Positions 1 through 64,000 of a DNA stretch of 64,000 nt are shown here, one piece after another; the first letter of the stretch is position 1; every line of letters begins with the position of its first letter. The position numbers and the translations under genes were made by a program. The DNA is from an uncultured Prevotellaceae bacterium (GTDB lineage Bacteria > Bacteroidota > Bacteroidia > Bacteroidales > Bacteroidaceae): assembly GCA_902784565.1 (NCBI GenBank), contig CACZVE010000015.1:21223-85222 (forward strand), read 5' to 3'. Below the pieces are notes generated by a model. It saw only the letters and a program-made list of their open reading frames with translations, was not told the origin of the DNA and searched no databases.

Positions 1-183
1 ACAGATAATCTCACCGTTCTCAGGGTTGATGGCCACGATACTGCCCGTCTTCCCTTTCAGCAAACGTTCACCCAACTGTTGCAGCATCGGTCTTACCGTC
101 AGCGGTCCGTCTGTCGGCAACCCCTGCGCCCATACTGTCGCCATTCCAAACAGGAGCATCAACCATATAATTTGTCGTTTCAT
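1..183 (-). CDS. Penicillin-binding transpeptidase-like protein, N-terminus only (runs off the left edge)
   Basis: Sixty-one codons are visible on the minus strand, starting at the ATG at 181-183. The protein begins with a hydrophobic export segment ending in VWAQ, then a short stretch ending KGKTGSIVAINPENGEI. That last motif is typical of the start of penicillin-binding transpeptidase domains in Bacteroidota, which cross-link peptidoglycan in the periplasm. The catalytic serine region lies outside the window, so class and activity cannot be judged. A -7 promoter box sits 5 bp upstream of the start codon, giving a very short leader. The family call is moderately sure; the start is well supported by the promoter. 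Confidence 0.6.
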   Translation of the reverse strand, partial: MKRQIIWLMLLFGMATVWAQGLPTDGPLTVRPMLQQLGERLLKGKTGSIVAINPENGEIIC

Positions 184-187
184 GGAT

Positions 188-196
188 GCAAAGTTA
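188..196 (-). promoter_or_regulatory. Bacteroidota -7 promoter box for the PBP-like gene
   Basis: On the minus strand this reads TAACTTTGC, matching the TAnnTTTG -7 element of Bacteroidota vegetative promoters. It ends 5 bases before the ATG at 183, so the transcript would be nearly leaderless. Confidence 0.55.
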
Positions 197-250
197 CACC
201 TTTTTATTCAAATAGCAGACAAATAGGTCAGAAAAAAAAATAAATAAAAA

Positions 251-286
251 ACCGCCGATACACCCTGTGAGGGGCATATCGGCGGT
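251..286 (-). terminator. Rho-independent terminator after the P5-like gene
   Basis: The arms ACCGCCGATA and TATCGGCGGT form a 10-bp stem with an inner CCC/GGG pairing. On the minus strand a run of T follows (TTTTTTATTT). It lies directly after the stop codon of the gene ending at 292 and separates it from the PBP gene. Confidence 0.85.
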
Positions 287-291
287 AATGA

Positions 292-735
292 TTAGGGATT
301 TGAGATATCAGAGCGGGCTAACGCCCACCCTCGTAGCATGGCGAAGTAGTCTAACGACTCCGTGCCGTTCTCCTGAATCGCCATTGCTGTGGCTACCATC
401 ATCCATCTGGAAGGGCTTTCCGAGGGGATGCCGAGGGGTTCATCAGGCAGGATGCCGGTAAGGGAAGAGACGTTGGCGATATACGCTTCTGTCTTGTTCT
501 CACTCGGTGGCGCCCATTTCGAGATGATGCCCCGGATGGTGTAGAGCCGGTACTTATGGTAATAGGTACGGGTAAGCAGGTGAAAGGCTGCTCTCCAGCC
601 CCATTCCAACGATTTAAACTGGCAGAATGCAGCGTCCTGCTGCGCATCTGCAAGACCTTTCCACTGATCCTTTCCAGTACGGCGGATATTCAGTGGGTTG
701 TGATTTCTAATTCCTCTTGGTAACATGATTTTCAA
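292..735 (-). CDS. Small lysozyme-like / 'structural protein P5' type protein
   Basis: This 147-aa protein starts MKIMLPRGIRNHNPLNIRR. It carries the pattern NNPxNIR, then F.F.S.EWGxRA, then IISKWAPPxENxTxxYI, which is characteristic of a small family common in Bacteroidota phages and integrated elements, often labelled structural protein P5 and thought to act on peptidoglycan. No signal peptide is evident. It is the last gene of the minus-strand block and has its own strong terminator. A 44-bp repeat and a short TTTTCAA-type repeat tract sit just upstream. In related genomes such genes accompany the primase/smalltalk/DNA-binding locus also seen here. The family call is reasonable; the enzymatic role is inferred. 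Confidence 0.6.
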   Translation of the reverse strand: MKIMLPRGIRNHNPLNIRRTGKDQWKGLADAQQDAAFCQFKSLEWGWRAAFHLLTRTYYHKYRLYTIRGIISKWAPPSENKTEAYIANVSSLTGILPDEPLGIPSESPSRWMMVATAMAIQENGTESLDYFAMLRGWALARSDISNP

Positions 736-762
736 TTTTCAACTTTTCAATTTTCAATTTTC

Positions 763-806
763 CAAAAACCTTCCTGTCATAAATGGGTAAGTGGGTAAGT
801 GGGTAA
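763..806 (+). repeat. 44-bp repeat copy A with GGGTAAGT iterons
   Basis: This contains a constant part (CCTTCCTGTCATAAAT) followed by GGGTAAGT, GGGTAAGT, GGGTAA. It is a perfect inverted match to 14506-14549, and its last 36 bp match 14711-14746 directly. It lies between the primase-helicase stop codon and the start of the P5-like gene. Confidence 0.9.
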
Positions 807-815
807 ATTAAGGTA

Positions 816-2843
816 CTACGGTAGTTCCGAAAGCACCTTTTTATACAGACCAAACTTAACCCTTTCAATGACATTATCCTCAGTGAGACGAATCAAACTG
901 CGCGAAGCAGCAGATTGAGAACACCCGAAGCAGTCCATGAACTGCTGCGTTTTGAACTCATCTGGCAGTTTACGATAGCAATCATCATAGCGGGTAGTTC
1001 TCCGGCGTACCACAAACTCCTTGTTCTGGTCGGCGAAATAGTTGAAAGCCATCTCGCCGAAGAAGAACTGCTGACACTTATATTGGATTTCCATCGCCAG
1101 GCGACAGAGCCGCTTGTCAATATCATCCATTGTCAGCGTTTTGTACTCCTGCCATTCGTCCCAATGCCTCATAACGATATAAGGCAATGAAATGCCGATG
1201 CCGTAATATGGAATACGTTTCAGGAGCGTTCGGTCTGCCTTGTCATGATTAAACTCTGCAATCTCCATACGGTTGGACTGCCACTCGTAGGTCTCATCAT
1301 TCAAAGGCTCGATGGGGATTTCTCCCTCCACCTTATCCAATCGATAAGCCCAAGTTCTCAAAGTCTCGTTGGCATTGGGGTCAACCTCTTGCTTTCGCTT
1401 TGCCAAGCCCTTATCGGGTAAGGGGATGACGGCAAGGCGGGTAGACATACCAGTACCGAAATTGCGCTGATTGACTTTGCGATGCAACGCATACGGCGTA
1501 CCAGTATAGATGAAGTTCCAGAACACATTGAACATTCCCGTCAGACTATCCTGATTGGCATACATCTGACCATCCTGTTCGTTGTGAAAAGCCTTCAACT
1601 CCAAAATCTCACGATCTTTCCAGTCGCCACCTTTATTATTTTTGGTGACATTATCCAGTTCAGAGTCAAATGAGAACATGTGGAGATTCAGGTTTCTACC
1701 TTGAACATTCTCTACCGCAGCCTGCATGTGTCGGATAAACTCACCAGTTGCCGTTCTTGCAGGATGCACACGGATGTCTACCACTGGCCTTTTCAGGGCT
1801 TCGCCCTTCTGTGCCTTCGTGGAAGTTGTGCGCTCTGTCCTACCCTCTTTGTAGCGGTTTACCGCATCTATTAGTCCTTGGTCTGCCTGGATCATCGGGT
1901 CAGCAATCTTGAAGTAAAACTTCTCAATAGCGTTCTTTCCCGCTCCTGGGTCACCAATAATAAAGATGCAGTAATTGAGTCTTCTGATAATCTCAGGGTC
2001 ATACCAGAAATGGTAATAGGCCCTTGTCATCAGCGTCCCAAACAAAGCCGCACTACTGAATAGGATTGCCGGCAACTTATGCGGGTGTGCATTCAGGAAC
2101 AACTCCTTCATACAGGGATAATACTCTGCCATCTTCTGCAATTCCTCTGCCCACTTATCCAGTGGCAACTGTGCGTAGATATCCTCAGGCGAATCATGGG
2201 GACTGACCCCTGTGATAGTAGCGGAGCGGAGATCATGGGGTCTGTCCCCGTGATTCGCCCCCACCTTCTCCAGCGCCTCCTTCATCCTTTTCGGCATATT
2301 TTCCCGGTACTTAAACTCAATCACCGAATTGATAGTCGAACTGACATTTTCCCCTTCTGCCGCAAGGTCTTTCACCCAAGGTAATTGCATTACCACCTCT
2401 TCTATCTTCTTAGGATTCTTCCCTATCAGATATCTAAGGTGACTTGCTAACTCCACAAGGGTATTGTGCCTGTTCTTTTCGAGATTTACACCATCCAGCC
2501 ACGCCTCAATGATCTTGGTGTATGGCACCCCATTATAACTCAAAGCATCAGCAGGCTGTACACCTCCACCATTGCCCTCGAGTATGCTCTGTTGGTTTTC
2601 TCCAGTAGTTTGTACGGAGGCCACGCCAGTATTATTAGGGTTACTCTCAGCAAAATTAAGAGTAGGCTGGCTATGACCAGCATGATATTCAGCATTGTAT
2701 TTTTTACCAAACTCTTCATTTTCATAGGTAAATAAGTTTTCTTTCAAAATGATAATGTCATCACGCGTAGTTAAGAATGCACCGCGACTTGCATCCTTAC
2801 AAGAAAGCCTTTTGGTTGTCAATGAGGTTTCCCACATTGACAT
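816..2843 (-). CDS. DUF3987-type primase-helicase, C-terminal part of a frameshifted gene
   Basis: This 675-aa reading frame holds a P-loop ATPase segment with Walker A IIGDPGAGKN at about residue 290. The domain arrangement is that of the DUF3987 helicase-like part of BT4734 primase-helicase proteins, which replicate mobile or phage-like DNA. The first residues (MSMWETSLTTKR) are out-of-frame reading of the preceding domain; genuine homology starts at SCKDASRGAF. The N-terminal VirE-N domain is in another frame (2797-3411), so the gene is broken at about 2797-2815. Residues about 202-225 look like an insertion encoded by two palindromic repeats. A winged-helix-like tail (CFGCSQSAASRSLIRL) ends the protein. 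It may be inactive unless the two halves work separately. Confidence 0.7.
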   Translation of the reverse strand: MSMWETSLTTKRLSCKDASRGAFLTTRDDIIILKENLFTYENEEFGKKYNAEYHAGHSQPTLNFAESNPNNTGVASVQTTGENQQSILEGNGGGVQPADALSYNGVPYTKIIEAWLDGVNLEKNRHNTLVELASHLRYLIGKNPKKIEEVVMQLPWVKDLAAEGENVSSTINSVIEFKYRENMPKRMKEALEKVGANHGDRPHDLRSATITGVSPHDSPEDIYAQLPLDKWAEELQKMAEYYPCMKELFLNAHPHKLPAILFSSAALFGTLMTRAYYHFWYDPEIIRRLNYCIFIIGDPGAGKNAIEKFYFKIADPMIQADQGLIDAVNRYKEGRTERTTSTKAQKGEALKRPVVDIRVHPARTATGEFIRHMQAAVENVQGRNLNLHMFSFDSELDNVTKNNKGGDWKDREILELKAFHNEQDGQMYANQDSLTGMFNVFWNFIYTGTPYALHRKVNQRNFGTGMSTRLAVIPLPDKGLAKRKQEVDPNANETLRTWAYRLDKVEGEIPIEPLNDETYEWQSNRMEIAEFNHDKADRTLLKRIPYYGIGISLPYIVMRHWDEWQEYKTLTMDDIDKRLCRLAMEIQYKCQQFFFGEMAFNYFADQNKEFVVRRRTTRYDDCYRKLPDEFKTQQFMDCFGCSQSAASRSLIRLTEDNVIERVKFGLYKKVLSELP
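2188..2259. repeat. Pair of 23-24 bp palindromes inside the helicase gene
   Basis: Two palindromes of form ATCAYGGGG-N5-6-CCCCnnTGAT lie at 2193-2216 and 2232-2254. Together they form a larger inverted repeat with arms 2188-2210 and 2237-2259 (two mismatches). They are translated as part of the protein. A third copy is at 42689-42711 in another gene. Confidence 0.75.
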
Positions 2844-3411
2844 CAGCCATAAAGACTACTTTCAGACCGTGACCAGACGGGGTAATATAAACAAGGAGTA
2901 TCCGGGCTTTATCCTCGTCACTGAGTTTTGCAAAAGCCTCAGTCCATACCTCTCTGCAATCTCCTTCTATATGGTCAAAGTCTATCACACACAAACCATT
3001 CAAACGGCACGCCGCCTGCTTTCTCCAGCACCCTAACTTCCCGCTTGCAGAAGCGGTTTCAACGTAGGTTGCAATAAAGATCACAAACGGAAGTGATTTC
3101 TTCAGGTTGTCACAATAGGTCTGGAGCTTCTTCTCAATGGGTAATTCCTTAAAGAGTTCACCCTTTGATTTTCCTCCAGATGTTTTCTTTCTACTTGCTT
3201 CCTGCCCTTGGCAGAACTTCATGAAATTCTCATCAGAAACCCACTGATTAAGCAACTCTTCGTTTCCCTCTAAAATGGCGGGCAGTGCCTCCCGCAACTT
3301 ACGATGCGTTGTCGTAAGCCATTTGGTCTGTGCACTGTCCACCAGATTATTGAAGATTTCAGCAGTCACTATTGCTGTGGGCAAATCGAATCTTGGTTGA
3401 TTACAAAACAT
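2797..3411 (-). CDS. VirE-N / BT4734-like primase domain, N-terminal part of the broken primase-helicase
   Basis: This 204-aa frame starts MFCNQPRFDLPTAIVT, a usual opening for BT4734-like proteins. It contains CVIDFDHIEGD and VYITPSGHGLKVVF, the acidic and Ser-Gly-His-Gly motifs of the archaeo-eukaryotic primase-like VirE-N domain. It stops at DNQKAFL. The expected next segment, leading into CKDASR, is missing about a dozen codons and resumes in another frame in the following ORF. The sequence TCTTG occurs at the junction in both reading phases, consistent with a deletion between short direct repeats. It overlaps the upstream small gene by 43 bp. The role as a primase is inferred from the family. 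Confidence 0.65.
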   Translation of the reverse strand: MFCNQPRFDLPTAIVTAEIFNNLVDSAQTKWLTTTHRKLREALPAILEGNEELLNQWVSDENFMKFCQGQEASRKKTSGGKSKGELFKELPIEKKLQTYCDNLKKSLPFVIFIATYVETASASGKLGCWRKQAACRLNGLCVIDFDHIEGDCREVWTEAFAKLSDEDKARILLVYITPSGHGLKVVFMADVNVGNLIDNQKAFL

Positions 3412-3716
3412 TTATCGATTTCACTCGTTAATTGGTATAGCTGCTTCCTTATGTCCAGTAATCCTTCAATCTTAAATGTGAGCCAGGCCGTAATTTCGCT
3501 CTTCTCACCCTTAACAAGACAAACCTTCAGGCTGTCTTTGTTTAATAGAAACTCGCCTTTCGGCAGAGTAGGTTTCTCAATCTGAATGTCCTTCGTCAAC
3601 TTCGCCAACTCTTTTTGAAAGTAGGCTGCCTTATCCGGCACATTCTCGGGACATTTCAGTTCAAGACAGGTCAACGGATTCTTACCGTTGGTGGTGTAGC
3701 GTTTGCTTCTACCCAC
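3369..3716 (-). CDS. Hypothetical protein, C-terminal part of a gene split by an 11-bp duplication
   Basis: This 115-aa frame, read from GTG, has no recognised domain; it is rich in Lys and Glu and lacks signal or membrane segments. It is probably not a gene alone. The 78-aa frame upstream ends where an 11-bp unit (TTCTACCCACT on the plus strand) is present twice, at 3707-3717 and 3718-3728. Removing one copy joins the two frames into a single protein of about 180 aa through DVKKVGRSKRYTT. It lies between a 97-aa protein and the primase in a minus-strand operon and overlaps the primase start. Function unknown. Confidence 0.5.
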   Translation of the reverse strand: MGRSKRYTTNGKNPLTCLELKCPENVPDKAAYFQKELAKLTKDIQIEKPTLPKGEFLLNKDSLKVCLVKGEKSEITAWLTFKIEGLLDIRKQLYQLTSEIDKCFVINQDSICPQQ

Positions 3717-3907
3717 TTTCTACCCACTTTCTTCACGTCAATCTGTGAGGGTTCGCCCTTCTCTTGGGGTGTTACCTCAATCGAATTGTCATCGAAAACG
3801 CGGGTGTTCGATCGGAAACTCTTCACACATTTCTTTCTTTGAGCAGTAGTGGTCTGCTCTTCAATCTTTTTCTCTTCTTCCATAAGTTCTAAATACTCTA
3901 AAGTCAT
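3671..3907 (-). CDS. Hypothetical protein, N-terminal part of the same split gene
   Basis: This 78-aa frame starts MTLEYLELMEEEKKIEEQ, a charged and probably helical opening, and ends PPTVRIR just after the 11-bp tandem duplication. The last residues are likely out-of-frame reading. See the entry at 3369-3716 for the reconstructed protein. No recognised domain was found. Confidence 0.5.
   Translation of the reverse strand: MTLEYLELMEEEKKIEEQTTTAQRKKCVKSFRSNTRVFDDNSIEVTPQEKGEPSQIDVKKVGRKWVEANATPPTVRIR
3707..3728. repeat. 11-bp tandem duplication causing a frameshift
   Basis: TTCTACCCACT is present twice in direct succession. Eleven is not a multiple of three, so one extra copy shifts the reading frame of the small gene spanning 3369-3907. 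Confidence 0.85.
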
Positions 3908-3937
3908 TAATCTGTGTAATCTGTGTTAATCTGTGGC

Positions 3938-4231
3938 TTAGTTCACATTAATCTTGTCAACGTAGATTGTTGTGGCTTGCATAGCCTCGCCAGTCTGTTG
4001 TGAGTTCCACTCACGCACCACCATAGAGCATTGTACTCTGTAGTTCATTGTTGGGTCGAACTTGGGGCAGTTGACAGCACGCTCTCCTGTGATTTCACCG
4101 AGGAAAGTATCAATTCCATCGGTCAATTTCAGGGAAACAGTGTTGATCATCTTCTGCTCTCCGGTTTTCTTGTCAACGTACTGACGTGTCATCAACGCCG
4201 ACTGGTTCAAAATTCTAACTGTTTTTTCCAT
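3938..4231 (-). CDS. Hypothetical 97-aa protein of the primase operon
   Basis: MEKTVRILNQSALMTRQYVDKKTG opens a compact protein with alternating hydrophobic residues that looks all-beta, ending TIYVDKINVN. It lies between the Rha-type regulator and the split small gene, same strand, in a replication-type operon. Size, fold impression and position could fit a small single-strand DNA-binding or accessory replication protein, but no diagnostic motif is visible, so this is only a suggestion. Confidence 0.6.
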   Translation of the reverse strand: MEKTVRILNQSALMTRQYVDKKTGEQKMINTVSLKLTDGIDTFLGEITGERAVNCPKFDPTMNYRVQCSMVVREWNSQQTGEAMQATTIYVDKINVN

Positions 4232-4291
4232 AATTTGATTAGTTTAATTGGTGTTATTCGTGGTCTTATTCCTTATTCCTTTTCCTTATTC

Positions 4292-4990
4292 TTAAATGAT
4301 AGTTCTAATGAATTCCATTCCTACGGCTGTCCAAACCATATAAGACCTTTCCTTCTTTTCTCCTTCAAGGGAGAACCAATGGAAGAATCTGTCCTGAGTA
4401 AGACCCTGACCTTCGAATTCCGGTTTCAGGAAATAGCGTCCGTTCGCCCAGAAAACGATTTGCTTTTCCATCAGTTTTTTGTTCAACTTCTTGTAGGTCG
4501 TACCTAACATTTCAGCGATTTGCCTTATAGTGAGGCATCCGTCTGCTGGTTCGTTTTCCTCTTCTATCTGCTCTCGGCGAATCGCGTCGCTCTTTCGCAG
4601 GATTTCCTTTTCCGTTACCAGCAATTTTTGTTCTTTGGGATTTGCAATCCCGTTGTCCTGAGAATCAGAAGTTTCAATCTTCTCTTTTTCCAGTTGTTGC
4701 CACCTTAATACTAACCTTGCTCTTGCCTGGTCATTGAATTTTGTGGCCACATATAATGTTTCCTCTTTAGTAAGCGAAAACACCGGAATCAATCTTACGC
4801 CGCCCTGCGGCATATTGACCCTTTCCGATGTGAGCACAAATTTGTGCCCACATTCATTTTCCCATGCAGGTTCCATCTCGCGGATAGCCTTGAGCACTAC
4901 TTTGTGCAACTTCCCCGTGACTGCTGCAATCTCCAGTGATGTAATGCGCTGCGCATCCGTCACTGATACTAATGCTTTTTCTTTTTTCAT
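4292..4990 (-). CDS. Rha/KilA-C phage regulatory protein
   Basis: This is a two-domain phage-type regulator of 232 aa. Residues about 10-100 resemble the Rha domain (ITSLEIAAVTGKLHKVVLKAIREME, then VFSLTKEETLYVATKF). Residues about 150-225 resemble the KilA-C/ANT antirepressor domain (LTIRQIAEMLGTTYKKLNKKLMEKQI, then GQGLTQDRFF). A charged linker joins them. Such proteins control phage lysogeny or development and bind DNA. It is the first gene of the minus-strand replication operon, and its upstream region (4991-5384) carries repeated CAGCAGAG boxes that could be its operators. The domain call is good; the target is unknown. Confidence 0.75.
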   Translation of the reverse strand: MKKEKALVSVTDAQRITSLEIAAVTGKLHKVVLKAIREMEPAWENECGHKFVLTSERVNMPQGGVRLIPVFSLTKEETLYVATKFNDQARARLVLRWQQLEKEKIETSDSQDNGIANPKEQKLLVTEKEILRKSDAIRREQIEEENEPADGCLTIRQIAEMLGTTYKKLNKKLMEKQIVFWANGRYFLKPEFEGQGLTQDRFFHWFSLEGEKKERSYMVWTAVGMEFIRTII

Positions 4991-5045
4991 AATGTTTAAT
5001 TGGTTTTTTAATGTTTATAATAATAGATAATGTTCGCGTGAAAAA

Positions 5046-5070
5046 CTGCCGTGCTGTCTCAGCAGGGCAG
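5046..5070. promoter_or_regulatory. Hairpin upstream of the Rha-type gene
   Basis: CTGCC at 5046-5050 pairs with GGCAG at 5066-5070, with an inner TGCTG/CAGCA pairing. It lies in the 5' region of the regulator and may be an operator or leader structure. Confidence 0.35.
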
Positions 5071-5236
5071 GTTGTGGCAGTCCGCTGACCGCCTCGTTCA
5101 TTGACAAATGATAACAAACATGAGTTGAAGTGAGCAAAGGTCCTCACTTCTTCCTCACAAAAAACCGAAAGGCCGATGCATTTCTGATTTCTGGTGCAAA
5201 AGTAGAATTCTGCTACTCTGCTATAAAACTTTTTTT

Positions 5237-5370
5237 CAGCAGAGTTTTCAGCAGAGCCCAACTAACAGCCCGCAAGCCCTTTGTTTATCGAGGATTCAGA
5301 AAATTAAAAAAGAGAGCAAAAAAAATCTGCTGACATTCTCAGCAGAGCGTCAGCAGAGTTTTCAGCAGAG
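5237..5370. repeat. CAGCAGAG direct repeats, iteron- or operator-like
   Basis: CAGCAGAG occurs at 5237-5244, 5249-5256, 5340-5347, 5351-5358 and 5363-5370. The close pairs are spaced 11-12 bp apart, about one helical turn. A palindrome CTGCTGA-N5-TCAGCAG spans 5327-5345. They fill the gene-free stretch 4991-5384 between a Rha-type regulator and an unknown gene, both on the minus strand. Such spacing suits a protein binding one face of the DNA. Confidence 0.6.
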
Positions 5371-5384
5371 TTTTTACTCAAAAA

Positions 5385-6683
5385 TCAATGCTTTACATAG
5401 TCACAAATCCAGTCACAATATCCCTTCTTTCTTCCTTTTCCGAAGTTAATTGCTATCGTTTTGCCTAATATTACCTTATCATCAAACTTAATATACTTAA
5501 CCACAGCAGAACCAATGGCAGAGTCACTGCCCTCCAACACGCCAGCAGTTATCAGACACCCGATGATATAGCCCAGCATAGTTTTCTTCATATCTGGTTT
5601 GTACCATTCATCCGCTATCTCATCCCGCCATTCCGATTTCAGTAGATCATTCAGGAACTTCTCTATCCATTTCAAACTGTATTTCTTATCACTACGGAAC
5701 TCCTTAAACCAAGGTTCCTCAAACAATTTCAGCAGATTGATGTAGATGCCAAAGTATCTTGTTCCTTCGATACCCTCATCATTGGTTAATCCCAAATATT
5801 TTCCAAGTTCAGGATTAAACATCACCATATCCTTATGAATCAACTCCAGTTTCTTGATGATGCCGAAAAGGGCTTCCTTTTGTTCTGGACGGAACTTATT
5901 GATATAGGTGGCTATATACTGGCCATACTCACCCAGTTTGGGGATAATCAGCCCCTCTTTCCTTGTGGCATAATACATAAATCTGGTATAAGCCTCCTTA
6001 TAATCAACAGAAGGTTCAAACTTATGTGACAGAAAACTCTGATGATACGGGAAATCCGAATCCTCAATAGCCTGAACAGAGGGCTCATCAGCATGGTGCA
6101 TGATATCCAACTCCAACACCTTTTGCAGTTCCCGTTCCTGCTTCTCCTGAAGCCATTCCATTGTGACGTTGTGTCTTTTTTTGTCCTTCTCGTATTCTGC
6201 CTCTAACGCTCTCCAGTCAAAGCGCTTCATAAAATTGGGGAAGTTGTTTTCGTATATCTCTGGGGCGGCATCATGCAGTTGCTCTACATTTTCCCTTGAG
6301 TTTTCCGCCATCTTTTTAATTTTCACCAAGATGTGATTATCATAGAGATCTCTGAAGGTTCCATATAGTTTTTCTTCTCCGAACTGCTCAATAAGCACAT
6401 CTATGATTCTTTTATCACCAAATCTGTACATTTCGTATTGCAGTTTACCGGTCCCAGTATAGTTGTGGGGATTAGACATCTCATCGACATCGTAGTCCAA
6501 CAATTCCTGAATGATACCCATGAGCAGATCCCTCTTAAATTCTTCCTGTTGCTCCAGGACAGCATCGCTGGTGGCATCGAAACTCAAACCGAAAAGTGAA
6601 AAAATAGCCCTCTCGTCGTCTTTCAACAACTCGAAAAGTCGTGAACCCTCTAAATACTTTAGGAGTTTTGTACTCAAATTCAT
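5385..6683 (-). CDS. Unrecognised 432-aa protein in the accessory block
   Basis: I do not recognise this protein. It is soluble-looking, with no signal peptide or membrane helix, and is charged and largely helical. It begins MNLSTKLLKYLEGSRLFELL. Residues about 130-210 are rich in Glu, Lys and Gln (EKQERELQKVLEL) and could be coiled coil. A more ordered part follows (LIIPKLGEYGQYIATYINKF, about residues 255-275), and the protein ends with a basic tail, GKGRKKGYCDWICDYVKH. It stands alone between repeat-rich DNA and a non-coding region, near a restriction system and a phage regulator, so an anti-phage or element-maintenance role is possible but unproven. Confidence 0.6.
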   Translation of the reverse strand: MNLSTKLLKYLEGSRLFELLKDDERAIFSLFGLSFDATSDAVLEQQEEFKRDLLMGIIQELLDYDVDEMSNPHNYTGTGKLQYEMYRFGDKRIIDVLIEQFGEEKLYGTFRDLYDNHILVKIKKMAENSRENVEQLHDAAPEIYENNFPNFMKRFDWRALEAEYEKDKKRHNVTMEWLQEKQERELQKVLELDIMHHADEPSVQAIEDSDFPYHQSFLSHKFEPSVDYKEAYTRFMYYATRKEGLIIPKLGEYGQYIATYINKFRPEQKEALFGIIKKLELIHKDMVMFNPELGKYLGLTNDEGIEGTRYFGIYINLLKLFEEPWFKEFRSDKKYSLKWIEKFLNDLLKSEWRDEIADEWYKPDMKKTMLGYIIGCLITAGVLEGSDSAIGSAVVKYIKFDDKVILGKTIAINFGKGRKKGYCDWICDYVKH

Positions 6684-6841
6684 TTTTATAAGAAAAAAAG
6701 TTTTATAGTTAATTACTTAGTGATTGTATAATAGTTGATCATTCAACTACTATTTTTGTTTCTCATAAAAGTCATTGAAATGAATATAAAAGGACGTGGG
6801 TACATGACTGGTACACTCAGAGGCCGAATGCCATGGCGATT

Positions 6842-6910
6842 TCCAAGAACACATACCACTTTCACCCACGCCTTTTGCGTGAGCTGAGTGGCCATTCGTG
6901 CGTTCTTGGA
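6842..6910 (-). ncRNA. Candidate structured RNA (nested hairpins) in a gene-free region
   Basis: TCCAAGAAC (6842-6850) pairs with GTTCTTGGA (6902-6910). Inside lie CCAC/GTGG and CACGC-CTTTT-GCGTG pairings, giving a nested stem of about 70 nt. A minus-strand promoter-like box lies at 7034-7042. The same stretch also holds a 68-aa open frame (6743-6949) with no recognised similarity, so RNA and small protein are alternatives. Confidence 0.3.
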
Positions 6911-7033
6911 TTCTAACAACAAAGTTGGGCATTCTACTCTGAGCTCCATGATTTTAGTGCCATTTCTGGCGGTTTACTAATTGATTATTGCTTTTCACAC
7001 GTGCGTTTCATATTGTGTGTTTTGCAAACGGAT

Positions 7034-7042
7034 GCAAAAGTA
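7034..7042 (-). promoter_or_regulatory. Minus-strand -7 promoter box
   Basis: This reads TACTTTTGC on the minus strand, matching TAnnTTTG. An upstream TTTGG lies roughly 20 bp away. It would drive the candidate structured RNA or small ORF at 6743-6949, and perhaps the 432-aa gene beyond. Confidence 0.5.
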
Positions 7043-7142
7043 CATAATTTCTCCGATTCCGCCAAATCGCCATTTTTGCCGTTTTTAGGCTTTTCTTGAT
7101 TTTTATCGACTAAATCCGCCTTTTTATCGATAACTCCAAAAT

Positions 7143-7180
7143 CGTCAAAAATCTTTTATTTTTATTTAAGATTTGACGAA
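7143..7180. promoter_or_regulatory. Imperfect palindrome beside a plus-strand promoter
   Basis: CGTCAAAAATCTT and AAGATTTGACG form arms around an AT-rich spacer, directly upstream of the promoter at 7199-7229. It could be an operator or a bidirectional terminator. Confidence 0.35.
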
Positions 7181-7198
7181 AAAAATATGCCAGAAAAG

Positions 7199-7229
7199 TT
7201 TGTTAGTATCAAAAAACACCTTATCTTTG
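7199..7229 (+). promoter_or_regulatory. Strong consensus Bacteroidota promoter
   Basis: TTTG at 7199-7202, a 19-bp spacer, then TATCTTTG at 7222-7229: an exact match to the Bacteroidota consensus. No plus-strand gene follows. Instead a terminator hairpin comes about 40 bp after the expected start of transcription. Confidence 0.7.
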
Positions 7230-7235
7230 CAACCG

Positions 7236-7294
7236 TTTTTCATGTATTAGATTTAAGGTTAACATTATCGGGACTCAGCGGAGCCCCATTTTTT
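7236..7294 (+). ncRNA. Candidate small RNA between promoter and terminator
   Basis: The predicted transcript starts about 7 bp after the promoter at 7222-7229. It ends at a hairpin GGGACTC-AGCG-GAGCCCC (7270-7287) followed by ATTTTTTGG, a rho-independent terminator. The roughly 60-nt product has no useful open frame. It lies alone in a 760-bp gene-free region (6684-7444) and reads opposite to the flanking genes. Confidence 0.45.
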
Positions 7295-7444
7295 GGCAAA
7301 ACATTTTTGATTAATTTGCGCCAGCAGTGATGCTCGCACACCTTGTGAAATTTTTAGTGACAAAGGACATAGAACTTTTTGTTATCCTGTCCATCCTTTC
7401 AGAATGAATACACCCTCCTATTTCTGTTATCCTCACTTAACGAA

Positions 7445-7726
7445 TTAATCTAGACACATCTGCACCCCTGTGGCTTTCATATTTCCTCCACATTTCGGGC
7501 ATTTCCCCTTTATGGGGTTCCACTTCTGAATCTGGTCCCCACCACAGTCAGGGCACACAACCTTCTCTGGCTTCTCACCATAAGGATAAACCACATCAAC
7601 AATCTCTTTACAGTCCGGACACAGAAAAGTCTCTGTCTCCCCCATCATCACCATATCCTTTCCCTTAGGGTTCGCTGCCAAAGTATAGCCACATCCCTCA
7701 CATTTGTACTCTTTATATATTGCCAT
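7445..7726 (-). CDS. Small zinc-ribbon protein
   Basis: This 93-aa protein has four paired-cysteine knuckles: CEGCG (residues 9-13), CPDCK, CPDCGG and CPKCGG. They suggest two zinc-ribbon folds that bind metal. Such proteins bind nucleic acid or partner proteins; no enzyme motif is seen. It follows the GIY-YIG gene on the same strand by 89 bp and may be the last gene of that unit. The fold is clear but the role unknown. Confidence 0.7.
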   Translation of the reverse strand: MAIYKEYKCEGCGYTLAANPKGKDMVMMGETETFLCPDCKEIVDVVYPYGEKPEKVVCPDCGGDQIQKWNPIKGKCPKCGGNMKATGVQMCLD

Positions 7727-7815
7727 AGTTTTCTTTTTTTTGATGTTTCTTGTAACATTGTGTCAGACACCGTGTTACCTTGTTAGTTCATCCATACGAA
7801 TTAATAGAGATAAAA

Positions 7816-8649
7816 TTATTCTATATCTTTAGCATATTTCCAATAATAACTATATGCTGTTCTCTGCTTACCTTTTAAAACATTTATCACGTTTTGAGGG
7901 CTCGGAACATTAAAAGCTTGACAAATATCGTTCAATGAATCATACTCCTTTATTATATTTCCATCTTTATCTATTTGAACTATAGCCCTTTTCTTTCTCT
8001 CGTCAGAGATGATTCTCTCCAAATTATCATAGATATAATCTGAAACTTCTTCTTCTACCTCATTTTGAATCTTCCATCCGATAAAAGGAATAGCATCGTC
8101 CAATAATGAATCGTAAACCTCATCATCATTTGATGAAGGTTTTTCAAAATTGTAAGCATCTATCCACCCCTGAAAAGGATTGATTTCCCGATATTTCTCT
8201 TTTGCTAAATACTTTTCTTCATCATTCAACCTCTTCCCCCTCTCAAGTTTATCAACCAAACTATTATATAATTGTAAACGTTTGGGGAGTTCTTCATTTA
8301 TCATCTCATTGTATTTTTCTTGTATTATTGCTTTGGAGTTAGTATGCGAATGTCCACTTGTTTCGACATTATATCCATAATCTGGATCAAATGCCCGATA
8401 CAACTGAATATAGTGGGTTTCAGCCTGATTAAGAACCCAAACCAATTCGTCTATACTATCACAATCTGCTTCATATATTACCTCATATTTGGATTCTCCA
8501 TATTTTTGCAGAGCCTCCCATAAACGAGTGTTACTAGGTCCTGCCAACTTATCAAGATGTTCGCGCTTCCTTTTCTCTGGATGACGTCTTGTTTGCCCTA
8601 TATAAACTTTACCATCCGGGAATGTATATTTGTATATTATACCTTTCAT
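7816..8649 (-). CDS. GIY-YIG nuclease with a NUMOD1-like C-terminus
   Basis: Residues 1-90 form a GIY-YIG endonuclease domain (GIIYKYTF, then KVYIGQTRR, then EKRKREHL), with conserved Tyr, Gly and Arg in place. A long helical, acidic middle follows. The end (IVQIDKDGNIIKEYDSLNDI, then a short helix-turn region finishing KGKQRTAYSYYW) resembles the NUMOD1 DNA-binding repeat of homing-type nucleases. It starts 30 bp after a 44-aa membrane peptide gene and probably shares that gene's promoter and operator. The A+T content appears higher than in neighbouring genes, suggesting transfer. The nuclease fold is sure; whether it is a homing, repair or defence enzyme is not. Confidence 0.8.
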   Translation of the reverse strand: MKGIIYKYTFPDGKVYIGQTRRHPEKRKREHLDKLAGPSNTRLWEALQKYGESKYEVIYEADCDSIDELVWVLNQAETHYIQLYRAFDPDYGYNVETSGHSHTNSKAIIQEKYNEMINEELPKRLQLYNSLVDKLERGKRLNDEEKYLAKEKYREINPFQGWIDAYNFEKPSSNDDEVYDSLLDDAIPFIGWKIQNEVEEEVSDYIYDNLERIISDERKKRAIVQIDKDGNIIKEYDSLNDICQAFNVPSPQNVINVLKGKQRTAYSYYWKYAKDIE

Positions 8650-8679
8650 AATCCTTATTTTAAAATGTATTTTATACTT

Positions 8680-8814
8680 TTAATGATACTTTGGATTGAA
8701 AAAACTACAGATGATACCAACGATAAACATTACCGGGAAAAACCACCAAGGCAATAAACATGCAGCAATGATGATTGCCAAAATACTGAAAACTATTAAT
8801 GCACCTTCAATCAT
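8680..8814 (-). CDS. 44-aa two-helix membrane peptide under an operator shared with umuDC
   Basis: The minus-strand frame starts at the ATG at 8812-8814 and ends with TAA at 8680-8682. The product begins MIEGALIVFSILAIIIAACL, has a WWFFP turn, a second hydrophobic run (VMFIVGIICSFF) and a short NPKYH tail, so nearly all of it is membrane-embedded. It lies 26 bp from a -7 box carrying the same palindromic operator found before umuD. Small hydrophobic peptides under SOS control are often toxins (TisB in E. coli is the model); that is an analogy, not homology. It could instead be a small immunity-type or accessory protein for the GIY-YIG nuclease that follows. Confidence 0.6.
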   Translation of the reverse strand: MIEGALIVFSILAIIIAACLLPWWFFPVMFIVGIICSFFNPKYH

Positions 8815-8839
8815 AACTCAAATACTTTAAAATTACGCT

Positions 8840-8876
8840 GCAAAAATAGCCCCAGCCTGTACCATAAGTCGGTACA
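8840..8876 (-). promoter_or_regulatory. Promoter plus palindromic operator for the 44-aa peptide/GIY-YIG unit
   Basis: The operator TGTACC-N7-GGTACA spans 8858-8876. After exactly 9 bp comes the -7 box at 8840-8848 (TATTTTTGC on the minus strand). The umuD promoter has the same elements at the same spacing. The operator covers the -33/spacer region, so a bound protein would block transcription. Confidence 0.7.
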
Positions 8877-8903
8877 CCCTTGATTATTTAACAAGAATTA
8901 ATA

Positions 8904-9422
8904 TTATTCCTCTGCTGCTTTAAGCATACCGCCTTCTTCTTCCATATCAGGATAAGGCTTTCCTATGGTGGCATGATCCTCCAGCCAGATCTTGTTCAGT
9001 GTATATGCGAGAGATTTCAGCGTGTCTTCACGCTTTGATGGTTTCAGTTCACACTCCCACACCGTGATGCAATGCCAACCCATTTCAGCCAACTTGCGCT
9101 GTTCCTCAATATCACGCTGCTGGTTCCGACTAATCTTTGCCACCCAAAATTCATGGTTAGTGTTTGGTATCTTGCAGCAGGCAGAACTCTCCATTGTACT
9201 CGAATCCACAAGATGCCCATGCCAGAAGCATCCGTTGATGAAGATGCAAGTCCGATATTTCTTCAGCACCAAATCAGGATGCCCAGGCAATCGCTTATGA
9301 TTCAACCTAAAGCGGAATCCCTTTCTCCACAGCCCCTTCCGCACAATCATCTCCGGCTTCGTATTTTTACCACGAATTGCCGCCATAGTATTATGACGTT
9401 GTTGTGGAGTGAGATGGTCCAT
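8904..9422 (-). CDS. vsr: Very short patch repair endonuclease
   Basis: Vsr nicks DNA next to T:G mismatches formed when 5-methylcytosine deaminates, allowing repair. This 172-aa protein opens MDHLTPQQRHNTMAAIRGKN, has the family basic region (RFRLNHKRLPGHPDLVL, with the metal-binding Asp), and the hallmark CIFINGCFWHGH. It lies 1 bp after the stop of the C5 methyltransferase on the same strand, the usual pairing, and closes the restriction-modification operon. Family length and motifs are complete, so it is probably active. Confidence 0.93.
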   Translation of the reverse strand: MDHLTPQQRHNTMAAIRGKNTKPEMIVRKGLWRKGFRFRLNHKRLPGHPDLVLKKYRTCIFINGCFWHGHLVDSSTMESSACCKIPNTNHEFWVAKISRNQQRDIEEQRKLAEMGWHCITVWECELKPSKREDTLKSLAYTLNKIWLEDHATIGKPYPDMEEEGGMLKAAEE

Positions 9423-9423
9423 A

Positions 9424-11151
9424 TTATTCTCTAAAAATCCTTCCCAGCAAAGTATCCTTATACCAATATCTTGTCAGCGACAGCATTTCATATTCAGGCA
9501 GACTCTCCAAGTATTCCAATTCAAACACCAAACGTGGTTCTTCATCATTAGACTCTGGATGAATCTCTGCCTTGTTGCCAATACGAGCAACGCGAATCAG
9601 ATACAGATCACGCACTCCCTTCTCCTTAATATAAGGCATGAAGTAGTAAAGTTTGTTGATAGCAACAGTTGAAGGGAAAGTCTTGGTTTTACCTGTATAG
9701 TAAATCTTTGTAGGCTCTTCTTTCAAGAAGTATTCCTCATTATCTTTTTTCACCAAGCCAATCAGCAGATGCTTCGCAGGGTCTAGTGTGTATTGTTTCT
9801 TGGGACGATTGACCACCAAGGGTTTTTCTTCGTCAGCAAATAAGCCTAAATCAAGCATCGGCTTGGCATCGCGGCTTGTGAAAATAGGCTTAGAAGATAC
9901 AGGAGCCTCGTCATAGATGAACTGATAGAGACTCTTACCAATCTGTTCAACGATACCACACACCAATGCATTACCCATTAGAAATGCACGTCTTCCATCT
10001 GATACTTCTGGATGGAGTGTATGATTGTCAGGGAACATATTCATACGTTCCAACTCAATAGGCAGCAGGCGGCGATAGCGGCCAGACTTCGTTTTCACCA
10101 CATGTTTGAAACGTGATGGTGCAGTGCCACCTTCCCCAGTTATAATAGTACGTGAAGGCTGGTCAAGAGAGTCAGGGAAAGCCATACCTCCCTCAGAGAA
10201 CATATACTTGTAGCCCTCCTTGGAAACACGCTCAATCTTCTTAGCACCCTTTTCATATTCCCATTTAGGGAGTTCTTCATCTGAGATAAAGAATTCTTCT
10301 GGCACGAAATCCTCATCAACAAGATTGCCTCCCAATGTCTGACGTGGACCATCATAAACGGGGTCTGCATCAACGGAATAGACATGGCGGTCCATCATCA
10401 TTCCTGCATTACCAAAAGGACTATCTTTCTTGCCTTTGTTAAATCCGTCAGAAACCTCCTTGATGGAACCTTCTATGTCAAACTCAGACACTGTTCCTGC
10501 CTTTGGTCTGAACTCAAAAGCCTTTGCCATAACTCCATCGAACTCTACCCAGTCTGCCATTTGCTCTACCTTCTGAGCCACCACGGAATTCTGTAAATAG
10601 CCCACGATGTAAGTTCTGCGCCTACGCTGTGGCATACCGTAGTCTGCTGCATTGACAATACGCCACTCTACAACATACCCCAAATCTGCTAAAGAAGCAA
10701 GGATAATTGCAAAGTCGCGCCCTCGCTGAGTTGCAGGAGAATTAAGCAGGCGATCAACATTCTCGAAGAATATATATTGAGGACGTTTGTCGCCTTTCTC
10801 CTGAAGGATGCGATAGATTTGCCACCACAGCACACCTTTCTTACCTTCAATGCCACCTGAACGACTTAACGTTGCAGCTACAGAATAGTCTTGGCAAGGG
10901 AAACCACCAACCAATAAATCATGATCAGGTATATCTGTTGTCAGTACTGTGTTGATATCTTTATTGCAATGCCCTTTTCTGCCAAAGCGAGCCTGATATA
11001 CTAACGAAGCGTCCTGATGCTGAGTCGACGGTTCCCACTGGTTATTCCAGATGGTTTCGTATGCGTCCGACGCACCTTCAAGTCCAATGCGGAAACCACC
11101 CACACCGGCGAATAATTCTACTACACGAATCTTATGTTTACTCTTAGACAT
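9424..11151 (-). CDS. dcm: DNA (cytosine-5-)-methyltransferase with a C-terminal extension
   Basis: All main C5-methyltransferase motifs are present: I (ELFAGVGGFRIGLE, about residue 13), IV with catalytic Cys (GGFPCQDYS), VI (FFENVDRLL), VIII (MPQRRRRTYIVGY) and X (LMGNALVCGIVEQIG). It transfers a methyl group from S-adenosylmethionine to cytosine. At 575 aa it exceeds the usual length by about 170 residues; the extension (from about residue 400) is unrecognised. Its start overlaps the end of the restriction-enzyme frame by 8 bp, implying coupled translation. With a Sau3AI-like partner the target may be GATC, an inference from the family rather than the sequence. Confidence 0.93.
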   Translation of the reverse strand: MSKSKHKIRVVELFAGVGGFRIGLEGASDAYETIWNNQWEPSTQHQDASLVYQARFGRKGHCNKDINTVLTTDIPDHDLLVGGFPCQDYSVAATLSRSGGIEGKKGVLWWQIYRILQEKGDKRPQYIFFENVDRLLNSPATQRGRDFAIILASLADLGYVVEWRIVNAADYGMPQRRRRTYIVGYLQNSVVAQKVEQMADWVEFDGVMAKAFEFRPKAGTVSEFDIEGSIKEVSDGFNKGKKDSPFGNAGMMMDRHVYSVDADPVYDGPRQTLGGNLVDEDFVPEEFFISDEELPKWEYEKGAKKIERVSKEGYKYMFSEGGMAFPDSLDQPSRTIITGEGGTAPSRFKHVVKTKSGRYRRLLPIELERMNMFPDNHTLHPEVSDGRRAFLMGNALVCGIVEQIGKSLYQFIYDEAPVSSKPIFTSRDAKPMLDLGLFADEEKPLVVNRPKKQYTLDPAKHLLIGLVKKDNEEYFLKEEPTKIYYTGKTKTFPSTVAINKLYYFMPYIKEKGVRDLYLIRVARIGNKAEIHPESNDEEPRLVFELEYLESLPEYEMLSLTRYWYKDTLLGRIFRE

Positions 11152-11590
11152 TCTCTTTTATAATTTCTTTTACATAATCGTTGTTGAACCAATAACAATA
11201 TTTCTTCACCTTTTCGCCATCTGGATTATTAGGATTGATGGCTAAGTCTTTTGAATTCTTTCCCTTTGGACGGACGTGAAACCGCTTGTTTTTGGGAGAA
11301 TTGAAGTAGTCTGGGTGAATGTGGTTGTCCAGAATTGTTTGGCGAATATGTTTCCAGTATTTCTCAGCGTACTCTAAATCTTCTACTGGCATAGTCCAGA
11401 AGAAAGCCTTGTCAAAAGCATATGTATTCTCTGTTACAAGTTCGCCTTCTTTGTTGTAATACTCTATCTGCCCGCCATCGGCTCTGAAAATGGCAAACAG
11501 AAAACGACCGCTGAAAATCTCATATAAACGAGAATCCAGCCAGTCTTCAGTATCATAAACCTCAGAGTAGTTGATATTCTCAAAAGACAT
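11144..11590 (-). CDS. Sau3AI-like restriction endonuclease, C-terminal part (frameshifted)
   Basis: This 148-aa frame begins MSFENINYSEVYDTEDWLDS and continues FSGRFLFAIFRADGG. It is the expected continuation of the upstream 338-aa frame after restoring one base: adding a G in the GTGGTGG run at about 11603-11606 joins them as VVGINEAMSFENI. The MutH-like second domain of Sau3AI-family enzymes helps recognise DNA. As it stands this part would be translated separately or not at all. It overlaps the methyltransferase start by 8 bp. Confidence 0.65.
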   Translation of the reverse strand: MSFENINYSEVYDTEDWLDSRLYEIFSGRFLFAIFRADGGQIEYYNKEGELVTENTYAFDKAFFWTMPVEDLEYAEKYWKHIRQTILDNHIHPDYFNSPKNKRFHVRPKGKNSKDLAINPNNPDGEKVKKYCYWFNNDYVKEIIKENV

Positions 11591-12480
11591 TGCCTCGTTG
11601 ATGCCACCACATATTTGTCCTTTGAAGTGTCATACCTTTTGCCGATCTTTGAACACAATTGTTCATAAGTCAGCCCCTGATAATCGTCGAATTTGCGAAG
11701 TACAATATTCTCGAATGTGTCGTTACGCAATTCTGCTGCCGTTGCAATCTGTGAAGCCTTCTCCTTATACTTGAAATTGACAACAGATTTCTTTTTGCTA
11801 GCCTTGATAAATTCAAGAACAGTGCGCATATAGGCAGGCTTAAGCGAGAATGCTCTGCCAGGAGCAAGAACATTTGAATATGGTTGCTGGCGTAGTTTTG
11901 AATCCTTGTTACCTTTGCGACAAGCACCAAGATATTCCGTATCACCTTCTGACAACAAGTGAGCTTCACCTCTCTTGATTTTGTTGATTATAACCTCGTA
12001 GTCATTCTTAATAATCAGCAAATCTTTTTCAGGAATCTTCCATAATACGACATAAAGGAAATAACGGTCAAATTGCTCAACTCCCTTTTCGTACAGATAG
12101 AATAGCAAAAGAAGTAGTCGAAATTTCTTATAGAACAAGGACATTTCAAACGTTTGACTAACCACTTCATTGTAGTTTATCATGTCAACGACGAGTCGCT
12201 CCTTTATCTGAAGCGTCATGTCTTTAAGTTCTTTGAGACCTGTCGTTTTCAGTTCAACGCCAGCTTCCCTGAAATCTGGCTCTGGTGAACTATTGGGTTT
12301 ATAGTGATAGTAGAGTTCCTCAACCATTTGTCCTAATTCACCCTTGTTCTTTGAGTTGTAACCAGCAACAGCAGCATCGCCAACGATTTCTCGCAGCGTG
12401 TGGTCTATGAGGGGCAGAGCGTACTCATAGATGGATATTGGGTCTGTCTTGTCGTACGGCAAAGATTCTTTATGTGCCAT
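11464..12480 (-). CDS. Sau3AI/MutH-family restriction endonuclease, N-terminal part (frameshifted)
   Basis: This 338-aa frame starts MAHKESLPYDKTDPISIYEYA and carries the MutH/Sau3AI catalytic signature: an Asp in PDFREAG followed by ELKTTGL (E-x-K). Sau3AI-type enzymes cleave both strands at GATC. Residues after DTSKDKYVV are out of frame; the true continuation is the 11144-11590 frame, giving a protein of about 445 aa. The lesion is one missing base in a short G run, so a sequencing error, a recent mutation or phase variation are all possible. It is the first gene of the operon with methyltransferase and vsr. The frameshift leaves the catalytic motifs intact but removes the C-terminal domain. 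Confidence 0.75.
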   Translation of the reverse strand: MAHKESLPYDKTDPISIYEYALPLIDHTLREIVGDAAVAGYNSKNKGELGQMVEELYYHYKPNSSPEPDFREAGVELKTTGLKELKDMTLQIKERLVVDMINYNEVVSQTFEMSLFYKKFRLLLLLFYLYEKGVEQFDRYFLYVVLWKIPEKDLLIIKNDYEVIINKIKRGEAHLLSEGDTEYLGACRKGNKDSKLRQQPYSNVLAPGRAFSLKPAYMRTVLEFIKASKKKSVVNFKYKEKASQIATAAELRNDTFENIVLRKFDDYQGLTYEQLCSKIGKRYDTSKDKYVVASTRQCLLRISTTLRFMILKTGWILVYMRFSAVVFCLPFSEPMAGR

Positions 12481-12513
12481 TCTATTATTCGCCTATTAAT
12501 AACTAATTGCCGA

Positions 12514-12521
12514 CAAAATTA
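12514..12521 (-). promoter_or_regulatory. Probable -7 box of the restriction-modification operon
   Basis: This reads TAATTTTG on the minus strand, 33 bp before the ATG at 12480. No good TTTG was found at the usual distance, so it is only probable. Confidence 0.4.
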
Positions 12522-12584
12522 CAAAAACTTTGGGAGAAAAATGTGTTTTGTTTCAAAAATACACAATATTTAATAAAAGAACAG

Positions 12585-12614
12585 ATTACACTCGGGGACA
12601 GGACGTTGTGTAAT
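12585..12614. promoter_or_regulatory. Inverted repeat between umuC and the restriction operon
   Basis: ATTACAC (12585-12591) and GTGTAAT (12608-12614) flank a GC-rich centre. It lies after the umuC stop and before the restriction operon promoter on the same strand. It could end umuDC transcription, although no T run follows, or act as an operator. Confidence 0.35.
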
Positions 12615-12660
12615 TATAAATGAGTTTTCGGAAATTATGCTTTGATAAAGATGAGCGTTT

Positions 12661-13956
12661 TTATTTCAATTTTATGATGTCGCTCCACCTCGTGGTGGGG
12701 TTTTTGCTTTTGAAGTCGTGCTTGATGGCATTGGCAAAGATATTTGCCTTACCTTTGCCGTCCTTCTGGGTGTACTGCTGGCTGCCGATGACGATAGTCT
12801 CAGTGCCGTAGCGTTTGTTGATGCGGTCTACCACCTTGTCGAGTTGCCGGAACTTCTGGATGTGTTCGGCATCGAGGTCGAAGAGATCCTGCTGCAAAGG
12901 GCTGTCGGGTGTGATGCCGAGAACGATGACACCGGCCCGCTTGTAGAGGTAGCCCTGGTGGTAGATGCCTTTCAGCACCTCCTTCGCTGCCTTCACGATG
13001 TGGATGGTGGAACTGCTTGGCGTGACAAGCCGCCGTTCCTCGTATCGCCAGCACTGGGGCAGGTCTTCGCGGAAGGGATTGGTGGAGAGGAACACGCCGA
13101 CGATGGAAGCCACTGAGCCCTGCTTTCTGAGTTTCTCGGCACAGCGGCTGGCATAGTTCGACACGTGGGTATTCAGGGTGTCGAGGTCGGCAATCATCCC
13201 GTTGAAACTGCGACTGGTGCAGATGCTTTTCTTCTTCGTCAGTTCCTCATTCGGCACCACATCCTCGCCGTTGAGTTCCTGCCAGGTGCGCAGGATATTG
13301 ATGTTGTTGAAGGTCATCCGCACCCAGTCCTTGTGGTGGATGGCGAAGTCGTAGGCAGTATGGCATCCGAGGGCCTGCAACTTGGCGGCGTAGCGTCTGC
13401 CGATGCCCCAGACATCCTCGATGGGGAGCCATTTCAGGGCGGCAATGCGGTTCGCGTCGTTGTCGATGATGCAGCAGTGGCGATAGACCTCGAACTTTTT
13501 GGCCAGTCGGGCGGCGATTTTGGCAAGGGTCTTGTTGGGAGCCAGTCCGATGCTGACGGGCATCCCCACCCATTTCCATATCTTTCCGTACAGGTGCTCG
13601 CCCCAGGGCTGGAGTCTGTCGTGCCGGATGCCATCGAGATAGACGAAGCACTCGTCGATGCTGTAGCGGAAATAGGCGGGTGCCTCCTGCCGGATGATGC
13701 TCACCACCCGTGAGGTCAGGTCGCCATAGAGTTCGTAGTTGGAGGAGAAGACGGCGATGTCCTGATTCGGGTATTGCTGGAGCATCTTGAAGTAGGGCAT
13801 GCCTGCGGGGATGCCGAGTGCCTTCGCCTCGTTGCTACGGGCCACCACACAACCGTCGTTGTTCGACAGCACCACCACGGGCTTTCCCTCCAGGTCAGGA
13901 CGGAACACACGCTCGCATGAGACGTAGCAGTTATCGCAGTCAACAATCCCGTACAT
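12661..13956 (-). CDS. umuC: Y-family DNA polymerase UmuC
   Basis: This is the catalytic subunit of error-prone translesion polymerase V. The 431-aa protein has the N-terminal metal-binding site [15 protein letters not shown], the nucleotide-binding [19 protein letters not shown] segment, and the second acidic motif [12 protein letters not shown]. Fingers, palm, thumb ([10 protein letters not shown], helix-hairpin-helix) and little finger are all represented, and the length matches the family. It starts 3 bp after umuD, so the two are co-transcribed from the operator-controlled promoter at 14412-14448. Mobile elements of Bacteroidota often carry umuDC, consistent with its place in the accessory block. 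Confidence 0.95.
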
Positions 13957-13959
13957 CGC

Positions 13960-14385
13960 CTATTTCCAAGCCTTTATTGTATAGACCACCACACCCCACA
14001 CGCGGAAATTGGAACTCTCGTCGATGCGGAAGGGACTGAACCTCTTGTTGGCGGGACGCAACTCTATCCATCCCTCCTTGCGGTGCGTCAAGTCGAGGAA
14101 CTTCACGGTATATTCCTTGTCGATATAGGCCACCACCACGTCGCCATCCTCTGCATCGACACTGCGGTCTATGACCACGATGTCGCCGTCGCAGATGGCA
14201 GCATCGATCATGGAGTCGCCCTCCACCTGTCCGTAGAATGTCGCCTCGGGATGTCGTATCAGGTCGCGGTTAAAGTCGAGGCTCTCACCCAGGTAGTCCT
14301 CGGCACTCGACGGGAAGCCTGCCCTGAGAGACCGCGCAAACATCAGGTCAAGCCTCGTCTTGAATTCTCCTTTGATCAGTTTCAT
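13960..14385 (-). CDS. umuD: UmuD-like S24 autoprotease
   Basis: UmuD cleaves itself with RecA help and then joins UmuC. The chosen start gives a 141-aa protein opening MKLIKGEFKTRLDLMFARSL. A Gly-rich cleavage region (RAGFPSSAEDYLGESLDFN) is followed by the S24 catalytic parts: Ser in GDSMIDAAICDGDIVVIDRS and Lys in DKEYTVKFL. A longer frame extends to 14493 but would run through the promoter and operator, so the ATG at 14385 is preferred. It is first in the umuDC operon. Confidence 0.92.
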   Translation of the reverse strand: MKLIKGEFKTRLDLMFARSLRAGFPSSAEDYLGESLDFNRDLIRHPEATFYGQVEGDSMIDAAICDGDIVVIDRSVDAEDGDVVVAYIDKEYTVKFLDLTHRKEGWIELRPANKRFSPFRIDESSNFRVWGVVVYTIKAWK

Positions 14386-14411
14386 ATTGCATCCGTTTTG
14401 TTCATGTCGCT

Positions 14412-14448
14412 GCAAAAATACAAAAAAGATGTACCAGAAGTCGGTACA
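14412..14448 (-). promoter_or_regulatory. umuDC promoter with palindromic operator
   Basis: The operator TGTACC-N7-GGTACA lies at 14430-14448; the -7 box TATTTTTGC (minus strand) lies at 14412-14420, 9 bp away. Layout and sequence match 8840-8876, including GCAGCG after the -7 box. This implies one repressor controlling both units. UmuD itself or another S24-type repressor could be involved, but none is identified in the window. Confidence 0.75.
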
Positions 14449-14505
14449 CCCCCAGAGATTTAACTTTATTTTGTACCTGGGAGGTTTGTACATTTAATCG
14501 TGAAG

Positions 14506-14549
14506 TTACCCACTTACCCACTTACCCATTTATGACAGGAAGGTTTTTG
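14506..14549 (-). repeat. 44-bp repeat copy B (inverted relative to A and C)
   Basis: This is the perfect reverse complement of 763-806, containing three GGGTAA(GT) iterons. With copy C (14711-14746) it encloses an AT-rich palindrome. Confidence 0.9.
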
Positions 14550-14638
14550 AAAACGAAATTTTCGATAATTTTGGTAGAGTCAACTGGTTTAGGAGTGAAA
14601 GTCAACTTTCAAAGTACAAATTAGAATTATTTTTAAAC

Positions 14639-14681
14639 TTATTATTATATATATATAAATAATATATATATATAATAATAA
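14639..14681. repeat. AT-rich perfect palindrome
   Basis: Arms of 19 bp at 14639-14657 and 14663-14681, made only of A and T, surround a 5-base centre. It would melt or extrude easily. It lies between iteron copies B and C, in an intergenic region of about 540 bp (14386-14925) without genes. Confidence 0.8.
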
Positions 14682-14710
14682 AATTTTCTGCTTCTAAAAA
14701 TCGCAGAATG

Positions 14711-14746
14711 TTCCTGTCATAAATGGGTAAGTGGGTAAGTGGGTAA
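14711..14746 (+). repeat. 36-bp repeat copy C
   Basis: This is identical to the last 36 bp of copy A: TTCCTGTCATAAAT followed by two GGGTAAGT and one GGGTAA. It has the same orientation as A and is inverted relative to B. Confidence 0.9.
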
Positions 14747-14799
14747 CTTTGCCCCTGGTACAGCGTTAAACAAATTTAACAAAGAAACTTTACAAAATA

Positions 14800-14831
14800 T
14801 TTGCATAATTGAAAAAGATTTTGTACCTTTG
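14800..14831 (+). promoter_or_regulatory. Promoter for the smalltalk peptide
   Basis: TTTG at 14800-14803, a 20-bp spacer, then TACCTTTG at 14824-14831. It lies 94 bp before the ATG at 14926, the first plus-strand gene of this part. Confidence 0.65.
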
Positions 14832-14925
14832 TATCGTGTTTAAGAAAGGCACAAAACAAGTGGACTAAGGAAGAGGCTAAGAAAAACGCGGACATATAAA
14901 CAACTAAAACACATCATTTAGCATT

Positions 14926-15036
14926 ATGAAAATCAAGTGGTCAACAGTGAGGAAGATCCTCCAGATTCTTGCAACCATCATCACCACCGTCGTGGGAACA
15001 GTCGCCGTCCTAAAAACAGGAAGGAGGCGAGTATGA
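14926..15036 (+). CDS. Smalltalk-type short membrane peptide
   Basis: This 36-aa product begins MKIKWSTVRKILQILATIIT and continues TVVGTVAVLKTGRRRV. It has the basic start, Trp, and single hydrophobic helix (ILQILATIITTVVGTVAV) of the peptides called smalltalk proteins in Bacteroidota. Those are usually found beside a DNA-binding protein and a peptidoglycan-acting protein in the primase locus, as here. The function of the family is not known to me. It lies between its promoter at 14800-14831 and the first 43-bp repeat array. Confidence 0.7.
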   Translation: MKIKWSTVRKILQILATIITTVVGTVAVLKTGRRRV

Positions 15037-15073
15037 GATTGAAAACATTGCCCCAAATCCGGGGCACACCTAT

Positions 15074-15350
15074 GCACAGGGGGCAAAATCATGCCTCAGA
15101 TCTGAGGGAAGAAAATGCACGGTGGGCAAAAACTGGCCCCAGAATTGGGGGAAGAAAATGCACAGGGGGCAAAAACATGCCCCAGATTTGAGGGAAGAAA
15201 ATGCACGGTGGGCAAAAACGTGTCCCAGATTTGAGGGAAGAAAATGCACGGTGGGCAAAAACATGCCCCAGAACTGGGGGAAGAAAATGCACAGGGGGCA
15301 AAAACATGCCTCAGAATTGGGGGGCAATTTTGCCCAGGGGGCATAAAGGC
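15074..15350 (+). repeat. 43-bp minisatellite array 1
   Basis: Six full units start at 15074, 15117, 15160, 15203, 15246 and 15289, each exactly 43 bp, followed by a decayed part. Each unit has a GGGGGCAAAAACATGCC-like half and a CAGAnTTGnGGGAAG half. Forty-three is not a multiple of three, so open frames run through it on both strands and look like Cys/Pro/Phe-rich proteins; these are artefacts. It fills the gap between the smalltalk and DUF6261 genes. A related array of the same period is at 38124-38467. Confidence 0.92.
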
Positions 15351-15507
15351 AAACCAGATTTTAGGCAGAAAAATGAAAGAGGAAAGAGGAAAGTGGAAAG
15401 AGGAAAGAGAAATGATTAAACCACAAATTAGAATTTAAAACAATGATTATAAGGATGAGGATTAAGGAAGAGGCATATTGAAAAACAAATTTAAACTTTT
15501 AAACATT

Positions 15508-16560
15508 ATGGCAAACATTAAGCAAATTGGTAATTTTAAGTCGAAGTACCTGCGCATGGCAGGATTCGTAGAGTATGTACAGCAGGTGCTGAAACTCTTC
15601 ACTGACTTCCGCAACTCGGGAGAAGAGGGTGTGAGTGAACTGCCCGCAAAGGTAGAGCCGGTCTACACGTCCTATAAGGACAGTGTGCAGGTACTGGACA
15701 ATGCCTACAAACTGAGCCGCGCCAGTGACTACACCCAGCAGATCGCGGATGAGGATGATCGTCGTGACAACCTCTACAAGCAACTCGTGAACATGTTGAA
15801 GATGTTCAAGCGCTTCAACTACGACACCGAGAAGAAAGAGGCGGCAACCTTCCTGTGGAACATTGTCAAGAAGTACAATGTGGACGTCAACGAGAACTAC
15901 TCGGAAGAGAGTGGTAAACTCCAGCAGATGCTGCAGGAACTGACCACCAACGCCCAGGCAGAGTTGCGTGTCGCGAAGTTGGGCATTGAGAATCTCATCA
16001 CGCAGTTGAACACGGCCAACGAACAGGTGCGTACCCTGATGAGTTACCGCAACGATGAGCGTATGCAGATCGAGAAGGCAGCACTGGCCAATGCCCGCTC
16101 TGAGGCTGATCAGGCTTACTGCGCTCTGGTACTCTCACTGAACGCTGCTGCAGTGATGGATGACGATGCGCATCGCTTCGACGAACTCATCTCACAGGTC
16201 AACGAACTCATCAAGTACTTCCGCCAGTACGTCGTGCCGAAGGCTGGCAAGAAGGACGAAGAGGAAGAGGAGAACGGTGGCAACTCAGGCGGCAACGGCG
16301 GAAGCAATGGTGGCAACTCAGGCGGCAACGCTGGTGGCAATGGCGGAAGCGGCAATGGCGGCTCTTCGCAGGGCTCAGAGGGCGGCAACTCCGAGAACGG
16401 TAATACCGGCGGCACCGAGGGCAATGGAGGCTCAGAATCCGGCTCTGGCGAGGGCAATGGCTCCGGTGAGGGTACCGGCACCGGCGAAGGCTCTGGTGAG
16501 GGCAACGGCTCTGGTGACAACGGCGGTTCATCGAACGGCGGTGACGACACTGACCAGTAG
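15508..16560 (+). CDS. DUF6261 family protein with a Gly/Asn/Ser/Glu-rich tail
   Basis: The ATG at 15508 gives MANIKQIGNFKSKYLRMAGF, the usual opening of this Bacteroidota family; an upstream in-frame ATG at 15478 lies in the A-rich leader. Residues 1-250 are helical and charged, with coiled-coil-like stretches. From about residue 253 a low-complexity tail of almost 100 residues (GGN, GSG, EGNGSGEG types) follows, then DDTDQ. No signal peptide or catalytic motif is visible. Its neighbours (smalltalk peptide, primase, P5-like protein) form a locus type recurring in this phylum. Function unknown; the tail may serve interaction or have grown by repeat slippage. Confidence 0.65.
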   Translation: MANIKQIGNFKSKYLRMAGFVEYVQQVLKLFTDFRNSGEEGVSELPAKVEPVYTSYKDSVQVLDNAYKLSRASDYTQQIADEDDRRDNLYKQLVNMLKMFKRFNYDTEKKEAATFLWNIVKKYNVDVNENYSEESGKLQQMLQELTTNAQAELRVAKLGIENLITQLNTANEQVRTLMSYRNDERMQIEKAALANARSEADQAYCALVLSLNAAAVMDDDAHRFDELISQVNELIKYFRQYVVPKAGKKDEEEEENGGNSGGNGGSNGGNSGGNAGGNGGSGNGGSSQGSEGGNSENGNTGGTEGNGGSESGSGEGNGSGEGTGTGEGSGEGNGSGDNGGSSNGGDDTDQ

Positions 16561-16597
16561 AGTTGCATGGGTAGAGGCCCACACTTCTAACGAAATA

Positions 16598-16626
16598 CCC
16601 CCTGAAAGTCAGTTACTTTCGGGGGG
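16598..16626 (+). terminator. Terminator after the DUF6261 gene
   Basis: CCCCCTGAAAGT pairs with ACTTTCGGGGG (one bulged T), making a strong hairpin about 40 bp after the stop. Only a weak T-rich tail follows. Confidence 0.6.
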
Positions 16627-16660
16627 CATTGTTATGAATTTCGAAAATACTAATATTTCT

Positions 16661-16692
16661 TTTGATAGTTTGCAGGCTTTTTCGTATCTTTG
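16661..16692 (+). promoter_or_regulatory. Consensus promoter before the glycosidase remnant and sigma operon
   Basis: TTTG at 16661-16664, a 20-bp spacer, then TATCTTTG at 16685-16692. The first intact gene downstream is the sigma factor at 16961; a gene remnant lies between. Confidence 0.65.
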
Positions 16693-16710
16693 CACTGGAA
16701 TTGAATAAAT

Positions 16711-16875
16711 AAGAATCAGGGCGACGCGAACTACTATTCAAGTCACCCGGATGTAGACAGTTCGTTCAGTTACCACGAGGCCATCACGCCACAGACGCAA
16801 CGCCTCGGAAAGGTATCAGACCGTTTCACCATCGTCATGCCGCAGAATGCTGTCGGCATCGTCAGACTGAAGTAG
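16711..16875 (+). pseudogene. C-terminal remnant of a secreted glycoside hydrolase-like gene
   Basis: An open stretch without a start codon encodes GDANYYSSHPDVDSSF, then ITPQTQRLGKVSDRFTI, then MPQNAVGIVRLK and a stop. The layout (a D-x-N-x-Y motif, an IxPxT motif, then a final beta-strand) resembles the end of the intact GH51 protein at 48120-50129. It is probably the tail of a lost gene. The rest of the region 16561-16960 has no other gene. Confidence 0.5.
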
Positions 16876-16960
16876 ATTTTTCATTGATTTGAGAAAAAAA
16901 TGCGTGATAGGGGTAATGATATCCCTAACTCATCTGTATATATAGTAAAACAGCGACGAA

Positions 16961-17458
16961 ATGATGCAAGACAGAGCACAACAGTTCAAGGAACTCTTCC
17001 TTTCGGAGTACGGCAGGATGTACAAGGCAGCCTACATCCTGCTGGGCGACGAAGACGAGGCGAAAGATGCCGTACAGGATGTCTTTGCCCGGCTGTGGGA
17101 CGGTACCACCCCACTGCGCGAGGAGTCTCAGAGAACGTTTCTGTTGACTTGCGTCCGGAATCGCTGCCTCAACATCATTGCACAGAGAAGGGAAAAGGTA
17201 AGAGTGAATAGTGAACAATTTGCTACCGCCATACCTTTAGCAGAAAGAGACGATGAAGAAGTGATTGCCGACATCAACCGCTATGTTGATGAAAGACTCA
17301 CCCCTCAGACCGGTCGTATCATCAAGATGCACTACAACGAGGAGCAGTCGTACAAGGACATCTCGAGCGAACTCGGCATCAGCCTCTCCGCCGTCAACAA
17401 ACACATTGTGCAGGGATTGAGGAAACTACGTTCAACTTTTAAAAACAGAGAAGCATGA
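16961..17458 (+). CDS. ECF-type RNA polymerase sigma-70 factor
   Basis: This 165-aa sigma factor has region 2 (FLSEYGRMYKAAYILLGDED, then AKDAVQDVFARLW) and region 4 (YNEEQSYKDISSELGISLSA, a helix-turn-helix, then VNKHIVQGLRKLR). It redirects RNA polymerase to target promoters, normally on a signal from an outer-membrane receptor through an anti-sigma factor. Its last codons overlap the start of the anti-sigma gene by 4 bp, and a TonB-dependent receptor follows, giving a complete FecI-FecR-FecA-like relay. Confidence 0.93.
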   Translation: MMQDRAQQFKELFLSEYGRMYKAAYILLGDEDEAKDAVQDVFARLWDGTTPLREESQRTFLLTCVRNRCLNIIAQRREKVRVNSEQFATAIPLAERDDEEVIADINRYVDERLTPQTGRIIKMHYNEEQSYKDISSELGISLSAVNKHIVQGLRKLRSTFKNREA

Positions 17459-18015
17459 AGAAAGAAGAGCAAATCAGGATGCTCCTGCATCCCGAGGACT
17501 ATACAGACGAGCAACTCGACCAGATGCTGGACGAGATGGATGTCAAAGTGCCTGATGCCAACGAGGCGTGGGAGAAGTTCAGTGGAAAGAGGAATGTGGA
17601 AAGTGGAAAGAGATTACCACTGCTGAAGATTGCCGCGATGTTTGTGGGGGTGCTGATGCTTTCAGGCATCGCCTACGCCGCCGTGCAAATCATAAGGAGT
17701 CAGGAGTCGGGAGTCGAGAGCCAGGAGGCTGTTGTATCAACCAACACCCAATACCTGTCACCCAACACCCAAGCGCCTGCTGACAGCACACAGATGAAAC
17801 CCATAGTCTATGAAGATGCAGAACTGGCAACCATCCTGAACGAGATTGCAACTTTCCACCAGTGTGAGGTCGTCTATAAAAGTGAGGCCAGCAAACATAT
17901 CCGCCTCTACTTCACATGGGACCAAAAAGCCACCATCGACGACATCATCGGTACGTTCAACAAGTTCGAACGCATCCACATCACCCGCGACAACAAGAAA
18001 CTGATTGTAGAATAA
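17455..18015 (+). CDS. Short anti-sigma factor: membrane anchor plus DUF4974, no FecR domain
   Basis: This 186-aa protein has three parts. A cytoplasmic stretch of about 55 residues has acidic helices (YTDEQLDQMLDEMDVKV). One membrane helix follows (LLKIAAMFVGVLMLSGIAYA, about residues 56-75). A periplasmic DUF4974/STN-like domain (about 115-186) ends FERIHITRDNKKLIVE. The usual FecR domain (about 100 residues) is absent. The linker after the helix is encoded by three GGAGTCn 7-bp units (17696-17716). It sits between the sigma factor and receptor and should relay receptor state to the sigma factor. Confidence 0.8.
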   Translation: MKKEEQIRMLLHPEDYTDEQLDQMLDEMDVKVPDANEAWEKFSGKRNVESGKRLPLLKIAAMFVGVLMLSGIAYAAVQIIRSQESGVESQEAVVSTNTQYLSPNTQAPADSTQMKPIVYEDAELATILNEIATFHQCEVVYKSEASKHIRLYFTWDQKATIDDIIGTFNKFERIHITRDNKKLIVE

Positions 18016-18031
18016 CCCAAGCATCACCATT

Positions 18032-20587
18032 ATGAAACAATATATATTCACAGCCCTGCTCTGTGTACTGACACAGTGCGCCCAGGCGCAGAAGATCAGC
18101 CGCGACTACCAGAACGAGTCACTCTCGAAAGTGCTCGAAGACCTCAACGCCGCCGCTACCGACAAGACCATCTATTTCATCTACGACGAACTGGAGGATT
18201 TCACCGTGACCAGCCACTTCACCGACCTGCCTATCCATGAGGCCATCCGCGAGGTGATTGGCTTCTATCCGATGAAGGTGACCTACGACGAGGATAAGAT
18301 CTTCATTGAGTGTACCCAGAAAGAGGACACGAAGGTGATAGGCCACATCGTGGATGAGAGCGGACAACCCATCGAATTCGCCAATATCTCATTGCACAAT
18401 GAGGGTTTTGTCAATGGCGGCGTGAGCAATGAGAACGGCGATTTCGTGATTCCCTGTAAGATCCAGCGCATCACCTTAAAGGTGTCGTATATCGGCTATA
18501 AGACCGTTGAGCGCAACGTCAGTGTGGGGAATGTCGGCACCATCACCCTGCAACCAGAGACCTACATGGTGAAAGGTGTGGAGATCAAGGGGGAGATTCC
18601 GCAGTACAAGATGGCCTCAGGCGGTATGACAGTGGATGTGCAGCACTCCATCCTGCACGATGTGGGTACTGCCGACGACCTGCTCTCCATGTTGCCGTTG
18701 ATACAGCGGCGCAACGGGAAGTTCGAGGTGCTGGCAAAGGGTGAGCCAGAGATCTATATCAATAATAAAAAGGTACGCGACCCGATAGAGTTGAAACAAC
18801 TCAAGTCGGTGGATGTCAAGAGCGTGGATATCATCACCGCCCCAGGTGCCAAGTATAATGCCGAGGTGAATGCCGTCATCCGCATCAAGACGCTGAAGCC
18901 TCAAGGTGAGGGATTCAGTCTGATGGCGACGAGTGATACGTGGAAGAACAACAAGTGGAACAACTATAGCGACCTGACCCTGAAATACCGCACAGGCGGA
19001 CTGGAGGCCTTTGCCAACGTGGCACTCGACAATGGCCACTACAGCAATGACCAGGACATCGACCAGGAACTGCACATCAGCAAGAATCTGTTTGATGTTA
19101 GTGCGGAACTGCCCGTCAGGAGTAGTTGGACGCAATTGGACTACCAAGCGGGTCTAAGTTATGATTTCAACGAAGATCATTCTCTCGGATTGAGTTTCTC
19201 ATCGAAAAAGAATCTCTATAATAGTTTCACATCGGATATGAACCAACACTATCTGAAAAACGGAGCCTTTGACGGTAACGTCCGTCTGACAACGGATATC
19301 CGCGAAAAAAACAAACCCGTTTGGGAACTGAATGGCTATTATGTAGGCAAGGTTGGGAATTTAGGTATCGACCTAAATGCCACCATGCTGCGAAATGAAT
19401 CGGAGAGTAATAACAATCAACTGGAGATGAGCGAACAATACGGCAACCGTACTATCACCACCCTGACCAATGAGGATCGTCGGATGATAGCCGGTAAACT
19501 GGTGCTGGACTATCCCGTTTGGCAAGGTACGCTGAGCGGTGGCTCGGAGGTGACAAGTACAGAGAGCCAGGGTCACAACCTGAACCAGGAGAACATTATT
19601 CCAGAGTCGGACACCGAAATGAAGGAAAAGAACATCGCTGGCTTTGTCGAATACGATATGTCGTACGGTGTCCAGTCTTCAATGTTCAGTGTACACGCTG
19701 GCCTGCGCTATGAGCACGTGTCAGCCGATTACACCTCGTTTGGCATCAGGCAGGAGGAGCCCAGCCGTACATATAACGACTGGTTTCCCAATCTGTCGGT
19801 GGGTTGGCAGAAAGGCAAGTGGGGTGCCACACTGAGTTATAGCAAGCGCATCACTCGTCCGCCCTACAACATGCTGACTTCGATGGTTGTGTACGACAGC
19901 CGTATACTATACGAAGGCGGCAACCCGCTGCTGCGCCCTTCGGTACGTCACAACATCGATTTTATTATGACCTTTTCGTCGTGGCTGACCTTCGTGACGG
20001 GCTTTACCCGTGAGAAAGATTTCTTTACCCACGTTGGCAATATCTATGACGAGCAGAACGAGATTGCCATCTTCCAGCCAGACAATTTCGACCATCAGGA
20101 TCGTGTCTATGCCACCCTCGTCGCCTCGCCCAAACTGGGCTTCTGGCAGCCAAAAGCCACGCTGCATTATTATCAGCAGATGTTCGATGCCGAGAAATAC
20201 GGTGCGCCGAAGAAACTGAACAAGCCTGAGTTCTCCGCCCGACTACAGAACTGGTTCGTCATCGACCCGACGGCAAAGGCCCTGCTCGATATCAGTTACA
20301 CCGGCAGCAACCACTGGGGATTCATGTATCGCGGCAGTAGTTTTATGGTGAATGCCCGTCTGCAGAAGTCATTCTTGAAGGGGCAGTTGTCGGCTACGCT
20401 CTATGTCAACGACATCTTCCGCACCGCCAAGACCAAGGTGACCACCTACTATGCCATCGGTCAGACGGCCCAGGATTACTATACCTATACGCAATGTGTG
20501 GGCCTTACCCTCAGTTACAACTTCAACGCCAGCAGTTCGAAGTATAAGGGAACAGGTGCCGGTAACGAAGAAAAAGGCCGTCTCTAA
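18032..20587 (+). CDS. TonB-dependent outer-membrane receptor with STN domain
   Basis: In the 851-aa protein, a signal peptide (to about residue 19) is followed by an STN signalling domain (about 25-95: ISRDYQNESLSKVLEDLNAA), a carboxypeptidase-regulatory-like beta sandwich (about 97-180: GHIVDESGQPIEFANISL), a plug (about 190-290) and a beta-barrel of the outer-membrane-beta-barrel-3 type. The STN domain talks to the anti-sigma protein upstream, so substrate import and gene control are linked. No SusD partner follows, so it is not a classical SusC. The substrate is unknown. A terminator lies just after it. Confidence 0.88.
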   Translation: MKQYIFTALLCVLTQCAQAQKISRDYQNESLSKVLEDLNAAATDKTIYFIYDELEDFTVTSHFTDLPIHEAIREVIGFYPMKVTYDEDKIFIECTQKEDTKVIGHIVDESGQPIEFANISLHNEGFVNGGVSNENGDFVIPCKIQRITLKVSYIGYKTVERNVSVGNVGTITLQPETYMVKGVEIKGEIPQYKMASGGMTVDVQHSILHDVGTADDLLSMLPLIQRRNGKFEVLAKGEPEIYINNKKVRDPIELKQLKSVDVKSVDIITAPGAKYNAEVNAVIRIKTLKPQGEGFSLMATSDTWKNNKWNNYSDLTLKYRTGGLEAFANVALDNGHYSNDQDIDQELHISKNLFDVSAELPVRSSWTQLDYQAGLSYDFNEDHSLGLSFSSKKNLYNSFTSDMNQHYLKNGAFDGNVRLTTDIREKNKPVWELNGYYVGKVGNLGIDLNATMLRNESESNNNQLEMSEQYGNRTITTLTNEDRRMIAGKLVLDYPVWQGTLSGGSEVTSTESQGHNLNQENIIPESDTEMKEKNIAGFVEYDMSYGVQSSMFSVHAGLRYEHVSADYTSFGIRQEEPSRTYNDWFPNLSVGWQKGKWGATLSYSKRITRPPYNMLTSMVVYDSRILYEGGNPLLRPSVRHNIDFIMTFSSWLTFVTGFTREKDFFTHVGNIYDEQNEIAIFQPDNFDHQDRVYATLVASPKLGFWQPKATLHYYQQMFDAEKYGAPKKLNKPEFSARLQNWFVIDPTAKALLDISYTGSNHWGFMYRGSSFMVNARLQKSFLKGQLSATLYVNDIFRTAKTKVTTYYAIGQTAQDYYTYTQCVGLTLSYNFNASSSKYKGTGAGNEEKGRL

Positions 20588-20599
20588 AAAGGGACGGTC
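20576..20599. terminator. Hairpin between convergent receptor and GH3 genes
   Basis: GGCCGTCTCT and GGGACGGTC form a stem with an AAAAA loop, flanked by an A run and a T-rich tail. It could serve both directions. Confidence 0.65.
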
Positions 20600-20624
20600 T
20601 TTCTATATTCACTGGATTTATCTA

Positions 20625-23093
20625 TTAGATGTTCGGCGTGTCCCAAATCTTGGTCTGGGAGCAAGCGGTGGGAACGGTCTGATTGCCAACCTTCAGGATG
20701 AAATCACCCTCTTCGAGGGTCCAACGTCCGTCAGCACCTACGAAGGCGAGGCTCTTGGCAGGCAAACGGAAGGTGACAGTTTTTGTCTCACCAGGCTGCA
20801 AGGCAATCTTCGTGAAGTCACGCAGACGTTTGTTGTCTGGTACGATGCTGGCGATGAGGTCACTGCTGTAGAGGAGCACGGCTTCCTTACCGGCACGAGA
20901 ACCTGTATTCTTCACATCGACGGTAACAGTAAGGATGTCATCTGCTGTAAATTTCTGCTTATCGACCTTCAGGTTGGAGTATTCGTAGGTGGTGTAACTG
21001 AGGCCATAACCGAAGGGCCACTGCAAAGAGACCTTCGCGTCGTAATTGTAGGCACCAGCCATCGTACCGACCTCCTCGCTGACCTTATAGTCGTAGGTGT
21101 TGAGTGAATTAATCTCACGGGGATAGGTGTAAGGCATCTTAGCAGAGAAGTTGGCATCACCAGCGAGAAGGTTGGCGAGAGCATTACCACCATAGTTGCC
21201 TGGGATGAGGATATCCACGATGGCCTTTGCCAACGGCTCGATATCAGCGATGAGGCGCGGACGACCTTCGTTCAGAACCAGAATTATCGGCTTACCCGTC
21301 TTGGCGAGTGCCTTCACGAGGTCGCGTTGGTTGTTGGAGAGCCAGAGATCGGTGAGGTTACCTGGGGTCTCGGTATAGGAATTCTCGCCAATAGCAGCGA
21401 TAATGACATCTGCCTGTGCAGCAGCGGCAACGGCCTTGTCAATCTCAGGTGCATTCTCGTCATAGTAGGCACCGTTCTCATTATAGGTCACACCCTGTTC
21501 GAGGATGATATTCTCCTTACCATACTTATTACAGAGAGCCTCGTAGATGGTGTTGTATTTCTCAGAGAGGTTTTCTGCCTTTGAACCCTGCCAGGTGTAA
21601 CTCCAACCACCGTGCAGACAACGCATCTGGTTGGCGTTCGGTCCTGTAAGCAGGATTTTCTTACCCTTGACAAGCGGCAGGATTCCATCGTTCTTCAACA
21701 ATACCTCAGACTCCTCTGCGGCTTGGAGAGAGGCGGCAGCAAACTCGTCAGAGCCGAATTTCTCGAAGCCCTTGCCACCCGTATTCGGCTGGTCGAAGAG
21801 ACCCAGGCGGTATTTTGCACGGAGGATACGACGCACAGCATCATCGATACGCGACATCTTCACCTTACCCTCATTCACCAGTTCCTTCAACAGAATACAG
21901 AACTCCACACTATAAGGATCCATCGACATGTCGATACCGGCATTGATGGCGATGCGGATAGCATCTTTCTTATCCTTTGCGACCTTCTCACGAGAGAAGA
22001 GGTTGTTGATGTCGGCCCAGTCGGTGACGAGGAAACCATCCCACTGCAGATCCTCTTTCAGCCACTTGGTCAGATACTCATAACTGGCGTGAACGGGGAC
22101 ACCGTTGATAGAAGCGGAGTTGACCATCATCGTCAGAGTTCCAGCAAGGGCGGCCTGTTTGAAAGGCTCAAAGTATTTCTCACGGATCATCTGTGGTGAG
22201 AGATAGGCTGGCGTACGATCCTTACCCGTCCAAGGGGCACCATAGGCGAAATAGTGCTTGGTACTGGTACCCACATGATACTGGTCGATGTGGTTGGGAT
22301 CATCACCCTGATAGCCCTTGATCTCTGCCACTACCATCTTGGAGTTGACGATGGCATCCTCGCCGAAACTCTCCCAGACACGAGGCCAACGGGGATCACG
22401 ACTCAAGTCAACGACTGGGTTATACACCCAAGGACAGTTGGATGCCCGACTCTCGTAGGCTGTAATCTCTGCACCCCTGAAAGCCAGATCAGTATTAAAT
22501 GAAGCACCGATATTGATAGGCTGTGGGAAGAGGGTGCCACCCTGCGTATAGGTGACACCGTGGTTGTGGTCAAGACCATAGATATCGGGGATACCAAGGT
22601 ACTTCATCGACTTCTCCTGAATCAGACGGATCCATTTCTGCCAGTCATCCTTGCTGGCAGCACTTGAGCCTGGGGCATTGAGGATGGAACCCACCTTCCA
22701 CTTGGAGATGAGTGTGTCGAGCATTACCTCGTTGAGTTTCCATACCCGTTTGGTTTCACCCTGATAAATGTCCACAGGGAAGGCACCCAGACGGTCGATG
22801 ATCTGCTGATCGGTCATCTTCAACATGTTGTCAATCTCCTGGGTAGACCTGCCATACTGTTGAAGTACGGAACGGACTTTCTCACGATCCACTTTTGCAT
22901 TCTCTACCGTCATCTTTCCGATGATGTCGAGATTCAGTTCAAGCATCTGACCAATCTTCTCGTCGAGGGTCATACGTGCGAGGGTCTTCTCAATCTTTGC
23001 TTCCAGATTCGCATCTCGAGGGATGGCGGGCTGCTGGGCCTGTGCAACGACAACGGCACAGGTCAGTGCAATCATAATAATTGTTTTCTTCAT
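20625..23093 (-). CDS. Secreted GH3 beta-glucosidase / exo-beta-glucanase
   Basis: This 822-aa protein has a signal peptide ending AQAQ, a GH3 N-terminal TIM barrel with KHYFAYG and the nucleophile motif [11 protein letters not shown], a C-terminal alpha/beta sandwich ([11 protein letters not shown], then [15 protein letters not shown]) and a fibronectin-III-like end ([14 protein letters not shown]). GH3 enzymes release glucose from the non-reducing ends of glucans. It follows the GH9 gene on the same strand by 24 bp, so the pair probably degrades cellulose-like or mixed-linkage glucan: GH9 cuts chains and GH3 finishes oligosaccharides. Fine specificity cannot be read from sequence. Confidence 0.92.
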
Positions 23094-23117
23094 ATAGCGT
23101 TATTGTTAGTCTTGTTT

Positions 23118-25475
23118 CTATCTAATAGCGTAAAGATAACCTAAAAGTGCCATCTTACCACGCATGGTCTCACGAGGCGTGAACTCACCATTCACCCACA
23201 TATACCGTTGGTTGAAGTACGACTCCTGACGGGGCCAGCCACCATCATTCCAGGATGGATAACAACGGTCCAACAGGATGCGGGCATCACCACCATTGCC
23301 TGGCGACCAGGTCTCTGTGCCGTTGAAAGGTGTCTGTCCTGGATGCGTACCAGGATCACCGTCATTACGGCCTGTGGTATAAACATCGGTGATATGACGC
23401 TCACCCAAACCTGTCATCTCCACGATATTTCCAGGATTACGACCCAGAGCCCAACCAGCCTCGGTATACATCACCTGTTCCAACTGTTTCTTGCGGTTCT
23501 TGTCAGCGAGGTAATGAGCCATCATCACCAATTGCAGGTTCTGTGACACCTGCCAACGGCTGTCATTAGCCGCACGACGTGAAGGACGCTCAGCCACATG
23601 ACTGATATTATATGCCTCAGCCTGTGCATTAATGCTACTCTTCAGATTCTGATAGAGTTCGGCAAAATGACGCGGATGGGGACAGGTGATATAGGCGGCT
23701 GCCGCCCAGAGTTGACAGAAGGGGATGTCACTCTCCTTATACTGGTTGGTCACACCGATACCGAAGAATCCCTGACGACCTTTGTTGAAGAGCAACGACT
23801 GTCCGTTCTTGATCATACTCTCTTCTGCCATGATCTTCTCCCACTGCTCGTCGCCGGTGAGGTTATAGAGGAAGGCGGCAGCCAACTGACGGAAGTCGCG
23901 ACCCCGCATTGACATACTGCCAATATCCTGCAAGTCGTCGAGTTGTTGGTTCTCCTGCTTGGAGGCAAAGCGGAAAGCCTTGATGGCCTCGTCGGTGTAG
24001 TATTTCCGCAGGGAATCATTCTTCTGCAAACGGAACGCTTCACCCAGTACGGCACAGTTGGCGGCATTGGCCCAGGCAGCCATCGTGGTACAGCCGGCCT
24101 GGAACATCACACTCCAGTCATTGCAGGGATTGGTGACACCCTGCGAATAGGCCTCCCCGTCGCGGATGGAGAGGAAGAAATCCACCTCGTTACGAGCCTC
24201 GTCGATGAGGTCAGGGATGCCGTTGCCACTCTCACGGATACCCAAGGCATCCTCCGAAAGACGACCATTCGTGAGGATATAGGGCAGAAGCATGTCGTAG
24301 ATATTACTGACATGAGCCAAATGACGATCCCAGTCGAAGGCATCGGAGTGACCACCCTTGACCTCCGTATTCACAGGATTACCCGGCAGACGGTGCTTCC
24401 AGAAGATAGAAGCCTTCAGGGGTTTGAAGTGGGGCTCATCCCAGACATCGGTGCGCAATTCGCGCCAACCCTGACTCCAAGGATGGAAATCGGTCTTGTA
24501 GACGGTGAATCCTTTGGGATCTGTCTCTGGGATGAACTGCGGCTGACGGGGAACGGGCCAGACATGCTCCGGATCAATCGGTTCGCCCAAACGCATATAG
24601 TAGTAACCCCTGACGGAATAGCGATAGGGTTCATAATAGACCTCGTTGCCTATCTCAAAGTCCATGCTACAGCCCACATCTTCTACCACCAGACGATAGC
24701 AGCCGGGCTGCACTCCCTTGAAGTCGATGTTCCACACATCCGTACCCACCAGGTTCTTGCCACCAGCCTCCTTGTCGGCAGCGGTAGCAGACTTCCAGAA
24801 CTTCACCGTTCCGGCACTCTGTTTCTTCTTCGTAGTGACCTGATAGAGCCAGACCTTCCTACCCTCCCAGGCCTTATAATCACGCTGTCCACCATCACCC
24901 AACCATTGGTAGAGGTCTGCAGCATGAAGGGCTTCTGCCGGCGAGTAGCCCAGAATGTTGACGTGGACAGCCTCCGACTGCGCATTCCAGATGTCGAAGC
25001 AAACCGTGACTGCTTCCTTATCAGCACCAATACCTTTGGGAATGGTGACGGTATAGGTACGACCCTGTTTCATGGACTGCGGCAACTGGAGGAAGAGCCA
25101 GTGGTCGAGTTCGCTCTTCAGGGTATTGTCGGTATTCATCGGCTTCGACTTCCGCCAGACATTCAAAGGCTGGGCAGTAGTGAAAGACTTATCGTCTGCG
25201 GAACTAATTCTCCACAGACCGGCCTTCTGCGCCTCATCTACCTTCAGGCGTTCGCCGAAGACGAGCAACGTATCGTCACCTTCGGCAAAGGAATGACCAA
25301 GATAGGCACTTGTTCCTGTGCCGCTATCCCTGTAATGTACTTCACCGTCACGGAAATGTACCATGAGGTAATCCTTGTCGATCACTTTGAGCCCAATCAC
25401 TTTCGTGGCTGTTGCGGGGATGGCTGTCAGGAGTAAAAAACCTACCAAGACAGCATGGAATTGTTTTATTGTCAT
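23118..25475 (-). CDS. Secreted GH9 endoglucanase-like protein
   Basis: In the 785-aa protein, a signal peptide ends PATAT. An Ig-like CelD-N domain (about residues 170-280) is followed by a GH9 (alpha/alpha)6 barrel. Catalytic landmarks include GGHSDAFDWDRH (the Asp pair of the base motif), GRNPGNIVEMTGLGER, and the proton-donor Glu in TPRETMRGKMALL near the end. An extra beta region of about 150 residues precedes the Ig-like domain. The motif around TGLGERHITDVYTTGRNDGDPGTHPG differs from the common HPHHR form, so substrate preference may differ from cellulase. It is first of a GH9-GH3 operon and diverges from an ABC permease gene. Confidence 0.88.
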   Translation of the reverse strand: MTIKQFHAVLVGFLLLTAIPATATKVIGLKVIDKDYLMVHFRDGEVHYRDSGTGTSAYLGHSFAEGDDTLLVFGERLKVDEAQKAGLWRISSADDKSFTTAQPLNVWRKSKPMNTDNTLKSELDHWLFLQLPQSMKQGRTYTVTIPKGIGADKEAVTVCFDIWNAQSEAVHVNILGYSPAEALHAADLYQWLGDGGQRDYKAWEGRKVWLYQVTTKKKQSAGTVKFWKSATAADKEAGGKNLVGTDVWNIDFKGVQPGCYRLVVEDVGCSMDFEIGNEVYYEPYRYSVRGYYYMRLGEPIDPEHVWPVPRQPQFIPETDPKGFTVYKTDFHPWSQGWRELRTDVWDEPHFKPLKASIFWKHRLPGNPVNTEVKGGHSDAFDWDRHLAHVSNIYDMLLPYILTNGRLSEDALGIRESGNGIPDLIDEARNEVDFFLSIRDGEAYSQGVTNPCNDWSVMFQAGCTTMAAWANAANCAVLGEAFRLQKNDSLRKYYTDEAIKAFRFASKQENQQLDDLQDIGSMSMRGRDFRQLAAAFLYNLTGDEQWEKIMAEESMIKNGQSLLFNKGRQGFFGIGVTNQYKESDIPFCQLWAAAAYITCPHPRHFAELYQNLKSSINAQAEAYNISHVAERPSRRAANDSRWQVSQNLQLVMMAHYLADKNRKKQLEQVMYTEAGWALGRNPGNIVEMTGLGERHITDVYTTGRNDGDPGTHPGQTPFNGTETWSPGNGGDARILLDRCYPSWNDGGWPRQESYFNQRYMWVNGEFTPRETMRGKMALLGYLYAIR

Positions 25476-25589
25476 TAGCGTAACTATTATTTTCCGCTAC
25501 AAAAATACAAAATAAATGGGGCATTTAAAACTTTTTCGGCAATTATTTCGCTTTTTGTTACAAGAATTTAGTAATTTTGTCACGTCTAA

Positions 25590-26603
25590 ATGAATAAAGG
25601 TACGTTTTATTGTATCGGATTGGGACTGTTGATCGTCGTTCTCTTTGCACTCAATCTGGTGATGGGATCCATCAAGATTCCTGTCACGGATGTCGTACAG
25701 ATCCTGTTGGGCGACGAGACAGCAAAACCCTCCTGGCGATTTATCATCCTCGAGTCACGATTGCCACAAGCCATTACGGCTATGTTGTGCGGTGGGGCAT
25801 TGGCTGTCAGTGGACTGATGTTGCAGACGGCTTTTCGCAATCCGTTGGCTGGACCGAGTATCTTTGGTATCAACAGTGGCGCTGGACTGGGGGTGGCACT
25901 GGTGATGTTGCTTTTAGGCGGTAGTATCTCAGCAGGTTCCGTCAGCATCTCGGGGTTTGTGGCAATCTTGATAGCGGCCTTTATCGGAGCCATGGCGGTG
26001 ATGGCTGTTATTTTCTTCTTTTCCAGTATCGTCAGAAACAACGTGATGCTACTGATTATCGGTATCATGATTGGTTATATCTCCAATTCTGCCATCTCAT
26101 TGCTGAATTTCTTCGCAACGGATGAAGGTGTGAAGTCGTACATGGTATGGGGAATGGGTTCCTTCGGCGGCGTGTCGATGAAGACCATGCCAGTCTTTGC
26201 CACCATTACCATCGTGGGACTCATCGGGGCATTGTTGCTTATCAAACCCCTGAATGCATTGATGCTGGGTGACCGCTATGCGGAGAATTTGGGCATAAAC
26301 ATCCTGCGCACCCGAAACTGGCTACTCATTGTGACGGGTATTCTGACTGCCATCACTACTGCTTTCTGCGGACCTGTGGCCTTCATCGGACTGGCAGTAC
26401 CCCATATCGCCAGATTGCTGTTGACGACAGACAACCACCGTGTACTCCTACCTGCCACCATCCTTTGTGGTGCCATCGTGGCTCTTGTCTGTAACATCAT
26501 CTGTTTCCTGCCCGGTGAGAACGGTGTCATACCCCTGAATGCTGTCACACCTATTATGGGTGCGCCAGTCATCATCTATGTCATTACCAAGGGCAGGAAA
26601 TAA
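25590..26603 (+). CDS. FecCD/BtuC-family ABC transporter permease
   Basis: This 337-aa protein has about ten membrane helices and the BtuC/FecCD signature regions: SRLPQAITAMLCGGALAVSG near the start, NPLAGPSIFGINSGAGLGVA, and FCGPVAFIGLAVPHIARLLL in the cytoplasmic coupling region. It would import cobalamin, heme or a siderophore with a periplasmic binding protein (not in the window) and an ATPase. A matching ATPase and a CobD-like enzyme are convergent with it (its stop is 3 bp from the CobD-like stop), so it is not in their operon. The B12 link is inferred from that neighbour. Confidence 0.9.
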   Translation: MNKGTFYCIGLGLLIVVLFALNLVMGSIKIPVTDVVQILLGDETAKPSWRFIILESRLPQAITAMLCGGALAVSGLMLQTAFRNPLAGPSIFGINSGAGLGVALVMLLLGGSISAGSVSISGFVAILIAAFIGAMAVMAVIFFFSSIVRNNVMLLIIGIMIGYISNSAISLLNFFATDEGVKSYMVWGMGSFGGVSMKTMPVFATITIVGLIGALLLIKPLNALMLGDRYAENLGINILRTRNWLLIVTGILTAITTAFCGPVAFIGLAVPHIARLLLTTDNHRVLLPATILCGAIVALVCNIICFLPGENGVIPLNAVTPIMGAPVIIYVITKGRK

Positions 26604-26606
26604 AAA

Positions 26607-27629
26607 CTATTGCTTTTCTTCGCGGTATGCCTTGATGGCACTGATCAGGGCATCATTCTCCTCTGGTGTCTGGGATGCCACACGGAAACAGTGATCATCG
26701 AGACTGTGGAAATTGGAAGCGTCACGAATCAGGATACCATGATTTTCAATCAACCAGTTTTTCAATTCCAGACTCGTGGCCCAGTCGATGTTCACCAGCA
26801 TATAGTGTGTCTGCGTATCCATCACCATCAGTCCCTCTATCTCAGCCAGTGCCTGTTTGAGTCGTTGAGCCTCTTCCAGATATTCATTCAGGTCGGGTAG
26901 TACCTTCGGGTCATGCTCTACCAGCCATTTCCCGGCTTCGATAGCGAGAGCGTTCACCGTCCAGGGTTGACGGATATCGCGCAGGCGTTCTATAATAATA
27001 GGTGAAGCCGTCAGGTAACCGAGTCGGAGACCAGGGACACAGTATTTCTTCGAAAGCGACTGGATAATCATCACATTATAGCAGTCCAACAACTCCTTCG
27101 GTTGGAGCATAGGCTGGAGAGTATAGTTTGCGTAACTCTGGTCAATAACGTGGAGGTAGCGAGGATGCTTGCGGATTATATGGGTGATAAGCGATTTCAG
27201 TAGCACATTACCCGTCGGGTTGTCAGGATTACACAACCAGTAAATACGGTCTTCGGGCAGTATATTGAGTTCATCATTACGATCGTAGGAGATGGTATGT
27301 CCGAACATCCGACAAGCATCGGCATATTCGTTGTAGGTGGGCTGCGGAATGACAGAAGCCCAATGACGATAAAGTTGTGCGATGAGATAGATGGCCTCGT
27401 TGGCACCATTGGTCACCATCACCATATCGGGAGATATCTCCAACTTTTCTGCAATCAGAGCCTCCAAGGCCCGGGGTTCCGGTTCCGGATAGTTGCCTAT
27501 CGCGTCGAGCCGTGTAGCCAGATATTGCTTCAGTTCTGAAAGATCTGCCCGTTGGTAGATGTTAGAACTGAAGTTTATCTTAATCTGATCACCGTAGCGG
27601 TATGTGTCGTCTCCGTGTCCGTAGGTCAT
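26607..27629 (-). CDS. PLP-dependent aminotransferase, CobD (threonine-phosphate decarboxylase)-like
   Basis: This 340-aa class I/II fold-type-I PLP enzyme begins MTYGHGDDTYRYGDQIKINF, like the GHGGN opening of CobD. PLP-binding features include VTNGANEAIYLI, CNPDNPTGN, a DQSYANY segment with the conserved Asp and Tyr, and the Schiff-base Lys in QSLSKKYCVPGLRLGY. CobD makes aminopropanol phosphate for the cobalamin side chain; HisC-type histidinol-phosphate aminotransferase is the alternative. The position directly after an ABC ATPase of vitamin B12/iron type (6 bp) favours a cobalamin role. Confidence 0.75.
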   Translation of the reverse strand: MTYGHGDDTYRYGDQIKINFSSNIYQRADLSELKQYLATRLDAIGNYPEPEPRALEALIAEKLEISPDMVMVTNGANEAIYLIAQLYRHWASVIPQPTYNEYADACRMFGHTISYDRNDELNILPEDRIYWLCNPDNPTGNVLLKSLITHIIRKHPRYLHVIDQSYANYTLQPMLQPKELLDCYNVMIIQSLSKKYCVPGLRLGYLTASPIIIERLRDIRQPWTVNALAIEAGKWLVEHDPKVLPDLNEYLEEAQRLKQALAEIEGLMVMDTQTHYMLVNIDWATSLELKNWLIENHGILIRDASNFHSLDDHCFRVASQTPEENDALISAIKAYREEKQ

Positions 27630-27635
27630 AACTGT

Positions 27636-28418
27636 TTATTTTTTGATGTTCACTGTCAGTGTCATAGGGTCGAAGGTGATACCAGGTCGTTCCACATATC
27701 GGGCGAGTGCCCCAGAGTTGGCCAATTCCCGAGGTGTTCCCACGCTGAGCCCTTGAGACTCCATCAACCAGAGGGTGTCGGCCACCTGCAGGGCCAGTTC
27801 GAAGTCGTGCGTCGAGAGGAAGATGGTTTTCTGCTGCGTCTGAGCCAGTTGACGGAGCAGTTGCATCATCTCCACCTTACTGGGGAAATCGAGGAAGGCC
27901 GTCGGCTCGTCGAGGTAGATGACGGGTGTCTGTTGTGCCAGTGCCTTGGCAATCATCACCTTCTGTCGTTCTCCATCAGAGAGGGTATGGATCATACGTT
28001 CCCGGAGCGGTTCTATCCTGACGGCGCTGATGGCCTCATCCACCACCTGCCAGTCATCCTCATGCAGGGTTCCCCAGAAACCAGTATAGGGCGAACGCCC
28101 CAATGCCACCAGTTCGCGTACCGACATATTCCTGATGTCGGGTTTTTCCGTCAGCACCACACCAATCATCCGACTCAGTTCCTTATCACTGAACGTCGTA
28201 ATCTCCCGTCCTTCTATCAGCACGTCGCCGTCGAGTTTCGGCTGGAAGGCAGAGAGTGTACGGAGCAATGTGGACTTTCCCACGCCATTGGCACCCAACA
28301 GACAAGTCAGTTCCCCGCTTCTGATGGCTGCATTGATACCTGCCGCCACCACCCGTGTACCGTTTTTACCACGATACCCGATGCTCAAGTTACTTAGTCT
28401 GATGGTTTCATTATTCAT
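27636..28418 (-). CDS. ABC transporter ATP-binding protein (FecE/BtuD type)
   Basis: This 260-aa ATPase has Walker A GANGVGKSTLL, signature LSDGERQKVMIAKAL and Walker B PVIYLDEPTAFLDF, then the switch His in STHDFELAL. Short size and sequence fit the FecE/BtuD group that powers cobalamin or iron-chelate import. It should pair with the permease at 25590-26603, although that gene is on the other strand. It has its own promoter (-7 box 28429-28437) and leads a two-gene operon with the CobD-like enzyme. Confidence 0.9.
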   Translation of the reverse strand: MNNETIRLSNLSIGYRGKNGTRVVAAGINAAIRSGELTCLLGANGVGKSTLLRTLSAFQPKLDGDVLIEGREITTFSDKELSRMIGVVLTEKPDIRNMSVRELVALGRSPYTGFWGTLHEDDWQVVDEAISAVRIEPLRERMIHTLSDGERQKVMIAKALAQQTPVIYLDEPTAFLDFPSKVEMMQLLRQLAQTQQKTIFLSTHDFELALQVADTLWLMESQGLSVGTPRELANSGALARYVERPGITFDPMTLTVNIKK

Positions 28419-28428
28419 TTCCTGGGGG

Positions 28429-28437
28429 CAAAGATAT
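28429..28437 (-). promoter_or_regulatory. -7 box before the ABC ATPase
   Basis: This reads TATCTTTGC on the minus strand, 10 bp before the ATG at 28418; it separates the operon from the nuclease-fold gene upstream. Confidence 0.55.
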
Positions 28438-28475
28438 AAAATTTTCTGATGACAAACAAATAATTCTCCAAAAAA

Positions 28476-29321
28476 TTACGGTAACAGACTGTGTCCTAAG
28501 TCGTTCATGTGACAGGCAGCGACGATTTGACCGATGACATCGTCCATCTTGGGGACTGGAGCGATGTAATAGGTGGGATAGTCAGGACAGAGCACCACGA
28601 GATTCATGGCCTTGACACGAATGCCGTAGTGGGTCTCAAGCATATAGCGGTAAAGATTCTGCTGCATACAATAATGATAATAAGGTGTGTCTGGCAGACT
28701 GATGCCATTGATGCCCGTCCGTCCGCCGAAGGCCTCCACGATAGGCTGTCCCAAGGTGTTCACCACCTTACCGCTACGTTTCCAGTCGTAGATGGTAAAC
28801 TCACCATCGTTCTCTTTACAAATCATGTCGATGGTACCCGCAATGTTCAGTTCCGTGTCAAAGACTGGCCACTCTTGACGGTAGGGTTTGATATGATAAT
28901 CCTCGATAAAACGAAGGAAATGTTGCTTCTCCCGCTCCACACTGATATGCTCTGTGGTTCCTCCATACTCAAAGACACAATCGGTTCCGAATGTCCCATC
29001 ACGGAAAAAGTTCTCCGTCTGTTCGTGTACGAATGTGCCCACTTCACAGGCCATCTTGCCATTACGGTCCCATTTCGTCAATGTCTCCTCGATGGGAAAA
29101 CCATAACGTTCATACTGTCGACGGGCCGCAGCCTCTGCATCGAAGGGTTCGAAGAAATAGGCTATCAGTGAACTGACAGGCAGAAGCCGTTCCTGACTCC
29201 AGACTCCGGACTCCTGTTTCCTATAAGTATAAATATGTCCTTCAGGTTCAAAGTCGATGAACTGATCCTGTTCATACAACCCTGCATCCGTGAACGACTG
29301 CATTTTCTCTTGTGTTGTCAT
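28476..29321 (-). CDS. PD-(D/E)XK nuclease-fold protein (RecB-like)
   Basis: This 281-aa protein shows the RecB-type active-site series: GTFVHEQTENF (motif with His and Glu), an acidic residue in IAGTIDMI, and YDWKRS (D-x-K). These bind metal and cut DNA in RecB/Cas4-like nucleases. No helicase or cysteine cluster is present, so it is neither RecB nor a typical Cas4. Near residue 38, the stretch QESGVWSQERLL is encoded by 7-bp GGAGTCn repeats (29191-29216) and is likely a tolerated insertion. It is a single gene with its own promoter, next to the divergent aldo-keto reductase. Cellular role unknown. Confidence 0.75.
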   Translation of the reverse strand: MTTQEKMQSFTDAGLYEQDQFIDFEPEGHIYTYRKQESGVWSQERLLPVSSLIAYFFEPFDAEAAARRQYERYGFPIEETLTKWDRNGKMACEVGTFVHEQTENFFRDGTFGTDCVFEYGGTTEHISVEREKQHFLRFIEDYHIKPYRQEWPVFDTELNIAGTIDMICKENDGEFTIYDWKRSGKVVNTLGQPIVEAFGGRTGINGISLPDTPYYHYCMQQNLYRYMLETHYGIRVKAMNLVVLCPDYPTYYIAPVPKMDDVIGQIVAACHMNDLGHSLLP

Positions 29322-29339
29322 TGCTTTCTGTTTTTGCGT

Positions 29340-29348
29340 GCAAATATA
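29340..29348 (-). promoter_or_regulatory. -7 box before the nuclease-fold gene
   Basis: This reads TATATTTGC on the minus strand, 18 bp before the ATG at 29321, and is divergent from the promoter at 29387-29418. Confidence 0.5.
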
Positions 29349-29385
29349 CGAAAATTTCTCTCACTTGACAAAAATTATTCATTCT

Positions 29386-29420
29386 TTTTGGTTTTCTTCT
29401 CACTTATTCGTATCTTTGCA
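29386..29420 (+). promoter_or_regulatory. 35-bp promoter cassette, identical to the one before pyrE
   Basis: This contains TTTG (29387-29390), a 20-bp spacer and TATCTTTG (29411-29418), then CA. The whole 35 bp is repeated exactly on the minus strand at 54906-54940, spacer included. It drives the aldo-keto reductase gene at 29445. Confidence 0.8.
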
Positions 29421-29444
29421 ACCAGAAGATAAAAACCAAACAAT

Positions 29445-30416
29445 ATGAAAGAACAGTATCTCGCGGACAAGAACCGCTACGACAATGGGATGGAATATGA
29501 GCGCTGTGGACGTTCAGGCGTGTTGTTGCCCAAGGTGAGCCTCGGTTTCTGGCATAACTTCGGAAACGTGGACCCCTACGAGCGGAGTCGCGAAATCACA
29601 CGCTACGCCTTCGATCACGGCATCACCCACTTTGATCTGGCCAATAACTACGGACCCGTCTATGGCTCCGCCGAAGAAACACTGGGGCAGTTGATGGACG
29701 AGGACTTTCGTCCTTACCGTGATGAACTCTTCATCTCGACGAAGGCAGGCTATGACATGTGGCCCGGACCTTACGGCGACTGGGGCAGTCGTAAGTATCT
29801 GATGGCCTCACTCGACCAGAGCCTGAAACGGATGAAAATAGACTATGTAGACCTCTTCTATAGTCACCGCTACGATCCCAACACCCCATTGGAAGAGACA
29901 TTACAGACATTAGTGGATATGGTCCGTCAGGGGAAGGCGCTCTATGTAGGCATTTCCAACTGGCCTTTGGAAGCACTGAGGTTTGGCTATAACTATCTGA
30001 AAGCCCACGACGCACCCCTGCTTATCTATCAGGGACGTCTCAATATGCTTGATCGTAAGCCACAGGATGAGGGCATCCTCGACTTCTGCGCCGAGAAAGG
30101 TGTGGGATTCATTGCCTTCTCCCCGTTGGCCCAAGGTCTGTTGACAGACCGCTACCTGAATGGTATCCCAGCAGACAGTCGAATGGCCAAGGAGAAATTC
30201 CTGAGGAAAGAGATGTTGACGCCGGAACTCTTACAGAAACTGAAAGATTATAATGAGATAGCCGGCAAGCGCGGTGAGACACTGGCAGAGATGGCTCTTG
30301 CCTGGATTCTCCACCAGAAAGGTGTCACTTCTGTCCTCGTGGGTGCCAGTAGTACGGCACAATTAGAGAAAAACCTCAAGTGTATCAGTGCCGCCCCGTT
30401 TGACGAAGAACTATAA
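29445..30416 (+). CDS. Aldo/keto reductase (YghZ/Kv-beta-like)
   Basis: This 323-aa TIM-barrel oxidoreductase has the catalytic set: Asp and Tyr in FDLANNYGPVYGSAEE, Lys in ISTKAGYDMWPGPYGDWGSR, and His in YSHRYDPNTP. The GWGPYGDWGSRK-like loop is typical of the group including E. coli YghZ (L-glyceraldehyde-3-phosphate/methylglyoxal reductase) and Kv-beta subunits. It uses NADPH to reduce aldehydes. It is expressed from the 35-bp cassette promoter and stands as a single gene, convergent with the DUF3108 gene 2 bp away. Confidence 0.92.
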   Translation: MKEQYLADKNRYDNGMEYERCGRSGVLLPKVSLGFWHNFGNVDPYERSREITRYAFDHGITHFDLANNYGPVYGSAEETLGQLMDEDFRPYRDELFISTKAGYDMWPGPYGDWGSRKYLMASLDQSLKRMKIDYVDLFYSHRYDPNTPLEETLQTLVDMVRQGKALYVGISNWPLEALRFGYNYLKAHDAPLLIYQGRLNMLDRKPQDEGILDFCAEKGVGFIAFSPLAQGLLTDRYLNGIPADSRMAKEKFLRKEMLTPELLQKLKDYNEIAGKRGETLAEMALAWILHQKGVTSVLVGASSTAQLEKNLKCISAAPFDEEL

Positions 30417-30418
30417 GA

Positions 30419-31267
30419 TTACTTGATCTTCGACGTCATCGGACTGCGCACACCCGTATAACTCCTGAGGAAAGCCTTGGCCGAGCCGAAACTGAGGAAC
30501 ATATCCAGACGCACAGGGATATGATTCTGGTCGTCGGTGATATAGAAACGTATTAGTTCGTGACTCTTGCCATTCTCACGCTCATAGAATGAGAAGACCA
30601 GACAACGGAATTTTTCCTTTGTGCCGTTCATCTTGAAATTCTCCTTGCCACGATATTCGAGCCATGAGTTCGTCAGGTGACGTGCATCACTGATAGGCAT
30701 GGTGATAGTCTGATGCTTCTTCATCTTCGACGCGTCGAAATTGCGGGCACGGAGGAAGATCGACATCATGTCGTAGATGCAGTTCTTATAGGTGCTGGTC
30801 TTCCAATGCTGTTCACCGTCAGCATCGATACGGTGCTTCTTCAACTGACAGTTGCCGCCGGGATAAGAGTACCAGATCTCGTCCACATAATACCGGTCTC
30901 CCTCCCGGGCCCCCTTGCGGAAATAAAGTGGGGAGAGGTCCGTGTTACAGTAACTGAGCAACGTATCACGCATCATGAAATACTTGTCGAGTTTGTTATT
31001 GCCTCGGGTGATGAGGTACGATTTCCAGGCATCCTTGCCCTCAAACTTCGCCATCTTAGTGTCCATCGAAGCCGATCCTACCTTCACCCAGATAAACTGC
31101 CAGTTGAAGTAGAGGTCGTATTCAAGTGACTCTCCTGACTTAAACGCTGTATTCTCTATGCCGCACTGCGCGGAAACAGATAAAGGTAAAAAGGTAAAAA
31201 GGTAAAAAGGCAAAAGACCTCTTACCATACCAATTACCATACCATATACTTTTTTCTTCATATCCAT
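30419..31267 (-). CDS. DUF3108 domain exported protein
   Basis: This 282-aa protein has an N-terminal export signal ending SVSAQCG. The mature part begins ENTAFKSGESLEYDLYFNWQ, the standard opening of DUF3108 proteins, predicted all-beta and periplasmic, with a lipocalin- or LolA-like fold often proposed. The signal's hydrophobic core (LLPFYLFTFLPL) is encoded by an 8-bp tandem repeat (31185-31216). It follows the Ig-like lipoprotein gene on the same strand by 16 bp. Function unknown; an envelope role is likely. Confidence 0.8.
   Translation of the reverse strand: MDMKKKVYGMVIGMVRGLLPFYLFTFLPLSVSAQCGIENTAFKSGESLEYDLYFNWQFIWVKVGSASMDTKMAKFEGKDAWKSYLITRGNNKLDKYFMMRDTLLSYCNTDLSPLYFRKGAREGDRYYVDEIWYSYPGGNCQLKKHRIDADGEQHWKTSTYKNCIYDMMSIFLRARNFDASKMKKHQTITMPISDARHLTNSWLEYRGKENFKMNGTKEKFRCLVFSFYERENGKSHELIRFYITDDQNHIPVRLDMFLSFGSAKAFLRSYTGVRSPMTSKIK
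31185..31216. repeat. 8-bp tandem repeat inside a signal-peptide coding region
   Basis: Three GGTAAAAA units and one variant (GGCAAAAG) in direct tandem. They encode part of the DUF3108 protein's signal sequence on the minus strand. Eight is not a multiple of three, so gain or loss of a unit would shift the frame. Confidence 0.85.
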
Positions 31268-31283
31268 TTTTTCTTTTTACTTT

Positions 31284-33251
31284 TTATAGTCTGACTCCCT
31301 TAGTTTTAAGATACTCGATACCGAGTTGCTTGGCACGTTCGGCATTGCGGTTCTTGAGTTGCTTGGCCTTGTCAGGCTTCTGCTTCGTGATGGCCTGAGG
31401 CTTCTGCTTGAAACGGGGCGTAGCGGTCAGGTTCCAGGATTCCGTGACGTCCCACTTCTCCCTACACTCTATCTCCTTTGGATAATAATACACAGCTTCT
31501 GCCTGAAGGTCGGCATCATAGTCGCCCGTATCCCACTTTCCATTGCTGTTAACGTCAATATAGGCACGGAAATAATATTTGCCCGGCTTCACATAGTTGA
31601 ATTTGGCCACCATGCCTTTGGCGCGCACCTCCTTGATTATCGCATCCTTGCTGTCAATCATCTGCACGACGATGGTAGAGTCGACGGCATCAATCCCACT
31701 GATATTGAACAGCATCGAACTGAAATCTTCCGTCTTGTTCACCTTGATTCCCTGTTTATAGGGTTTCGACACCAGTCCGTAGATATCTACAAAGGCGGCA
31801 GAGTCAATCTCAAGACTATATTCTAAACCCGGTTTCCAGTCTGCGATGATCTCATAGTAACGGACGGTATTCTCCACAGGACGGAACTCGCATTCGGCGA
31901 TATACCAGAGAGAGTCTATCTGCGAATAGAGATGGACGGCAGAGGTGTCACAATGCATCAACGGCACAGGCATCTCAATGGTTACCCTCTGATCAGGATC
32001 CAACTGATTGGGCACATTAAACTTCGGCTCCAGAGGTTTCACGGGATAGATGGAGTCATAGTTCTCCTCTCGCTTCTTCTTCTTTTCCTGTTCTTTCTGC
32101 CACTTCTCGATTTCCTTGGCCTGCTCCTTCATACGTTTCTCGTATGGGACCTTTGCCAGTGCCTCGAGGGCTGAATCGGTATGCAACACGAGATTACCCA
32201 GGGTGTCTGTCATCCGATAGGAGATATCCATCAACAAGGTGTCTGTATTGACAAGCATCGTGTCGCGCAACCAATAATGGATGGTGTCGCGCTGTTCATT
32301 AGCCTCGATAACGAAGGCACTGTCGCTATTGAAGTTCAGACCCTTGATCTCCGGCAGGAGGGAGTCGCCATAGGTGAAATACATCGAGAACTTATTCGCT
32401 TCCACACGCTCCGTCTTCAACAACACACGGTCTGTCTGGAGATGGGTAAAGGCAAGCAATGTGATGTCGTCGGGCAGGAAATGGGTGTAAGGCACCTGCA
32501 ACAGGGCATCGATATGCAGTGAGTCGCGCCAGACAGTATCCACACGGGTGTCAGGCTTCGATGAAGGCTCGAAGGTGTCGTGACTGAAGGCAATCATCTC
32601 ACTTTTCTGGGAAAAACGGAAGTCACCGTCGTTTTCCTGTAAGGCATAGGCCCGATATGTTCCGGGTGCCACACCCTTCACCACGAAATGACCCCGGCCA
32701 TCGGTACGTGAGACACGCATCATCGGCTTGGTCTTGAAGGCAGAGTCGGCCAGATCAGCATAGAGTCCCACAGAGATGCCCTTCACAGGCTCCAGGTTAC
32801 TGGCATCCAACACATAACCTGACACCTCAAAGGTATCAATCTGCTCACCCGTTGAAAAACTGTAGGTGTAGTTACCCATCGGATTACCCTCATTATTGTC
32901 GCTGATGGCATCACTGAAGTCGATGGTATAGGTGGTGTTCTCTTTCAGCGTATCCTTCAGTTCCACCACAATCTTCTTGCCGGCAGCCTTGATATCAGGC
33001 ATCTCCAACTGAGGGGGCGAGACAATCACCTTGTTCGTCGCATCCTCCAGTTTGATATATTCATCGAAGTAGATGGTCACCTTCTTCTGCTTCACATTCG
33101 TGGCCTTGTCTGCTGGCGATGCTCCTATGACCTGGGGCGGATCATCATCAAACCAGCCACCATCAGGTGATCCCATCCTTGCACAAGAAATAGTGAATAG
33201 TGAATAGTGAATAGTGAATAATGCCAATGCTATTATTGGCAATAATCTCAT
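31284..33251 (-). CDS. Lipoprotein with a bacterial Ig-like (Big_5) domain
   Basis: The start at 33251 gives a short signal MRLLPIIALALFTIHYSLFT with lipobox-like ISCA; the open frame reaches further to a GTG at 33281. The mature protein begins with a Big_5 Ig-like domain (PPQVIGASPADKATNVKQKK, then YTIDFSDAISDNNEGNPMGN), then a carboxypeptidase-regulatory-like repeat (VSGYVLDASNLEPVKGISV), and a long beta-rich remainder with a Lys/Glu segment (KEQAKEIEKWQKEQEKKKKR). This is a surface or periplasmic lipoprotein family common in Bacteroidota, role unknown. The signal is encoded by a 7-bp repeat (33191-33218). Confidence 0.8.
   Translation of the reverse strand: MRLLPIIALALFTIHYSLFTISCARMGSPDGGWFDDDPPQVIGASPADKATNVKQKKVTIYFDEYIKLEDATNKVIVSPPQLEMPDIKAAGKKIVVELKDTLKENTTYTIDFSDAISDNNEGNPMGNYTYSFSTGEQIDTFEVSGYVLDASNLEPVKGISVGLYADLADSAFKTKPMMRVSRTDGRGHFVVKGVAPGTYRAYALQENDGDFRFSQKSEMIAFSHDTFEPSSKPDTRVDTVWRDSLHIDALLQVPYTHFLPDDITLLAFTHLQTDRVLLKTERVEANKFSMYFTYGDSLLPEIKGLNFNSDSAFVIEANEQRDTIHYWLRDTMLVNTDTLLMDISYRMTDTLGNLVLHTDSALEALAKVPYEKRMKEQAKEIEKWQKEQEKKKKREENYDSIYPVKPLEPKFNVPNQLDPDQRVTIEMPVPLMHCDTSAVHLYSQIDSLWYIAECEFRPVENTVRYYEIIADWKPGLEYSLEIDSAAFVDIYGLVSKPYKQGIKVNKTEDFSSMLFNISGIDAVDSTIVVQMIDSKDAIIKEVRAKGMVAKFNYVKPGKYYFRAYIDVNSNGKWDTGDYDADLQAEAVYYYPKEIECREKWDVTESWNLTATPRFKQKPQAITKQKPDKAKQLKNRNAERAKQLGIEYLKTKGVRL
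33191..33218. repeat. 7-bp tandem repeat encoding a lipoprotein signal peptide
   Basis: Four TAGTGAA units in exact tandem. On the minus strand they encode LFTIHYSLFTI of the signal. Two more units of the same kind overlap the stop codon of the next gene upstream (33281-33294). Confidence 0.85.
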
Positions 33252-33291
33252 ACCGTTAAAACGTTTATCTTTCCCCATCACTATTCACTAT

Positions 33292-34785
33292 TCACTTGTT
33301 AAGTGTCAGCAGTTGTTCGATATTGTCACGCGAATTACTCAGACGAGGTACTTTGTGCTGTCCGCCCAACTTCCCACGCTGTTTCAACCAATCATTGAAG
33401 AGGTTCTGACGAGCCTCGATGATCTCGAGGGGCTGCAAGGTGATATTCTTATAGCGCTTGGCCTCGTAATCGCTGTTGATTTCCTGCAGACGTTTGTCGA
33501 GCAATTCCGCAAACTGCTGCAGGTCGGCAGGCCGTTTGGCAAACTCGATGAGCCACTGGTGACGGCACTTCGCATTCGCATCCATAAAGACAGGGGCAGC
33601 CGTATATTCCGACACCTCGGCACCAGTCTGTTCACAAGCGTAGGCCAGTCCTTTCTCGGCATTATCCACAATCAGTTCCTCGCCGAAGGCATTGATGAAA
33701 TGCTTCGTACGACCTGTGATGATAAACTTATACGGATTGGTCGACGTGAACTGGATAGTGTCGCCTATCTCGTAGCGCCACAAACCACAACAGGTGGAGA
33801 TCACCATCGCATAATTCTTACCCGTCTCTACTCCCCACAACGGCACAGGATCGCCACCATCCATCGGAATGAATTCATAGAACACATCATAGTCGAGCAT
33901 CAGGAGCATCGACTTGTCTGTCGGATCATCCTGCAGACCGAAAAAACCCTCACTGGCATTATACGTCTCCATATAGTGCATGTTGGAAGAGGTGATGAGT
34001 TGCTCATACTGTTTGCGGTAAGGCGTAAAGGCCACACCGCCGTGGAAGAACATCTCAATATTCGGCCAGACCTCCTCCAGATGTGTCTTACCTGTGATTT
34101 CCATCATCCGTGTCAGCACGGAGAGCATCCAAGATGGCACACCAGAGATATTTGTCACATTCTTGTTCATTGCCTCACGGGCTATCTTGTCACGCTTGAT
34201 TTCAAAGTCGGAGATCAGGGCGGTCTGTTTCTTCGGCACACGGACGAGATTGGCCAACGGGTTGATATTTTCTATCAGGATGGCACTGAGGTCACCCACC
34301 AACGAGTCCTTCAGATTATAATTCGGTGCATGACTGCCACCAAGTATCAGAGCCCGTCCGTCGAAGATCTTCGACTTCGGGTTGTTACGCAGATACATCG
34401 CTACAGCGTCGAAACCACCCTGGTAGTGCATCCGCTTCAGACCTTCCCTGCTCACGGGAATGAACTTCGACTTGTCGTTGGTGGTTCCTGACGACTTCGC
34501 ATACCACTTCACACGACCTGGCCAGAGAACATCAGCCTCCCCATGTCGCATACGGTCTATCGCGCCTTTCATCTCCTCGTAGGTGTTCACGGGAATATGC
34601 TTCACAAAATCCTCGTAGCCCTTCATGGAAGCGAAGGCGTGGTTCCGTCCGTATTCTGTGTCCTGAGCCTCAGCAACCAGACGACTCAGCACGGCTTCCT
34701 GCAATGCCTGTCCCCCGTTCTGATGCTTCTCCAGTTCCTTCTGGCGAGCCTCGAACACTTTCCTAACTATACGCGTTATACTCAT
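33292..34785 (-). CDS. GH3 auxin-responsive-promoter family (acyl-acid amido synthetase-like) protein
   Basis: This protein of about 497 aa resembles plant GH3 synthetases, members of the adenylate-forming superfamily. The nucleotide-binding loop KWYAKSSGTTNDKSKFIPVS is present, with further motifs YNASEGFFGLQDD and YEIGDTIQFTSTNPYKFII, TGRTKHFINAFGEELI. Plant enzymes join amino acids to carboxylic acids using ATP; the bacterial substrate is unknown. The start at 34785 is chosen because a -7 box (34794-34802) lies just upstream, inside the longer open frame. Confidence 0.85.
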   Translation of the reverse strand: MSITRIVRKVFEARQKELEKHQNGGQALQEAVLSRLVAEAQDTEYGRNHAFASMKGYEDFVKHIPVNTYEEMKGAIDRMRHGEADVLWPGRVKWYAKSSGTTNDKSKFIPVSREGLKRMHYQGGFDAVAMYLRNNPKSKIFDGRALILGGSHAPNYNLKDSLVGDLSAILIENINPLANLVRVPKKQTALISDFEIKRDKIAREAMNKNVTNISGVPSWMLSVLTRMMEITGKTHLEEVWPNIEMFFHGGVAFTPYRKQYEQLITSSNMHYMETYNASEGFFGLQDDPTDKSMLLMLDYDVFYEFIPMDGGDPVPLWGVETGKNYAMVISTCCGLWRYEIGDTIQFTSTNPYKFIITGRTKHFINAFGEELIVDNAEKGLAYACEQTGAEVSEYTAAPVFMDANAKCRHQWLIEFAKRPADLQQFAELLDKRLQEINSDYEAKRYKNITLQPLEIIEARQNLFNDWLKQRGKLGGQHKVPRLSNSRDNIEQLLTLNK

Positions 34786-34793
34786 TTCAGCTT

Positions 34794-34802
34794 GCAAAAT
34801 TA
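34794..34802 (-). promoter_or_regulatory. -7 box for the GH3-auxin-like gene
   Basis: This reads TAATTTTGC on the minus strand, 8 bp before the chosen ATG. Confidence 0.5.
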
Positions 34803-34862
34803 CGCAAATCCCTCGTAACAGCAGAATAATTTACGATTTTTTTATATAATTAAGGTATACGA

Positions 34863-34892
34863 ACAGGGGCCGACATCACTGCCAGCCCCTGT
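34863..34892. terminator. Hairpin after the dockerin-type gene
   Basis: ACAGGGGC and GCCCCTGT form an 8-bp GC-rich stem, downstream of the minus-strand gene ending at 34935. The T run is weak. Confidence 0.5.
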
Positions 34893-34934
34893 CAAAACTA
34901 ATCCGTATTGTTGATTGATCTATTAGATCCTTGC

Positions 34935-35396
34935 TTAATTGCCCATGATGATTTTTACTATCTGCACAATATCTGAAGTATTCACTGTACCGTCCTTGTT
35001 AGCATCAGCATCATCAAATATGAAATCGCCAGATTCATTGCCCGTGAGATAGTTCACCACCACGACGATGTCTGCAATATCCACTCTTCCATCGCCATTG
35101 GCATCGCCAGGAATTACTTTCGCTTCACGAGTGATGAGCCGCTTGATTTCTGGACATGGGACAGACGTATAACCATTGGCCGTCTGAATTTCGAGTGTGT
35201 TTATGCCATCTTCACCACCATATAGATATTGAAGTACTGGATAGTCATCCGTAATCCTGAAGGCTATTTCCGTTCCGTCAGTCTTCTCGACCACCATCTC
35301 AAACTGTACTGTCTGGGCCATACTTTCTATGGGCAGCCAAACGAGCAAGTAAAGCAGTATTGCCCAACACTTGCAGTTATGTTTTATCGTTTTCAT
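34935..35396 (-). CDS. Secreted protein with a dockerin-type calcium-binding repeat
   Basis: The start at 35396 gives a signal peptide ending ESMAQ; the open frame extends nine codons further upstream. The C-terminal 55 residues hold two dockerin-like EF-hand repeats (GDANGDGRVDIADIVVVVNY and DADANKDGTVNTSDIVQIVK). The middle part (FRITDDYPVLQYLYGG) resembles short repeats common in Bacteroidota secreted proteins. In clostridia such repeats bind cohesins; in Prevotella they are generally C-terminal modules of uncertain partner, so no cellulosome is implied. It follows the M64 peptidase gene and is probably co-transcribed with it. Confidence 0.75.
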   Translation of the reverse strand: MKTIKHNCKCWAILLYLLVWLPIESMAQTVQFEMVVEKTDGTEIAFRITDDYPVLQYLYGGEDGINTLEIQTANGYTSVPCPEIKRLITREAKVIPGDANGDGRVDIADIVVVVNYLTGNESGDFIFDDADANKDGTVNTSDIVQIVKIIMGN

Positions 35397-35429
35397 CTTT
35401 CTTTTCTTCTTAATGTTCGACAACGTTTC

Positions 35430-37772
35430 TTACTTCTTATTCTTTTTCAGTGCATCACGCCAAGTCCCTTTTAAGAATACAGGTGGAGCCGTGCGCTGAA
35501 CTTGCTGCACCTTCTTGCCACCCTTCTGGCGAGCCATATTGGTATTCAAAGCATCGACAAACTGCTGATGGCCTGCTGCATCGAAGGTTACGAATGATTC
35601 GTAGTCATACGTCCAGCCATCGCCCTCCGACTCCTTCATCACACGTTTATAAATTTCCTCACGGGATGGAGCGTTGAAGCCAACATTATTATAGCGCATC
35701 ATACTGTTCTCCGTAGGACGATAAGCACCAAACTGGTAAAGATAACTACCTTCATAGACACCTATCTTCTCATCGGCATAACGTTCGTCACTGATAAACT
35801 TCGACCACTTCACCTCCGTCGGATCAGAACGCCAATCCACGTTAGCGCCCCATCCGAGAGTAGTCCATTGGTTCTCCATCTCTGTCTTACTATTCTCAGG
35901 CAGTGTCATACCAGTATATTCCACATACTCATCCATCAGCTTTCCGAAACCATGTCCACCTGCCTCGTGGTTTAAGACGTCGGAAACGCCGTCCATCGAA
36001 TAACAAACAAATGAATTATCCTCCAGCAAGTTACAGTAACTGCGTTTCCCAATATCTTCTTTGTATATTACACAAACGTGCATCGGGCGATTAGGAATCA
36101 AATCGGGTACCTTTGAGGCATATTCAAATGCCTTTGCAGCATCTTCGTCAATTGCGTGAACTACATTACCAAAGAATTCTGCATTGGGCGAAACAGCCTT
36201 TACAGCATATACATTGAAGCGATCCTGTAAAGATCGATAAGGTTCATATTCAAAGAACTTATCCATTGCTTGATTCATATTCCATTCATATCCTTCGCCA
36301 TTTTCCAAATCCATATCAGTATATCCTTCGCCAACAAATACGAGGTCTATGCCTTGTCCTTGAGTCGCTTTCTGTAATGTTAGAACCTCACCATCATGAG
36401 AATAGTCGGTAGAAGTATAGAAGTTAAAATTAACAGGACCAAATATTTCCTCTAAATAAGAGAACAGCCTTTCGTTTCGATCATAAGTTAAGGGTAGTTT
36501 TCCTTTTTCGTCACTCAAACTATTAAATACTATTACGCCATTTTGGTCAACTAAAAAGACGTTAGGCGTTCCTCCCCACTGGAAGATTGCCCGTCCTTCG
36601 CCAGTTCCTCCCCAACTCCAGTCTTTGGCTATTGCATTATTCCATGGAATATCATGATCTTTTAGATAATCAGCCAAACCATCATCACCACTCAGATCAT
36701 GATGAATACCAATTATTTCAAATCCTTTGTCTTTATAGGCATTATATACTGGTACCATCTTTTGATTTAATGCTTCAGAGAATGGACACCACAATCCCCA
36801 CTTATAAAGCAAGGTGTATTTATGCTTCTTATACTCTTCTTTCAGGTCTATAGTATTTCCGTTAATATCCTTCATTGAAAAGGTCGGTGCAGGAATCTTT
36901 AAGTCTGAAAGGTCTAGTCCTTCTCCTCTTTGAGTTATCATTGATGGCCAAAAATCACAGAATTGGGGATGGTTGATAATCTTTTCTGGTATTTTACCTG
37001 AAAAAAAATTATTGTTGAGATTGACATTATTACCTGGAAGTTTGTCCATTAAACCACAAATAAACTCTTCTTGAAGTTGACCCGTAAACAAATTATCTTG
37101 AATATCAAACATACTAAGTAAAGGTAGTTTGGCAATGGATACAGGTATCGTGCCATACAACTTGTTTCCATAGAAATCCAAGATTTCTAAAGAATAAATG
37201 TTACCGAGATACTCTGGAATACTTCCTTCTAACTGTGTGTTAGCCATATTCAAATTTTGTATAGGCCCCATTCGTTCAATACTCTTAGTGAAGGTTCCTG
37301 TAGAGACATCATTAGCACCAAAAAACATATCATGAAGATCAAGGGATCTAACATAAGGAACATTCTTGTCATACTCATTGATTCCGTGCCATTCCCATAT
37401 AGGCTTGTTTGTGCACCAGTTCTCTTTATAACTATCAGGCCAATTATCCCCATCCATCTCATGGTATAAGTCAATCAGGGCCTTAGAAGCTTCAACTTCA
37501 TCAAAATTATTGTTTCTGAAATCGATGTTTACAACATCGTCTATCACGAATTCATTTATATCATGCCACGGAAAAGAAAAAGACCAACTTATCTTACCAT
37601 CTTTTATAACAGGCTTGAGTTGCAGCACCCGAAACGAAAGATCATACTGAATACTATCACCAGTTGTTCGCTTGATGCTGACATGCTGACCATCATAGTT
37701 CTTTTGTTGTGCCCATCCAACGAAAGGCAGCAGTGCCAAGAGTAGCACTAAGAAGGGTCTTGCTATTCTCAT
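35430..37772 (-). CDS. Secreted fusion: leucine-rich repeats, thioredoxin-like domain, M64 metallopeptidase
   Basis: The signal peptide ends GWAQQ in this 780-aa protein. Residues about 100-260 are leucine-rich repeats (LNMANTQLEGSIPEYLGNIY, then LEILDFYGNKLYGTIP). Residues about 290-425 form a redoxin/TlpA-like thioredoxin fold (PAPTFSMKDINGNTIDL, LYKWGLWCPFSEALNQ), where the usual CxxC is only Cys-Pro-Phe-Ser. The rest is a peptidase M64 (IgA-peptidase) domain with zinc motif HEAGGHGFGKLMDE. M64 enzymes can cut immunoglobulin A; here the target is unknown. Promoter at 37862-37893. The dockerin-type gene follows by 33 bp. Confidence 0.85.
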   Translation of the reverse strand: MRIARPFLVLLLALLPFVGWAQQKNYDGQHVSIKRTTGDSIQYDLSFRVLQLKPVIKDGKISWSFSFPWHDINEFVIDDVVNIDFRNNNFDEVEASKALIDLYHEMDGDNWPDSYKENWCTNKPIWEWHGINEYDKNVPYVRSLDLHDMFFGANDVSTGTFTKSIERMGPIQNLNMANTQLEGSIPEYLGNIYSLEILDFYGNKLYGTIPVSIAKLPLLSMFDIQDNLFTGQLQEEFICGLMDKLPGNNVNLNNNFFSGKIPEKIINHPQFCDFWPSMITQRGEGLDLSDLKIPAPTFSMKDINGNTIDLKEEYKKHKYTLLYKWGLWCPFSEALNQKMVPVYNAYKDKGFEIIGIHHDLSGDDGLADYLKDHDIPWNNAIAKDWSWGGTGEGRAIFQWGGTPNVFLVDQNGVIVFNSLSDEKGKLPLTYDRNERLFSYLEEIFGPVNFNFYTSTDYSHDGEVLTLQKATQGQGIDLVFVGEGYTDMDLENGEGYEWNMNQAMDKFFEYEPYRSLQDRFNVYAVKAVSPNAEFFGNVVHAIDEDAAKAFEYASKVPDLIPNRPMHVCVIYKEDIGKRSYCNLLEDNSFVCYSMDGVSDVLNHEAGGHGFGKLMDEYVEYTGMTLPENSKTEMENQWTTLGWGANVDWRSDPTEVKWSKFISDERYADEKIGVYEGSYLYQFGAYRPTENSMMRYNNVGFNAPSREEIYKRVMKESEGDGWTYDYESFVTFDAAGHQQFVDALNTNMARQKGGKKVQQVQRTAPPVFLKGTWRDALKKNKK

Positions 37773-37861
37773 ATTCTTTTGTTTTTTAATTATTGATATC
37801 GTTCACAGTAAGTTTGGAGCATTACGCTTCTTCTGCCGAACGGGTCCTTCCCGCTCTGGTT

Positions 37862-37893
37862 GCAAAGATAGAGATTATTTACGAAACTACAAA
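37862..37893 (-). promoter_or_regulatory. Promoter of the M64 peptidase gene
   Basis: On the minus strand, TTTG (37890-37893), a 19-bp spacer and TATCTTTGC (37862-37870), a good consensus match 90 bp before the ATG. Confidence 0.7.
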
Positions 37894-37896
37894 GAA

Positions 37897-37924
37897 AAAG
37901 GCAAGATTTTTACGTCTTGCCTTT
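37897..37924 (-). terminator. Terminator downstream of the carboxypeptidase gene and array 2
   Basis: AAAGGCAAGA and TCTTGCCTTT form a perfect 10-bp stem with an 8-base loop. On the minus strand TTTTCTTT follows. It would end transcripts from the carboxypeptidase gene after they cross array 2. Confidence 0.75.
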
Positions 37925-37929
37925 AGGAT

Positions 37930-38095
37930 TTGTCTCTCAATGATTCTGTGCGCAAATCACAAACCGTTAGTCTATCGAGTCTGCTGCTCTGCGAATACGA
38001 TCTGCGAGATCAATGAGTGCCCCCTTCAATCTATAGCATTCCTCAGAAATCGGAATCGTATGCCTCAGATTCGGGAGAAACCATTTTTAAGTTGT
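37930..38095 (-). other. Non-coding stretch beside array 2 with a short open frame and a hairpin
   Basis: GATCT-GCG-AGATC (37999-38011) is a perfect hairpin. A minus-strand frame without an ATG reads LRHTIPISEECYRLKGAL, then IDLADRIRRAADSID and a stop; its codon use looks protein-like. This may be the remnant of a small gene or a sequence that travels with the repeat array. No intact gene was found in 37773-38458. Confidence 0.3.
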
Positions 38096-38123
38096 AAAAC
38101 CTTGCCTAAAAGTTGAGGGAAGG

Positions 38124-38467
38124 TTTTGCAGGGGGTGCAAAAATGTGCCCCAGATTTGGGGGAAGATTTTGCAGGGGGTGCAAAAACATGCCTCAGATTT
38201 GGGGCAGACTTTTGCAAGGGGTGCATAAACATGCCTCAGTTTTGGGGAAAGGTTTTGCATGGGGTGCATAAACGTGCCTCAGTTTTGGGGGAAGATTTTG
38301 CAGGGGGTGCAAAAACATGCCTCAGAATTGGGGGAAGGTTTTGCACGGGGTGCATAAACGTGCCTCAGTTTTGGGGGAGACTTTTGCATGGGGTGCATAA
38401 ACGTGCCTCAGAATTGGGGCAGACTTTTGCACGGTGTGCATAAACGTCTCCCAGTTTTGGGGCAGGA
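38124..38467 (+). repeat. 43-bp minisatellite array 2
   Basis: Eight units start at 38124, 38167, 38210, 38253, 38296, 38339, 38382 and 38425, all exactly 43 bp. Unit plan: TTTTGCAnGGGGTGCA(A/T)AAA, then CnTGCCTCAG, then TTTTGGGGnAGA-like. TTTTGCA and TGCAAAA around GGGGG form a small palindrome in some units. Period and sequence match array 1 (15074-15350), with small differences. Open frames across it are artefacts. It lies between the stop of the carboxypeptidase gene (38509) and a terminator. Confidence 0.92.
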
Positions 38468-38508
38468 AAATGAAAAGTCAAAATGACTATTTTGAGTTTT
38501 GAGGCAGG

Positions 38509-39459
38509 TTATTGAGAAAGATGATTCAATTCCTCCATTACACGGAAGCCATAATCAAGAATGATAATGGACTCACTGAAACGGGAGGACATGCTACGAC
38601 TTCCTAAAAGAACAAGATAGAGTGTGGAGCCATTACGTCTGGCTGCAGAAGCGAGGCAGTTGCCAGCCATCCGGGTAAATCCCGTTTTGATACCAATGCA
38701 ACCCTCATATTTCTCTAACAGCACATTTGTGTTTTTGATAGGCATGTGACGACGGTCTATCAGGGGAATATCCTTTTCGACGGTTCCCACGATGGCGGCA
38801 AAGACAGAATCACGCATACAGTAACGAGCCAACGTCAGTACATCGCTTGCCGAACTGTAGTTCTCGTAGTTGGGCATCCCATTGGGATTGGCAAAGTGGG
38901 TGTTCTTCATGCCCAGATAGGCGGCTTTCTGGTTCATCATGTCACAAAAGCGCAGGGTGTCGCCCCCGATATGCTTGGCAATGGCATAGGCAGCATCGTT
39001 GTCGCTTTGGAGCATCATCTCATAAATAAGGTCGTCCATCACGTAGGCATCGCCGAGTTTCACACGGGAATCCTTGGCGATAAACACATCTTCGGTGATG
39101 CTGACGGTGTCTGTCATCACCCCATTCTCCAGAGCCAGCAGACAGGTCATCATCTTCGTAAGACTGGCAATGGCCCTTGGCTCGTCAGCATATTTCTGGC
39201 TGAGGATCATACCCGTCGAGTCATCAACGAGGATCCAGGCTTGGGCCGAGAGTGAACTCAGTTGCTCAAAACCCTCGATGGAATCGGGGTTTAGGATGGT
39301 GCGCAGGGTGGTACTGTCTATCCGGCAAGCCGCCGTCAGACGTTCTACTTCCGGATCCACTGCCACTTCCCTACCCTTGCAAGAACAGGTGGAAACAACC
39401 GAAAAAACTGCTGTCAACCAACAGAGCGTAGCGATGAGGGATGATAAAGTCGTCTTCAT
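38509..39459 (-). CDS. D-alanyl-D-alanine carboxypeptidase (S11 family)
   Basis: The start at 39459 is chosen because a -7 promoter box lies at 39466-39474, inside the longer open frame; the product is about 316 aa with a lipoprotein-like signal (STCSCKG). Active-site motifs: SxxK in IASLTKMMT, SxN as SDN in MLQSDNDAAYA, and KTG in GIKTGFTR. It removes the terminal D-alanine of peptidoglycan stem peptides in the periplasm. The size is below typical DacA because the C-terminal beta domain is absent, as in DacF/PBP4-like short forms. Its transcript probably continues through array 2. Confidence 0.88.
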   Translation of the reverse strand: MKTTLSSLIATLCWLTAVFSVVSTCSCKGREVAVDPEVERLTAACRIDSTTLRTILNPDSIEGFEQLSSLSAQAWILVDDSTGMILSQKYADEPRAIASLTKMMTCLLALENGVMTDTVSITEDVFIAKDSRVKLGDAYVMDDLIYEMMLQSDNDAAYAIAKHIGGDTLRFCDMMNQKAAYLGMKNTHFANPNGMPNYENYSSASDVLTLARYCMRDSVFAAIVGTVEKDIPLIDRRHMPIKNTNVLLEKYEGCIGIKTGFTRMAGNCLASAARRNGSTLYLVLLGSRSMSSRFSESIIILDYGFRVMEELNHLSQ

Positions 39460-39465
39460 TTGGCT

Positions 39466-39474
39466 GCAAAGATA
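39466..39474 (-). promoter_or_regulatory. -7 box of the carboxypeptidase gene
   Basis: This reads TATCTTTGC on the minus strand, 6 bp before the ATG at 39459, implying an almost leaderless message. Confidence 0.6.
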
Positions 39475-39550
39475 CGCAGAAAATCTGAAAACAGCACTTA
39501 AATAATCATAAATTCTTACCACACACCTCTTTCCTCTCACCTCTTTTTAT

Positions 39551-39559
39551 TACCTTTGC
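39551..39559 (+). promoter_or_regulatory. -7 box of dapB
   Basis: TACCTTTGC, 22 bp before the ATG at 39582. The upstream part is a CACCTCTTT-type repetitive tract without a clear TTTG. Confidence 0.5.
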
Positions 39560-39581
39560 ACAGTTTTAATTCGAATTAAAT

Positions 39582-40295
39582 ATGAAGATTGCTTTAATCG
39601 GCTACGGAAAGATGGGCAAGATGATAGAACAGATTGCCCTCGACCGTGGTCATGAAATTGTGAGTATCATTGACATTGACAACCAACAGGACTTCGACAG
39701 TCCTGAGTTCGCATCGGCCGACGTGGCCATTGAGTTCACTGCGCCGCAGGTGGCCTATGGCAACTACCTGAAGGCCTGGGCGAAGGGCGTAAAGGTGGTT
39801 TCCGGCTCGACGGGCTGGATGGCGGAGCATGGGGAGGATGTGCGCAAAGCCTGTGCCGAGGGAAAGACGCTATTCTGGGCCTCGAACTTCTCCATCGGCG
39901 TGGCCATCTTCTCAGCAGTGAACCGTTATCTGGCGAAGATCATGAACCAGTTCCCGCAGTACGATGTGGAGATGGAAGAGACGCACCACGTACATAAACT
40001 GGACCATCCCAGTGGGACAGCCATCACTTTAGCCGATGAAATCGTGGAAAACATCGACCGCAAGGAGGCGTGGAAGGAGGATACCACCGATAAGAAATAT
40101 CTGCGTGTGGATCATATCCGTCGTGGTGAAGTGCCGGGGATTCATACTATCCGCTATGACTCGGATGCCGACCTGATCACCATTACCCACGATGCACACA
40201 GTCGCAAGGGTTTTGCTCTGGGAGCCATTTTGGCAGCGGAGTATACGAAGGATCATCAGGGATTGCTGACGATTTCAGACATGTTCAAATTTTAA
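39582..40295 (+). CDS. dapB: 4-hydroxy-tetrahydrodipicolinate reductase
   Basis: DapB makes tetrahydrodipicolinate for lysine and meso-diaminopimelate synthesis using NAD(P)H. This 237-aa protein has the Rossmann motif IALIGYGKMGKMIEQIA, the substrate-binding ETHHVHKLDHPSGTA segment (catalytic His and Lys), and a C-terminal GFALGAILAAEY. The length is normal for Bacteroidota. It is the first gene of an operon with two signal peptidases. Confidence 0.96.
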   Translation: MKIALIGYGKMGKMIEQIALDRGHEIVSIIDIDNQQDFDSPEFASADVAIEFTAPQVAYGNYLKAWAKGVKVVSGSTGWMAEHGEDVRKACAEGKTLFWASNFSIGVAIFSAVNRYLAKIMNQFPQYDVEMEETHHVHKLDHPSGTAITLADEIVENIDRKEAWKEDTTDKKYLRVDHIRRGEVPGIHTIRYDSDADLITITHDAHSRKGFALGAILAAEYTKDHQGLLTISDMFKF

Positions 40296-40300
40296 GTGTT

Positions 40301-41734
40301 ATGATTGACAAAAAGAAAGAGAAACTGAATATGAAGAAGCAGTGGGCGAAATTTATCGTCGTGCTGGTGCTGTATCTGCTGTTCTTGTATTGGGTGAAGT
40401 CATGGTGGGGACTGCTGGTCATCCCATTTATCTTTGACGTGTATATCACCAAGAAGATCAAGTGGCAGTGGTGGAAGGAGTCGGAAGGTCCCGTGAAGTG
40501 GATCATGTCGTGGGTGGATGCCCTGGTGTTCGCACTGGTAGCCGTCTATTTCATCAACCTGTTCTTCTTCCAGAATTACGTGATTCCATCGAGTTCTTTG
40601 GAAAAATCGCTGCTGACGGGTGACTACCTGTTTGTGTCGAAGGTGAGTTACGGTCCGCGCATCCCGCAGACACCGTTGACGATGCCCCTGACACAGCACA
40701 CGCTGCCGATGATAGAGTGCAAGAGTTACATCGAGTGGCCCCAGTGGGACTACCGTCGTGTGAAGGGACTGGGCAATGTACAGTTGAACGACATCGTAGT
40801 GTTCAACTACCCCGCCGGTGACACACTCTGCTCGGCAATGAAATACCAGGCACTCGACTTCTACCGTCTCTGCTACGAGATAGGTTACCAGCGCTATCCG
40901 CAGCGCCCCAATCCGGACTCACTGGATGTCGATGTGCGCAGACAGTTGTTTGAGGCCATCTATCAGGGCGGCAGACAGTTTATCGAGGAGAACCGACAGG
41001 AGTATGGCGAGATCATCACCCGTCCGGCAGACCGGCGTGAGAACTATGTGAAGCGCTGTGTGGGACTGCCAGGACAGACCTTGCAGATCAAGAATCATAT
41101 CGTTTATCTCGATGGAAAGGCCAATAAGGAGCCTGATAATGTGCAGTACACCTATAAACTGAAACTGACAAAAGGCCTAAGCGATGAGGTGATGAAGGAA
41201 CTCGGCATCACGATGGAAGACCTGATGAGTCTGAATACCCTCGGTTATATGCCGTTGACGAAGCATGCCGTAGAGGAACTGAAGAAACAGGGCTATGTAG
41301 ACAACATCACCCCGAACGAAGATGCTGAGGAGTGGGATATCTACCCGTTGAACGGTAATATGCACTGGACTCGCGACAACTACGGTCCCGTCTGGATTCC
41401 CAAAAAGGGCGAATCCATCGCGCTGAACATGGATAATATCGCCATCTACGAGCGCCCCATCCGTACCTACGAAGGGAATGATTTGGTGGTGAAAGATGGT
41501 AAGATCCTCATCAATGGTCAGGAGGCGAAGGAATATACCTTCAAGATGGACTACTACTGGATGATGGGTGACAATCGCCACAACTCGCTCGACTCCCGCT
41601 ACTGGGGTTTCGTGCCGGAAGATCATATCGTCGGTAAACCCATCTTCATCTGGTGGTCATCGGATCCAGACCGTGGAGGCTTCGGCGGTATCCGCTGGAG
41701 CAGACTGTTCCGATTTGTCGATAATATCAAATAA
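40301..41734 (+). CDS. lepB: Signal peptidase I, long form
   Basis: This 477-aa inner-membrane protease cuts export signals from secreted proteins. Two N-terminal helices (FIVVLVLYLLFLYWV and ALVFALVAVYFINLFFF) are followed by the catalytic Ser in YVIPSSSLEKSLLTGDYLFV, the Lys dyad partner in NYVKRCVGLPGQTLQI, and the C-terminal box MMGDNRHNSLDSRYWGFVPE. A large insert between the boxes is usual in Bacteroidota. It begins 5 bp after dapB; an internal Met at residue 11 is an alternative start. A second, shorter paralogue follows. Confidence 0.93.
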   Translation: MIDKKKEKLNMKKQWAKFIVVLVLYLLFLYWVKSWWGLLVIPFIFDVYITKKIKWQWWKESEGPVKWIMSWVDALVFALVAVYFINLFFFQNYVIPSSSLEKSLLTGDYLFVSKVSYGPRIPQTPLTMPLTQHTLPMIECKSYIEWPQWDYRRVKGLGNVQLNDIVVFNYPAGDTLCSAMKYQALDFYRLCYEIGYQRYPQRPNPDSLDVDVRRQLFEAIYQGGRQFIEENRQEYGEIITRPADRRENYVKRCVGLPGQTLQIKNHIVYLDGKANKEPDNVQYTYKLKLTKGLSDEVMKELGITMEDLMSLNTLGYMPLTKHAVEELKKQGYVDNITPNEDAEEWDIYPLNGNMHWTRDNYGPVWIPKKGESIALNMDNIAIYERPIRTYEGNDLVVKDGKILINGQEAKEYTFKMDYYWMMGDNRHNSLDSRYWGFVPEDHIVGKPIFIWWSSDPDRGGFGGIRWSRLFRFVDNIK

Positions 41735-41737
41735 GGA

Positions 41738-42271
41738 GTGAAGAGTGCGCTGAGATTCCTGATAGCCCTGGCGATTGCCTTTGTGGTGATGCTGGTCTTC
41801 CGAGGACTGGTGATGACAGTCTGTACCATCGAAGGTGACGGACTGGCTCCTCAGTTTATGGAAGGTGACAGAGTGGTTATCAACCGTTGGAGTTACGGCT
41901 TGCGCACAGGTGAGAAAGGTGGCCTGTTCGATTATGGTCGTCTTTGTCGACAGGAAGTGAAAAAAGGCGATTTCATCGCATTCGAGGACTCATTAGGACA
42001 GGTGCTTATCTGTCAGTGTACGGCAGTACCGGGCGATACGGTGTATATCAAAAAAGCACCCTGCGTGGTGCCGGGACTGCTGACCTGCGACGATCAGGAC
42101 TACTACTGGGTGCGGAGTGTCAGCAAGAACAATCCTATTGACAGTAAACTGTTGGGGTTTATCCCTGAAGAGCGTATCATTGGCCGGGCCTGTCTGGTAC
42201 TATTCAGCCACGACCCAAAGACGCCCTTTTGGAAGGGGTATCGTTCAGACCGTCTATTCCTGCCGAAATGA
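41738..42271 (+). CDS. Second S26-family signal peptidase, short form, GTG start
   Basis: This 177-aa protein has one N-terminal helix (FLIALAIAFVVMLVFRGLVM), then EGDGLAPQFMEGDRVVINRW where the usual serine of the Ser-Met box is replaced: LAPQF stands where S-M-xP is expected. The later CTAVPGDTVYIKKAP (Lys region) and DSKLLGFIPEERIIGRACLV box are recognisable. The missing catalytic Ser suggests an inactive or altered paralogue of LepB. The start is GTG, 3 bp after lepB's stop, with AAGGAG immediately before it; later ATGs would remove the membrane helix. Its stop overlaps the WbqC start (ATGA). Confidence 0.8.
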   Translation: MKSALRFLIALAIAFVVMLVFRGLVMTVCTIEGDGLAPQFMEGDRVVINRWSYGLRTGEKGGLFDYGRLCRQEVKKGDFIAFEDSLGQVLICQCTAVPGDTVYIKKAPCVVPGLLTCDDQDYYWVRSVSKNNPIDSKLLGFIPEERIIGRACLVLFSHDPKTPFWKGYRSDRLFLPK

Positions 42272-42870
42272 CAACGTTGCTGAGTACGACCTACTTCGGT
42301 CCCGTGCAGTGGTACCAGAAACTCTATCGCAGTGAGGCGGTGGAAATAGAACAGTGGGAGAGTTTTCAGAAACAGACTTACCGCAACCGTTGTCTGATTG
42401 CCACCACTAACGGGGTACAGGCCTTGACGGTGCCTATAGAAAGGGGTACATCGCCGCTTATCAAAGACATTCGGATCAGTGATCACGGCAACTGGCGACA
42501 TCTGCACTGGAACGCCTTGCAGAGTGCCTACGGCGAGAGTCCGTTCTTTGACTACTATCAGGACGACATCCGTCTTTTCTTCGAGAAGCGATGGACGTTT
42601 TTGCTCGATTTCAACGAGGAAATCCGACTGAAAATGTGTGACCTGATTGATATTCAGCCGCAAGTCGGATATACGAAAGTTTTCGTGAATCACGGGGACA
42701 GTCCCCATGATCTTCGCGAAGGGATACAACCGAAGCACCCGGCACCGGATGCGGACTTCGTGCCAAAGCCCTATTATCAGGTGTATCAGCAGAAGCACGG
42801 TTTCCTGGCGAACCTCTCCATCCTCGACCTGCTGTTCAACATGGGCCCGGAGAGTATCTTCTATCTGTAA
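42268..42870 (+). CDS. WbqC family protein
   Basis: This 200-aa protein begins MTTLLSTTYFGPVQWYQKLY, matching the WbqC-like family found in polysaccharide gene clusters and, in Bacteroidota, beside lepB. Conserved parts include QTYRNRCLIATTNGVQALTV and NALQSAYGESPFFDYY. The biochemical activity is uncertain. The ATGA overlap with the preceding peptidase implies translational coupling. Near residue 147 the piece VNHGDSPHDLREG is encoded by a 23-bp palindromic element (42689-42711) also present in the primase gene; it is probably a tolerated insertion. Confidence 0.85.
   Translation: MTTLLSTTYFGPVQWYQKLYRSEAVEIEQWESFQKQTYRNRCLIATTNGVQALTVPIERGTSPLIKDIRISDHGNWRHLHWNALQSAYGESPFFDYYQDDIRLFFEKRWTFLLDFNEEIRLKMCDLIDIQPQVGYTKVFVNHGDSPHDLREGIQPKHPAPDADFVPKPYYQVYQQKHGFLANLSILDLLFNMGPESIFYL
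42689..42711. repeat. 23-bp palindrome inside the WbqC gene
   Basis: ATCACGGGG-ACAGT-CCCCATGAT, same form as 2193-2216 and 2232-2254. In-frame and translated. Confidence 0.75.
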
Positions 42871-42917
42871 GTGCGTGTAATTAACAACATAGTTTAACCA
42901 TTTAAAGTAATTCAAAA

Positions 42918-43475
42918 ATGAAAAAGATCAGTTTGAAAGTGGCTGTATGCCTGATGGCAGGAAGTTTCCTGTTTAGTTCATGTATGGTAGGCTCCTGGGG
43001 CCTGTTCAACAAGTATGCCGACTGGCAGACACATATGACTAGCAACAAGTTTGTCAATGCCGTCGTGGGTTTTGTACTGGGTGCCGTCTGTTATCCGGTT
43101 TCCTCGTTGGTTGATGCCCTCGTACTGAACACCATCGAGTTCTGGACAGGTGACAATCCCGTAGCCTCCAACATCGGTAAGACACAGAGTGTGATGGGTC
43201 AGGACGGCCGTCTCTATGCCGTGAAGACGTTGAAGAACGGTTATGAGGTAACAGATCCGAACGGCGTGGTGACACTGTTTACCTACAACAAGAAAGAAAA
43301 CAGCTGGTCGATGAGCCAGAACGGTCTGACAAAGGAGATCTTCCGTTTCAACGAGGACGGTAAGAGCATCAAGGTGACTATGAACGGCGAGGAGCGCGAC
43401 TTCACCCTCAACGAACAGGGTGTCATCGACGCAGAGTACGCTGCTACAACAGGTCTCTACTTCGCAGCCCTCTAA
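42918..43475 (+). CDS. DUF3332 lipoprotein
   Basis: This 185-aa protein has a lipoprotein signal with lipobox LFSSC (cleavage before Cys 22). The mature part contains a hydrophobic segment (FVNAVVGFVLGAVCYPVSSL) and a TIEFWTGDNPVA motif characteristic of DUF3332, then a beta-rich C-terminus. It is envelope-located; function unknown. It lies 47 bp after the WbqC gene, same strand, and ends at a strong bidirectional terminator. Confidence 0.82.
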   Translation: MKKISLKVAVCLMAGSFLFSSCMVGSWGLFNKYADWQTHMTSNKFVNAVVGFVLGAVCYPVSSLVDALVLNTIEFWTGDNPVASNIGKTQSVMGQDGRLYAVKTLKNGYEVTDPNGVVTLFTYNKKENSWSMSQNGLTKEIFRFNEDGKSIKVTMNGEERDFTLNEQGVIDAEYAATTGLYFAAL

Positions 43476-43491
43476 ACATTTTTTTCAAATG

Positions 43492-43523
43492 AAAAAGGCT
43501 TCCCACACCGGGAAGCCTTTTTT
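43492..43523. terminator. Bidirectional terminator
   Basis: AAAAAGGCTTCCC pairs with GGGAAGCCTTTTTT around a short loop. A run on one side and T run on the other let it serve both the DUF3332 gene and the convergent GH127 gene. Confidence 0.88.
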
Positions 43524-43527
43524 GCGT

Positions 43528-45579
43528 TTAGTCTTCGAGCCCGCTGAGACTGCGGGAGAGCCACACATCCATCTTGCCGGCACCACGGTGGTTCCAGGCA
43601 TAATAGGGGATGAGTTTGATGGCGACATCTTTCACGGTGAGTCTGCCGTCGTCAGCAATAGAGGCTTCCTGTGCCTTGGCGGTGATGGCAGTGACGTGGA
43701 ACGTCTTGCCATCGGCTTCTTTGTTCTCGATGGCATAGTCTGGCGCCACATCAAACTGTGCCTGACGAGACAGAAGGAGATGATGCGGATTGATGTCGCC
43801 ATTGTCGGCCCACTCGGTGCAATAGACCAGTGGTCCGCGTTCTACGGCGATACGTCCCCTATCGTCCGTCACTCTCGGCGAGGCGACAACGGTACGGATA
43901 GGCATATCGAAATGGATGCGGACGACGTCACCCTTCTTCCAGTTACGATTGATAACAAAATAGCCGTTTTCCAACTCGCTGTCGACAGGCTGTCCGTTGA
44001 CGGTGATCTCATACATGGAGAAGATATCGTCGCTGTAGGAATAGAGGTCGCTGGGCACCGGCTTGTTCTGTACCCATCCAGGGATGCGGATCATCATATT
44101 GAAGGCCTTTGCCTTGTTTTGCAGTACCTTTATGGCGATATCGCCGTCCCAAGGATAGTCTGTGGACTCCTCAAGGGTAACATCTTTACCGCCAATCTGA
44201 ATGGTGGCAGTATTCGCAGCAAAGAGATTCACATAGAGATCGTTGTCACGTACGCCATAGACATAGCCCGGCATCGAGGGGATGAACCGACAGAGGTTCG
44301 AGGGACAACAGGCACAGCCAAACCAGGGCTGGCGGGTCATCGTACCGTCGGCATTGAAACGGTAGTGCCCGTCACTGCTAAGGGGGTTGGGATAGAAGAA
44401 CTTACCGCCATCGACACTCATGCCACTGATGACACCATTATATAAGGTACGTTCCAGACAGTCGATGTATTTCGCGTCGCCATGCAACAGGAACATGCGT
44501 TCGAAAAGATACACCATCGAGATGGCAGCGCAGGTCTCGTTGTAGGCTGTCAGGTTGGGCAGTTCGTAGTCGGCTCCGAAAGCCTCACCTGCATGACGGG
44601 CTCCCACACCTCCCGTCAGGTAGTACTTCTTACCCACGATATTCTCATAGATAGTGTCGATGGCTTTGATATAACTGGAATCACCTAAGAGGGCTGCTAC
44701 ATCCGCCATACCGGCATACATATAGCCGGCCCGTACGGCGTGACCCCAGGCCTCCGTCTGTTCCACGACGGGTTTGTCGCTCTGCGAGTAGATGTCCTTA
44801 TGTTCCGTCTTGCCACGATAGTCCAACAGGAACTTGGCCTCATCGAGGTATTTCTTTTCACCAGTAAGGACATACAGACGGGCCAGAGCCATCTCGGCAA
44901 TCTGGTGGCCCGGTACCACACAGGCTTGTCCGGCATTAGGACCTACTTCCTTCACGACGCAATCGGCATAGCGCTTGGCAATATCAAGGAACTTCGTGGA
45001 ACCCGTCGCCTGATAGTGGGCACAGGCGGCATCCACCATGTGTCCGAGGTTGTAGAGTTCGTGACTGGCATGCTCCTCTGCGGCCCAGCGTCTGTTGGCA
45101 GCCCATCCGTGGGGATGCTCCGGATTGATGGTACGGGCGGTATAGAGATAGCCGTCAGGTTCCTGGGCCGCTCCCACCACATCGAGCACGGAGTCGATGT
45201 AGGCTTTGAGTTTAGCATCGGGATAGGTCTGCAAGACATACGAGGCTCCTTCGATGGTCTTGTAGACATCGGTGTCATCAAAAGAGAAACCCATGAACTT
45301 CGCCACATCCCATTCTCGGGTTTTCAGGCCCTCGTGTCCTGGGTGCTGCAAGGTGTATGCCGCCATATCGAAGTTCTTGTAGCGGTGCTCACTCTCACAC
45401 TTTGAAAATGCCAGGGGGATGGTTACCTCTCGGGCTGCCTTGATACGGTCGCCCCAGAAGGTGTTTGGGGTAATCTTCACCGAGGTGAACGGCACTTGGG
45501 TATAGGGATACCCGCTCTGGGCTACAACTGTGCCCATACAGAAAAATAAAAGGCTTACAAAGGCCACGAAACGTCTCAT
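43528..45579 (-). CDS. Secreted GH127 beta-L-arabinofuranosidase
   Basis: The start at 45579 gives MRRFVAFVSLLFF and a signal ending TVVAQ; the open frame extends upstream without purpose. The (alpha/alpha)6-barrel DUF1680/GH127 protein carries the zinc/thiol catalytic elements: ETCAAISMVYLF (Glu and Cys) and GCACCPSNLCRF (the Cys pair including the nucleophile). These enzymes release L-arabinofuranose from beta-linked arabino-oligosaccharides such as those on plant hydroxyproline-rich glycoproteins. It diverges from a second family member; the promoters are 35 bp apart. Confidence 0.9.
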   Translation of the reverse strand: MRRFVAFVSLLFFCMGTVVAQSGYPYTQVPFTSVKITPNTFWGDRIKAAREVTIPLAFSKCESEHRYKNFDMAAYTLQHPGHEGLKTREWDVAKFMGFSFDDTDVYKTIEGASYVLQTYPDAKLKAYIDSVLDVVGAAQEPDGYLYTARTINPEHPHGWAANRRWAAEEHASHELYNLGHMVDAACAHYQATGSTKFLDIAKRYADCVVKEVGPNAGQACVVPGHQIAEMALARLYVLTGEKKYLDEAKFLLDYRGKTEHKDIYSQSDKPVVEQTEAWGHAVRAGYMYAGMADVAALLGDSSYIKAIDTIYENIVGKKYYLTGGVGARHAGEAFGADYELPNLTAYNETCAAISMVYLFERMFLLHGDAKYIDCLERTLYNGVISGMSVDGGKFFYPNPLSSDGHYRFNADGTMTRQPWFGCACCPSNLCRFIPSMPGYVYGVRDNDLYVNLFAANTATIQIGGKDVTLEESTDYPWDGDIAIKVLQNKAKAFNMMIRIPGWVQNKPVPSDLYSYSDDIFSMYEITVNGQPVDSELENGYFVINRNWKKGDVVRIHFDMPIRTVVASPRVTDDRGRIAVERGPLVYCTEWADNGDINPHHLLLSRQAQFDVAPDYAIENKEADGKTFHVTAITAKAQEASIADDGRLTVKDVAIKLIPYYAWNHRGAGKMDVWLSRSLSGLED

Positions 45580-45606
45580 AATGTTGTTGTTTTCGATTAC
45601 TTGGTG

Positions 45607-45615
45607 GCAAATATA
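45607..45615 (-). promoter_or_regulatory. -7 box of the GH127 gene
   Basis: This reads TATATTTGC on the minus strand, 27 bp before the ATG at 45579. Confidence 0.55.
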
Positions 45616-45658
45616 CACTTTTTCATCGAAATAAGCAAGGAAATCCGAAAAAAATGAT

Positions 45659-45667
45659 TATCTTTGC
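45659..45667 (+). promoter_or_regulatory. -7 box of the GH127/GH146-like gene
   Basis: TATCTTTGC, 26 bp before the ATG at 45694. No clear -33 TTTG, so an activator may be needed. Confidence 0.55.
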
Positions 45668-45693
45668 CACAGAATTATCATTACTACCGAATC

Positions 45694-48093
45694 ATGAACA
45701 AAACGATGATGTTCGTTGGAAGGATTTCTTTCACGATGATGATGCTCCTGAGTGTAGGGAGCATCGAGGCACAAGACCGGCTCTATGCCGATGAGTTTCC
45801 TATTGGGGATGTCACCCTTCTCGACGGTCCGTTGAAGAAGGCGCGAGACCTGAATATCCAGACGTTGTTGCAGTATGATTGCGACCGGCTGTTGGCTCCC
45901 TATCTCAAAGAAGCGGGACTGACACCGAAGGCAAAGGCCTATCCCAACTGGGACGGACTGGACGGACATGTGGGAGGTCACTACCTCACGGCAATGGCTG
46001 TCAATGCCGCTGCCACTGGTAATGCGGAGTGCCGTCGGCGCATGGAATATATGATCAGTGAGTTGCAGACCTGTGCCGATGCCAACAACAAGAACCACCC
46101 CGAATGGGGCAAGGGTTATGTAGGCGGTATGCCTAACAGTGAACGGATCTGGTCTACATTTAAGAAAGGCAACTTCGGTACCTACTTCGGTTCGTGGGCG
46201 CCTTTCTATAATCTGCATAAGATGTATGCGGGCCTGCGTGATGCGTGGGTGTATTGCGGCAATGAACAGGCCAAGACGCTCTTCCTGGGCTTCTGCGACT
46301 GGGCCATCGACCTGACGGCAGGTCTCTCGGATGCCCAGATGGAACAGATGTTGGGTAATGAGCACGGTGGTATGAACGAGGTACTGGCTGATGCCTATGC
46401 CATCACAAAAGATAAAAAGTACCTCGATGTGGCAAAACGCTTCTCTCACCGCAGACTGCTTACCCCAATGTCGCAGCGTCAGGACAACCTTGATAATATG
46501 CATGCCAACACCCAGGTGCCGAAGGTCGTAGGTTTTGAACGAATCTCCGAACTCTCTGGCGACGAGGTGTACCACAATGCTGCCAACTTCTTCTGGGATA
46601 TCGTCACAGGGGAACGTTCGTTGGCTTTCGGTGGAAACTCCCGTCGTGAACACTTCCCCAGTAAGGAGGCCTGCATGGACTTTATCAATGACATCGACGG
46701 GCCTGAGACCTGTAATACCAACAACATGCTGAAACTGACGGAGGATATGCATCGCAGGAATCCCGAGGCCCGCTATGCCGACTACTACGAGTTGGCTACC
46801 TTCAACCACATCCTCTCCTCTCAGCATCCGACGCATGGGGGCTATGTCTATTTCACCCCAGCCAGACCCCGTCACTATCGTAACTACTCGGCTCCAAATG
46901 AGGCGATGTGGTGCTGCGTGGGTACGGGTATGGAGAATCACGGAAAATACGGACAGTTCGTGTATACCAAGAAGGAGGATAATTTGTTTATGAACCTCTT
47001 TGTGGCCTCCGAACTGAACTGGAAGGAGAAAGCCGTTGTGCTTCGTCAGGAAACAGGTTTTCCTTATAGCGAGACCAGTAAGATTACCATCGTTCAGGGC
47101 AAGGGTCAGTTTACCTTGCAAGTGCGCTATCCCGGTTGGGTGAAGCCAGGTGCCTTCGAGGTGAAGGTGAATGGAAAGCCTGTCAGCATCGTCACGGGTC
47201 CTTCTTCATACGTCGCCATCAGTCGTCAGTGGAAGAAGGGTGATGTGGTGGATATCACCTTCCCGATGTATAACAGTATCAAGTACCTGCCCAACAAACC
47301 GCAGTATATCGCCCTGATGCACGGGCCTATCCTGCTCGGTATGAAGACGGGTACGGAGGACTTGGCTCACCTCGTTGCCGATGACAGTCGCTTCGGACAG
47401 TATGCCAGCGGTAAGAAACTGCCCATCAACGAGGCTCCTATCCTTATTAATAATAGTATAGACGACATCGCCAACCAGTTGCAGCCCATTGTTGGCAAGC
47501 CTCTCCACTTCACCCTTACCACGAAGATGGAAAATGCTATCCGCAACGAGATACAACCATTCTTCGAAATCCACGATGCCCGTTATATGATGTATTGGCT
47601 GGCCCTGTCGGAGGATAGTTACAAGGGTTATCTTGATGGCTTGGCAAAAGCAGAACAGGAGCGTCAGGCATTGGAGGCCCGTACCGTCGATAAGGTACAG
47701 CCCGGTGAACAGCAGCCCGAGACAGATCATAAGATGGAGACAGATCAGTCGCAGGTGGGCAATTCCAATGATGTTTTCTACCGTGATGCCAGAGATGGTC
47801 ACTATTTCAGTTACCTGATGCAGACAGGTGGACTGACAGACCTGAGTCTGCGTCTGAAATACTGGGGCGTAGGCGAATGGAAGACCCACGAGTTTGATAT
47901 CTTCGTTGACGATGTGCTGGTGAAGGAAGTGAACAATACAGGTAAGTACCGTATCTCCGAATTCAAGTACGAGACCTACCCCGTGCCTGCTGAACTGCTG
48001 AAAGACAAACAGCAGGTCCGCGTGAAGTTCGTCGCCAAGCCCCGTAAACAGATTGGCGAGATTTACGAAGTCCGTCTGGTTAAAAATGAATAG
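45694..48093 (+). CDS. Secreted beta-L-arabinofuranosidase of the GH127/GH146 group
   Basis: The start at 45694 (MNKTMMFVGRISF) gives a signal ending SIEAQ and a protein of about 799 aa. The DUF1680-type catalytic region has GGHYLTAMAVNAAATGNAE, DGPETCNTNNMLKLTEDM (Glu/Cys) and NEAMWCCVGTGMENHGKYGQ (Cys pair), then C-terminal beta domains (DUF4986- and DUF6805-like). Length and the opening ADEFPIGDVTLLDGPLKKAR fit GH146, a sister of GH127. It leads a plus-strand unit with the GH51 gene 26 bp downstream, so together they strip beta- and alpha-linked arabinose. Confidence 0.85.
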   Translation: MNKTMMFVGRISFTMMMLLSVGSIEAQDRLYADEFPIGDVTLLDGPLKKARDLNIQTLLQYDCDRLLAPYLKEAGLTPKAKAYPNWDGLDGHVGGHYLTAMAVNAAATGNAECRRRMEYMISELQTCADANNKNHPEWGKGYVGGMPNSERIWSTFKKGNFGTYFGSWAPFYNLHKMYAGLRDAWVYCGNEQAKTLFLGFCDWAIDLTAGLSDAQMEQMLGNEHGGMNEVLADAYAITKDKKYLDVAKRFSHRRLLTPMSQRQDNLDNMHANTQVPKVVGFERISELSGDEVYHNAANFFWDIVTGERSLAFGGNSRREHFPSKEACMDFINDIDGPETCNTNNMLKLTEDMHRRNPEARYADYYELATFNHILSSQHPTHGGYVYFTPARPRHYRNYSAPNEAMWCCVGTGMENHGKYGQFVYTKKEDNLFMNLFVASELNWKEKAVVLRQETGFPYSETSKITIVQGKGQFTLQVRYPGWVKPGAFEVKVNGKPVSIVTGPSSYVAISRQWKKGDVVDITFPMYNSIKYLPNKPQYIALMHGPILLGMKTGTEDLAHLVADDSRFGQYASGKKLPINEAPILINNSIDDIANQLQPIVGKPLHFTLTTKMENAIRNEIQPFFEIHDARYMMYWLALSEDSYKGYLDGLAKAEQERQALEARTVDKVQPGEQQPETDHKMETDQSQVGNSNDVFYRDARDGHYFSYLMQTGGLTDLSLRLKYWGVGEWKTHEFDIFVDDVLVKEVNNTGKYRISEFKYETYPVPAELLKDKQQVRVKFVAKPRKQIGEIYEVRLVKNE

Positions 48094-48119
48094 AAAAAAA
48101 TAAACATAAAGTTCAAAGT

Positions 48120-50129
48120 ATGAAAAAAGTAATCGCAATCGCTGCCCTCTTGGCAGTCTCGTTGGGCATCTCTGCCCAGAAGGCCATGAAAGCCCCTGCT
48201 GGCGGCAAGGCCATTAGTGACGAATTGATCGGCATCTTCTTCGAGGACATCAGCAGCAGCGCTGACGGTGGTCTCTATGCCGAGTTAGTACAAAACGGCT
48301 CGTTTGAGTACAGTCCCGCTGAGCGTGACGGCTGGGGCCCTGGTACCGCCTGGAAACAGATTCGCCCGGGTCACTCGCTGGGAACGATGTTTGTGCGGAT
48401 GGACAATCCCCTGAACGCCAACAATCCCACCTACATGCGTCTGCACACCGAACGTGCCAAGGAGTATTACGATTATAAGGGCTGGACAGGTTTCGGTATC
48501 CAGAACGACGGTTTCGATGGTATTAGCGTGAAGGCTGGTGCCCAGTATGACTTCTCTGTGTTCTTCCGTAACATCGGCGGTGCCAAGAAGGTACGTGTCG
48601 CTTTGGTGGAAGCACAGCAGGGCTGGCCTCCCAGAGACCCGAAACTGTTGGCTGACGTGACGTTCGATGTGGATGGCAGTGCCTGGAAACAGTACTGTGC
48701 AGCCCTCACACCGGCGGAAGACAGTCAGAAGGCTTCCCTGCAAATCCTCGTGCTCACCACAGGCGACCTCGATATCGATATGGTATCACTCATGCCGCAG
48801 GACACTTACAAGGGTCATGGTCTGCGTAAGGATCTGGCTCAGGCACTCGCCGACCTGCAGCCGAAGTTCATGCGTTTCCCTGGCGGATGCGTGGTGCATG
48901 GTGGTGGCGACGGCTTCTGGGATACTTACCGTTGGAAGACCACCATCGGTCCGAAGGAGCAGCGCAAGGGTATCAAGAACACCTGGGGCTACCATCAGAG
49001 CATGGGCTTGGGCTACTTCGAGTATTTCCAATTCTGTGAGGATGTGGGTATGCAGCCGCTACCGATCCTGCCCTGCGGTGTCAGTTGTCAGGGTACCAAC
49101 GGTGGTTGGGGTATGCGTGATCAGGCTCAGGATGTGGTGCCTATGAGTGAGATGGACGAGTGGGTGGCTGAGGCTATCGACCTGATTGAGTGGGCCAATG
49201 GCGACCCCGCTACCAACAAATGGGCGAAGATGCGTGCCGATGCAGGTCATCCGAAACCCTTCAATTTGAAGTATCTCGGACTGGGTAACGAGGAGCGCAT
49301 TTCTCCCGAATTCATCGAGCGATTCAAGTATATCTATGAGCGTGTGACGAAGGTGCATCCTGAAATTGTCATCGTGGGTACGGCAGGTCCCGGCTCACAT
49401 CCTGGCAATCGCGACTTGGATGCTGGTTGGAAACTGGCTGACGAGATTGGTATGCCTATCATCGACGAACATTACTACGAGCCCAACACCTATTTCCTCA
49501 GCAAGCGCCAGTATGATGCCTATCCCCGTGACCGTAAAACGAAAGTCTATCTGGGCGAGTATGCCGCGAAGGACAAGAAACTCATCGACGCCCTTGCCGA
49601 AGGTCTCTATCTGCTCCATGTGGAGCGCAACGGCGATGTGGTCTGCATGACATCCTATGCCCCTCTCTTTGCCAAGAAGGGTACCAACAACTGGAACCCC
49701 GACCTGATCTATTTCGACAACGAACGTCCTTACCTCACTTGCAGTTACTATGTGCAGCAGATGTTCGGACAGAGTGCAGGTCAGTACTACTATGGCGACT
49801 GTGTCCGTTTCGAAGGCGATGCTGCAGGTGTACAGCAGCCTCAGGTCGATGTACACTATGGCCAGTCGGTAGTCCTGAATGTCAAGACCCATCAACTCTT
49901 CGTGAAGTTGGTCAACGCCAGTGCCGATGCCAAGAAGGCCAACATCAACCTCAGCCGCTTCGGTTTGAAGAAGGTGGGCACCAAGACTACCCTCACTGGC
50001 AATGCCCAGGATGAAAACAACTACGATGCCCAACCCATCGCTCCCAAGACCGAGCAGATCAAGGCCCAGAAGAAGTTCTCCCTCGACCTCGCTCCCTATA
50101 CGATGGTCATGTTGCAATATCAGTTATAA
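48120..50129 (+). CDS. Secreted GH51 alpha-L-arabinofuranosidase
   Basis: In the 669-aa protein, a signal ending GISAQ is followed by an N-terminal carbohydrate-binding-like region (about residues 60-220), a GH51 TIM barrel (FMRFPGGCVVHGG onward) and a C-terminal beta domain. The acid/base Glu is in KYLGLGNEERISPEF and the nucleophile Glu in KVYLGEYAAKDKK, both in usual context. It removes alpha-L-arabinofuranose from arabinan or arabinoxylan. It follows the GH146-like gene by 26 bp and is probably co-transcribed. Confidence 0.92.
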   Translation: MKKVIAIAALLAVSLGISAQKAMKAPAGGKAISDELIGIFFEDISSSADGGLYAELVQNGSFEYSPAERDGWGPGTAWKQIRPGHSLGTMFVRMDNPLNANNPTYMRLHTERAKEYYDYKGWTGFGIQNDGFDGISVKAGAQYDFSVFFRNIGGAKKVRVALVEAQQGWPPRDPKLLADVTFDVDGSAWKQYCAALTPAEDSQKASLQILVLTTGDLDIDMVSLMPQDTYKGHGLRKDLAQALADLQPKFMRFPGGCVVHGGGDGFWDTYRWKTTIGPKEQRKGIKNTWGYHQSMGLGYFEYFQFCEDVGMQPLPILPCGVSCQGTNGGWGMRDQAQDVVPMSEMDEWVAEAIDLIEWANGDPATNKWAKMRADAGHPKPFNLKYLGLGNEERISPEFIERFKYIYERVTKVHPEIVIVGTAGPGSHPGNRDLDAGWKLADEIGMPIIDEHYYEPNTYFLSKRQYDAYPRDRKTKVYLGEYAAKDKKLIDALAEGLYLLHVERNGDVVCMTSYAPLFAKKGTNNWNPDLIYFDNERPYLTCSYYVQQMFGQSAGQYYYGDCVRFEGDAAGVQQPQVDVHYGQSVVLNVKTHQLFVKLVNASADAKKANINLSRFGLKKVGTKTTLTGNAQDENNYDAQPIAPKTEQIKAQKKFSLDLAPYTMVMLQYQL

Positions 50130-50167
50130 CGCTGTGTCTTTTATCAGATTAATGATATGATTCAATT

Positions 50168-51844
50168 ATGAAGACTGATATACAAATTGCCAGGGAATGT
50201 GAACTGAAACCAATTGGCGATATCGCATCACAACTGGGCATAGACCCTGAGAAGATAGAGCCTTACGGACGGTATATGGCGAAGGTGCCAGTGTCGATGA
50301 TTGACGAAGAGCGTGTCAAACAGAGCAATTTGATACTTGTCACCGCCATCAGTCCGACAAAGGCGGGTATCGGTAAGACCACCGTGAGCATCGGTCTGAC
50401 GCTGGGACTGAACAGGATAGGCAAGAAAGCCGTTGTAGCCCTGCGTGAACCATCATTAGGTCCTTGCTTCGGTATCAAAGGTGGTGCAGCCGGAGGCGGC
50501 TATGCCCAGGTGTTGCCGATGGAGAAAATCAACCTGCACTTCACAGGTGACTTCCACGCCGTGACCTCGGCCCATAACACGATCAGTGCCATGCTCGACA
50601 ATTATATTTACCAGCATCGCAAGGATGGTTTTTCACTGCGTGAGATCTACTGGAAACGTGTGCTAGACGTGAATGACAGGGCCCTGCGCAATATCGTGAC
50701 AGGACTACGTGGTGACGGTGTGGTGTCGGAGACGGGCTTTGACATCACAGCCGCCTCGGAACTGATGGCCATCCTCTGTCTGGCTACTAGTGAGGAAGAC
50801 CTACAGCGCAGAATAGAGAACATTGTGCTCGGTATCACTGCTGAGGGCAAACCCTTCCGTGTCAGAGACCTTGGTGTAGCAGGTGCCATCACCGTATTGT
50901 TACGTGATGCCCTTAACCCAAATCTCGTACAAACCACAGAGAATACACCAGCCTTTATCCATGGGGGACCATTCGCTAACATTGCCCACGGTTGCTCCAG
51001 TGTGGTGGCCACAAAGATGGCCATGACATACAGCGACTATGTGGTGACGGAGGCAGGCTTCGGTGCAGACCTTGGCGCAGAGAAATTCTTCGACATCAAG
51101 TGCAAGAAAACGGGTCTGTTGCCCAGACTGGTGGTGATTGTCGCCACTACACAGGGCTTGAAGATGCATGGTGGCGTGGATGTCAGTCTCATTAAGGAAC
51201 CTAACATGCAGGGCTTGAAGGAAGGCCTGAAAAACCTGAATCGCCACATCAATAATATGCAGGGTTTCGGACAACCCGTCATCGTAACACTCAACCGTTT
51301 CGACACAGATATCCAGGAAGAGATAGACATCGTACGGAAGAACTGTGAAGATTTAGGCGTAGGATTCGCCGTAAATGAGGCTTTCCTGAAAGGTGGTGAA
51401 GGCGCAGAGGAACTGGCACAGAAGGTGGTGGATACCATTGAGAAAATCCGTCCCTTGCCCATCCATTTCACCTATCCGGAGAACGACACGATAGAAGGAA
51501 AGATAGAAAAGGTATGTAAGCGCATTTATGGGGCTGCCGGTATGGAATTGACCAAGACTGGTAAGAAACGCCTGGAGGCGATTAGGGAAATCTTCGCCGA
51601 TGACAAGGACATTGCACGCTACCCTGTCTGTATTGCCAAGACACAGTTCTCCTTTACGGCTGACTCTACACGTTATGGTTCACCGGAGGGTTTCACCATC
51701 CGTATCCGTGATATCATCCTGAACTGTGGCAGTGAGATGATTGTAGCCATTGCGGGTGACATGCTCCGTATGCCGGGACTGCCCAAGAGTCCACAGGCAG
51801 AACGCATCACCATCGTGGATGGTGAGATAGAAGGATTGTCGTAA
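50168..51844 (+). CDS. fhs: Formate-tetrahydrofolate ligase
   Basis: Fhs joins formate to tetrahydrofolate with ATP, feeding the one-carbon pool. This 558-aa protein has the P-loop [54 protein letters not shown] and [20 protein letters not shown]. The length matches the family. It starts 38 bp after the GH51 gene but is functionally separate, convergent with the lipoprotein gene at 51859. Confidence 0.96.
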
Positions 51845-51858
51845 CGAATCTGGGGGAA

Positions 51859-52407
51859 TCAGTTCCAGGCACGAAGGAGAAGACCATCGAAGGCGGCATT
51901 GTAAGCTGCGAGTTGCTTCCCTTTGTCACCTTCGGTAATCACTCCATTATTGACATCGTAGGAACGATTACACTTGGCGCAATGGAGTTGTAGTCCGTTA
52001 TTCTGCCATGTGAGGGGATAGCGTACGCCGCCATACTCTTTCAGACAGTTAGGACATTGACCATCATAGGCTATCAACCGGCTATCGTAACTGGAGGTGC
52101 CAATGATAATGCAGTTGTTGGCACCTAACGCTAACGTCACCTGACTCTCTTTTGCTGTGCGGAGGATGATATCTTCTATGGCACCGTCGTAATTGCGGGT
52201 GGTCTTCAGATGACGCACGCCGCCACTTACAGTCGCTTCCACCTTACAGAAATGTCCTGAGTTGCCAAGGATGCCCGTCAACTGACAGGGAAGAGGATGG
52301 AGCGAGGTGTCGAAGACAAAGTAACAACGGTAATCATGGGAAACAGCTTCGTCTCCCTGACACCCCATGAATACGACACATAGAAAGAAATAAAGCAGTC
52401 GTTTCAT
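51859..52407 (-). CDS. Hypothetical lipoprotein with a two-CxxC metal-site-like C-terminus
   Basis: The lipobox FMGC (Cys 16) marks this 182-aa protein as a lipoprotein. The C-terminal half holds DGQCPNCLKEYGG and LQLHCAKCNRSYDVNNGV. The spacing recalls a Rieske fold, but histidines of the Cys-x-His and Cys-x-x-His boxes are replaced by Cys, so a zinc site is more likely than an iron-sulfur cluster. Its start overlaps the argH stop (ATGA-type), so it is translated after argH. Function unknown. Confidence 0.65.
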   Translation of the reverse strand: MKRLLYFFLCVVFMGCQGDEAVSHDYRCYFVFDTSLHPLPCQLTGILGNSGHFCKVEATVSGGVRHLKTTRNYDGAIEDIILRTAKESQVTLALGANNCIIIGTSSYDSRLIAYDGQCPNCLKEYGGVRYPLTWQNNGLQLHCAKCNRSYDVNNGVITEGDKGKQLAAYNAAFDGLLLRAWN

Positions 52408-53735
52408 TTGAGCAGGTTGTTTTCTGCCTGTATCATCCGTTCAAAATGGAAACCATCGAACGTCTGCTGCATGAGGGTCTGTATCTGGTCGTTGCAGAGA
52501 TTGCCGATGCTGCCCTCGTGGGTATGGTGGATATTTCTGTCAGCCTTAAACGTGCCAGCCTCAATATCAAGTCCTACCTTCTTATAGGCATCGCGGAAGG
52601 GCATGCCGTTGGCGGCGAGGCGGTTCACTTCCTCTACGGAGAACATCGGGTCGTACATCGGATTGTCGAGGATGTGTTCGTTCACCTCTATCTTATTAAT
52701 AATGTAAGCGGCCATCTGCAGACAGTCCTTCAGTTCGCCGAAGGCAGGGAGGAAAACTTCCTTGATGATCTGCAGGTCGCGGAAGTAGCCGCAGGGCAGG
52801 TTGTTCATGATGAGGGTCACCTGCTGGGGCAGCGACTGGAGTTTGTTGCACTTCGCACGGATGAGTTCGAACACGTCGGGGTTCTTCTTGTGGGGCATGA
52901 TCGAGGAGCCTGTGGTACATTCCTTCGGCAGTTTCACGAAGGAGAAGTTCTGTGAGTTGAACAGACAGGCATCGAAAGCCATCTTGGCGATGGTACCGGC
53001 GATGGTGGCAATGGCGAAGCCTACGTTGCGCTCCATCTTGCCTCTGCCCATCTGGGCATAGACCACATTGTAGTCCATCGAGTCGAAGCCTAAGAGTTCC
53101 GTTGTCATCGTGCGGTTCAGGGGGAAGGAGGAACCGTAGCCGGCGGCAGAGCCGAGGGGGTTGCGGTTGGTCATCTTATAGGCAGCCTGCAGGAAGAGTA
53201 TATCATCGGTGAGGCTCTCGGCATAGGCTCCGAACCACAGTCCGAACGATGAGGGCATCGCTATCTGGAGGTGGGTGTAGCCGGGCATCAGGATGTCCTT
53301 GTACTGGTTGCTCTTTTGGATGAGTTCGTCGAAGAGGATCTTCACTTCGTCGGCAATCTCCTTGAGTTCATGGCGGGTAAAGAGTTTGAGGTCTACAAGT
53401 ACTTGGTCGTTGCGGGAACGGCCCGAGTGGATCTTCTTACCCATGTCGCCGAGTTTGCGGGTGAGGAGCATCTCCACCTGGGAGTGCACATCCTCCACAT
53501 CGTCCTCGATGACAAACTCGCCACGCTCTGCAAGGTGGTAGATAGTCTTCAACTCAGCCAGCAACTGCGTCAGTTCGTCTTTTTCCAACAGACCGATGCT
53601 TTCGAGCATCGTGATATGGGCCATAGAACCTAATACGTCGTACTTGGCCAGATAGAGATCCATCTCGCGGTCCCGTCCGACGGTGAAGCGCTCTATCTCC
53701 TTGTTGATCTCAAAGTTTTTTTCCCAGAGTTTCAT
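52404..53735 (-). CDS. argH: Argininosuccinate lyase
   Basis: ArgH splits argininosuccinate to arginine and fumarate, the last step of arginine synthesis. The 443-aa protein opens MKLWEKNFEINKEIERFTVG and has GKKIHSGRSRNDQVLVDL, PGYTHLQIAMP, and the family signature GSSIMPHKKNPDVFEL with catalytic Ser in the flexible loop. Complete and normal in length. A 10-bp repeat tract (53758-53797) lies just upstream of it. Confidence 0.95.
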   Translation of the reverse strand: MKLWEKNFEINKEIERFTVGRDREMDLYLAKYDVLGSMAHITMLESIGLLEKDELTQLLAELKTIYHLAERGEFVIEDDVEDVHSQVEMLLTRKLGDMGKKIHSGRSRNDQVLVDLKLFTRHELKEIADEVKILFDELIQKSNQYKDILMPGYTHLQIAMPSSFGLWFGAYAESLTDDILFLQAAYKMTNRNPLGSAAGYGSSFPLNRTMTTELLGFDSMDYNVVYAQMGRGKMERNVGFAIATIAGTIAKMAFDACLFNSQNFSFVKLPKECTTGSSIMPHKKNPDVFELIRAKCNKLQSLPQQVTLIMNNLPCGYFRDLQIIKEVFLPAFGELKDCLQMAAYIINKIEVNEHILDNPMYDPMFSVEEVNRLAANGMPFRDAYKKVGLDIEAGTFKADRNIHHTHEGSIGNLCNDQIQTLMQQTFDGFHFERMIQAENNLLK

Positions 53736-53757
53736 GTTGTATTGGTTTTTAAGACTT

Positions 53758-53797
53758 CCTAGGATTGCCTAGGATTGCCTAGGAGATCCTAGGTATA
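53758..53797. repeat. 10-bp tandem repeats of CCTAGGATTG type
   Basis: Four units at exact 10-bp period: CCTAGGATTG twice, CCTAGGAGAT, CCTAGGTATA. They overlap the stop codon of the SRPBCC gene. A similar tract is at 58594-58618. Confidence 0.8.
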
Positions 53798-54220
53798 CTG
53801 TACTTGTGCGAGGGCATCGGCGATCTTCTCCACGCCGTCTTGCATGGGCTTTTCCAGCATGCCCTTGATGAAGGGGTTGAGTTCTGCCTTTACCGTCACC
53901 TTCATCTTCGAGTTGTTCTCGTCGACGGGCAGCACCTGGATCCATACGTTGAAGGGTACTGGCGACTGCACCGTCTCGAACTTCACACACTTCGGCTCCT
54001 CTCGATCGCAGATGCGGAGTTTCAGTTCTCCCACAGGAGATACGTTGAGACTGACGGTATCCTCGTCGTATTTGAAATCATTGACTTTGTCTTGTGGCAC
54101 GCGATCCTGTACTTTTTCCAGATTGCGCAAGTCGCTGATGTTGTCGTAGACAGCCTGTTGAGGGTAGGGAATCTGTTTTACGCTACTCTCGAATTTGCTT
54201 TCACTTCCGAATAATCCCAT
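53789..54220 (-). CDS. SRPBCC-fold (START-like) protein
   Basis: This 143-aa protein opens MGLFGSESKFESSVKQIPYP, contains VYDNISDLRNLEKVQDRVP and ends EKIADALAQVQYT. The pattern fits the helix-grip SRPBCC superfamily, which binds hydrophobic ligands; no catalytic residue can be assigned. Homologues commonly lie beside pyrE in Bacteroidota. It follows pyrE by 36 bp, so it is likely in the same transcript. Confidence 0.75.
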   Translation of the reverse strand: MGLFGSESKFESSVKQIPYPQQAVYDNISDLRNLEKVQDRVPQDKVNDFKYDEDTVSLNVSPVGELKLRICDREEPKCVKFETVQSPVPFNVWIQVLPVDENNSKMKVTVKAELNPFIKGMLEKPMQDGVEKIADALAQVQYT

Positions 54221-54256
54221 AATGATAATTGAAAATTGAGAATGGAAAATTGAAAA

Positions 54257-54886
54257 TTATTGCTTCCAGGTGGAAGGGCTCTTGCGCCATTCGGCGAGAA
54301 CAGCCTTTTCCTCTTCCTTGATATAACCGGTCTTGGCGGCTTCCTCTACTACGTGTTCATAGTCGGTGAGGGTGATGAGTTTCACACCAGCCTCCTTGAA
54401 GGCTTCTTCCGCCACAGGGAAACCGTAGGTGAATGAGGCCACCATACCGACGACCTCTACACCGTATTCACGCAGGGCTGCCACGGCCTTCAGCGACGAA
54501 CCGCCAGTAGAGATCAGATCTTCTACCACCACGACCTTCGCACCTTTCTTGATCTCACCCTCTATCTGGTTGCCCATACCGTGATCCTTCGGCTTCGGAC
54601 GGACATACGAGAAGGGCAGACCCAACTGGTCTGCCACCAACGCACCCTGTGCAATGGCTCCGGTGGCGACGCCTGCCACTGCCTCTGCCTCAGGGAAATT
54701 CTCCTGAATGGCGTGACAGAGTTCGAGTTTTACAAACGAACGCACGTCAAGGAACGACAGCGTCTTGCGGTTGTCTGTATAGATGGGTGACTTCCAGCCT
54801 GAGGCCCACGTAAACGGGTCGTTTGGCTGCAACTTGATGGCTTTGATGTCCATCAGTTTTCGGGCTAATTGATTCTTGATATTCAT
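54257..54886 (-). CDS. pyrE: Orotate phosphoribosyltransferase
   Basis: PyrE makes OMP from orotate and PRPP in pyrimidine synthesis. The 209-aa protein has TWASGWKSPIYTDNRKTLSF near the start, the PRPP loop KVVVVEDLISTGGSSLKAVA, and the YVRPKPKDHGMGNQIEG flexible catalytic loop. It is transcribed from the 35-bp promoter cassette at 54906-54940 that is duplicated in front of the aldo-keto reductase. Confidence 0.95.
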   Translation of the reverse strand: MNIKNQLARKLMDIKAIKLQPNDPFTWASGWKSPIYTDNRKTLSFLDVRSFVKLELCHAIQENFPEAEAVAGVATGAIAQGALVADQLGLPFSYVRPKPKDHGMGNQIEGEIKKGAKVVVVEDLISTGGSSLKAVAALREYGVEVVGMVASFTYGFPVAEEAFKEAGVKLITLTDYEHVVEEAAKTGYIKEEEKAVLAEWRKSPSTWKQ

Positions 54887-54905
54887 ACCTTATAATATAT
54901 TTGGG

Positions 54906-54940
54906 TGCAAAGATACGAATAAGTGAGAAGAAAACCAAAA
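54906..54940 (-). promoter_or_regulatory. 35-bp promoter cassette before pyrE
   Basis: This is identical over 35 bp to 29386-29420 (opposite strand). The -7 box TATCTTTGC lies at 54907-54915, 20 bp before the pyrE ATG. Confidence 0.8.
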
Positions 54941-54946
54941 TAAATC

Positions 54947-55651
54947 CTAAGATTTTGTAAATCCGAGCGAGAGGACACTGATTTTGACGCCACCCGCCTT
55001 GACTAGTTCTTTGGCACAGGCTATGATGGTGGCACCCGTGGTAACCACATCATCAATGATCAGCAGATGTTTGCCGCAGATACTTTCACCGTTAGTGAGT
55101 TCGAACACCTTCTCCACATTCTCATTGCGTTCCCAACGACCTCTGCTGGTCTGACTGCCTTCAAACTTACGCCGTTTTATCACCTTATTATATATAGGTA
55201 GTCCGACGACTTCGCAAATGCCCTTTGCCAGTTCCATACTTTGGTTGTAGCCACGCTGACGTTCGCGTTTCATGGCCAGCGGCACAGGTATAATCCCGTC
55301 GATTCCATTGAAGAATCCGGCCGGTTGGAATTCTTTGGCCATCATCCTGCCCATCACCTCTCCAATTTCGGGATGGTTCCTGTATTTCATGTCGTAAAGA
55401 ATATTGGCTGTCTCTGCGTGTGGCTCATAGTAAAAGAGGGCGGCGGCACGTTCGATGGGAATCTGTCCCCAGAAGGTCTTGGCTAGGATGTTCTCGTAAG
55501 GATCACGCTGAAAACCTGTACGGGGCAGATGCAGGTTGCACTTGCCGCAGATCGTTTCCTCAGAGACAGAGAGTCGGCTACCGCAGACCACACACATCCG
55601 AGGCGATATGAGATCAAGCAGACGACTCCAGAAACTAATCGTTGTCTTCAT
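54947..55651 (-). CDS. comF: ComF-family phosphoribosyltransferase-like protein
   Basis: This 234-aa protein has an N-terminal zinc ribbon (CVVCGSRL and CGKCNLHLPRTG) and a PRTase domain with KHLLIIDDVVTTGATIIACA. ComF proteins act in DNA uptake in competent bacteria; in Bacteroidota they are conserved but the role is less clear. Its first codons overlap the end of the prmC-recX frame by 17 bp, indicating co-transcription. Confidence 0.88.
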   Translation of the reverse strand: MKTTISFWSRLLDLISPRMCVVCGSRLSVSEETICGKCNLHLPRTGFQRDPYENILAKTFWGQIPIERAAALFYYEPHAETANILYDMKYRNHPEIGEVMGRMMAKEFQPAGFFNGIDGIIPVPLAMKRERQRGYNQSMELAKGICEVVGLPIYNKVIKRRKFEGSQTSRGRWERNENVEKVFELTNGESICGKHLLIIDDVVTTGATIIACAKELVKAGGVKISVLSLGFTKS

Positions 55652-56912
55652 CGTTGAAGGAATCGTCTACGTCAAGACATTGACGGATAATATCGAATGT
55701 AAAGCCCCGTCCCAGAGCGAAGCGCACCAGTTTCCGGTTCCGCTCATAATCGCTCTCTGCCTTGATGCTCTTTGCCTTCTGTTCCAACAAGGGTTTCAGG
55801 ACTGTGAGGTATTCTGCATCATCCACCTCGTTGAGTACACGCTGCTGGATGCTGTCGTCGATGCGTTTCATCCAGAGACCCTGTTGCACCTTCCGTCGGC
55901 CCCATTTGTTGTATCTTATCTTATCCTTCACAAAGGCACGGGCATAGCGTTCGTCGTCGATATAGCGTTCTTTGATCAGACGGGCAATGACTCGTTCCTG
56001 GACTTCAGGAGCCATTTCCCAGCGCTTCATCTTGTCACGCATCTCCTGTTGGCAGTGCTCTGCCTGGGCACAGAGGGCTGCTAATTGCAGGTAGGCCTCT
56101 TGTTCTGTGGTTTCTTTTTTCATATCTCGGATCTCAATCTCTGAGAATCCGAGTTGGTGCAGGTAATCGCTGACCTCGTGGGCTGTCAACGGGTTGAGTT
56201 CGAAATAGAGTGCTCCCCCTGTCTTGAGATGCTGCCAGGCAAAGTCTCCGATGCGCTGATAGAAGATGATGGGCTGGTCATCTGGTGTAAAAAGGGCTTG
56301 GTGAGGCTCATAGTCGAGTACATTTTTTGCCATTCCATCGCTCTCTTTCGGTTGGATATAGGGCGGATTGCTCACGATGAGGTTATATTGCGAGGTGAGA
56401 GAAATGTTCAAGATGTCCTGATGTTCAAAGATAATTTCGGCACCAAGGACTTGGGCATTCTCTTGGGCGATGCCTAATGCCTCGTCGGAAATATCCCACG
56501 CTGTCACTTTTGCCTCAGGCATCTCCATTGCCAGTGTGATGGCGATACATCCGCTGCCTGTTCCGATATCGAGGACAGATAACACAGAAGAGGCATCCCC
56601 CTGTGTTATCCAACGGCAGAGTTCTTCTGTTTCTGGTCTTGGGATCAATACCCCAGGTGCCACATGGAACTGTCGTCCGCAGAAATCAGCAACACCTATT
56701 ATATATTGTACAGGCTCTCCCTTTTCGAGTCTTTGTATGATGGTATTCAGTTCCTTCTGGTCATCGGCAGATAGTTCGTTTACTTTGCCGCAAAGGATGT
56801 CTGCCATCGACAAGCCGAAACGTACTTCGAGTACCCAACGGATGAGGGCTTTTGCCTCGCCAATATCGTATAGTGGGGTCAGTCTGCGCCAGAGTGTTTC
56901 GTAATCCATCAT
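55635..56912 (-). CDS. prmC: PrmC-RecX fusion: release-factor glutamine methyltransferase joined to RecA regulator
   Basis: The start at the ATG at 56912 (MMDYETLWRR) overlaps the trmO stop. Residues about 1-270 are PrmC: N-terminal helices, IPRPETEELC, LDIGTGSGCIAITLAMEMP (S-adenosylmethionine site) and catalytic NPPY in NLIVSNPPYIQP. It then runs straight into RecX at about residue 275 (MKKETTEQEAYLQLAAL, RYIDDERYARAFVKDKIRY, KWGRRKVQQGLWMKRI). The last strand of PrmC (usually D-x-x-G-K-x-R) is missing and the RecX start codon is internal. PrmC methylates release factors; RecX tunes RecA. Adjacent prmC and recX are common, so this may be a fusion by deletion or an assembly artefact. Both domains otherwise look complete. 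Confidence 0.85.
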   Translation of the reverse strand: MMDYETLWRRLTPLYDIGEAKALIRWVLEVRFGLSMADILCGKVNELSADDQKELNTIIQRLEKGEPVQYIIGVADFCGRQFHVAPGVLIPRPETEELCRWITQGDASSVLSVLDIGTGSGCIAITLAMEMPEAKVTAWDISDEALGIAQENAQVLGAEIIFEHQDILNISLTSQYNLIVSNPPYIQPKESDGMAKNVLDYEPHQALFTPDDQPIIFYQRIGDFAWQHLKTGGALYFELNPLTAHEVSDYLHQLGFSEIEIRDMKKETTEQEAYLQLAALCAQAEHCQQEMRDKMKRWEMAPEVQERVIARLIKERYIDDERYARAFVKDKIRYNKWGRRKVQQGLWMKRIDDSIQQRVLNEVDDAEYLTVLKPLLEQKAKSIKAESDYERNRKLVRFALGRGFTFDIIRQCLDVDDSFNDEDND

Positions 56913-57580
56913 CAAATACAATCTACAACAGTCAGCACTTTCCCAACGACCTTGAAACGGACATCATAACCACCGTAAGGCATCCCATAGAGACGCTCTG
57001 GATCCTCCTGATAATGAGGACGGGGGTCGAGGGAAAGTATCTTTTTCAAAGAGGTTATTTCATCGGCAGCAAACAATTTTGAGACAGCCTCAGGGATCAC
57101 CACCTCCAACTCCTGCCAGTCTGACTCATCCACAAATCCGCTACGGGCTTCCGGATGACTGTCTGCATAGGTGACATAGGGCTTGATGTCGTAGATGGGT
57201 GTGCCGTCCATCAGGTCTGCCCCTTTCACATAGATGACGGGGCCCAGTTTCTGGTCCTCCTCAATTCTGTCGATACTGACACAGGAAAGTCCGAGGTTAT
57301 TAGGACGGAAAGGCGAACGGGTGGCAAAGACTCCCATCCGCTTGTTGCCTCCCAGTCTCGGAGGACGTACCGTCAGACTCTCAGAGGGGGCATTGGCAGA
57401 GAACTCCCAGATCAGCCACAAATAGTCAAAGTCTTCTAATCCCCGTATGGCTTCCATTTTCCGGTAACGGGGTTCAAAGACAATGCTACCCGTCAGTTCA
57501 CTGACGAGTCCGCTCTGTCGTGGAATGCCGAATTTCGACGTCATCGGTGAGCGGAAATAGGCTATCGGACGTATCTCCAT
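56912..57580 (-). CDS. trmO: tRNA (t6A37) methyltransferase TrmO
   Basis: This protein of about 222 aa begins MEIRPIAYFRSPMTSKFGIP. TrmO features: PRQSGLVSELTGSIVFEP, DYLWLIWEFS, and MGVFATRSPFRPNNLGLSC, the S-adenosylmethionine-binding TsaA/YaeB core. It methylates t6A37 of tRNA. The start is chosen because a -7 box (57594-57602) lies just upstream; the open frame continues to 57628 without function. It leads the trmO-prmC/recX-comF operon. Confidence 0.92.
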   Translation of the reverse strand: MEIRPIAYFRSPMTSKFGIPRQSGLVSELTGSIVFEPRYRKMEAIRGLEDFDYLWLIWEFSANAPSESLTVRPPRLGGNKRMGVFATRSPFRPNNLGLSCVSIDRIEEDQKLGPVIYVKGADLMDGTPIYDIKPYVTYADSHPEARSGFVDESDWQELEVVIPEAVSKLFAADEITSLKKILSLDPRPHYQEDPERLYGMPYGGYDVRFKVVGKVLTVVDCI

Positions 57581-57593
57581 CTGTGTTTTGGCG

Positions 57594-57602
57594 ACAAAGT
57601 TA
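57594..57602 (-). promoter_or_regulatory. -7 box of trmO
   Basis: This reads TAACTTTGT on the minus strand, 13 bp before the ATG at 57580. Confidence 0.45.
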
Positions 57603-57645
57603 CGATAAAAAAATGAGATTATTTGCAAATATGGTGGAAAATGAT

Positions 57646-57654
57646 TATTTTTGC
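57646..57654 (+). promoter_or_regulatory. -7 box of ribD
   Basis: TATTTTTGC, 20 bp before the ATG at 57675, divergent from the trmO promoter. Confidence 0.55.
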
Positions 57655-57674
57655 AAAGTTAAAACGATTTGTGT

Positions 57675-58598
57675 ATGATGACTGACGATGAGAGGTTTAT
57701 GCGACGCTGCATCCAGTTGGCTAAGAATGGCCAGCAGAATGCGAAGCCCAACCCGATGGTGGGGGCAGTGATAGTAAGTGCTGACGGACGGATTATCGGT
57801 GAGGGGTATCATGTGCGCTGTGGCGAGGGACATGCTGAGGTGAATGCCTTTGCCTCTGTGCGACGTGAGGATGAGGCTCTGCTGCCAGAGTCCACCATTT
57901 ATGTATCGTTGGAACCCTGTTCGCATTACGGTAAGACGCCTCCCTGTGCCGACCTGATTATCAAGAAGGGGGTGCGCCGTGTGGTGGTGGGTTGTATCGA
58001 TGAGTTTGCTGAGGTACAGGGTCGAGGTATCCTGAAACTCCGTGAGGCAGGTATCGAGGTGAATGTGGGTGTACTCGAAGAGGAATGCAAGGTCCTCAAT
58101 CATCGTTTTTTCACATTCCATCGGGAAAAACGTCCTTATATCATCCTGAAATGGGCCCAGACAGCCAATGGCTTTATCGACGATCATCACAAGCCGACTC
58201 AGATATCTAGTGCCTTCACGAAGATGCTCTCCCATAAACTCCGTGCTGAGGAGGATGCTATCCTCGTGGGACGAGTCACAGAAGAGAGAGACCATCCCCA
58301 ACTGACTGTCCGCGAGTGGAAAGGCCCGAATCCGAAACGGTTGGTGATCGACAGGGCTCATCCGTTGAATCTGGAGAGTCTTCATTCCCAGAATATACAG
58401 TCGTTGATTGTGGAGGGTGGTGCTCAGACACTCCGTTCTTTCTTGGTGCAAAACCTTTGGGATGAAATCCGTGTGGAGACGAATACTACGATGACAGTCT
58501 CTGGTGGCACCAGAGCCCCACAGATTCCTGCCAATGCCGCAGTCATCGAGAGTAAATCTTATGGCGATAATCAGATTATCCTTTATAGAAAGGCCTAG
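57675..58598 (+). CDS. ribD: Bifunctional riboflavin deaminase-reductase
   Basis: RibD performs two steps of riboflavin synthesis, deaminating then reducing the pyrimidine intermediate. The start at 57675 (MMTDDERFMRRCIQ) gives about 307 aa. The deaminase zinc site shows HAEVNAF and PCSHYGKTPPCADLI; the reductase part starts at about residue 150 (YIILKWAQTANGFIDD) and has AILVGRVTEERDHPQLTVR. Both halves are complete. A CCTAGG 10-bp repeat covers its stop codon. Confidence 0.94.
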   Translation: MMTDDERFMRRCIQLAKNGQQNAKPNPMVGAVIVSADGRIIGEGYHVRCGEGHAEVNAFASVRREDEALLPESTIYVSLEPCSHYGKTPPCADLIIKKGVRRVVVGCIDEFAEVQGRGILKLREAGIEVNVGVLEEECKVLNHRFFTFHREKRPYIILKWAQTANGFIDDHHKPTQISSAFTKMLSHKLRAEEDAILVGRVTEERDHPQLTVREWKGPNPKRLVIDRAHPLNLESLHSQNIQSLIVEGGAQTLRSFLVQNLWDEIRVETNTTMTVSGGTRAPQIPANAAVIESKSYGDNQIILYRKA

Positions 58599-58618
58599 GT
58601 TTTCCTAGGATTGCCTAG
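58594..58618. repeat. CCTAGG 10-bp repeats at the ribD stop codon
   Basis: CCTAGGTTTT, CCTAGGATTG, CCTAG in 10-bp register; the same family as 53758-53797. Confidence 0.7.
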
Positions 58619-58628
58619 CCATTCTACC

Positions 58629-59087
58629 TTATTTCCTGCCGAAGTCGGCAGGCACCTCACCCCATTTCGAGGTTTCCCATTTGATGATGGGATTTCTGTA
58701 ATTGTGGGTATTAAGCCAGTTTTCTGCTCGGGCGATAATCTGATAAAGTTGTTCTGTCTGAGGGGTGCGCTCCAATTTTGTCTTGCACTTACGCTTCTGT
58801 ACCCAGAGGATGGCGTTATAGGAGTCTGAGTAGATGGTCTTGTTGTGGAGGCCTTGGTTCCAGCAGAGCGCCAAGGCATGCACGATAGCGAGAAACTCAC
58901 CGATATTATTAGTCCCATGAATTGGCCCGAAATGAAACACGCGATAACCCGTTGCCAGATCGATGGCCTGATACTCCATCGGCCCGGGATTTCCAGAACA
59001 GGCTGCATCCACTGCCCAGGCATCAGCCCGCACCTCCATCGGAAGGGGCAGCACCGTATCGTGGCGATAATCTGGCGGGTTCTGCAT
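58629..59087 (-). CDS. rnhA: Ribonuclease H family protein
   Basis: This 152-aa protein has the RNase HI active-site acids: Asp in VDAACSGNPGPMEYQAI, Glu in NIGEFLAIVHAL, Asp in IYSDSYNAILW and a late Asp in EVPADFGRK. It degrades RNA in RNA-DNA hybrids. It starts 2 bp after the argS C-terminal frame, so it is translated downstream of argS. The last Asp is near the C-terminus as expected. Confidence 0.88.
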   Translation of the reverse strand: MQNPPDYRHDTVLPLPMEVRADAWAVDAACSGNPGPMEYQAIDLATGYRVFHFGPIHGTNNIGEFLAIVHALALCWNQGLHNKTIYSDSYNAILWVQKRKCKTKLERTPQTEQLYQIIARAENWLNTHNYRNPIIKWETSKWGEVPADFGRK

Positions 59088-59089
59088 AA

Positions 59090-59821
59090 TTACATCCTCT
59101 CTGGAACCTCAATGCCCAGCAGCCCCATGGCATTCTTGATGATTTTGGCGACATTTTTCGCCAGCACCAGACGGAAGAGTTTCTTCTGCTCGTCGGGCTC
59201 GTTAAGGATGGAGTAGTCGTGGTAGAACTGATTGAATACCTTCGTCAGTTCATAGCAGTAGTTGGCGATGCCTGAGGGTGAATAGTCCTTGCCAGCCTGT
59301 TCTACGGCTGCGCCAAACTCATTCATCTTTTGAATCAGTTCCACCTCTTTTTCATTGAGGGCGATGGAACCCTTTGGAAGAGCCTGTGTGCCCTCAGCCT
59401 TGCGGAGAATACTGCGGATACGGGCATAGGTATATTGGATAAAGGGGCCGGTATTTCCGTTGAAATCTATACTTTCTTCGGGATTAAAGAGCATATTCTT
59501 ACGGGCATCGACTTTCAGGATGAAGTATTTCAAGGCACCCATACCCACAATACGGGCAATCTCATTACGCTCCTCATCGCCCATATCTGCAAATTTCCCC
59601 AGTTCCATCGAGGTCTTGTAGGCATCTTCTACCATCAGCGCCATCAGGTCGTCGGCATCTACTACCGTTCCCTCACGGCTCTTCATCTTACCATTGGGCA
59701 GTTCCACCATCCCGTAAGAGAAGTGCGTGAGCTCTTTACCCCACTTAAAGCCTAGACGATCCAACAGAATCGAGAGCACCTGGAAGTGGTAGTTCTGCTC
59801 ATTGCCCACCACGTAGATCAT
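59090..59821 (-). CDS. argS: Arginyl-tRNA synthetase, C-terminal part (gene disrupted)
   Basis: This 243-aa frame starts MIYVVGNEQNYHFQVLSILL and includes the class I signature-loop region GMVELPNGKMKSREGTVVDA and the anticodon-binding DALR domain (YARIRSILRKAE onward to GLLGIEVPERM). It is the natural continuation of the 331-aa frame after a gap: PIDKMIYVVG is intact at DNA level but out of frame with the upstream part. About 19-20 codons (the GTSVYMTQDIGT-like segment) are missing at about 59820-59835. An essential gene should not look like this, so an assembly error or a second argS copy must be considered. Confidence 0.85.
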   Translation of the reverse strand: MIYVVGNEQNYHFQVLSILLDRLGFKWGKELTHFSYGMVELPNGKMKSREGTVVDADDLMALMVEDAYKTSMELGKFADMGDEERNEIARIVGMGALKYFILKVDARKNMLFNPEESIDFNGNTGPFIQYTYARIRSILRKAEGTQALPKGSIALNEKEVELIQKMNEFGAAVEQAGKDYSPSGIANYCYELTKVFNQFYHDYSILNEPDEQKKLFRLVLAKNVAKIIKNAMGLLGIEVPERM

Positions 59822-60813
59822 CTTGTCGATGGGGCATCAGAGCGCAACAGCAGTTTTTGGTCCAGTCCCTCGTTGGTGAGGTCTGCCCAAACCGAGTTGT
59901 CTTCATGACGTTCGAAGAGACCCTTTGCGAGTCCTTCTTCCACCTTCGCCTTACCTTTCAGATAGGTCTGCGACTCATAGTAGATCTTATCGAACGAGAC
60001 GCCCATCTTCTTGTAGGTCTCGTCGAAGCCGGCATACACCCAGTTGTTCATTTTTTCCCATAAGGCACGTACCTCAGGATCGTTCTGCTCCCATTTTACC
60101 AGCATCTCGTGGGCTTCCCTGATGAGGGGCGCTTCCTGCTTGGCCTTCTCCTCATCCATACCCTGAGCCACGAGGTCCTTGATTTCCTCGCGATAATGCT
60201 TATCGAAAGCCACATAGTAGTCGCCAATGAGGTGGTCGCCTTTCTTGCCGCTCGACTCAGGTGTTTCACCGTTGCCCCATTTCAGCCATGCCAGCATCGA
60301 CTTACAGATATGGATACCACGATCATTCACGATATTGGTCTTCACCACCTTGTTGCCGTTGGCTTCCATAATCTGAGCGAGTGACCAGCCTAAGAGGTTG
60401 TTGCGCACATGTCCGAGGTGCAGGGGTTTGTTGGTGTTGGGCGATGAATATTCAATCATCACGAGAGGCGAGTCGTCTGTGGCCTGCTTCATGCCGAAGT
60501 GCTCATCTGCATCGATGGCACTGAGCAATTCCACCCACGCACCATCGCCGATGCTCAGGTTTAGAAAGCCTTTCACCACGTTGAATTTCTCGATGGCAGA
60601 GCAATTCTTTACTAAGTATTCGCCTATCTCCTGGGCTGTCTGCTCAGGCGACTTTTTTGCAGCCTTCACAAAGGGGAACACCACCAATGTCAGGTTGCCT
60701 TCAAACTCACTTCTCGTCTTCTGCAACTGCAACATCTTCTCTGTGGCATCCATGCCATAGAGTGCCTTTACGGCATCGCCTGCTGCCTTGCTAATCAATG
60801 CTTCAATATTCAT
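59818..60813 (-). CDS. argS: Arginyl-tRNA synthetase, N-terminal part (gene disrupted)
   Basis: This 331-aa frame holds the Arg-N additional domain (residues 1-110) and the start of the catalytic Rossmann fold with the HIGH-like motif NTNKPLHLGHVRNNLLGW and KTNIVNDRGIHICKS. It ends WADLTNEGLDQKLLLRSDAP then three wrong residues and a stop, where the family continues RSDGTSVYMTQD. The gene leads into rnhA. ArgS charges tRNA-Arg with arginine. The break would remove part of the active site. Confidence 0.88.
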   Translation of the reverse strand: MNIEALISKAAGDAVKALYGMDATEKMLQLQKTRSEFEGNLTLVVFPFVKAAKKSPEQTAQEIGEYLVKNCSAIEKFNVVKGFLNLSIGDGAWVELLSAIDADEHFGMKQATDDSPLVMIEYSSPNTNKPLHLGHVRNNLLGWSLAQIMEANGNKVVKTNIVNDRGIHICKSMLAWLKWGNGETPESSGKKGDHLIGDYYVAFDKHYREEIKDLVAQGMDEEKAKQEAPLIREAHEMLVKWEQNDPEVRALWEKMNNWVYAGFDETYKKMGVSFDKIYYESQTYLKGKAKVEEGLAKGLFERHEDNSVWADLTNEGLDQKLLLRSDAPSTR

Positions 60814-60856
60814 ATTGTTTGATTTTTGGGTGCAAAATTAATAAAAAAGCCACAGA

Positions 60857-62290
60857 TTACACAGATTGGCACAGATTTTTTTGATTTTTGCTTGTCAAAA
60901 ACAAACCAAAGAATGTCAGCAGGCCATTCAGCATCAGCAACTCATACCCGAAGCGATAGCCCCAAAGTTGCTGCGCCATCACATCGAATCCATAGCAGAG
61001 TAAGGGCGAGGCAATACAGATATATGGCACGATACGGTCTTTGGGCTGTTTCTTTGTGAAAAGCCCAAAGACAAACAGTCCCAACAGCGGCCCGTAGGTG
61101 TAACTGGCCAAGATATAGATGGCATCTATCAGTGAGGTGGAGTTAATCTGACGGAAGAGCAAGATAAAGAGCACGAAGAAGAGACACATAGCGATGTGGG
61201 TCCTCTTACGGAGTATTTCGTTTCCTGGTTGTCTCCGGATATCCACGCAAAAACAGGTGGTGAGTGAGGTGAGGGCAGAGTCGGCACTCGAGAACGATGC
61301 CGCCACAATACCAATGATAAAGAGGTAAGTGGTGAGAGGTAAGAGGTGGGAGGATGTTGCGCCTTGGATGTAGGAAGGTAACATCTCGTCACCTTTGAGA
61401 CCAGTTCCGAGTACCATCGTCAACAGCACGCCAAGAAAGAGAAACAACAGATTCGCCGGTACAAAAGCCACCCCATACGAACACATATCCTTCTGCGCAT
61501 CGCGCAACGTCTTGCAAGTGAGATTCTTCTGCATCATGTCCTGATCCAGTCCCGTCATCACGATAGCCACAAAGACACCACTTAGGAACTGTTTCCAAAA
61601 ATGCTGGGGTGACAACCAGTCATCAAACACAAAGATACGACTCATCGGCGAGGCTGCCACCGTCTTGATTGCCTCACCAAGGGTGAGGTTCAGATGAGAG
61701 ACTACCGATAGGATGATCAGAATCAGGGCCGAAAACAGACAGAGTGTCTGGAAAGTATCTGTAAAAACCAGTGTGCCGATGCCTCCACGTCGTGTGTAGA
61801 GCCAAATCAGCAGTACCATCAACACCACATTGATGACAAACGGGATACCCGCTGGGTCGAATACAAACTGTTGTAGGATGATGCAGACCACATAGAACCT
61901 GACTGCCGCCCCCGTCATCTTCGACAATAGGAAGAAACTGGCTCCCGTCAGATAAGATCGTTCTCCCAAACGCTGGCCTAAGTAGGTGTAGATACTCGTG
62001 AGGTTCAGACGATAATATAGCGGTAATAGCACGAAGGCAATCACAAGATAACCCACAATGAATCCCAGGCACATCTGCAGATAGGTCATCTGTGATGTCA
62101 GCACCATTCCTGGTACTGACACAAATGTCACACCCGAGATCGATGCTCCAACCATCCCAAAAGCCACCATATACCACGGCGCCTTGCGGTTGGCACGGTA
62201 AAACATATTGTTGTCGGCCTGCCTGCTGGTCAGTCGGCTGATGCCGAAAAGTACAGCAAAATAGAAAAACACGATGACGAGGATACTCAT
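60857..62290 (-). CDS. Sodium:solute symporter (SSF), probably for MurNAc or a similar sugar
   Basis: This 477-aa protein has about 13 membrane helices and the SSF signature features (NMFYRANRKAPWYMVAFGMV, GASISGVTFVSVPGMV, AASFSSADSALTSL at the sodium site). It follows murQ by 39 bp. In Tannerella forsythia an SSF-type MurT imports N-acetylmuramic acid next to MurK and MurQ, so a similar role is inferred; no MurK kinase is in the window. Other sugar or sialate substrates are possible. One helix (SSHLLPLTTYLF) is encoded by a short GGTAAGAGGTG-type repeat. Confidence 0.85.
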   Translation of the reverse strand: MSILVIVFFYFAVLFGISRLTSRQADNNMFYRANRKAPWYMVAFGMVGASISGVTFVSVPGMVLTSQMTYLQMCLGFIVGYLVIAFVLLPLYYRLNLTSIYTYLGQRLGERSYLTGASFFLLSKMTGAAVRFYVVCIILQQFVFDPAGIPFVINVVLMVLLIWLYTRRGGIGTLVFTDTFQTLCLFSALILIILSVVSHLNLTLGEAIKTVAASPMSRIFVFDDWLSPQHFWKQFLSGVFVAIVMTGLDQDMMQKNLTCKTLRDAQKDMCSYGVAFVPANLLFLFLGVLLTMVLGTGLKGDEMLPSYIQGATSSHLLPLTTYLFIIGIVAASFSSADSALTSLTTCFCVDIRRQPGNEILRKRTHIAMCLFFVLFILLFRQINSTSLIDAIYILASYTYGPLLGLFVFGLFTKKQPKDRIVPYICIASPLLCYGFDVMAQQLWGYRFGYELLMLNGLLTFFGLFLTSKNQKNLCQSV

Positions 62291-62329
62291 AGATGCCTAT
62301 CGGATCATGTACGGATGACGGTATTTATG

Positions 62330-63139
62330 TTACTTTTCCTCACTGAGGACTTTGTCCACGCTACCGGCATCGAGCAGACGCTGTTGAGCCTCCTCGTAAC
62401 TCAGTCCGAGGGAATCCTGCAGCATCCGTGTACCACGATCCACAAGCTTGGCATTTGTCAACTGCATCTTCACCATACGATTACCTTTAACACGACCCAT
62501 ACGAATCATCAGGGTGGTAGAAATCATATTGAGCACCATCTTTTGCGCCGTTCCACTCTTCATCCGACTGGAACCTGTCACAAACTCAGGGCCGACGATA
62601 GTTTCTATAGGAAACTCTGCAGCCTCAGTCAACGGAGAATGCGGATTACTTGTGATACAGCCCGTCAGCAACCCATGCTTCCTTGCCTCACGGACAGCCC
62701 CAATCACGTATGGCGTTGTGCCTGAGGCAGCAATACCGATCACGGTGTCATCCGTCGTGGGATGATAAATCTGTAAATCCTCCCAGCCCTTCTCAGTAAT
62801 GTCCTCCGCTTTCTCAACAGCATGACGTAAAGCACGTTCTCCACCAGCGATAATACCGATGACCCAAGTGTCAGGCGCACCGAAAGTGGGTGGCAATTCG
62901 CTGGCATCCAACACACCCAGCCTCCCACTGGTACCTGCACCGACATAGAAGAGTCTGCCACCCTGTTTCATCCTCGGTTCGATGGCTTCTACCAGCGACT
63001 CTATCTGTGGAATGGCTTTATGCACAGCCTCCGCAACCAACGCATCCTCATCATTGATGTGCTGTAAGAGTTCGGCTACAGACATCTTTTCGAGATGATT
63101 ATAGCGCGAGGACTGTTCGGTGATTTTAACAAAACTCAC
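62330..63139 (-). CDS. murQ: N-acetylmuramic acid 6-phosphate etherase
   Basis: MurQ removes lactate from MurNAc 6-phosphate to give GlcNAc 6-phosphate, recycling cell-wall sugar. This 269-aa SIS-domain protein has GRLFYVGAGTSGRLGVLDAS (sugar-phosphate site), ELPPTFGAPD, GIAASGTTPYV and VTGSSRMKSGTAQKMVLNMI with the catalytic Glu/His region. Its start overlaps the stop of the esterase gene by 4 bp, and the symporter follows, making a catabolic unit. Confidence 0.95.
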   Translation of the reverse strand: MSFVKITEQSSRYNHLEKMSVAELLQHINDEDALVAEAVHKAIPQIESLVEAIEPRMKQGGRLFYVGAGTSGRLGVLDASELPPTFGAPDTWVIGIIAGGERALRHAVEKAEDITEKGWEDLQIYHPTTDDTVIGIAASGTTPYVIGAVREARKHGLLTGCITSNPHSPLTEAAEFPIETIVGPEFVTGSSRMKSGTAQKMVLNMISTTLMIRMGRVKGNRMVKMQLTNAKLVDRGTRMLQDSLGLSYEEAQQRLLDAGSVDKVLSEEK

Positions 63140-64000
63140 TTCACCAAAAACTTTTTCCCGTCAATGATATTGATGCCAGGGGTAGGACGATCTGTACGGA
63201 TACCGTTGAGATTATAGATGCCCTTGGCACGGGATGATGCATCGCTGCGAATGATACTAATGCCATCTGGAGTCGAACCGATGGAATGGATCTCAATACC
63301 GGTTATCTGAATATCGTCGGCTTCATCAGCCTTTGAGAAGGTGATATTGAACTCTGCCCACTCGTCAGGGATGTTGAAGTCGATGGTGCGGTTCTCCCCT
63401 ACCTCGACGGTCTTTTCAAATACCACATCCTTCTTACCTGCCAGACGCTTAAGAGTGACGGTGACCTGCTTGCCAGCCTCGCCTATGGCGTTGAAGGTGA
63501 GACGGTAGTCGCCAGCGATGAACTGCAACGAGGGATAGACATTGGCGTTGGAGTTTGTGTTCTGGTCCTTACCAAAGGAACAGATAGTTGTGCCGTTGTT
63601 AAGCGTCCAACCGTGCTTGTTGGGTTCCCAGCCTTCCACTTCGATATTAGGGCGCCACTTCAAGGTGGGGTCACAAGGTGAGTCAAGGGTATACTCCTTC
63701 ATGAAGTTCCACATGGTCTTGCTGGCGTTGCCCTCCTCGGTGGCGTTGGTCTCAGGAGAATGACCCATACCGTTGATGGAGTAGAACACGATGGGGAAGC
63801 CACCCTCGCCTGCTGCGTAGACCTTCTTCGTAAACTTACCCGATTTCTTCGTCTCCTCAGGCACGGGGTTACAGCCGTTACGGGCCACTATGTTGTCGAT
63901 AATCTTCGAGACATAGGCCGACTTCACGAGGTCGTCGTTGGTACCATGAATATGGAGGAAGGGCACAGGACGGGCACCCGTATGGTGGAGGTGGAACTCG
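63136..64000 (-). CDS. Secreted PHB-depolymerase/CE1-type esterase, C-terminal part (runs off the right edge)
   Basis: The visible 288 codons start in frame EFHLHHTGARPVPFLHIHG, so the gene continues beyond 64000. FLHIHGTNDDLV (catalytic Asp region) and INGMGHSPE (catalytic His) belong to an alpha/beta hydrolase of the PHB depolymerase/LpqC or CE1 feruloyl-esterase kind; the nucleophile Ser is outside the window. A beta-sandwich module (about residues 120-235 of the visible part, carbohydrate-binding-like) follows, then a tail GIYNLNGIRTDRPTPGINII and DGKKFLVK, a C-terminal motif shared by many secreted Prevotella enzymes. It overlaps murQ by 4 bp. Confidence 0.75.
   Translation of the reverse strand, partial: EFHLHHTGARPVPFLHIHGTNDDLVKSAYVSKIIDNIVARNGCNPVPEETKKSGKFTKKVYAAGEGGFPIVFYSINGMGHSPETNATEEGNASKTMWNFMKEYTLDSPCDPTLKWRPNIEVEGWEPNKHGWTLNNGTTICSFGKDQNTNSNANVYPSLQFIAGDYRLTFNAIGEAGKQVTVTLKRLAGKKDVVFEKTVEVGENRTIDFNIPDEWAEFNITFSKADEADDIQITGIEIHSIGSTPDGISIIRSDASSRAKGIYNLNGIRTDRPTPGINIIDGKKFLVK

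Follow-up and report, generated by a model that had tools for sequence, protein, structure and literature searches.

Bacteroidales are the dominant order of gut and rumen communities. PMC8565304 reports that this order lacks the two SOS regulator types known from Bacteroidetes. The same paper describes non-canonical S24 LexA proteins of Bacteroidetes with palindromic operators before umuDC, recA and a COG4277 repair gene, a target set similar to the one presented here. Their boxes (GGA-N5-TCC and CTAA-N5-TTAG) are not matched by the palindrome TGTACC-N7-GGTACA that is the subject of this work, and the classical LexA box (CTGT-N8-ACAG) differs from it in half-sites and spacer. The initial annotation of this DNA had already set the palindrome apart from classical LexA boxes; this is borne out and extends to the published Bacteroidetes S24 boxes (PMC8565304).

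The closest described systems belong to the WYL regulators, whose class-A architecture is common in Bacteroidetes (PMC6789036). When the profile of the WYL family found beside our operator is compared with solved structures, PafBC (6sj9, the best PDB match) and DriD (8tp8, 9pfq) are nearest. DriD, the ssDNA-triggered WYL activator of didA in Caulobacter, matches the family by profile over WYL-WCX. Its inverted repeat is ATACGAC-N7-GTCGTAT (PMC12340889), with the same N7 spacer as in our operator. This paper and PMC4211646 place the site at one distance from the -10 element and over a poor -35, as our operator likewise has a fixed distance to its promoter element, and name among the targets repair genes and a division inhibitor of 71 residues located in the membrane, which is comparable to the present case. 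Half-site, phylum and sigma factor are different here, and many defence genes are found among the targets. In its geometry the operator resembles that of DriD more than that of LexA; activation by ssDNA is a proposal for the present family. Mycobacterial PafBC, a WYL-WCX regulator of the damage response, is ssDNA-activated and takes up a position between the -35 region and sigma (PMC11804915 and PMC6789036), but it is a heterodimer on a non-palindromic motif and not on a palindrome as here. BrxR and CapW are WYL regulators encoded beside defence genes, as in our case. BrxR works via inverted repeats and is a repressor, its box having 11-bp repeats with a 5-bp spacer (PMC9122601) versus 6-bp arms and a 7-bp spacer here; our sites differ from both in their fixed spacing to a -7 box and in having repair genes behind them, among these umuDC and recA. 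Among the matches listed from the open-licence PMC literature there was neither a WYL-controlled regulon nor a TGTACC operator in Bacteroidales.

Two promoters and their genes in the window

The window, i.e. the whole analysed stretch of 64,000 nucleotides from an uncultured Prevotellaceae bacterium, contains the following features of two units, A and B.

7445..7726, minus strand: zinc-ribbon protein, 93 aa, possibly also of unit A (Pfam Zn_ribbon_8, 34.3 bits, cut-off 34.4)
7816..8649, minus strand: nuclease of the group I intron endonuclease kind, 277 aa, gene 2 of unit A (TIGR01453)
8680..8814, minus strand: hydrophobic peptide, 44 aa, MIEGALIVFSILAIIIAACLLPWWFFPVMFIVGIICSFFNPKYH, gene 1 of unit A (open reading frame)
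8841..8848, minus strand: -7 box of unit A, TATTTTTG, 9 bp from operator A and followed by CAGCG
8858..8876, minus strand: operator A, TGTACCGACTTATGGTACA, exact match
8887..8892, minus strand: GTTAAA, 10 bases upstream of operator A
12661..13956, minus strand: umuC, Y-family polymerase, 431 aa (Pfam IMS, IMS_C, DUF4113)
13960..14385, minus strand: umuD, S24 peptidase, 141 aa (Pfam S24 7.9e-27; NF007621 139.9 bits, cut-off 110)
14413..14420, minus strand: -7 box of unit B, TATTTTTG, 9 bp from operator B and followed by CAGCG
14430..14448, minus strand: operator B, TGTACCGACTTCTGGTACA, exact match
14459..14464, minus strand: GTTAAA, 10 bases upstream of operator B

A sequence scan found the two palindromes exact and the -7 box 9 bp away at both, as had been noted before. 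That the window holds no other copy also stood up, as none was found at 0 or 1 mismatch; the next best has 2 mismatches, and the 16 matches at up to 3 mismatches are background (19.6 expected in shuffles). The full pattern TGTACC-N7-GGTACA-N9-TATTTTTGCAGCG matches twice, both times on the minus strand, and never in 100 shuffles. A third exact operator copy, with N9-TATTTTTGCAG, lies elsewhere in the same genome (G000:C34:44549), and GTTAAA stands ten bases upstream at all three sites. The N7 spacer of the operator is non-random. Since the N9 stretches of the two window promoters (GGCTGGGGC and TCTTTTTTG) and also their flanks are unlike, duplication of a single promoter was rejected as their origin.

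In unit A, the 44-aa peptide has no match in Pfam or NCBIfam; its best hydrophobic 17-mer scores 3.15 on the Kyte-Doolittle scale. The nuclease, which we take by its motif to be of the GIY-YIG type, lies slightly below the TIGR01453 cut-off (54.3 versus 56.05 bits) and shares 38% identity over 122 residues with a gene at a WYL/operator locus of another genus (G021). A plasmid search with unit A gave no match. In unit B, umuC reaches 328.8 bits (5.1e-98) against the UmuC model PRK03609, below its cut-off of 431. Two further S24 matches exist in the genome besides the window UmuD.

Operator sites in relatives and their linkage with an HTH-WYL-WCX family

A search for the operator with the N9/-7 geometry was positive in 40 of the 399 genomes of the family sample and in none with the reversed control. 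The bare palindrome was discarded as a search key because it is near background (39 of 201 genomes versus 23 in the reversed control), and the search is thus specific only with this geometry. Genes behind the operator in relatives comprise umuDC, recA, TIGR03916, HIRAN, Cas9, Cas12a and Cas3 as well as restriction enzymes and short membrane peptides. The TIGR03916 kind is presumably the COG4277 repair gene mentioned above. The umuD and UmuD-like S24 genes form a cluster of 6 members, and in three WYL-bearing genomes the recA operon carries the operator too. From this gene content damage is a plausible signal. A YolD-like identity was considered for a protein of 65-71 aa encoded behind the operator at L157 and L216, but was dropped as there is no Pfam match. 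The initial annotation had itself named the absence of the palindrome from umuD promoters of relatives as a refuting finding, and for an umuD-type operator this applies: the palindrome lies within 300 bp of umuD in 0 of 28 testable relatives, leaving out L275, where the contig begins too close to umuD for the upstream region to be covered. Consequently, umuD was rejected as core target.

The regulator gene that accompanies the operator belongs to a family with WYL and WCX domains. A search of 84,980 species with nothing but the DNA pattern gave 74 operator sites; such a gene lies within 1.5 kb of 31 of them (about 0.2 expected) and within 200 bp of 24, even though 32 of the 74 sites have less than 1.5 kb of DNA on one side. 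Named strains with a site are Prevotella sp. khp7 (L201), Prevotella sp. ne3005 (L197) and Hallella multisaccharivorax DSM 17128 (L207). At many of the sites a gap of 18-52 bp separates the WYL gene from the operator. For 27 of the 32 linked cases, this gene precedes the operator on the same strand and is therefore not itself behind it. The family is present at E<=1e-30 in 58 of the 61 genomes behind these loci; the remaining three have the record titles Saccharofermentans, Flavobacteriaceae and Desulfobulbaceae. Within the family sample it occurs in 34 of 40 operator genomes versus 163 of 359 others (p 1.3e-6), and was not found at 1e-40 in 6 of the 40. Nine operator-linked proteins served to build the profile, so that its ranking favours operator-linked loci; without these nine source genomes 25 of 31 operator genomes have the family (p 2.4e-4).

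The reverse test gave the same spacing. Among 70 loci fetched by the WYL gene, TGT-N13-ACA stands 9 bp from TAnnTTTG 24 times versus 5 times at other distances; with N9 in these 24 of 29 palindrome/-7 pairs, the distance to the -7 box is a fixed one. Around 49 WYL genes that have no TGT..C site, the count of generic palindromes is highest at 9 bp (12, versus 0-5 for each of the 25 other distances). The WYL protein L126 of a relative matches Pfam WYL (7.7e-14) and WCX (7.8e-9); its N-terminal helix is conserved in A1, but it has no Pfam HTH match, for which reason the HTH is a predicted one. Against the reading proposed below stands that the window's own assembly, which is 79% complete, has no family member at 1e-40; its one WYL protein (7.6e-26) matches over the WYL-WCX part only and has an N-terminus of another kind. 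We are fairly confident that the species carries such a regulator in the unassembled part.

In the sequences compared, operator half-sites co-vary with the predicted recognition helix. The helix Asn is missing in 7 of 48 WYL/operator pairs, and T is at operator position 5 in 6 of these 7 versus 2 of 41 pairs with Asn (Fisher 1.5e-5). TGTTTC operators occur in 4 of 399 genomes: the three that suggested the variant have H, F and Y in the helix, and the fourth (G159), checked afterwards, has Y as the variant predicts. These data represent 3 supported independent changes, a number insufficient for a sign test (p 0.25); when a change in either half-site is scored, agreement amounts to 0.6 of 3, and pair L095 does not fit.

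Proposed mechanism and competing explanations

We propose that the palindrome is the operator for a family of HTH-WYL-WCX transcription factors in Bacteroidales. A WYL dimer would occupy the two half-sites, located upstream of the sigma-ABfr -7 element at a constant 9 bp, with the bound half-sites covering the place of the -33 element, and would most likely activate transcription as DriD and PafBC do. The trigger would be binding of ssDNA from DNA damage or phage attack by the WYL domain. In the window's genome three units would be switched on, namely umuDC, the one with the 44-aa peptide and the nuclease, and the third one outside the window; in relatives the targets would be other mixes, in which repair genes are combined with CRISPR-Cas, with restriction enzymes and with short membrane peptides. 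Operator, geometry, WYL linkage with its co-variation and target genes are read directly from the DNA; binding of the operator by the WYL protein is very probable. Given binding, activation rather than repression is reasonably likely; both together, binding and activation at the palindrome, we consider on balance probable, and ssDNA or damage as the signal somewhat likely. Confidence in binding plus activation was lowered because the missing -33 box is partly excluded by the operator's own letters: TTTG at spacers 15-25 is found in none of 108 promoters, but the fixed letters preclude it at most of these spacers. It was therefore withdrawn as independent proof of activation and is weak evidence on activation versus repression.

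The most serious competitor keeps the same HTH-WYL protein but makes it a BrxR-like repressor of defence and repair genes, relieved by infection or damage. CapW reportedly is a WYL repressor as well. The operator overlaps the promoter, CRISPR and restriction genes adjoin WYL genes, and with BrxR a WYL repressor from a defence island is already described (PMC9122601). Fixed spacing together with promoter overlap is compatible with a repressor too, yet the constancy of the distance to the -7 box speaks rather against one, as do the position of the WYL gene ahead of the operator, the profile match to CapW (0.007), which is far weaker than those to PafBC and DriD (about 1e-11), and the different repeat and spacer length of the BrxR box (PMC9122601). 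We regard repression as unlikely. It is improbable that the WYL linkage is hitchhiking in defence islands while an unrelated regulator reads the operator: WYL regulators do co-localise with defence systems (PMC9122601) and about half of the family genomes (197 of 399) have the family anyway, but neither the short gaps between gene and operator, nor the co-variation of helix and half-site, nor the operators at recA would be expected then.

A regulator common to both units, as supposed initially, is supported; the suggested S24 repressor is not the candidate that emerges, as the gene adjoining and co-varying with the site encodes HTH-WYL. An S24/XRE repressor that is cleaved after damage, whether a LexA or a non-canonical LexA, would suit the UmuD-like cluster behind the operator and the S24-run SOS response of other Bacteroidetes (PMC8565304). 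It is nevertheless very improbable, since the same paper reports both S24 regulator groups absent from Bacteroidales and boxes unlike ours, and since the window UmuD and relative L136 have the S24 peptidase as sole Pfam domain. Among ORFs selected behind 130 sites, none with HTH-S24 was noticed.

With operator, promoter architecture, regulator family and target list at hand, SOS-type control in Bacteroidales becomes testable, and bacteria without the known regulators obtain a candidate damage-response regulator. We tentatively extend this, with more doubt than conviction, to HTH-WYL-WCX activators as the missing SOS-like regulator of Bacteroidales, which would sense ssDNA and, by way of a single promoter architecture with half-sites changing with the recognition helix by lineage, govern repair (umuDC, recA, DprA, TIGR03916), immunity (Cas9, Cas12a, Cas3, restriction enzymes) and small membrane peptides that arrest growth. 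If true, a single WYL switch would connect DNA repair, CRISPR-Cas and restriction, and the variation of the half-sites would be a natural code for WYL DNA recognition.

Some single operator sites look like chance. In the Prevotella genome RUG647 the window's exact 19-mer is present at two unlinked loci, one of them with GTTAAA too, and again about 0.5 kb behind its WYL gene.

The operator in the window and among genomes

The initial annotation described twin palindromes with an identical 9-bp spacing to the -7 box, and both are confirmed: TGTACC-N7-GGTACA is found exactly at 8858-8876 and 14430-14448 of the window, and the extended operator/-7 pattern has two matches there versus none in 100 shuffles. 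On the minus strand both sites read TGTACCGACTT(A/C)TGGTACA-N9-TATTTTTGCAGCG, and the N9 stretch and the flanks are not alike. The features concerned are the following:

Unit A: 44-aa hydrophobic peptide, nuclease close to TIGR01453, possibly also a zinc-ribbon protein
Unit B: umuD-umuC
8904-12480, between the two operator units: restriction set of Vsr, C5-methylase and MutH-type enzyme

No operator copy was found upstream of the restriction set by pattern search of the window. A search of the whole assembly to which the window belongs (117 contigs totalling 2.64 Mb, 79% complete) revealed a third copy with N9-TATTTTTGCAG at position 44549 of contig C34 (reversed control 0); it lies just after a T5orf172 gene, with a 75-codon open frame behind it. 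At each of these three sites the operator is preceded, at ten bases, by GTTAAA.

The bare palindrome is close to background (39 versus 23 for the reversed control in 201 family genomes). With N9 and TANNTTNG (at most one mismatch) it occurs in 40/399 family genomes and in none of the reversed control. The exact form TGTACC-N7-GGTACA-N9-TANNTTTGC was found at 74 sites in 73 loci (genome_contigs, 84,980 species); 70 of the locus titles, read by eye, belong to Bacteroidota, with L147, L161 and L164 as the exceptions. A separate search of viral contigs with this exact form gave four loci.

A UmuD-like gene is present in 172 of the 399 family genomes, and the 300 bp upstream of it were inspected in the window and 29 relatives, one of which (L275) was set aside because its contig hardly extends upstream of the gene. 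The palindrome is absent in 28/28 testable relatives and precedes only the umuD of the window, so that the proposal of a general umuD operator is not supported within this distance; umuDC seems to have been taken into the operator regulon within the window's lineage.

A WYL regulator family beside the operator

The protein adjoining the site in locus L126 contains WYL and WCX domains (Pfam). A profile built from nine operator-linked proteins of this kind matched PafBC best among PDB entries (1.2e-11), followed by DriD (~5e-11) and CapW (0.007). A gene of this family lies within 1.5 kb of 31 (~0.2 expected) and within 200 bp of 24 of the 74 pattern-found sites, 32 of which have less than 1.5 kb of DNA on one side. 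Counting one further site without the last C, 32/75 sites are linked: in 27 the WYL gene is followed by the operator on the same strand, three are divergent and in two the WYL gene stands behind the operator. The 73 loci fall in 61 genomes, and 58 of these (48/49 + 10/12) carry the family at E<=1e-30, among them the L147 genome titled Lachnospiraceae. At this threshold it was not found in the genomes of L164 (Saccharofermentans), L151 (Flavobacteriaceae) and L161 (Desulfobulbaceae); the latter two may be chance matches. The L164 contig, with Cas12a behind a Prevotella-type operator, is perhaps misbinned. In the family sample, which shares some genomes with the pattern-found sample, the WYL family occurs in 34/40 operator genomes versus 163/359 others (p 1.3e-6), and in 25/31 operator genomes when the nine profile-source genomes are removed (p 2.4e-4).

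The reverse approach started from 70 loci chosen for their WYL protein (30 returned by the family profile search and 40 more chosen among its matches). In these, TGT-N13-ACA palindromes in which five or six of the six pairs match stand 9 bp from TAnnTTTG 24 times, 15 bp three times, and 7 bp and 33 bp once each. Over all loci, a biased set as many were fetched for the operator, a TGT..C site lies within 1.5 kb of 47 of 96 distinct WYL N-termini; with the other 49, generic 6-bp palindromes also peak at 9 bp (12 versus 0-5 at each of 25 other distances).

Half-site and recognition helix show signs of co-variation. In most lineages TGTACC is paired with a helix resembling RTTFNRH(K/R)D. Where the helix Asn is replaced (7/48 pairs) operator position 5 is T in six cases (not L095), compared with 2/41 where it is kept (Fisher 1.5e-5). 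Three of five helix changes on the tree are supported, and the operator changes the same way in 2.7/3 and the opposite way never, these three pairs being too few to reach significance; agreement is only 0.6/3 if a change in either half-site is counted. The variant TGTTTC-N7-GAAACA-N9-TANNTTTG occurs at six sites in 4/399 genomes (control 0). The three genomes that suggested it carry H, F and Y at the helix position, and the fourth, G159, examined afterwards, has Y; being of one genus with G047 and having similar proteins, it counts as one new, not distant, case.

A profile search of the window's own assembly (79% complete) did not find a WYL-family regulator, and its only WYL protein has an N-terminus of another kind. 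Prevotella sp. RUG647 contains a 19-mer identical to the window's in L149 and L216 (L216 also shares GTTAAA and TATTTTTGCAG with the window) and a variant at L157; at L314 the same 19-mer is found ~0.5 kb behind a WYL gene, with a -7 box one base off (TTACTTTG). The window's species probably carries such a gene in the unassembled fifth of its genome.

Several WYL proteins are peculiar. In L167 (1155-2747) and L190 (1615-3381) a Y1_Tnp (IS200-like transposase) domain is inserted between WYL and WCX, an unusual fusion, and the regulators of L146 and L203 show the same gap in the profile (profile only). On viral contig L220 (7175-8952) the operator is followed by two consecutive WYL genes with unlike N-termini, reminiscent of the PafB/PafC pair. 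Distant relatives of the WYL regulator (26-37% identical) occur in six unannotated human fecal phage records (MT837932.1, MT837679.1, MT837357.1, MT838163.1, MT838511.1, MT837260.1).

Activation or repression

In Bacteroides promoters TTTG is located near -33 and TAnnTTTG at -7, though the -33 motif was not found in Flavobacterium (PMC7366714). None of the 108 distinct promoters has TTTG at spacers of 15-25 bp from the -7 box, on its upstream side, but the operator's fixed letters exclude it at most of these spacers; all that its absence tells us is that the operator occupies the place of a -33 box, and the odds for activation are lowered accordingly. An A/T element precedes the operator by 11-14 bp (AAAA 34/108, AAAT 17/108), and N7 is asymmetric (n=108), with G 79 and A 29 at position 7 and T at positions 11 (93) and 13 (103). 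DriD sites are N7 inverted repeats that overlap a poor -35, always at the same distance from -10, and DriD activates from them when ssDNA is bound to it (PMC12340889); a 71-residue membrane division inhibitor is among its targets (PMC4211646). The operator described here likewise is an N7 inverted repeat at fixed distance, and short membrane peptides are among the genes behind it. These parallels incline us towards an activator triggered by ssDNA rather than a repressor, although sequence alone is not decisive. The HTH-WYL-WCX regulator probably binds the operator and activates. Both Bacteroidetes SOS regulator groups are reported to be absent from Bacteroidales (PMC8565304), and the open-licence PMC literature searched yielded neither a WYL regulon nor such an operator in this order. 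WYL activators sensing ssDNA could tentatively be considered the missing SOS-like regulator of Bacteroidales for repair, immunity and growth-arrest peptides, a possibility to which we give somewhat less than even credence.

Genes behind the operator

Targets were listed from 130 distinct sites by crude ORF picking, the target often being the second or third gene, and some single sites are likely due to chance. The groups listed include a HIRAN cluster (18 ORFs, one scanned), WYL genes (13) and S24/UmuD-like genes (6). The recA operon follows the operator in three genomes, Cas12a in three cases, Cas3 in two (one scanned), Cas9 in one and TIGR03916 in two (one scanned), besides DprA, MmeI, Eco57I, C5-methylase, GmrSD and a DUF1016 nuclease. 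Among the 109 sites for which a first ORF was picked, 21 encode a short hydrophobic peptide resembling the window's; these include Prevotella loci whose operator is identical to that of the window (L148, L158, L191, L192). Another WYL/operator locus, in genome G021, contains a relative of the window nuclease (38% over 122 residues).

Single-helix membrane peptides of 31-49 residues open the Prevotella-type WYL-operator loci L148, L158, L191, L192, L153, L188, L201, L204 and L108; the module is recurrent, and four of the peptides have a C-terminal tail resembling RFSKDD or RFTKDD. In the window, a Phage_pRha/KilAC antirepressor and a BT4734-like N-terminal domain (4292-4990 and 2797-3411) point to a mobile element, and an AT-rich stretch upstream of umuD (14511-14750) is flanked by inverted GGGTAAGTGGGTAAGTGGGTAACTT-like copies.
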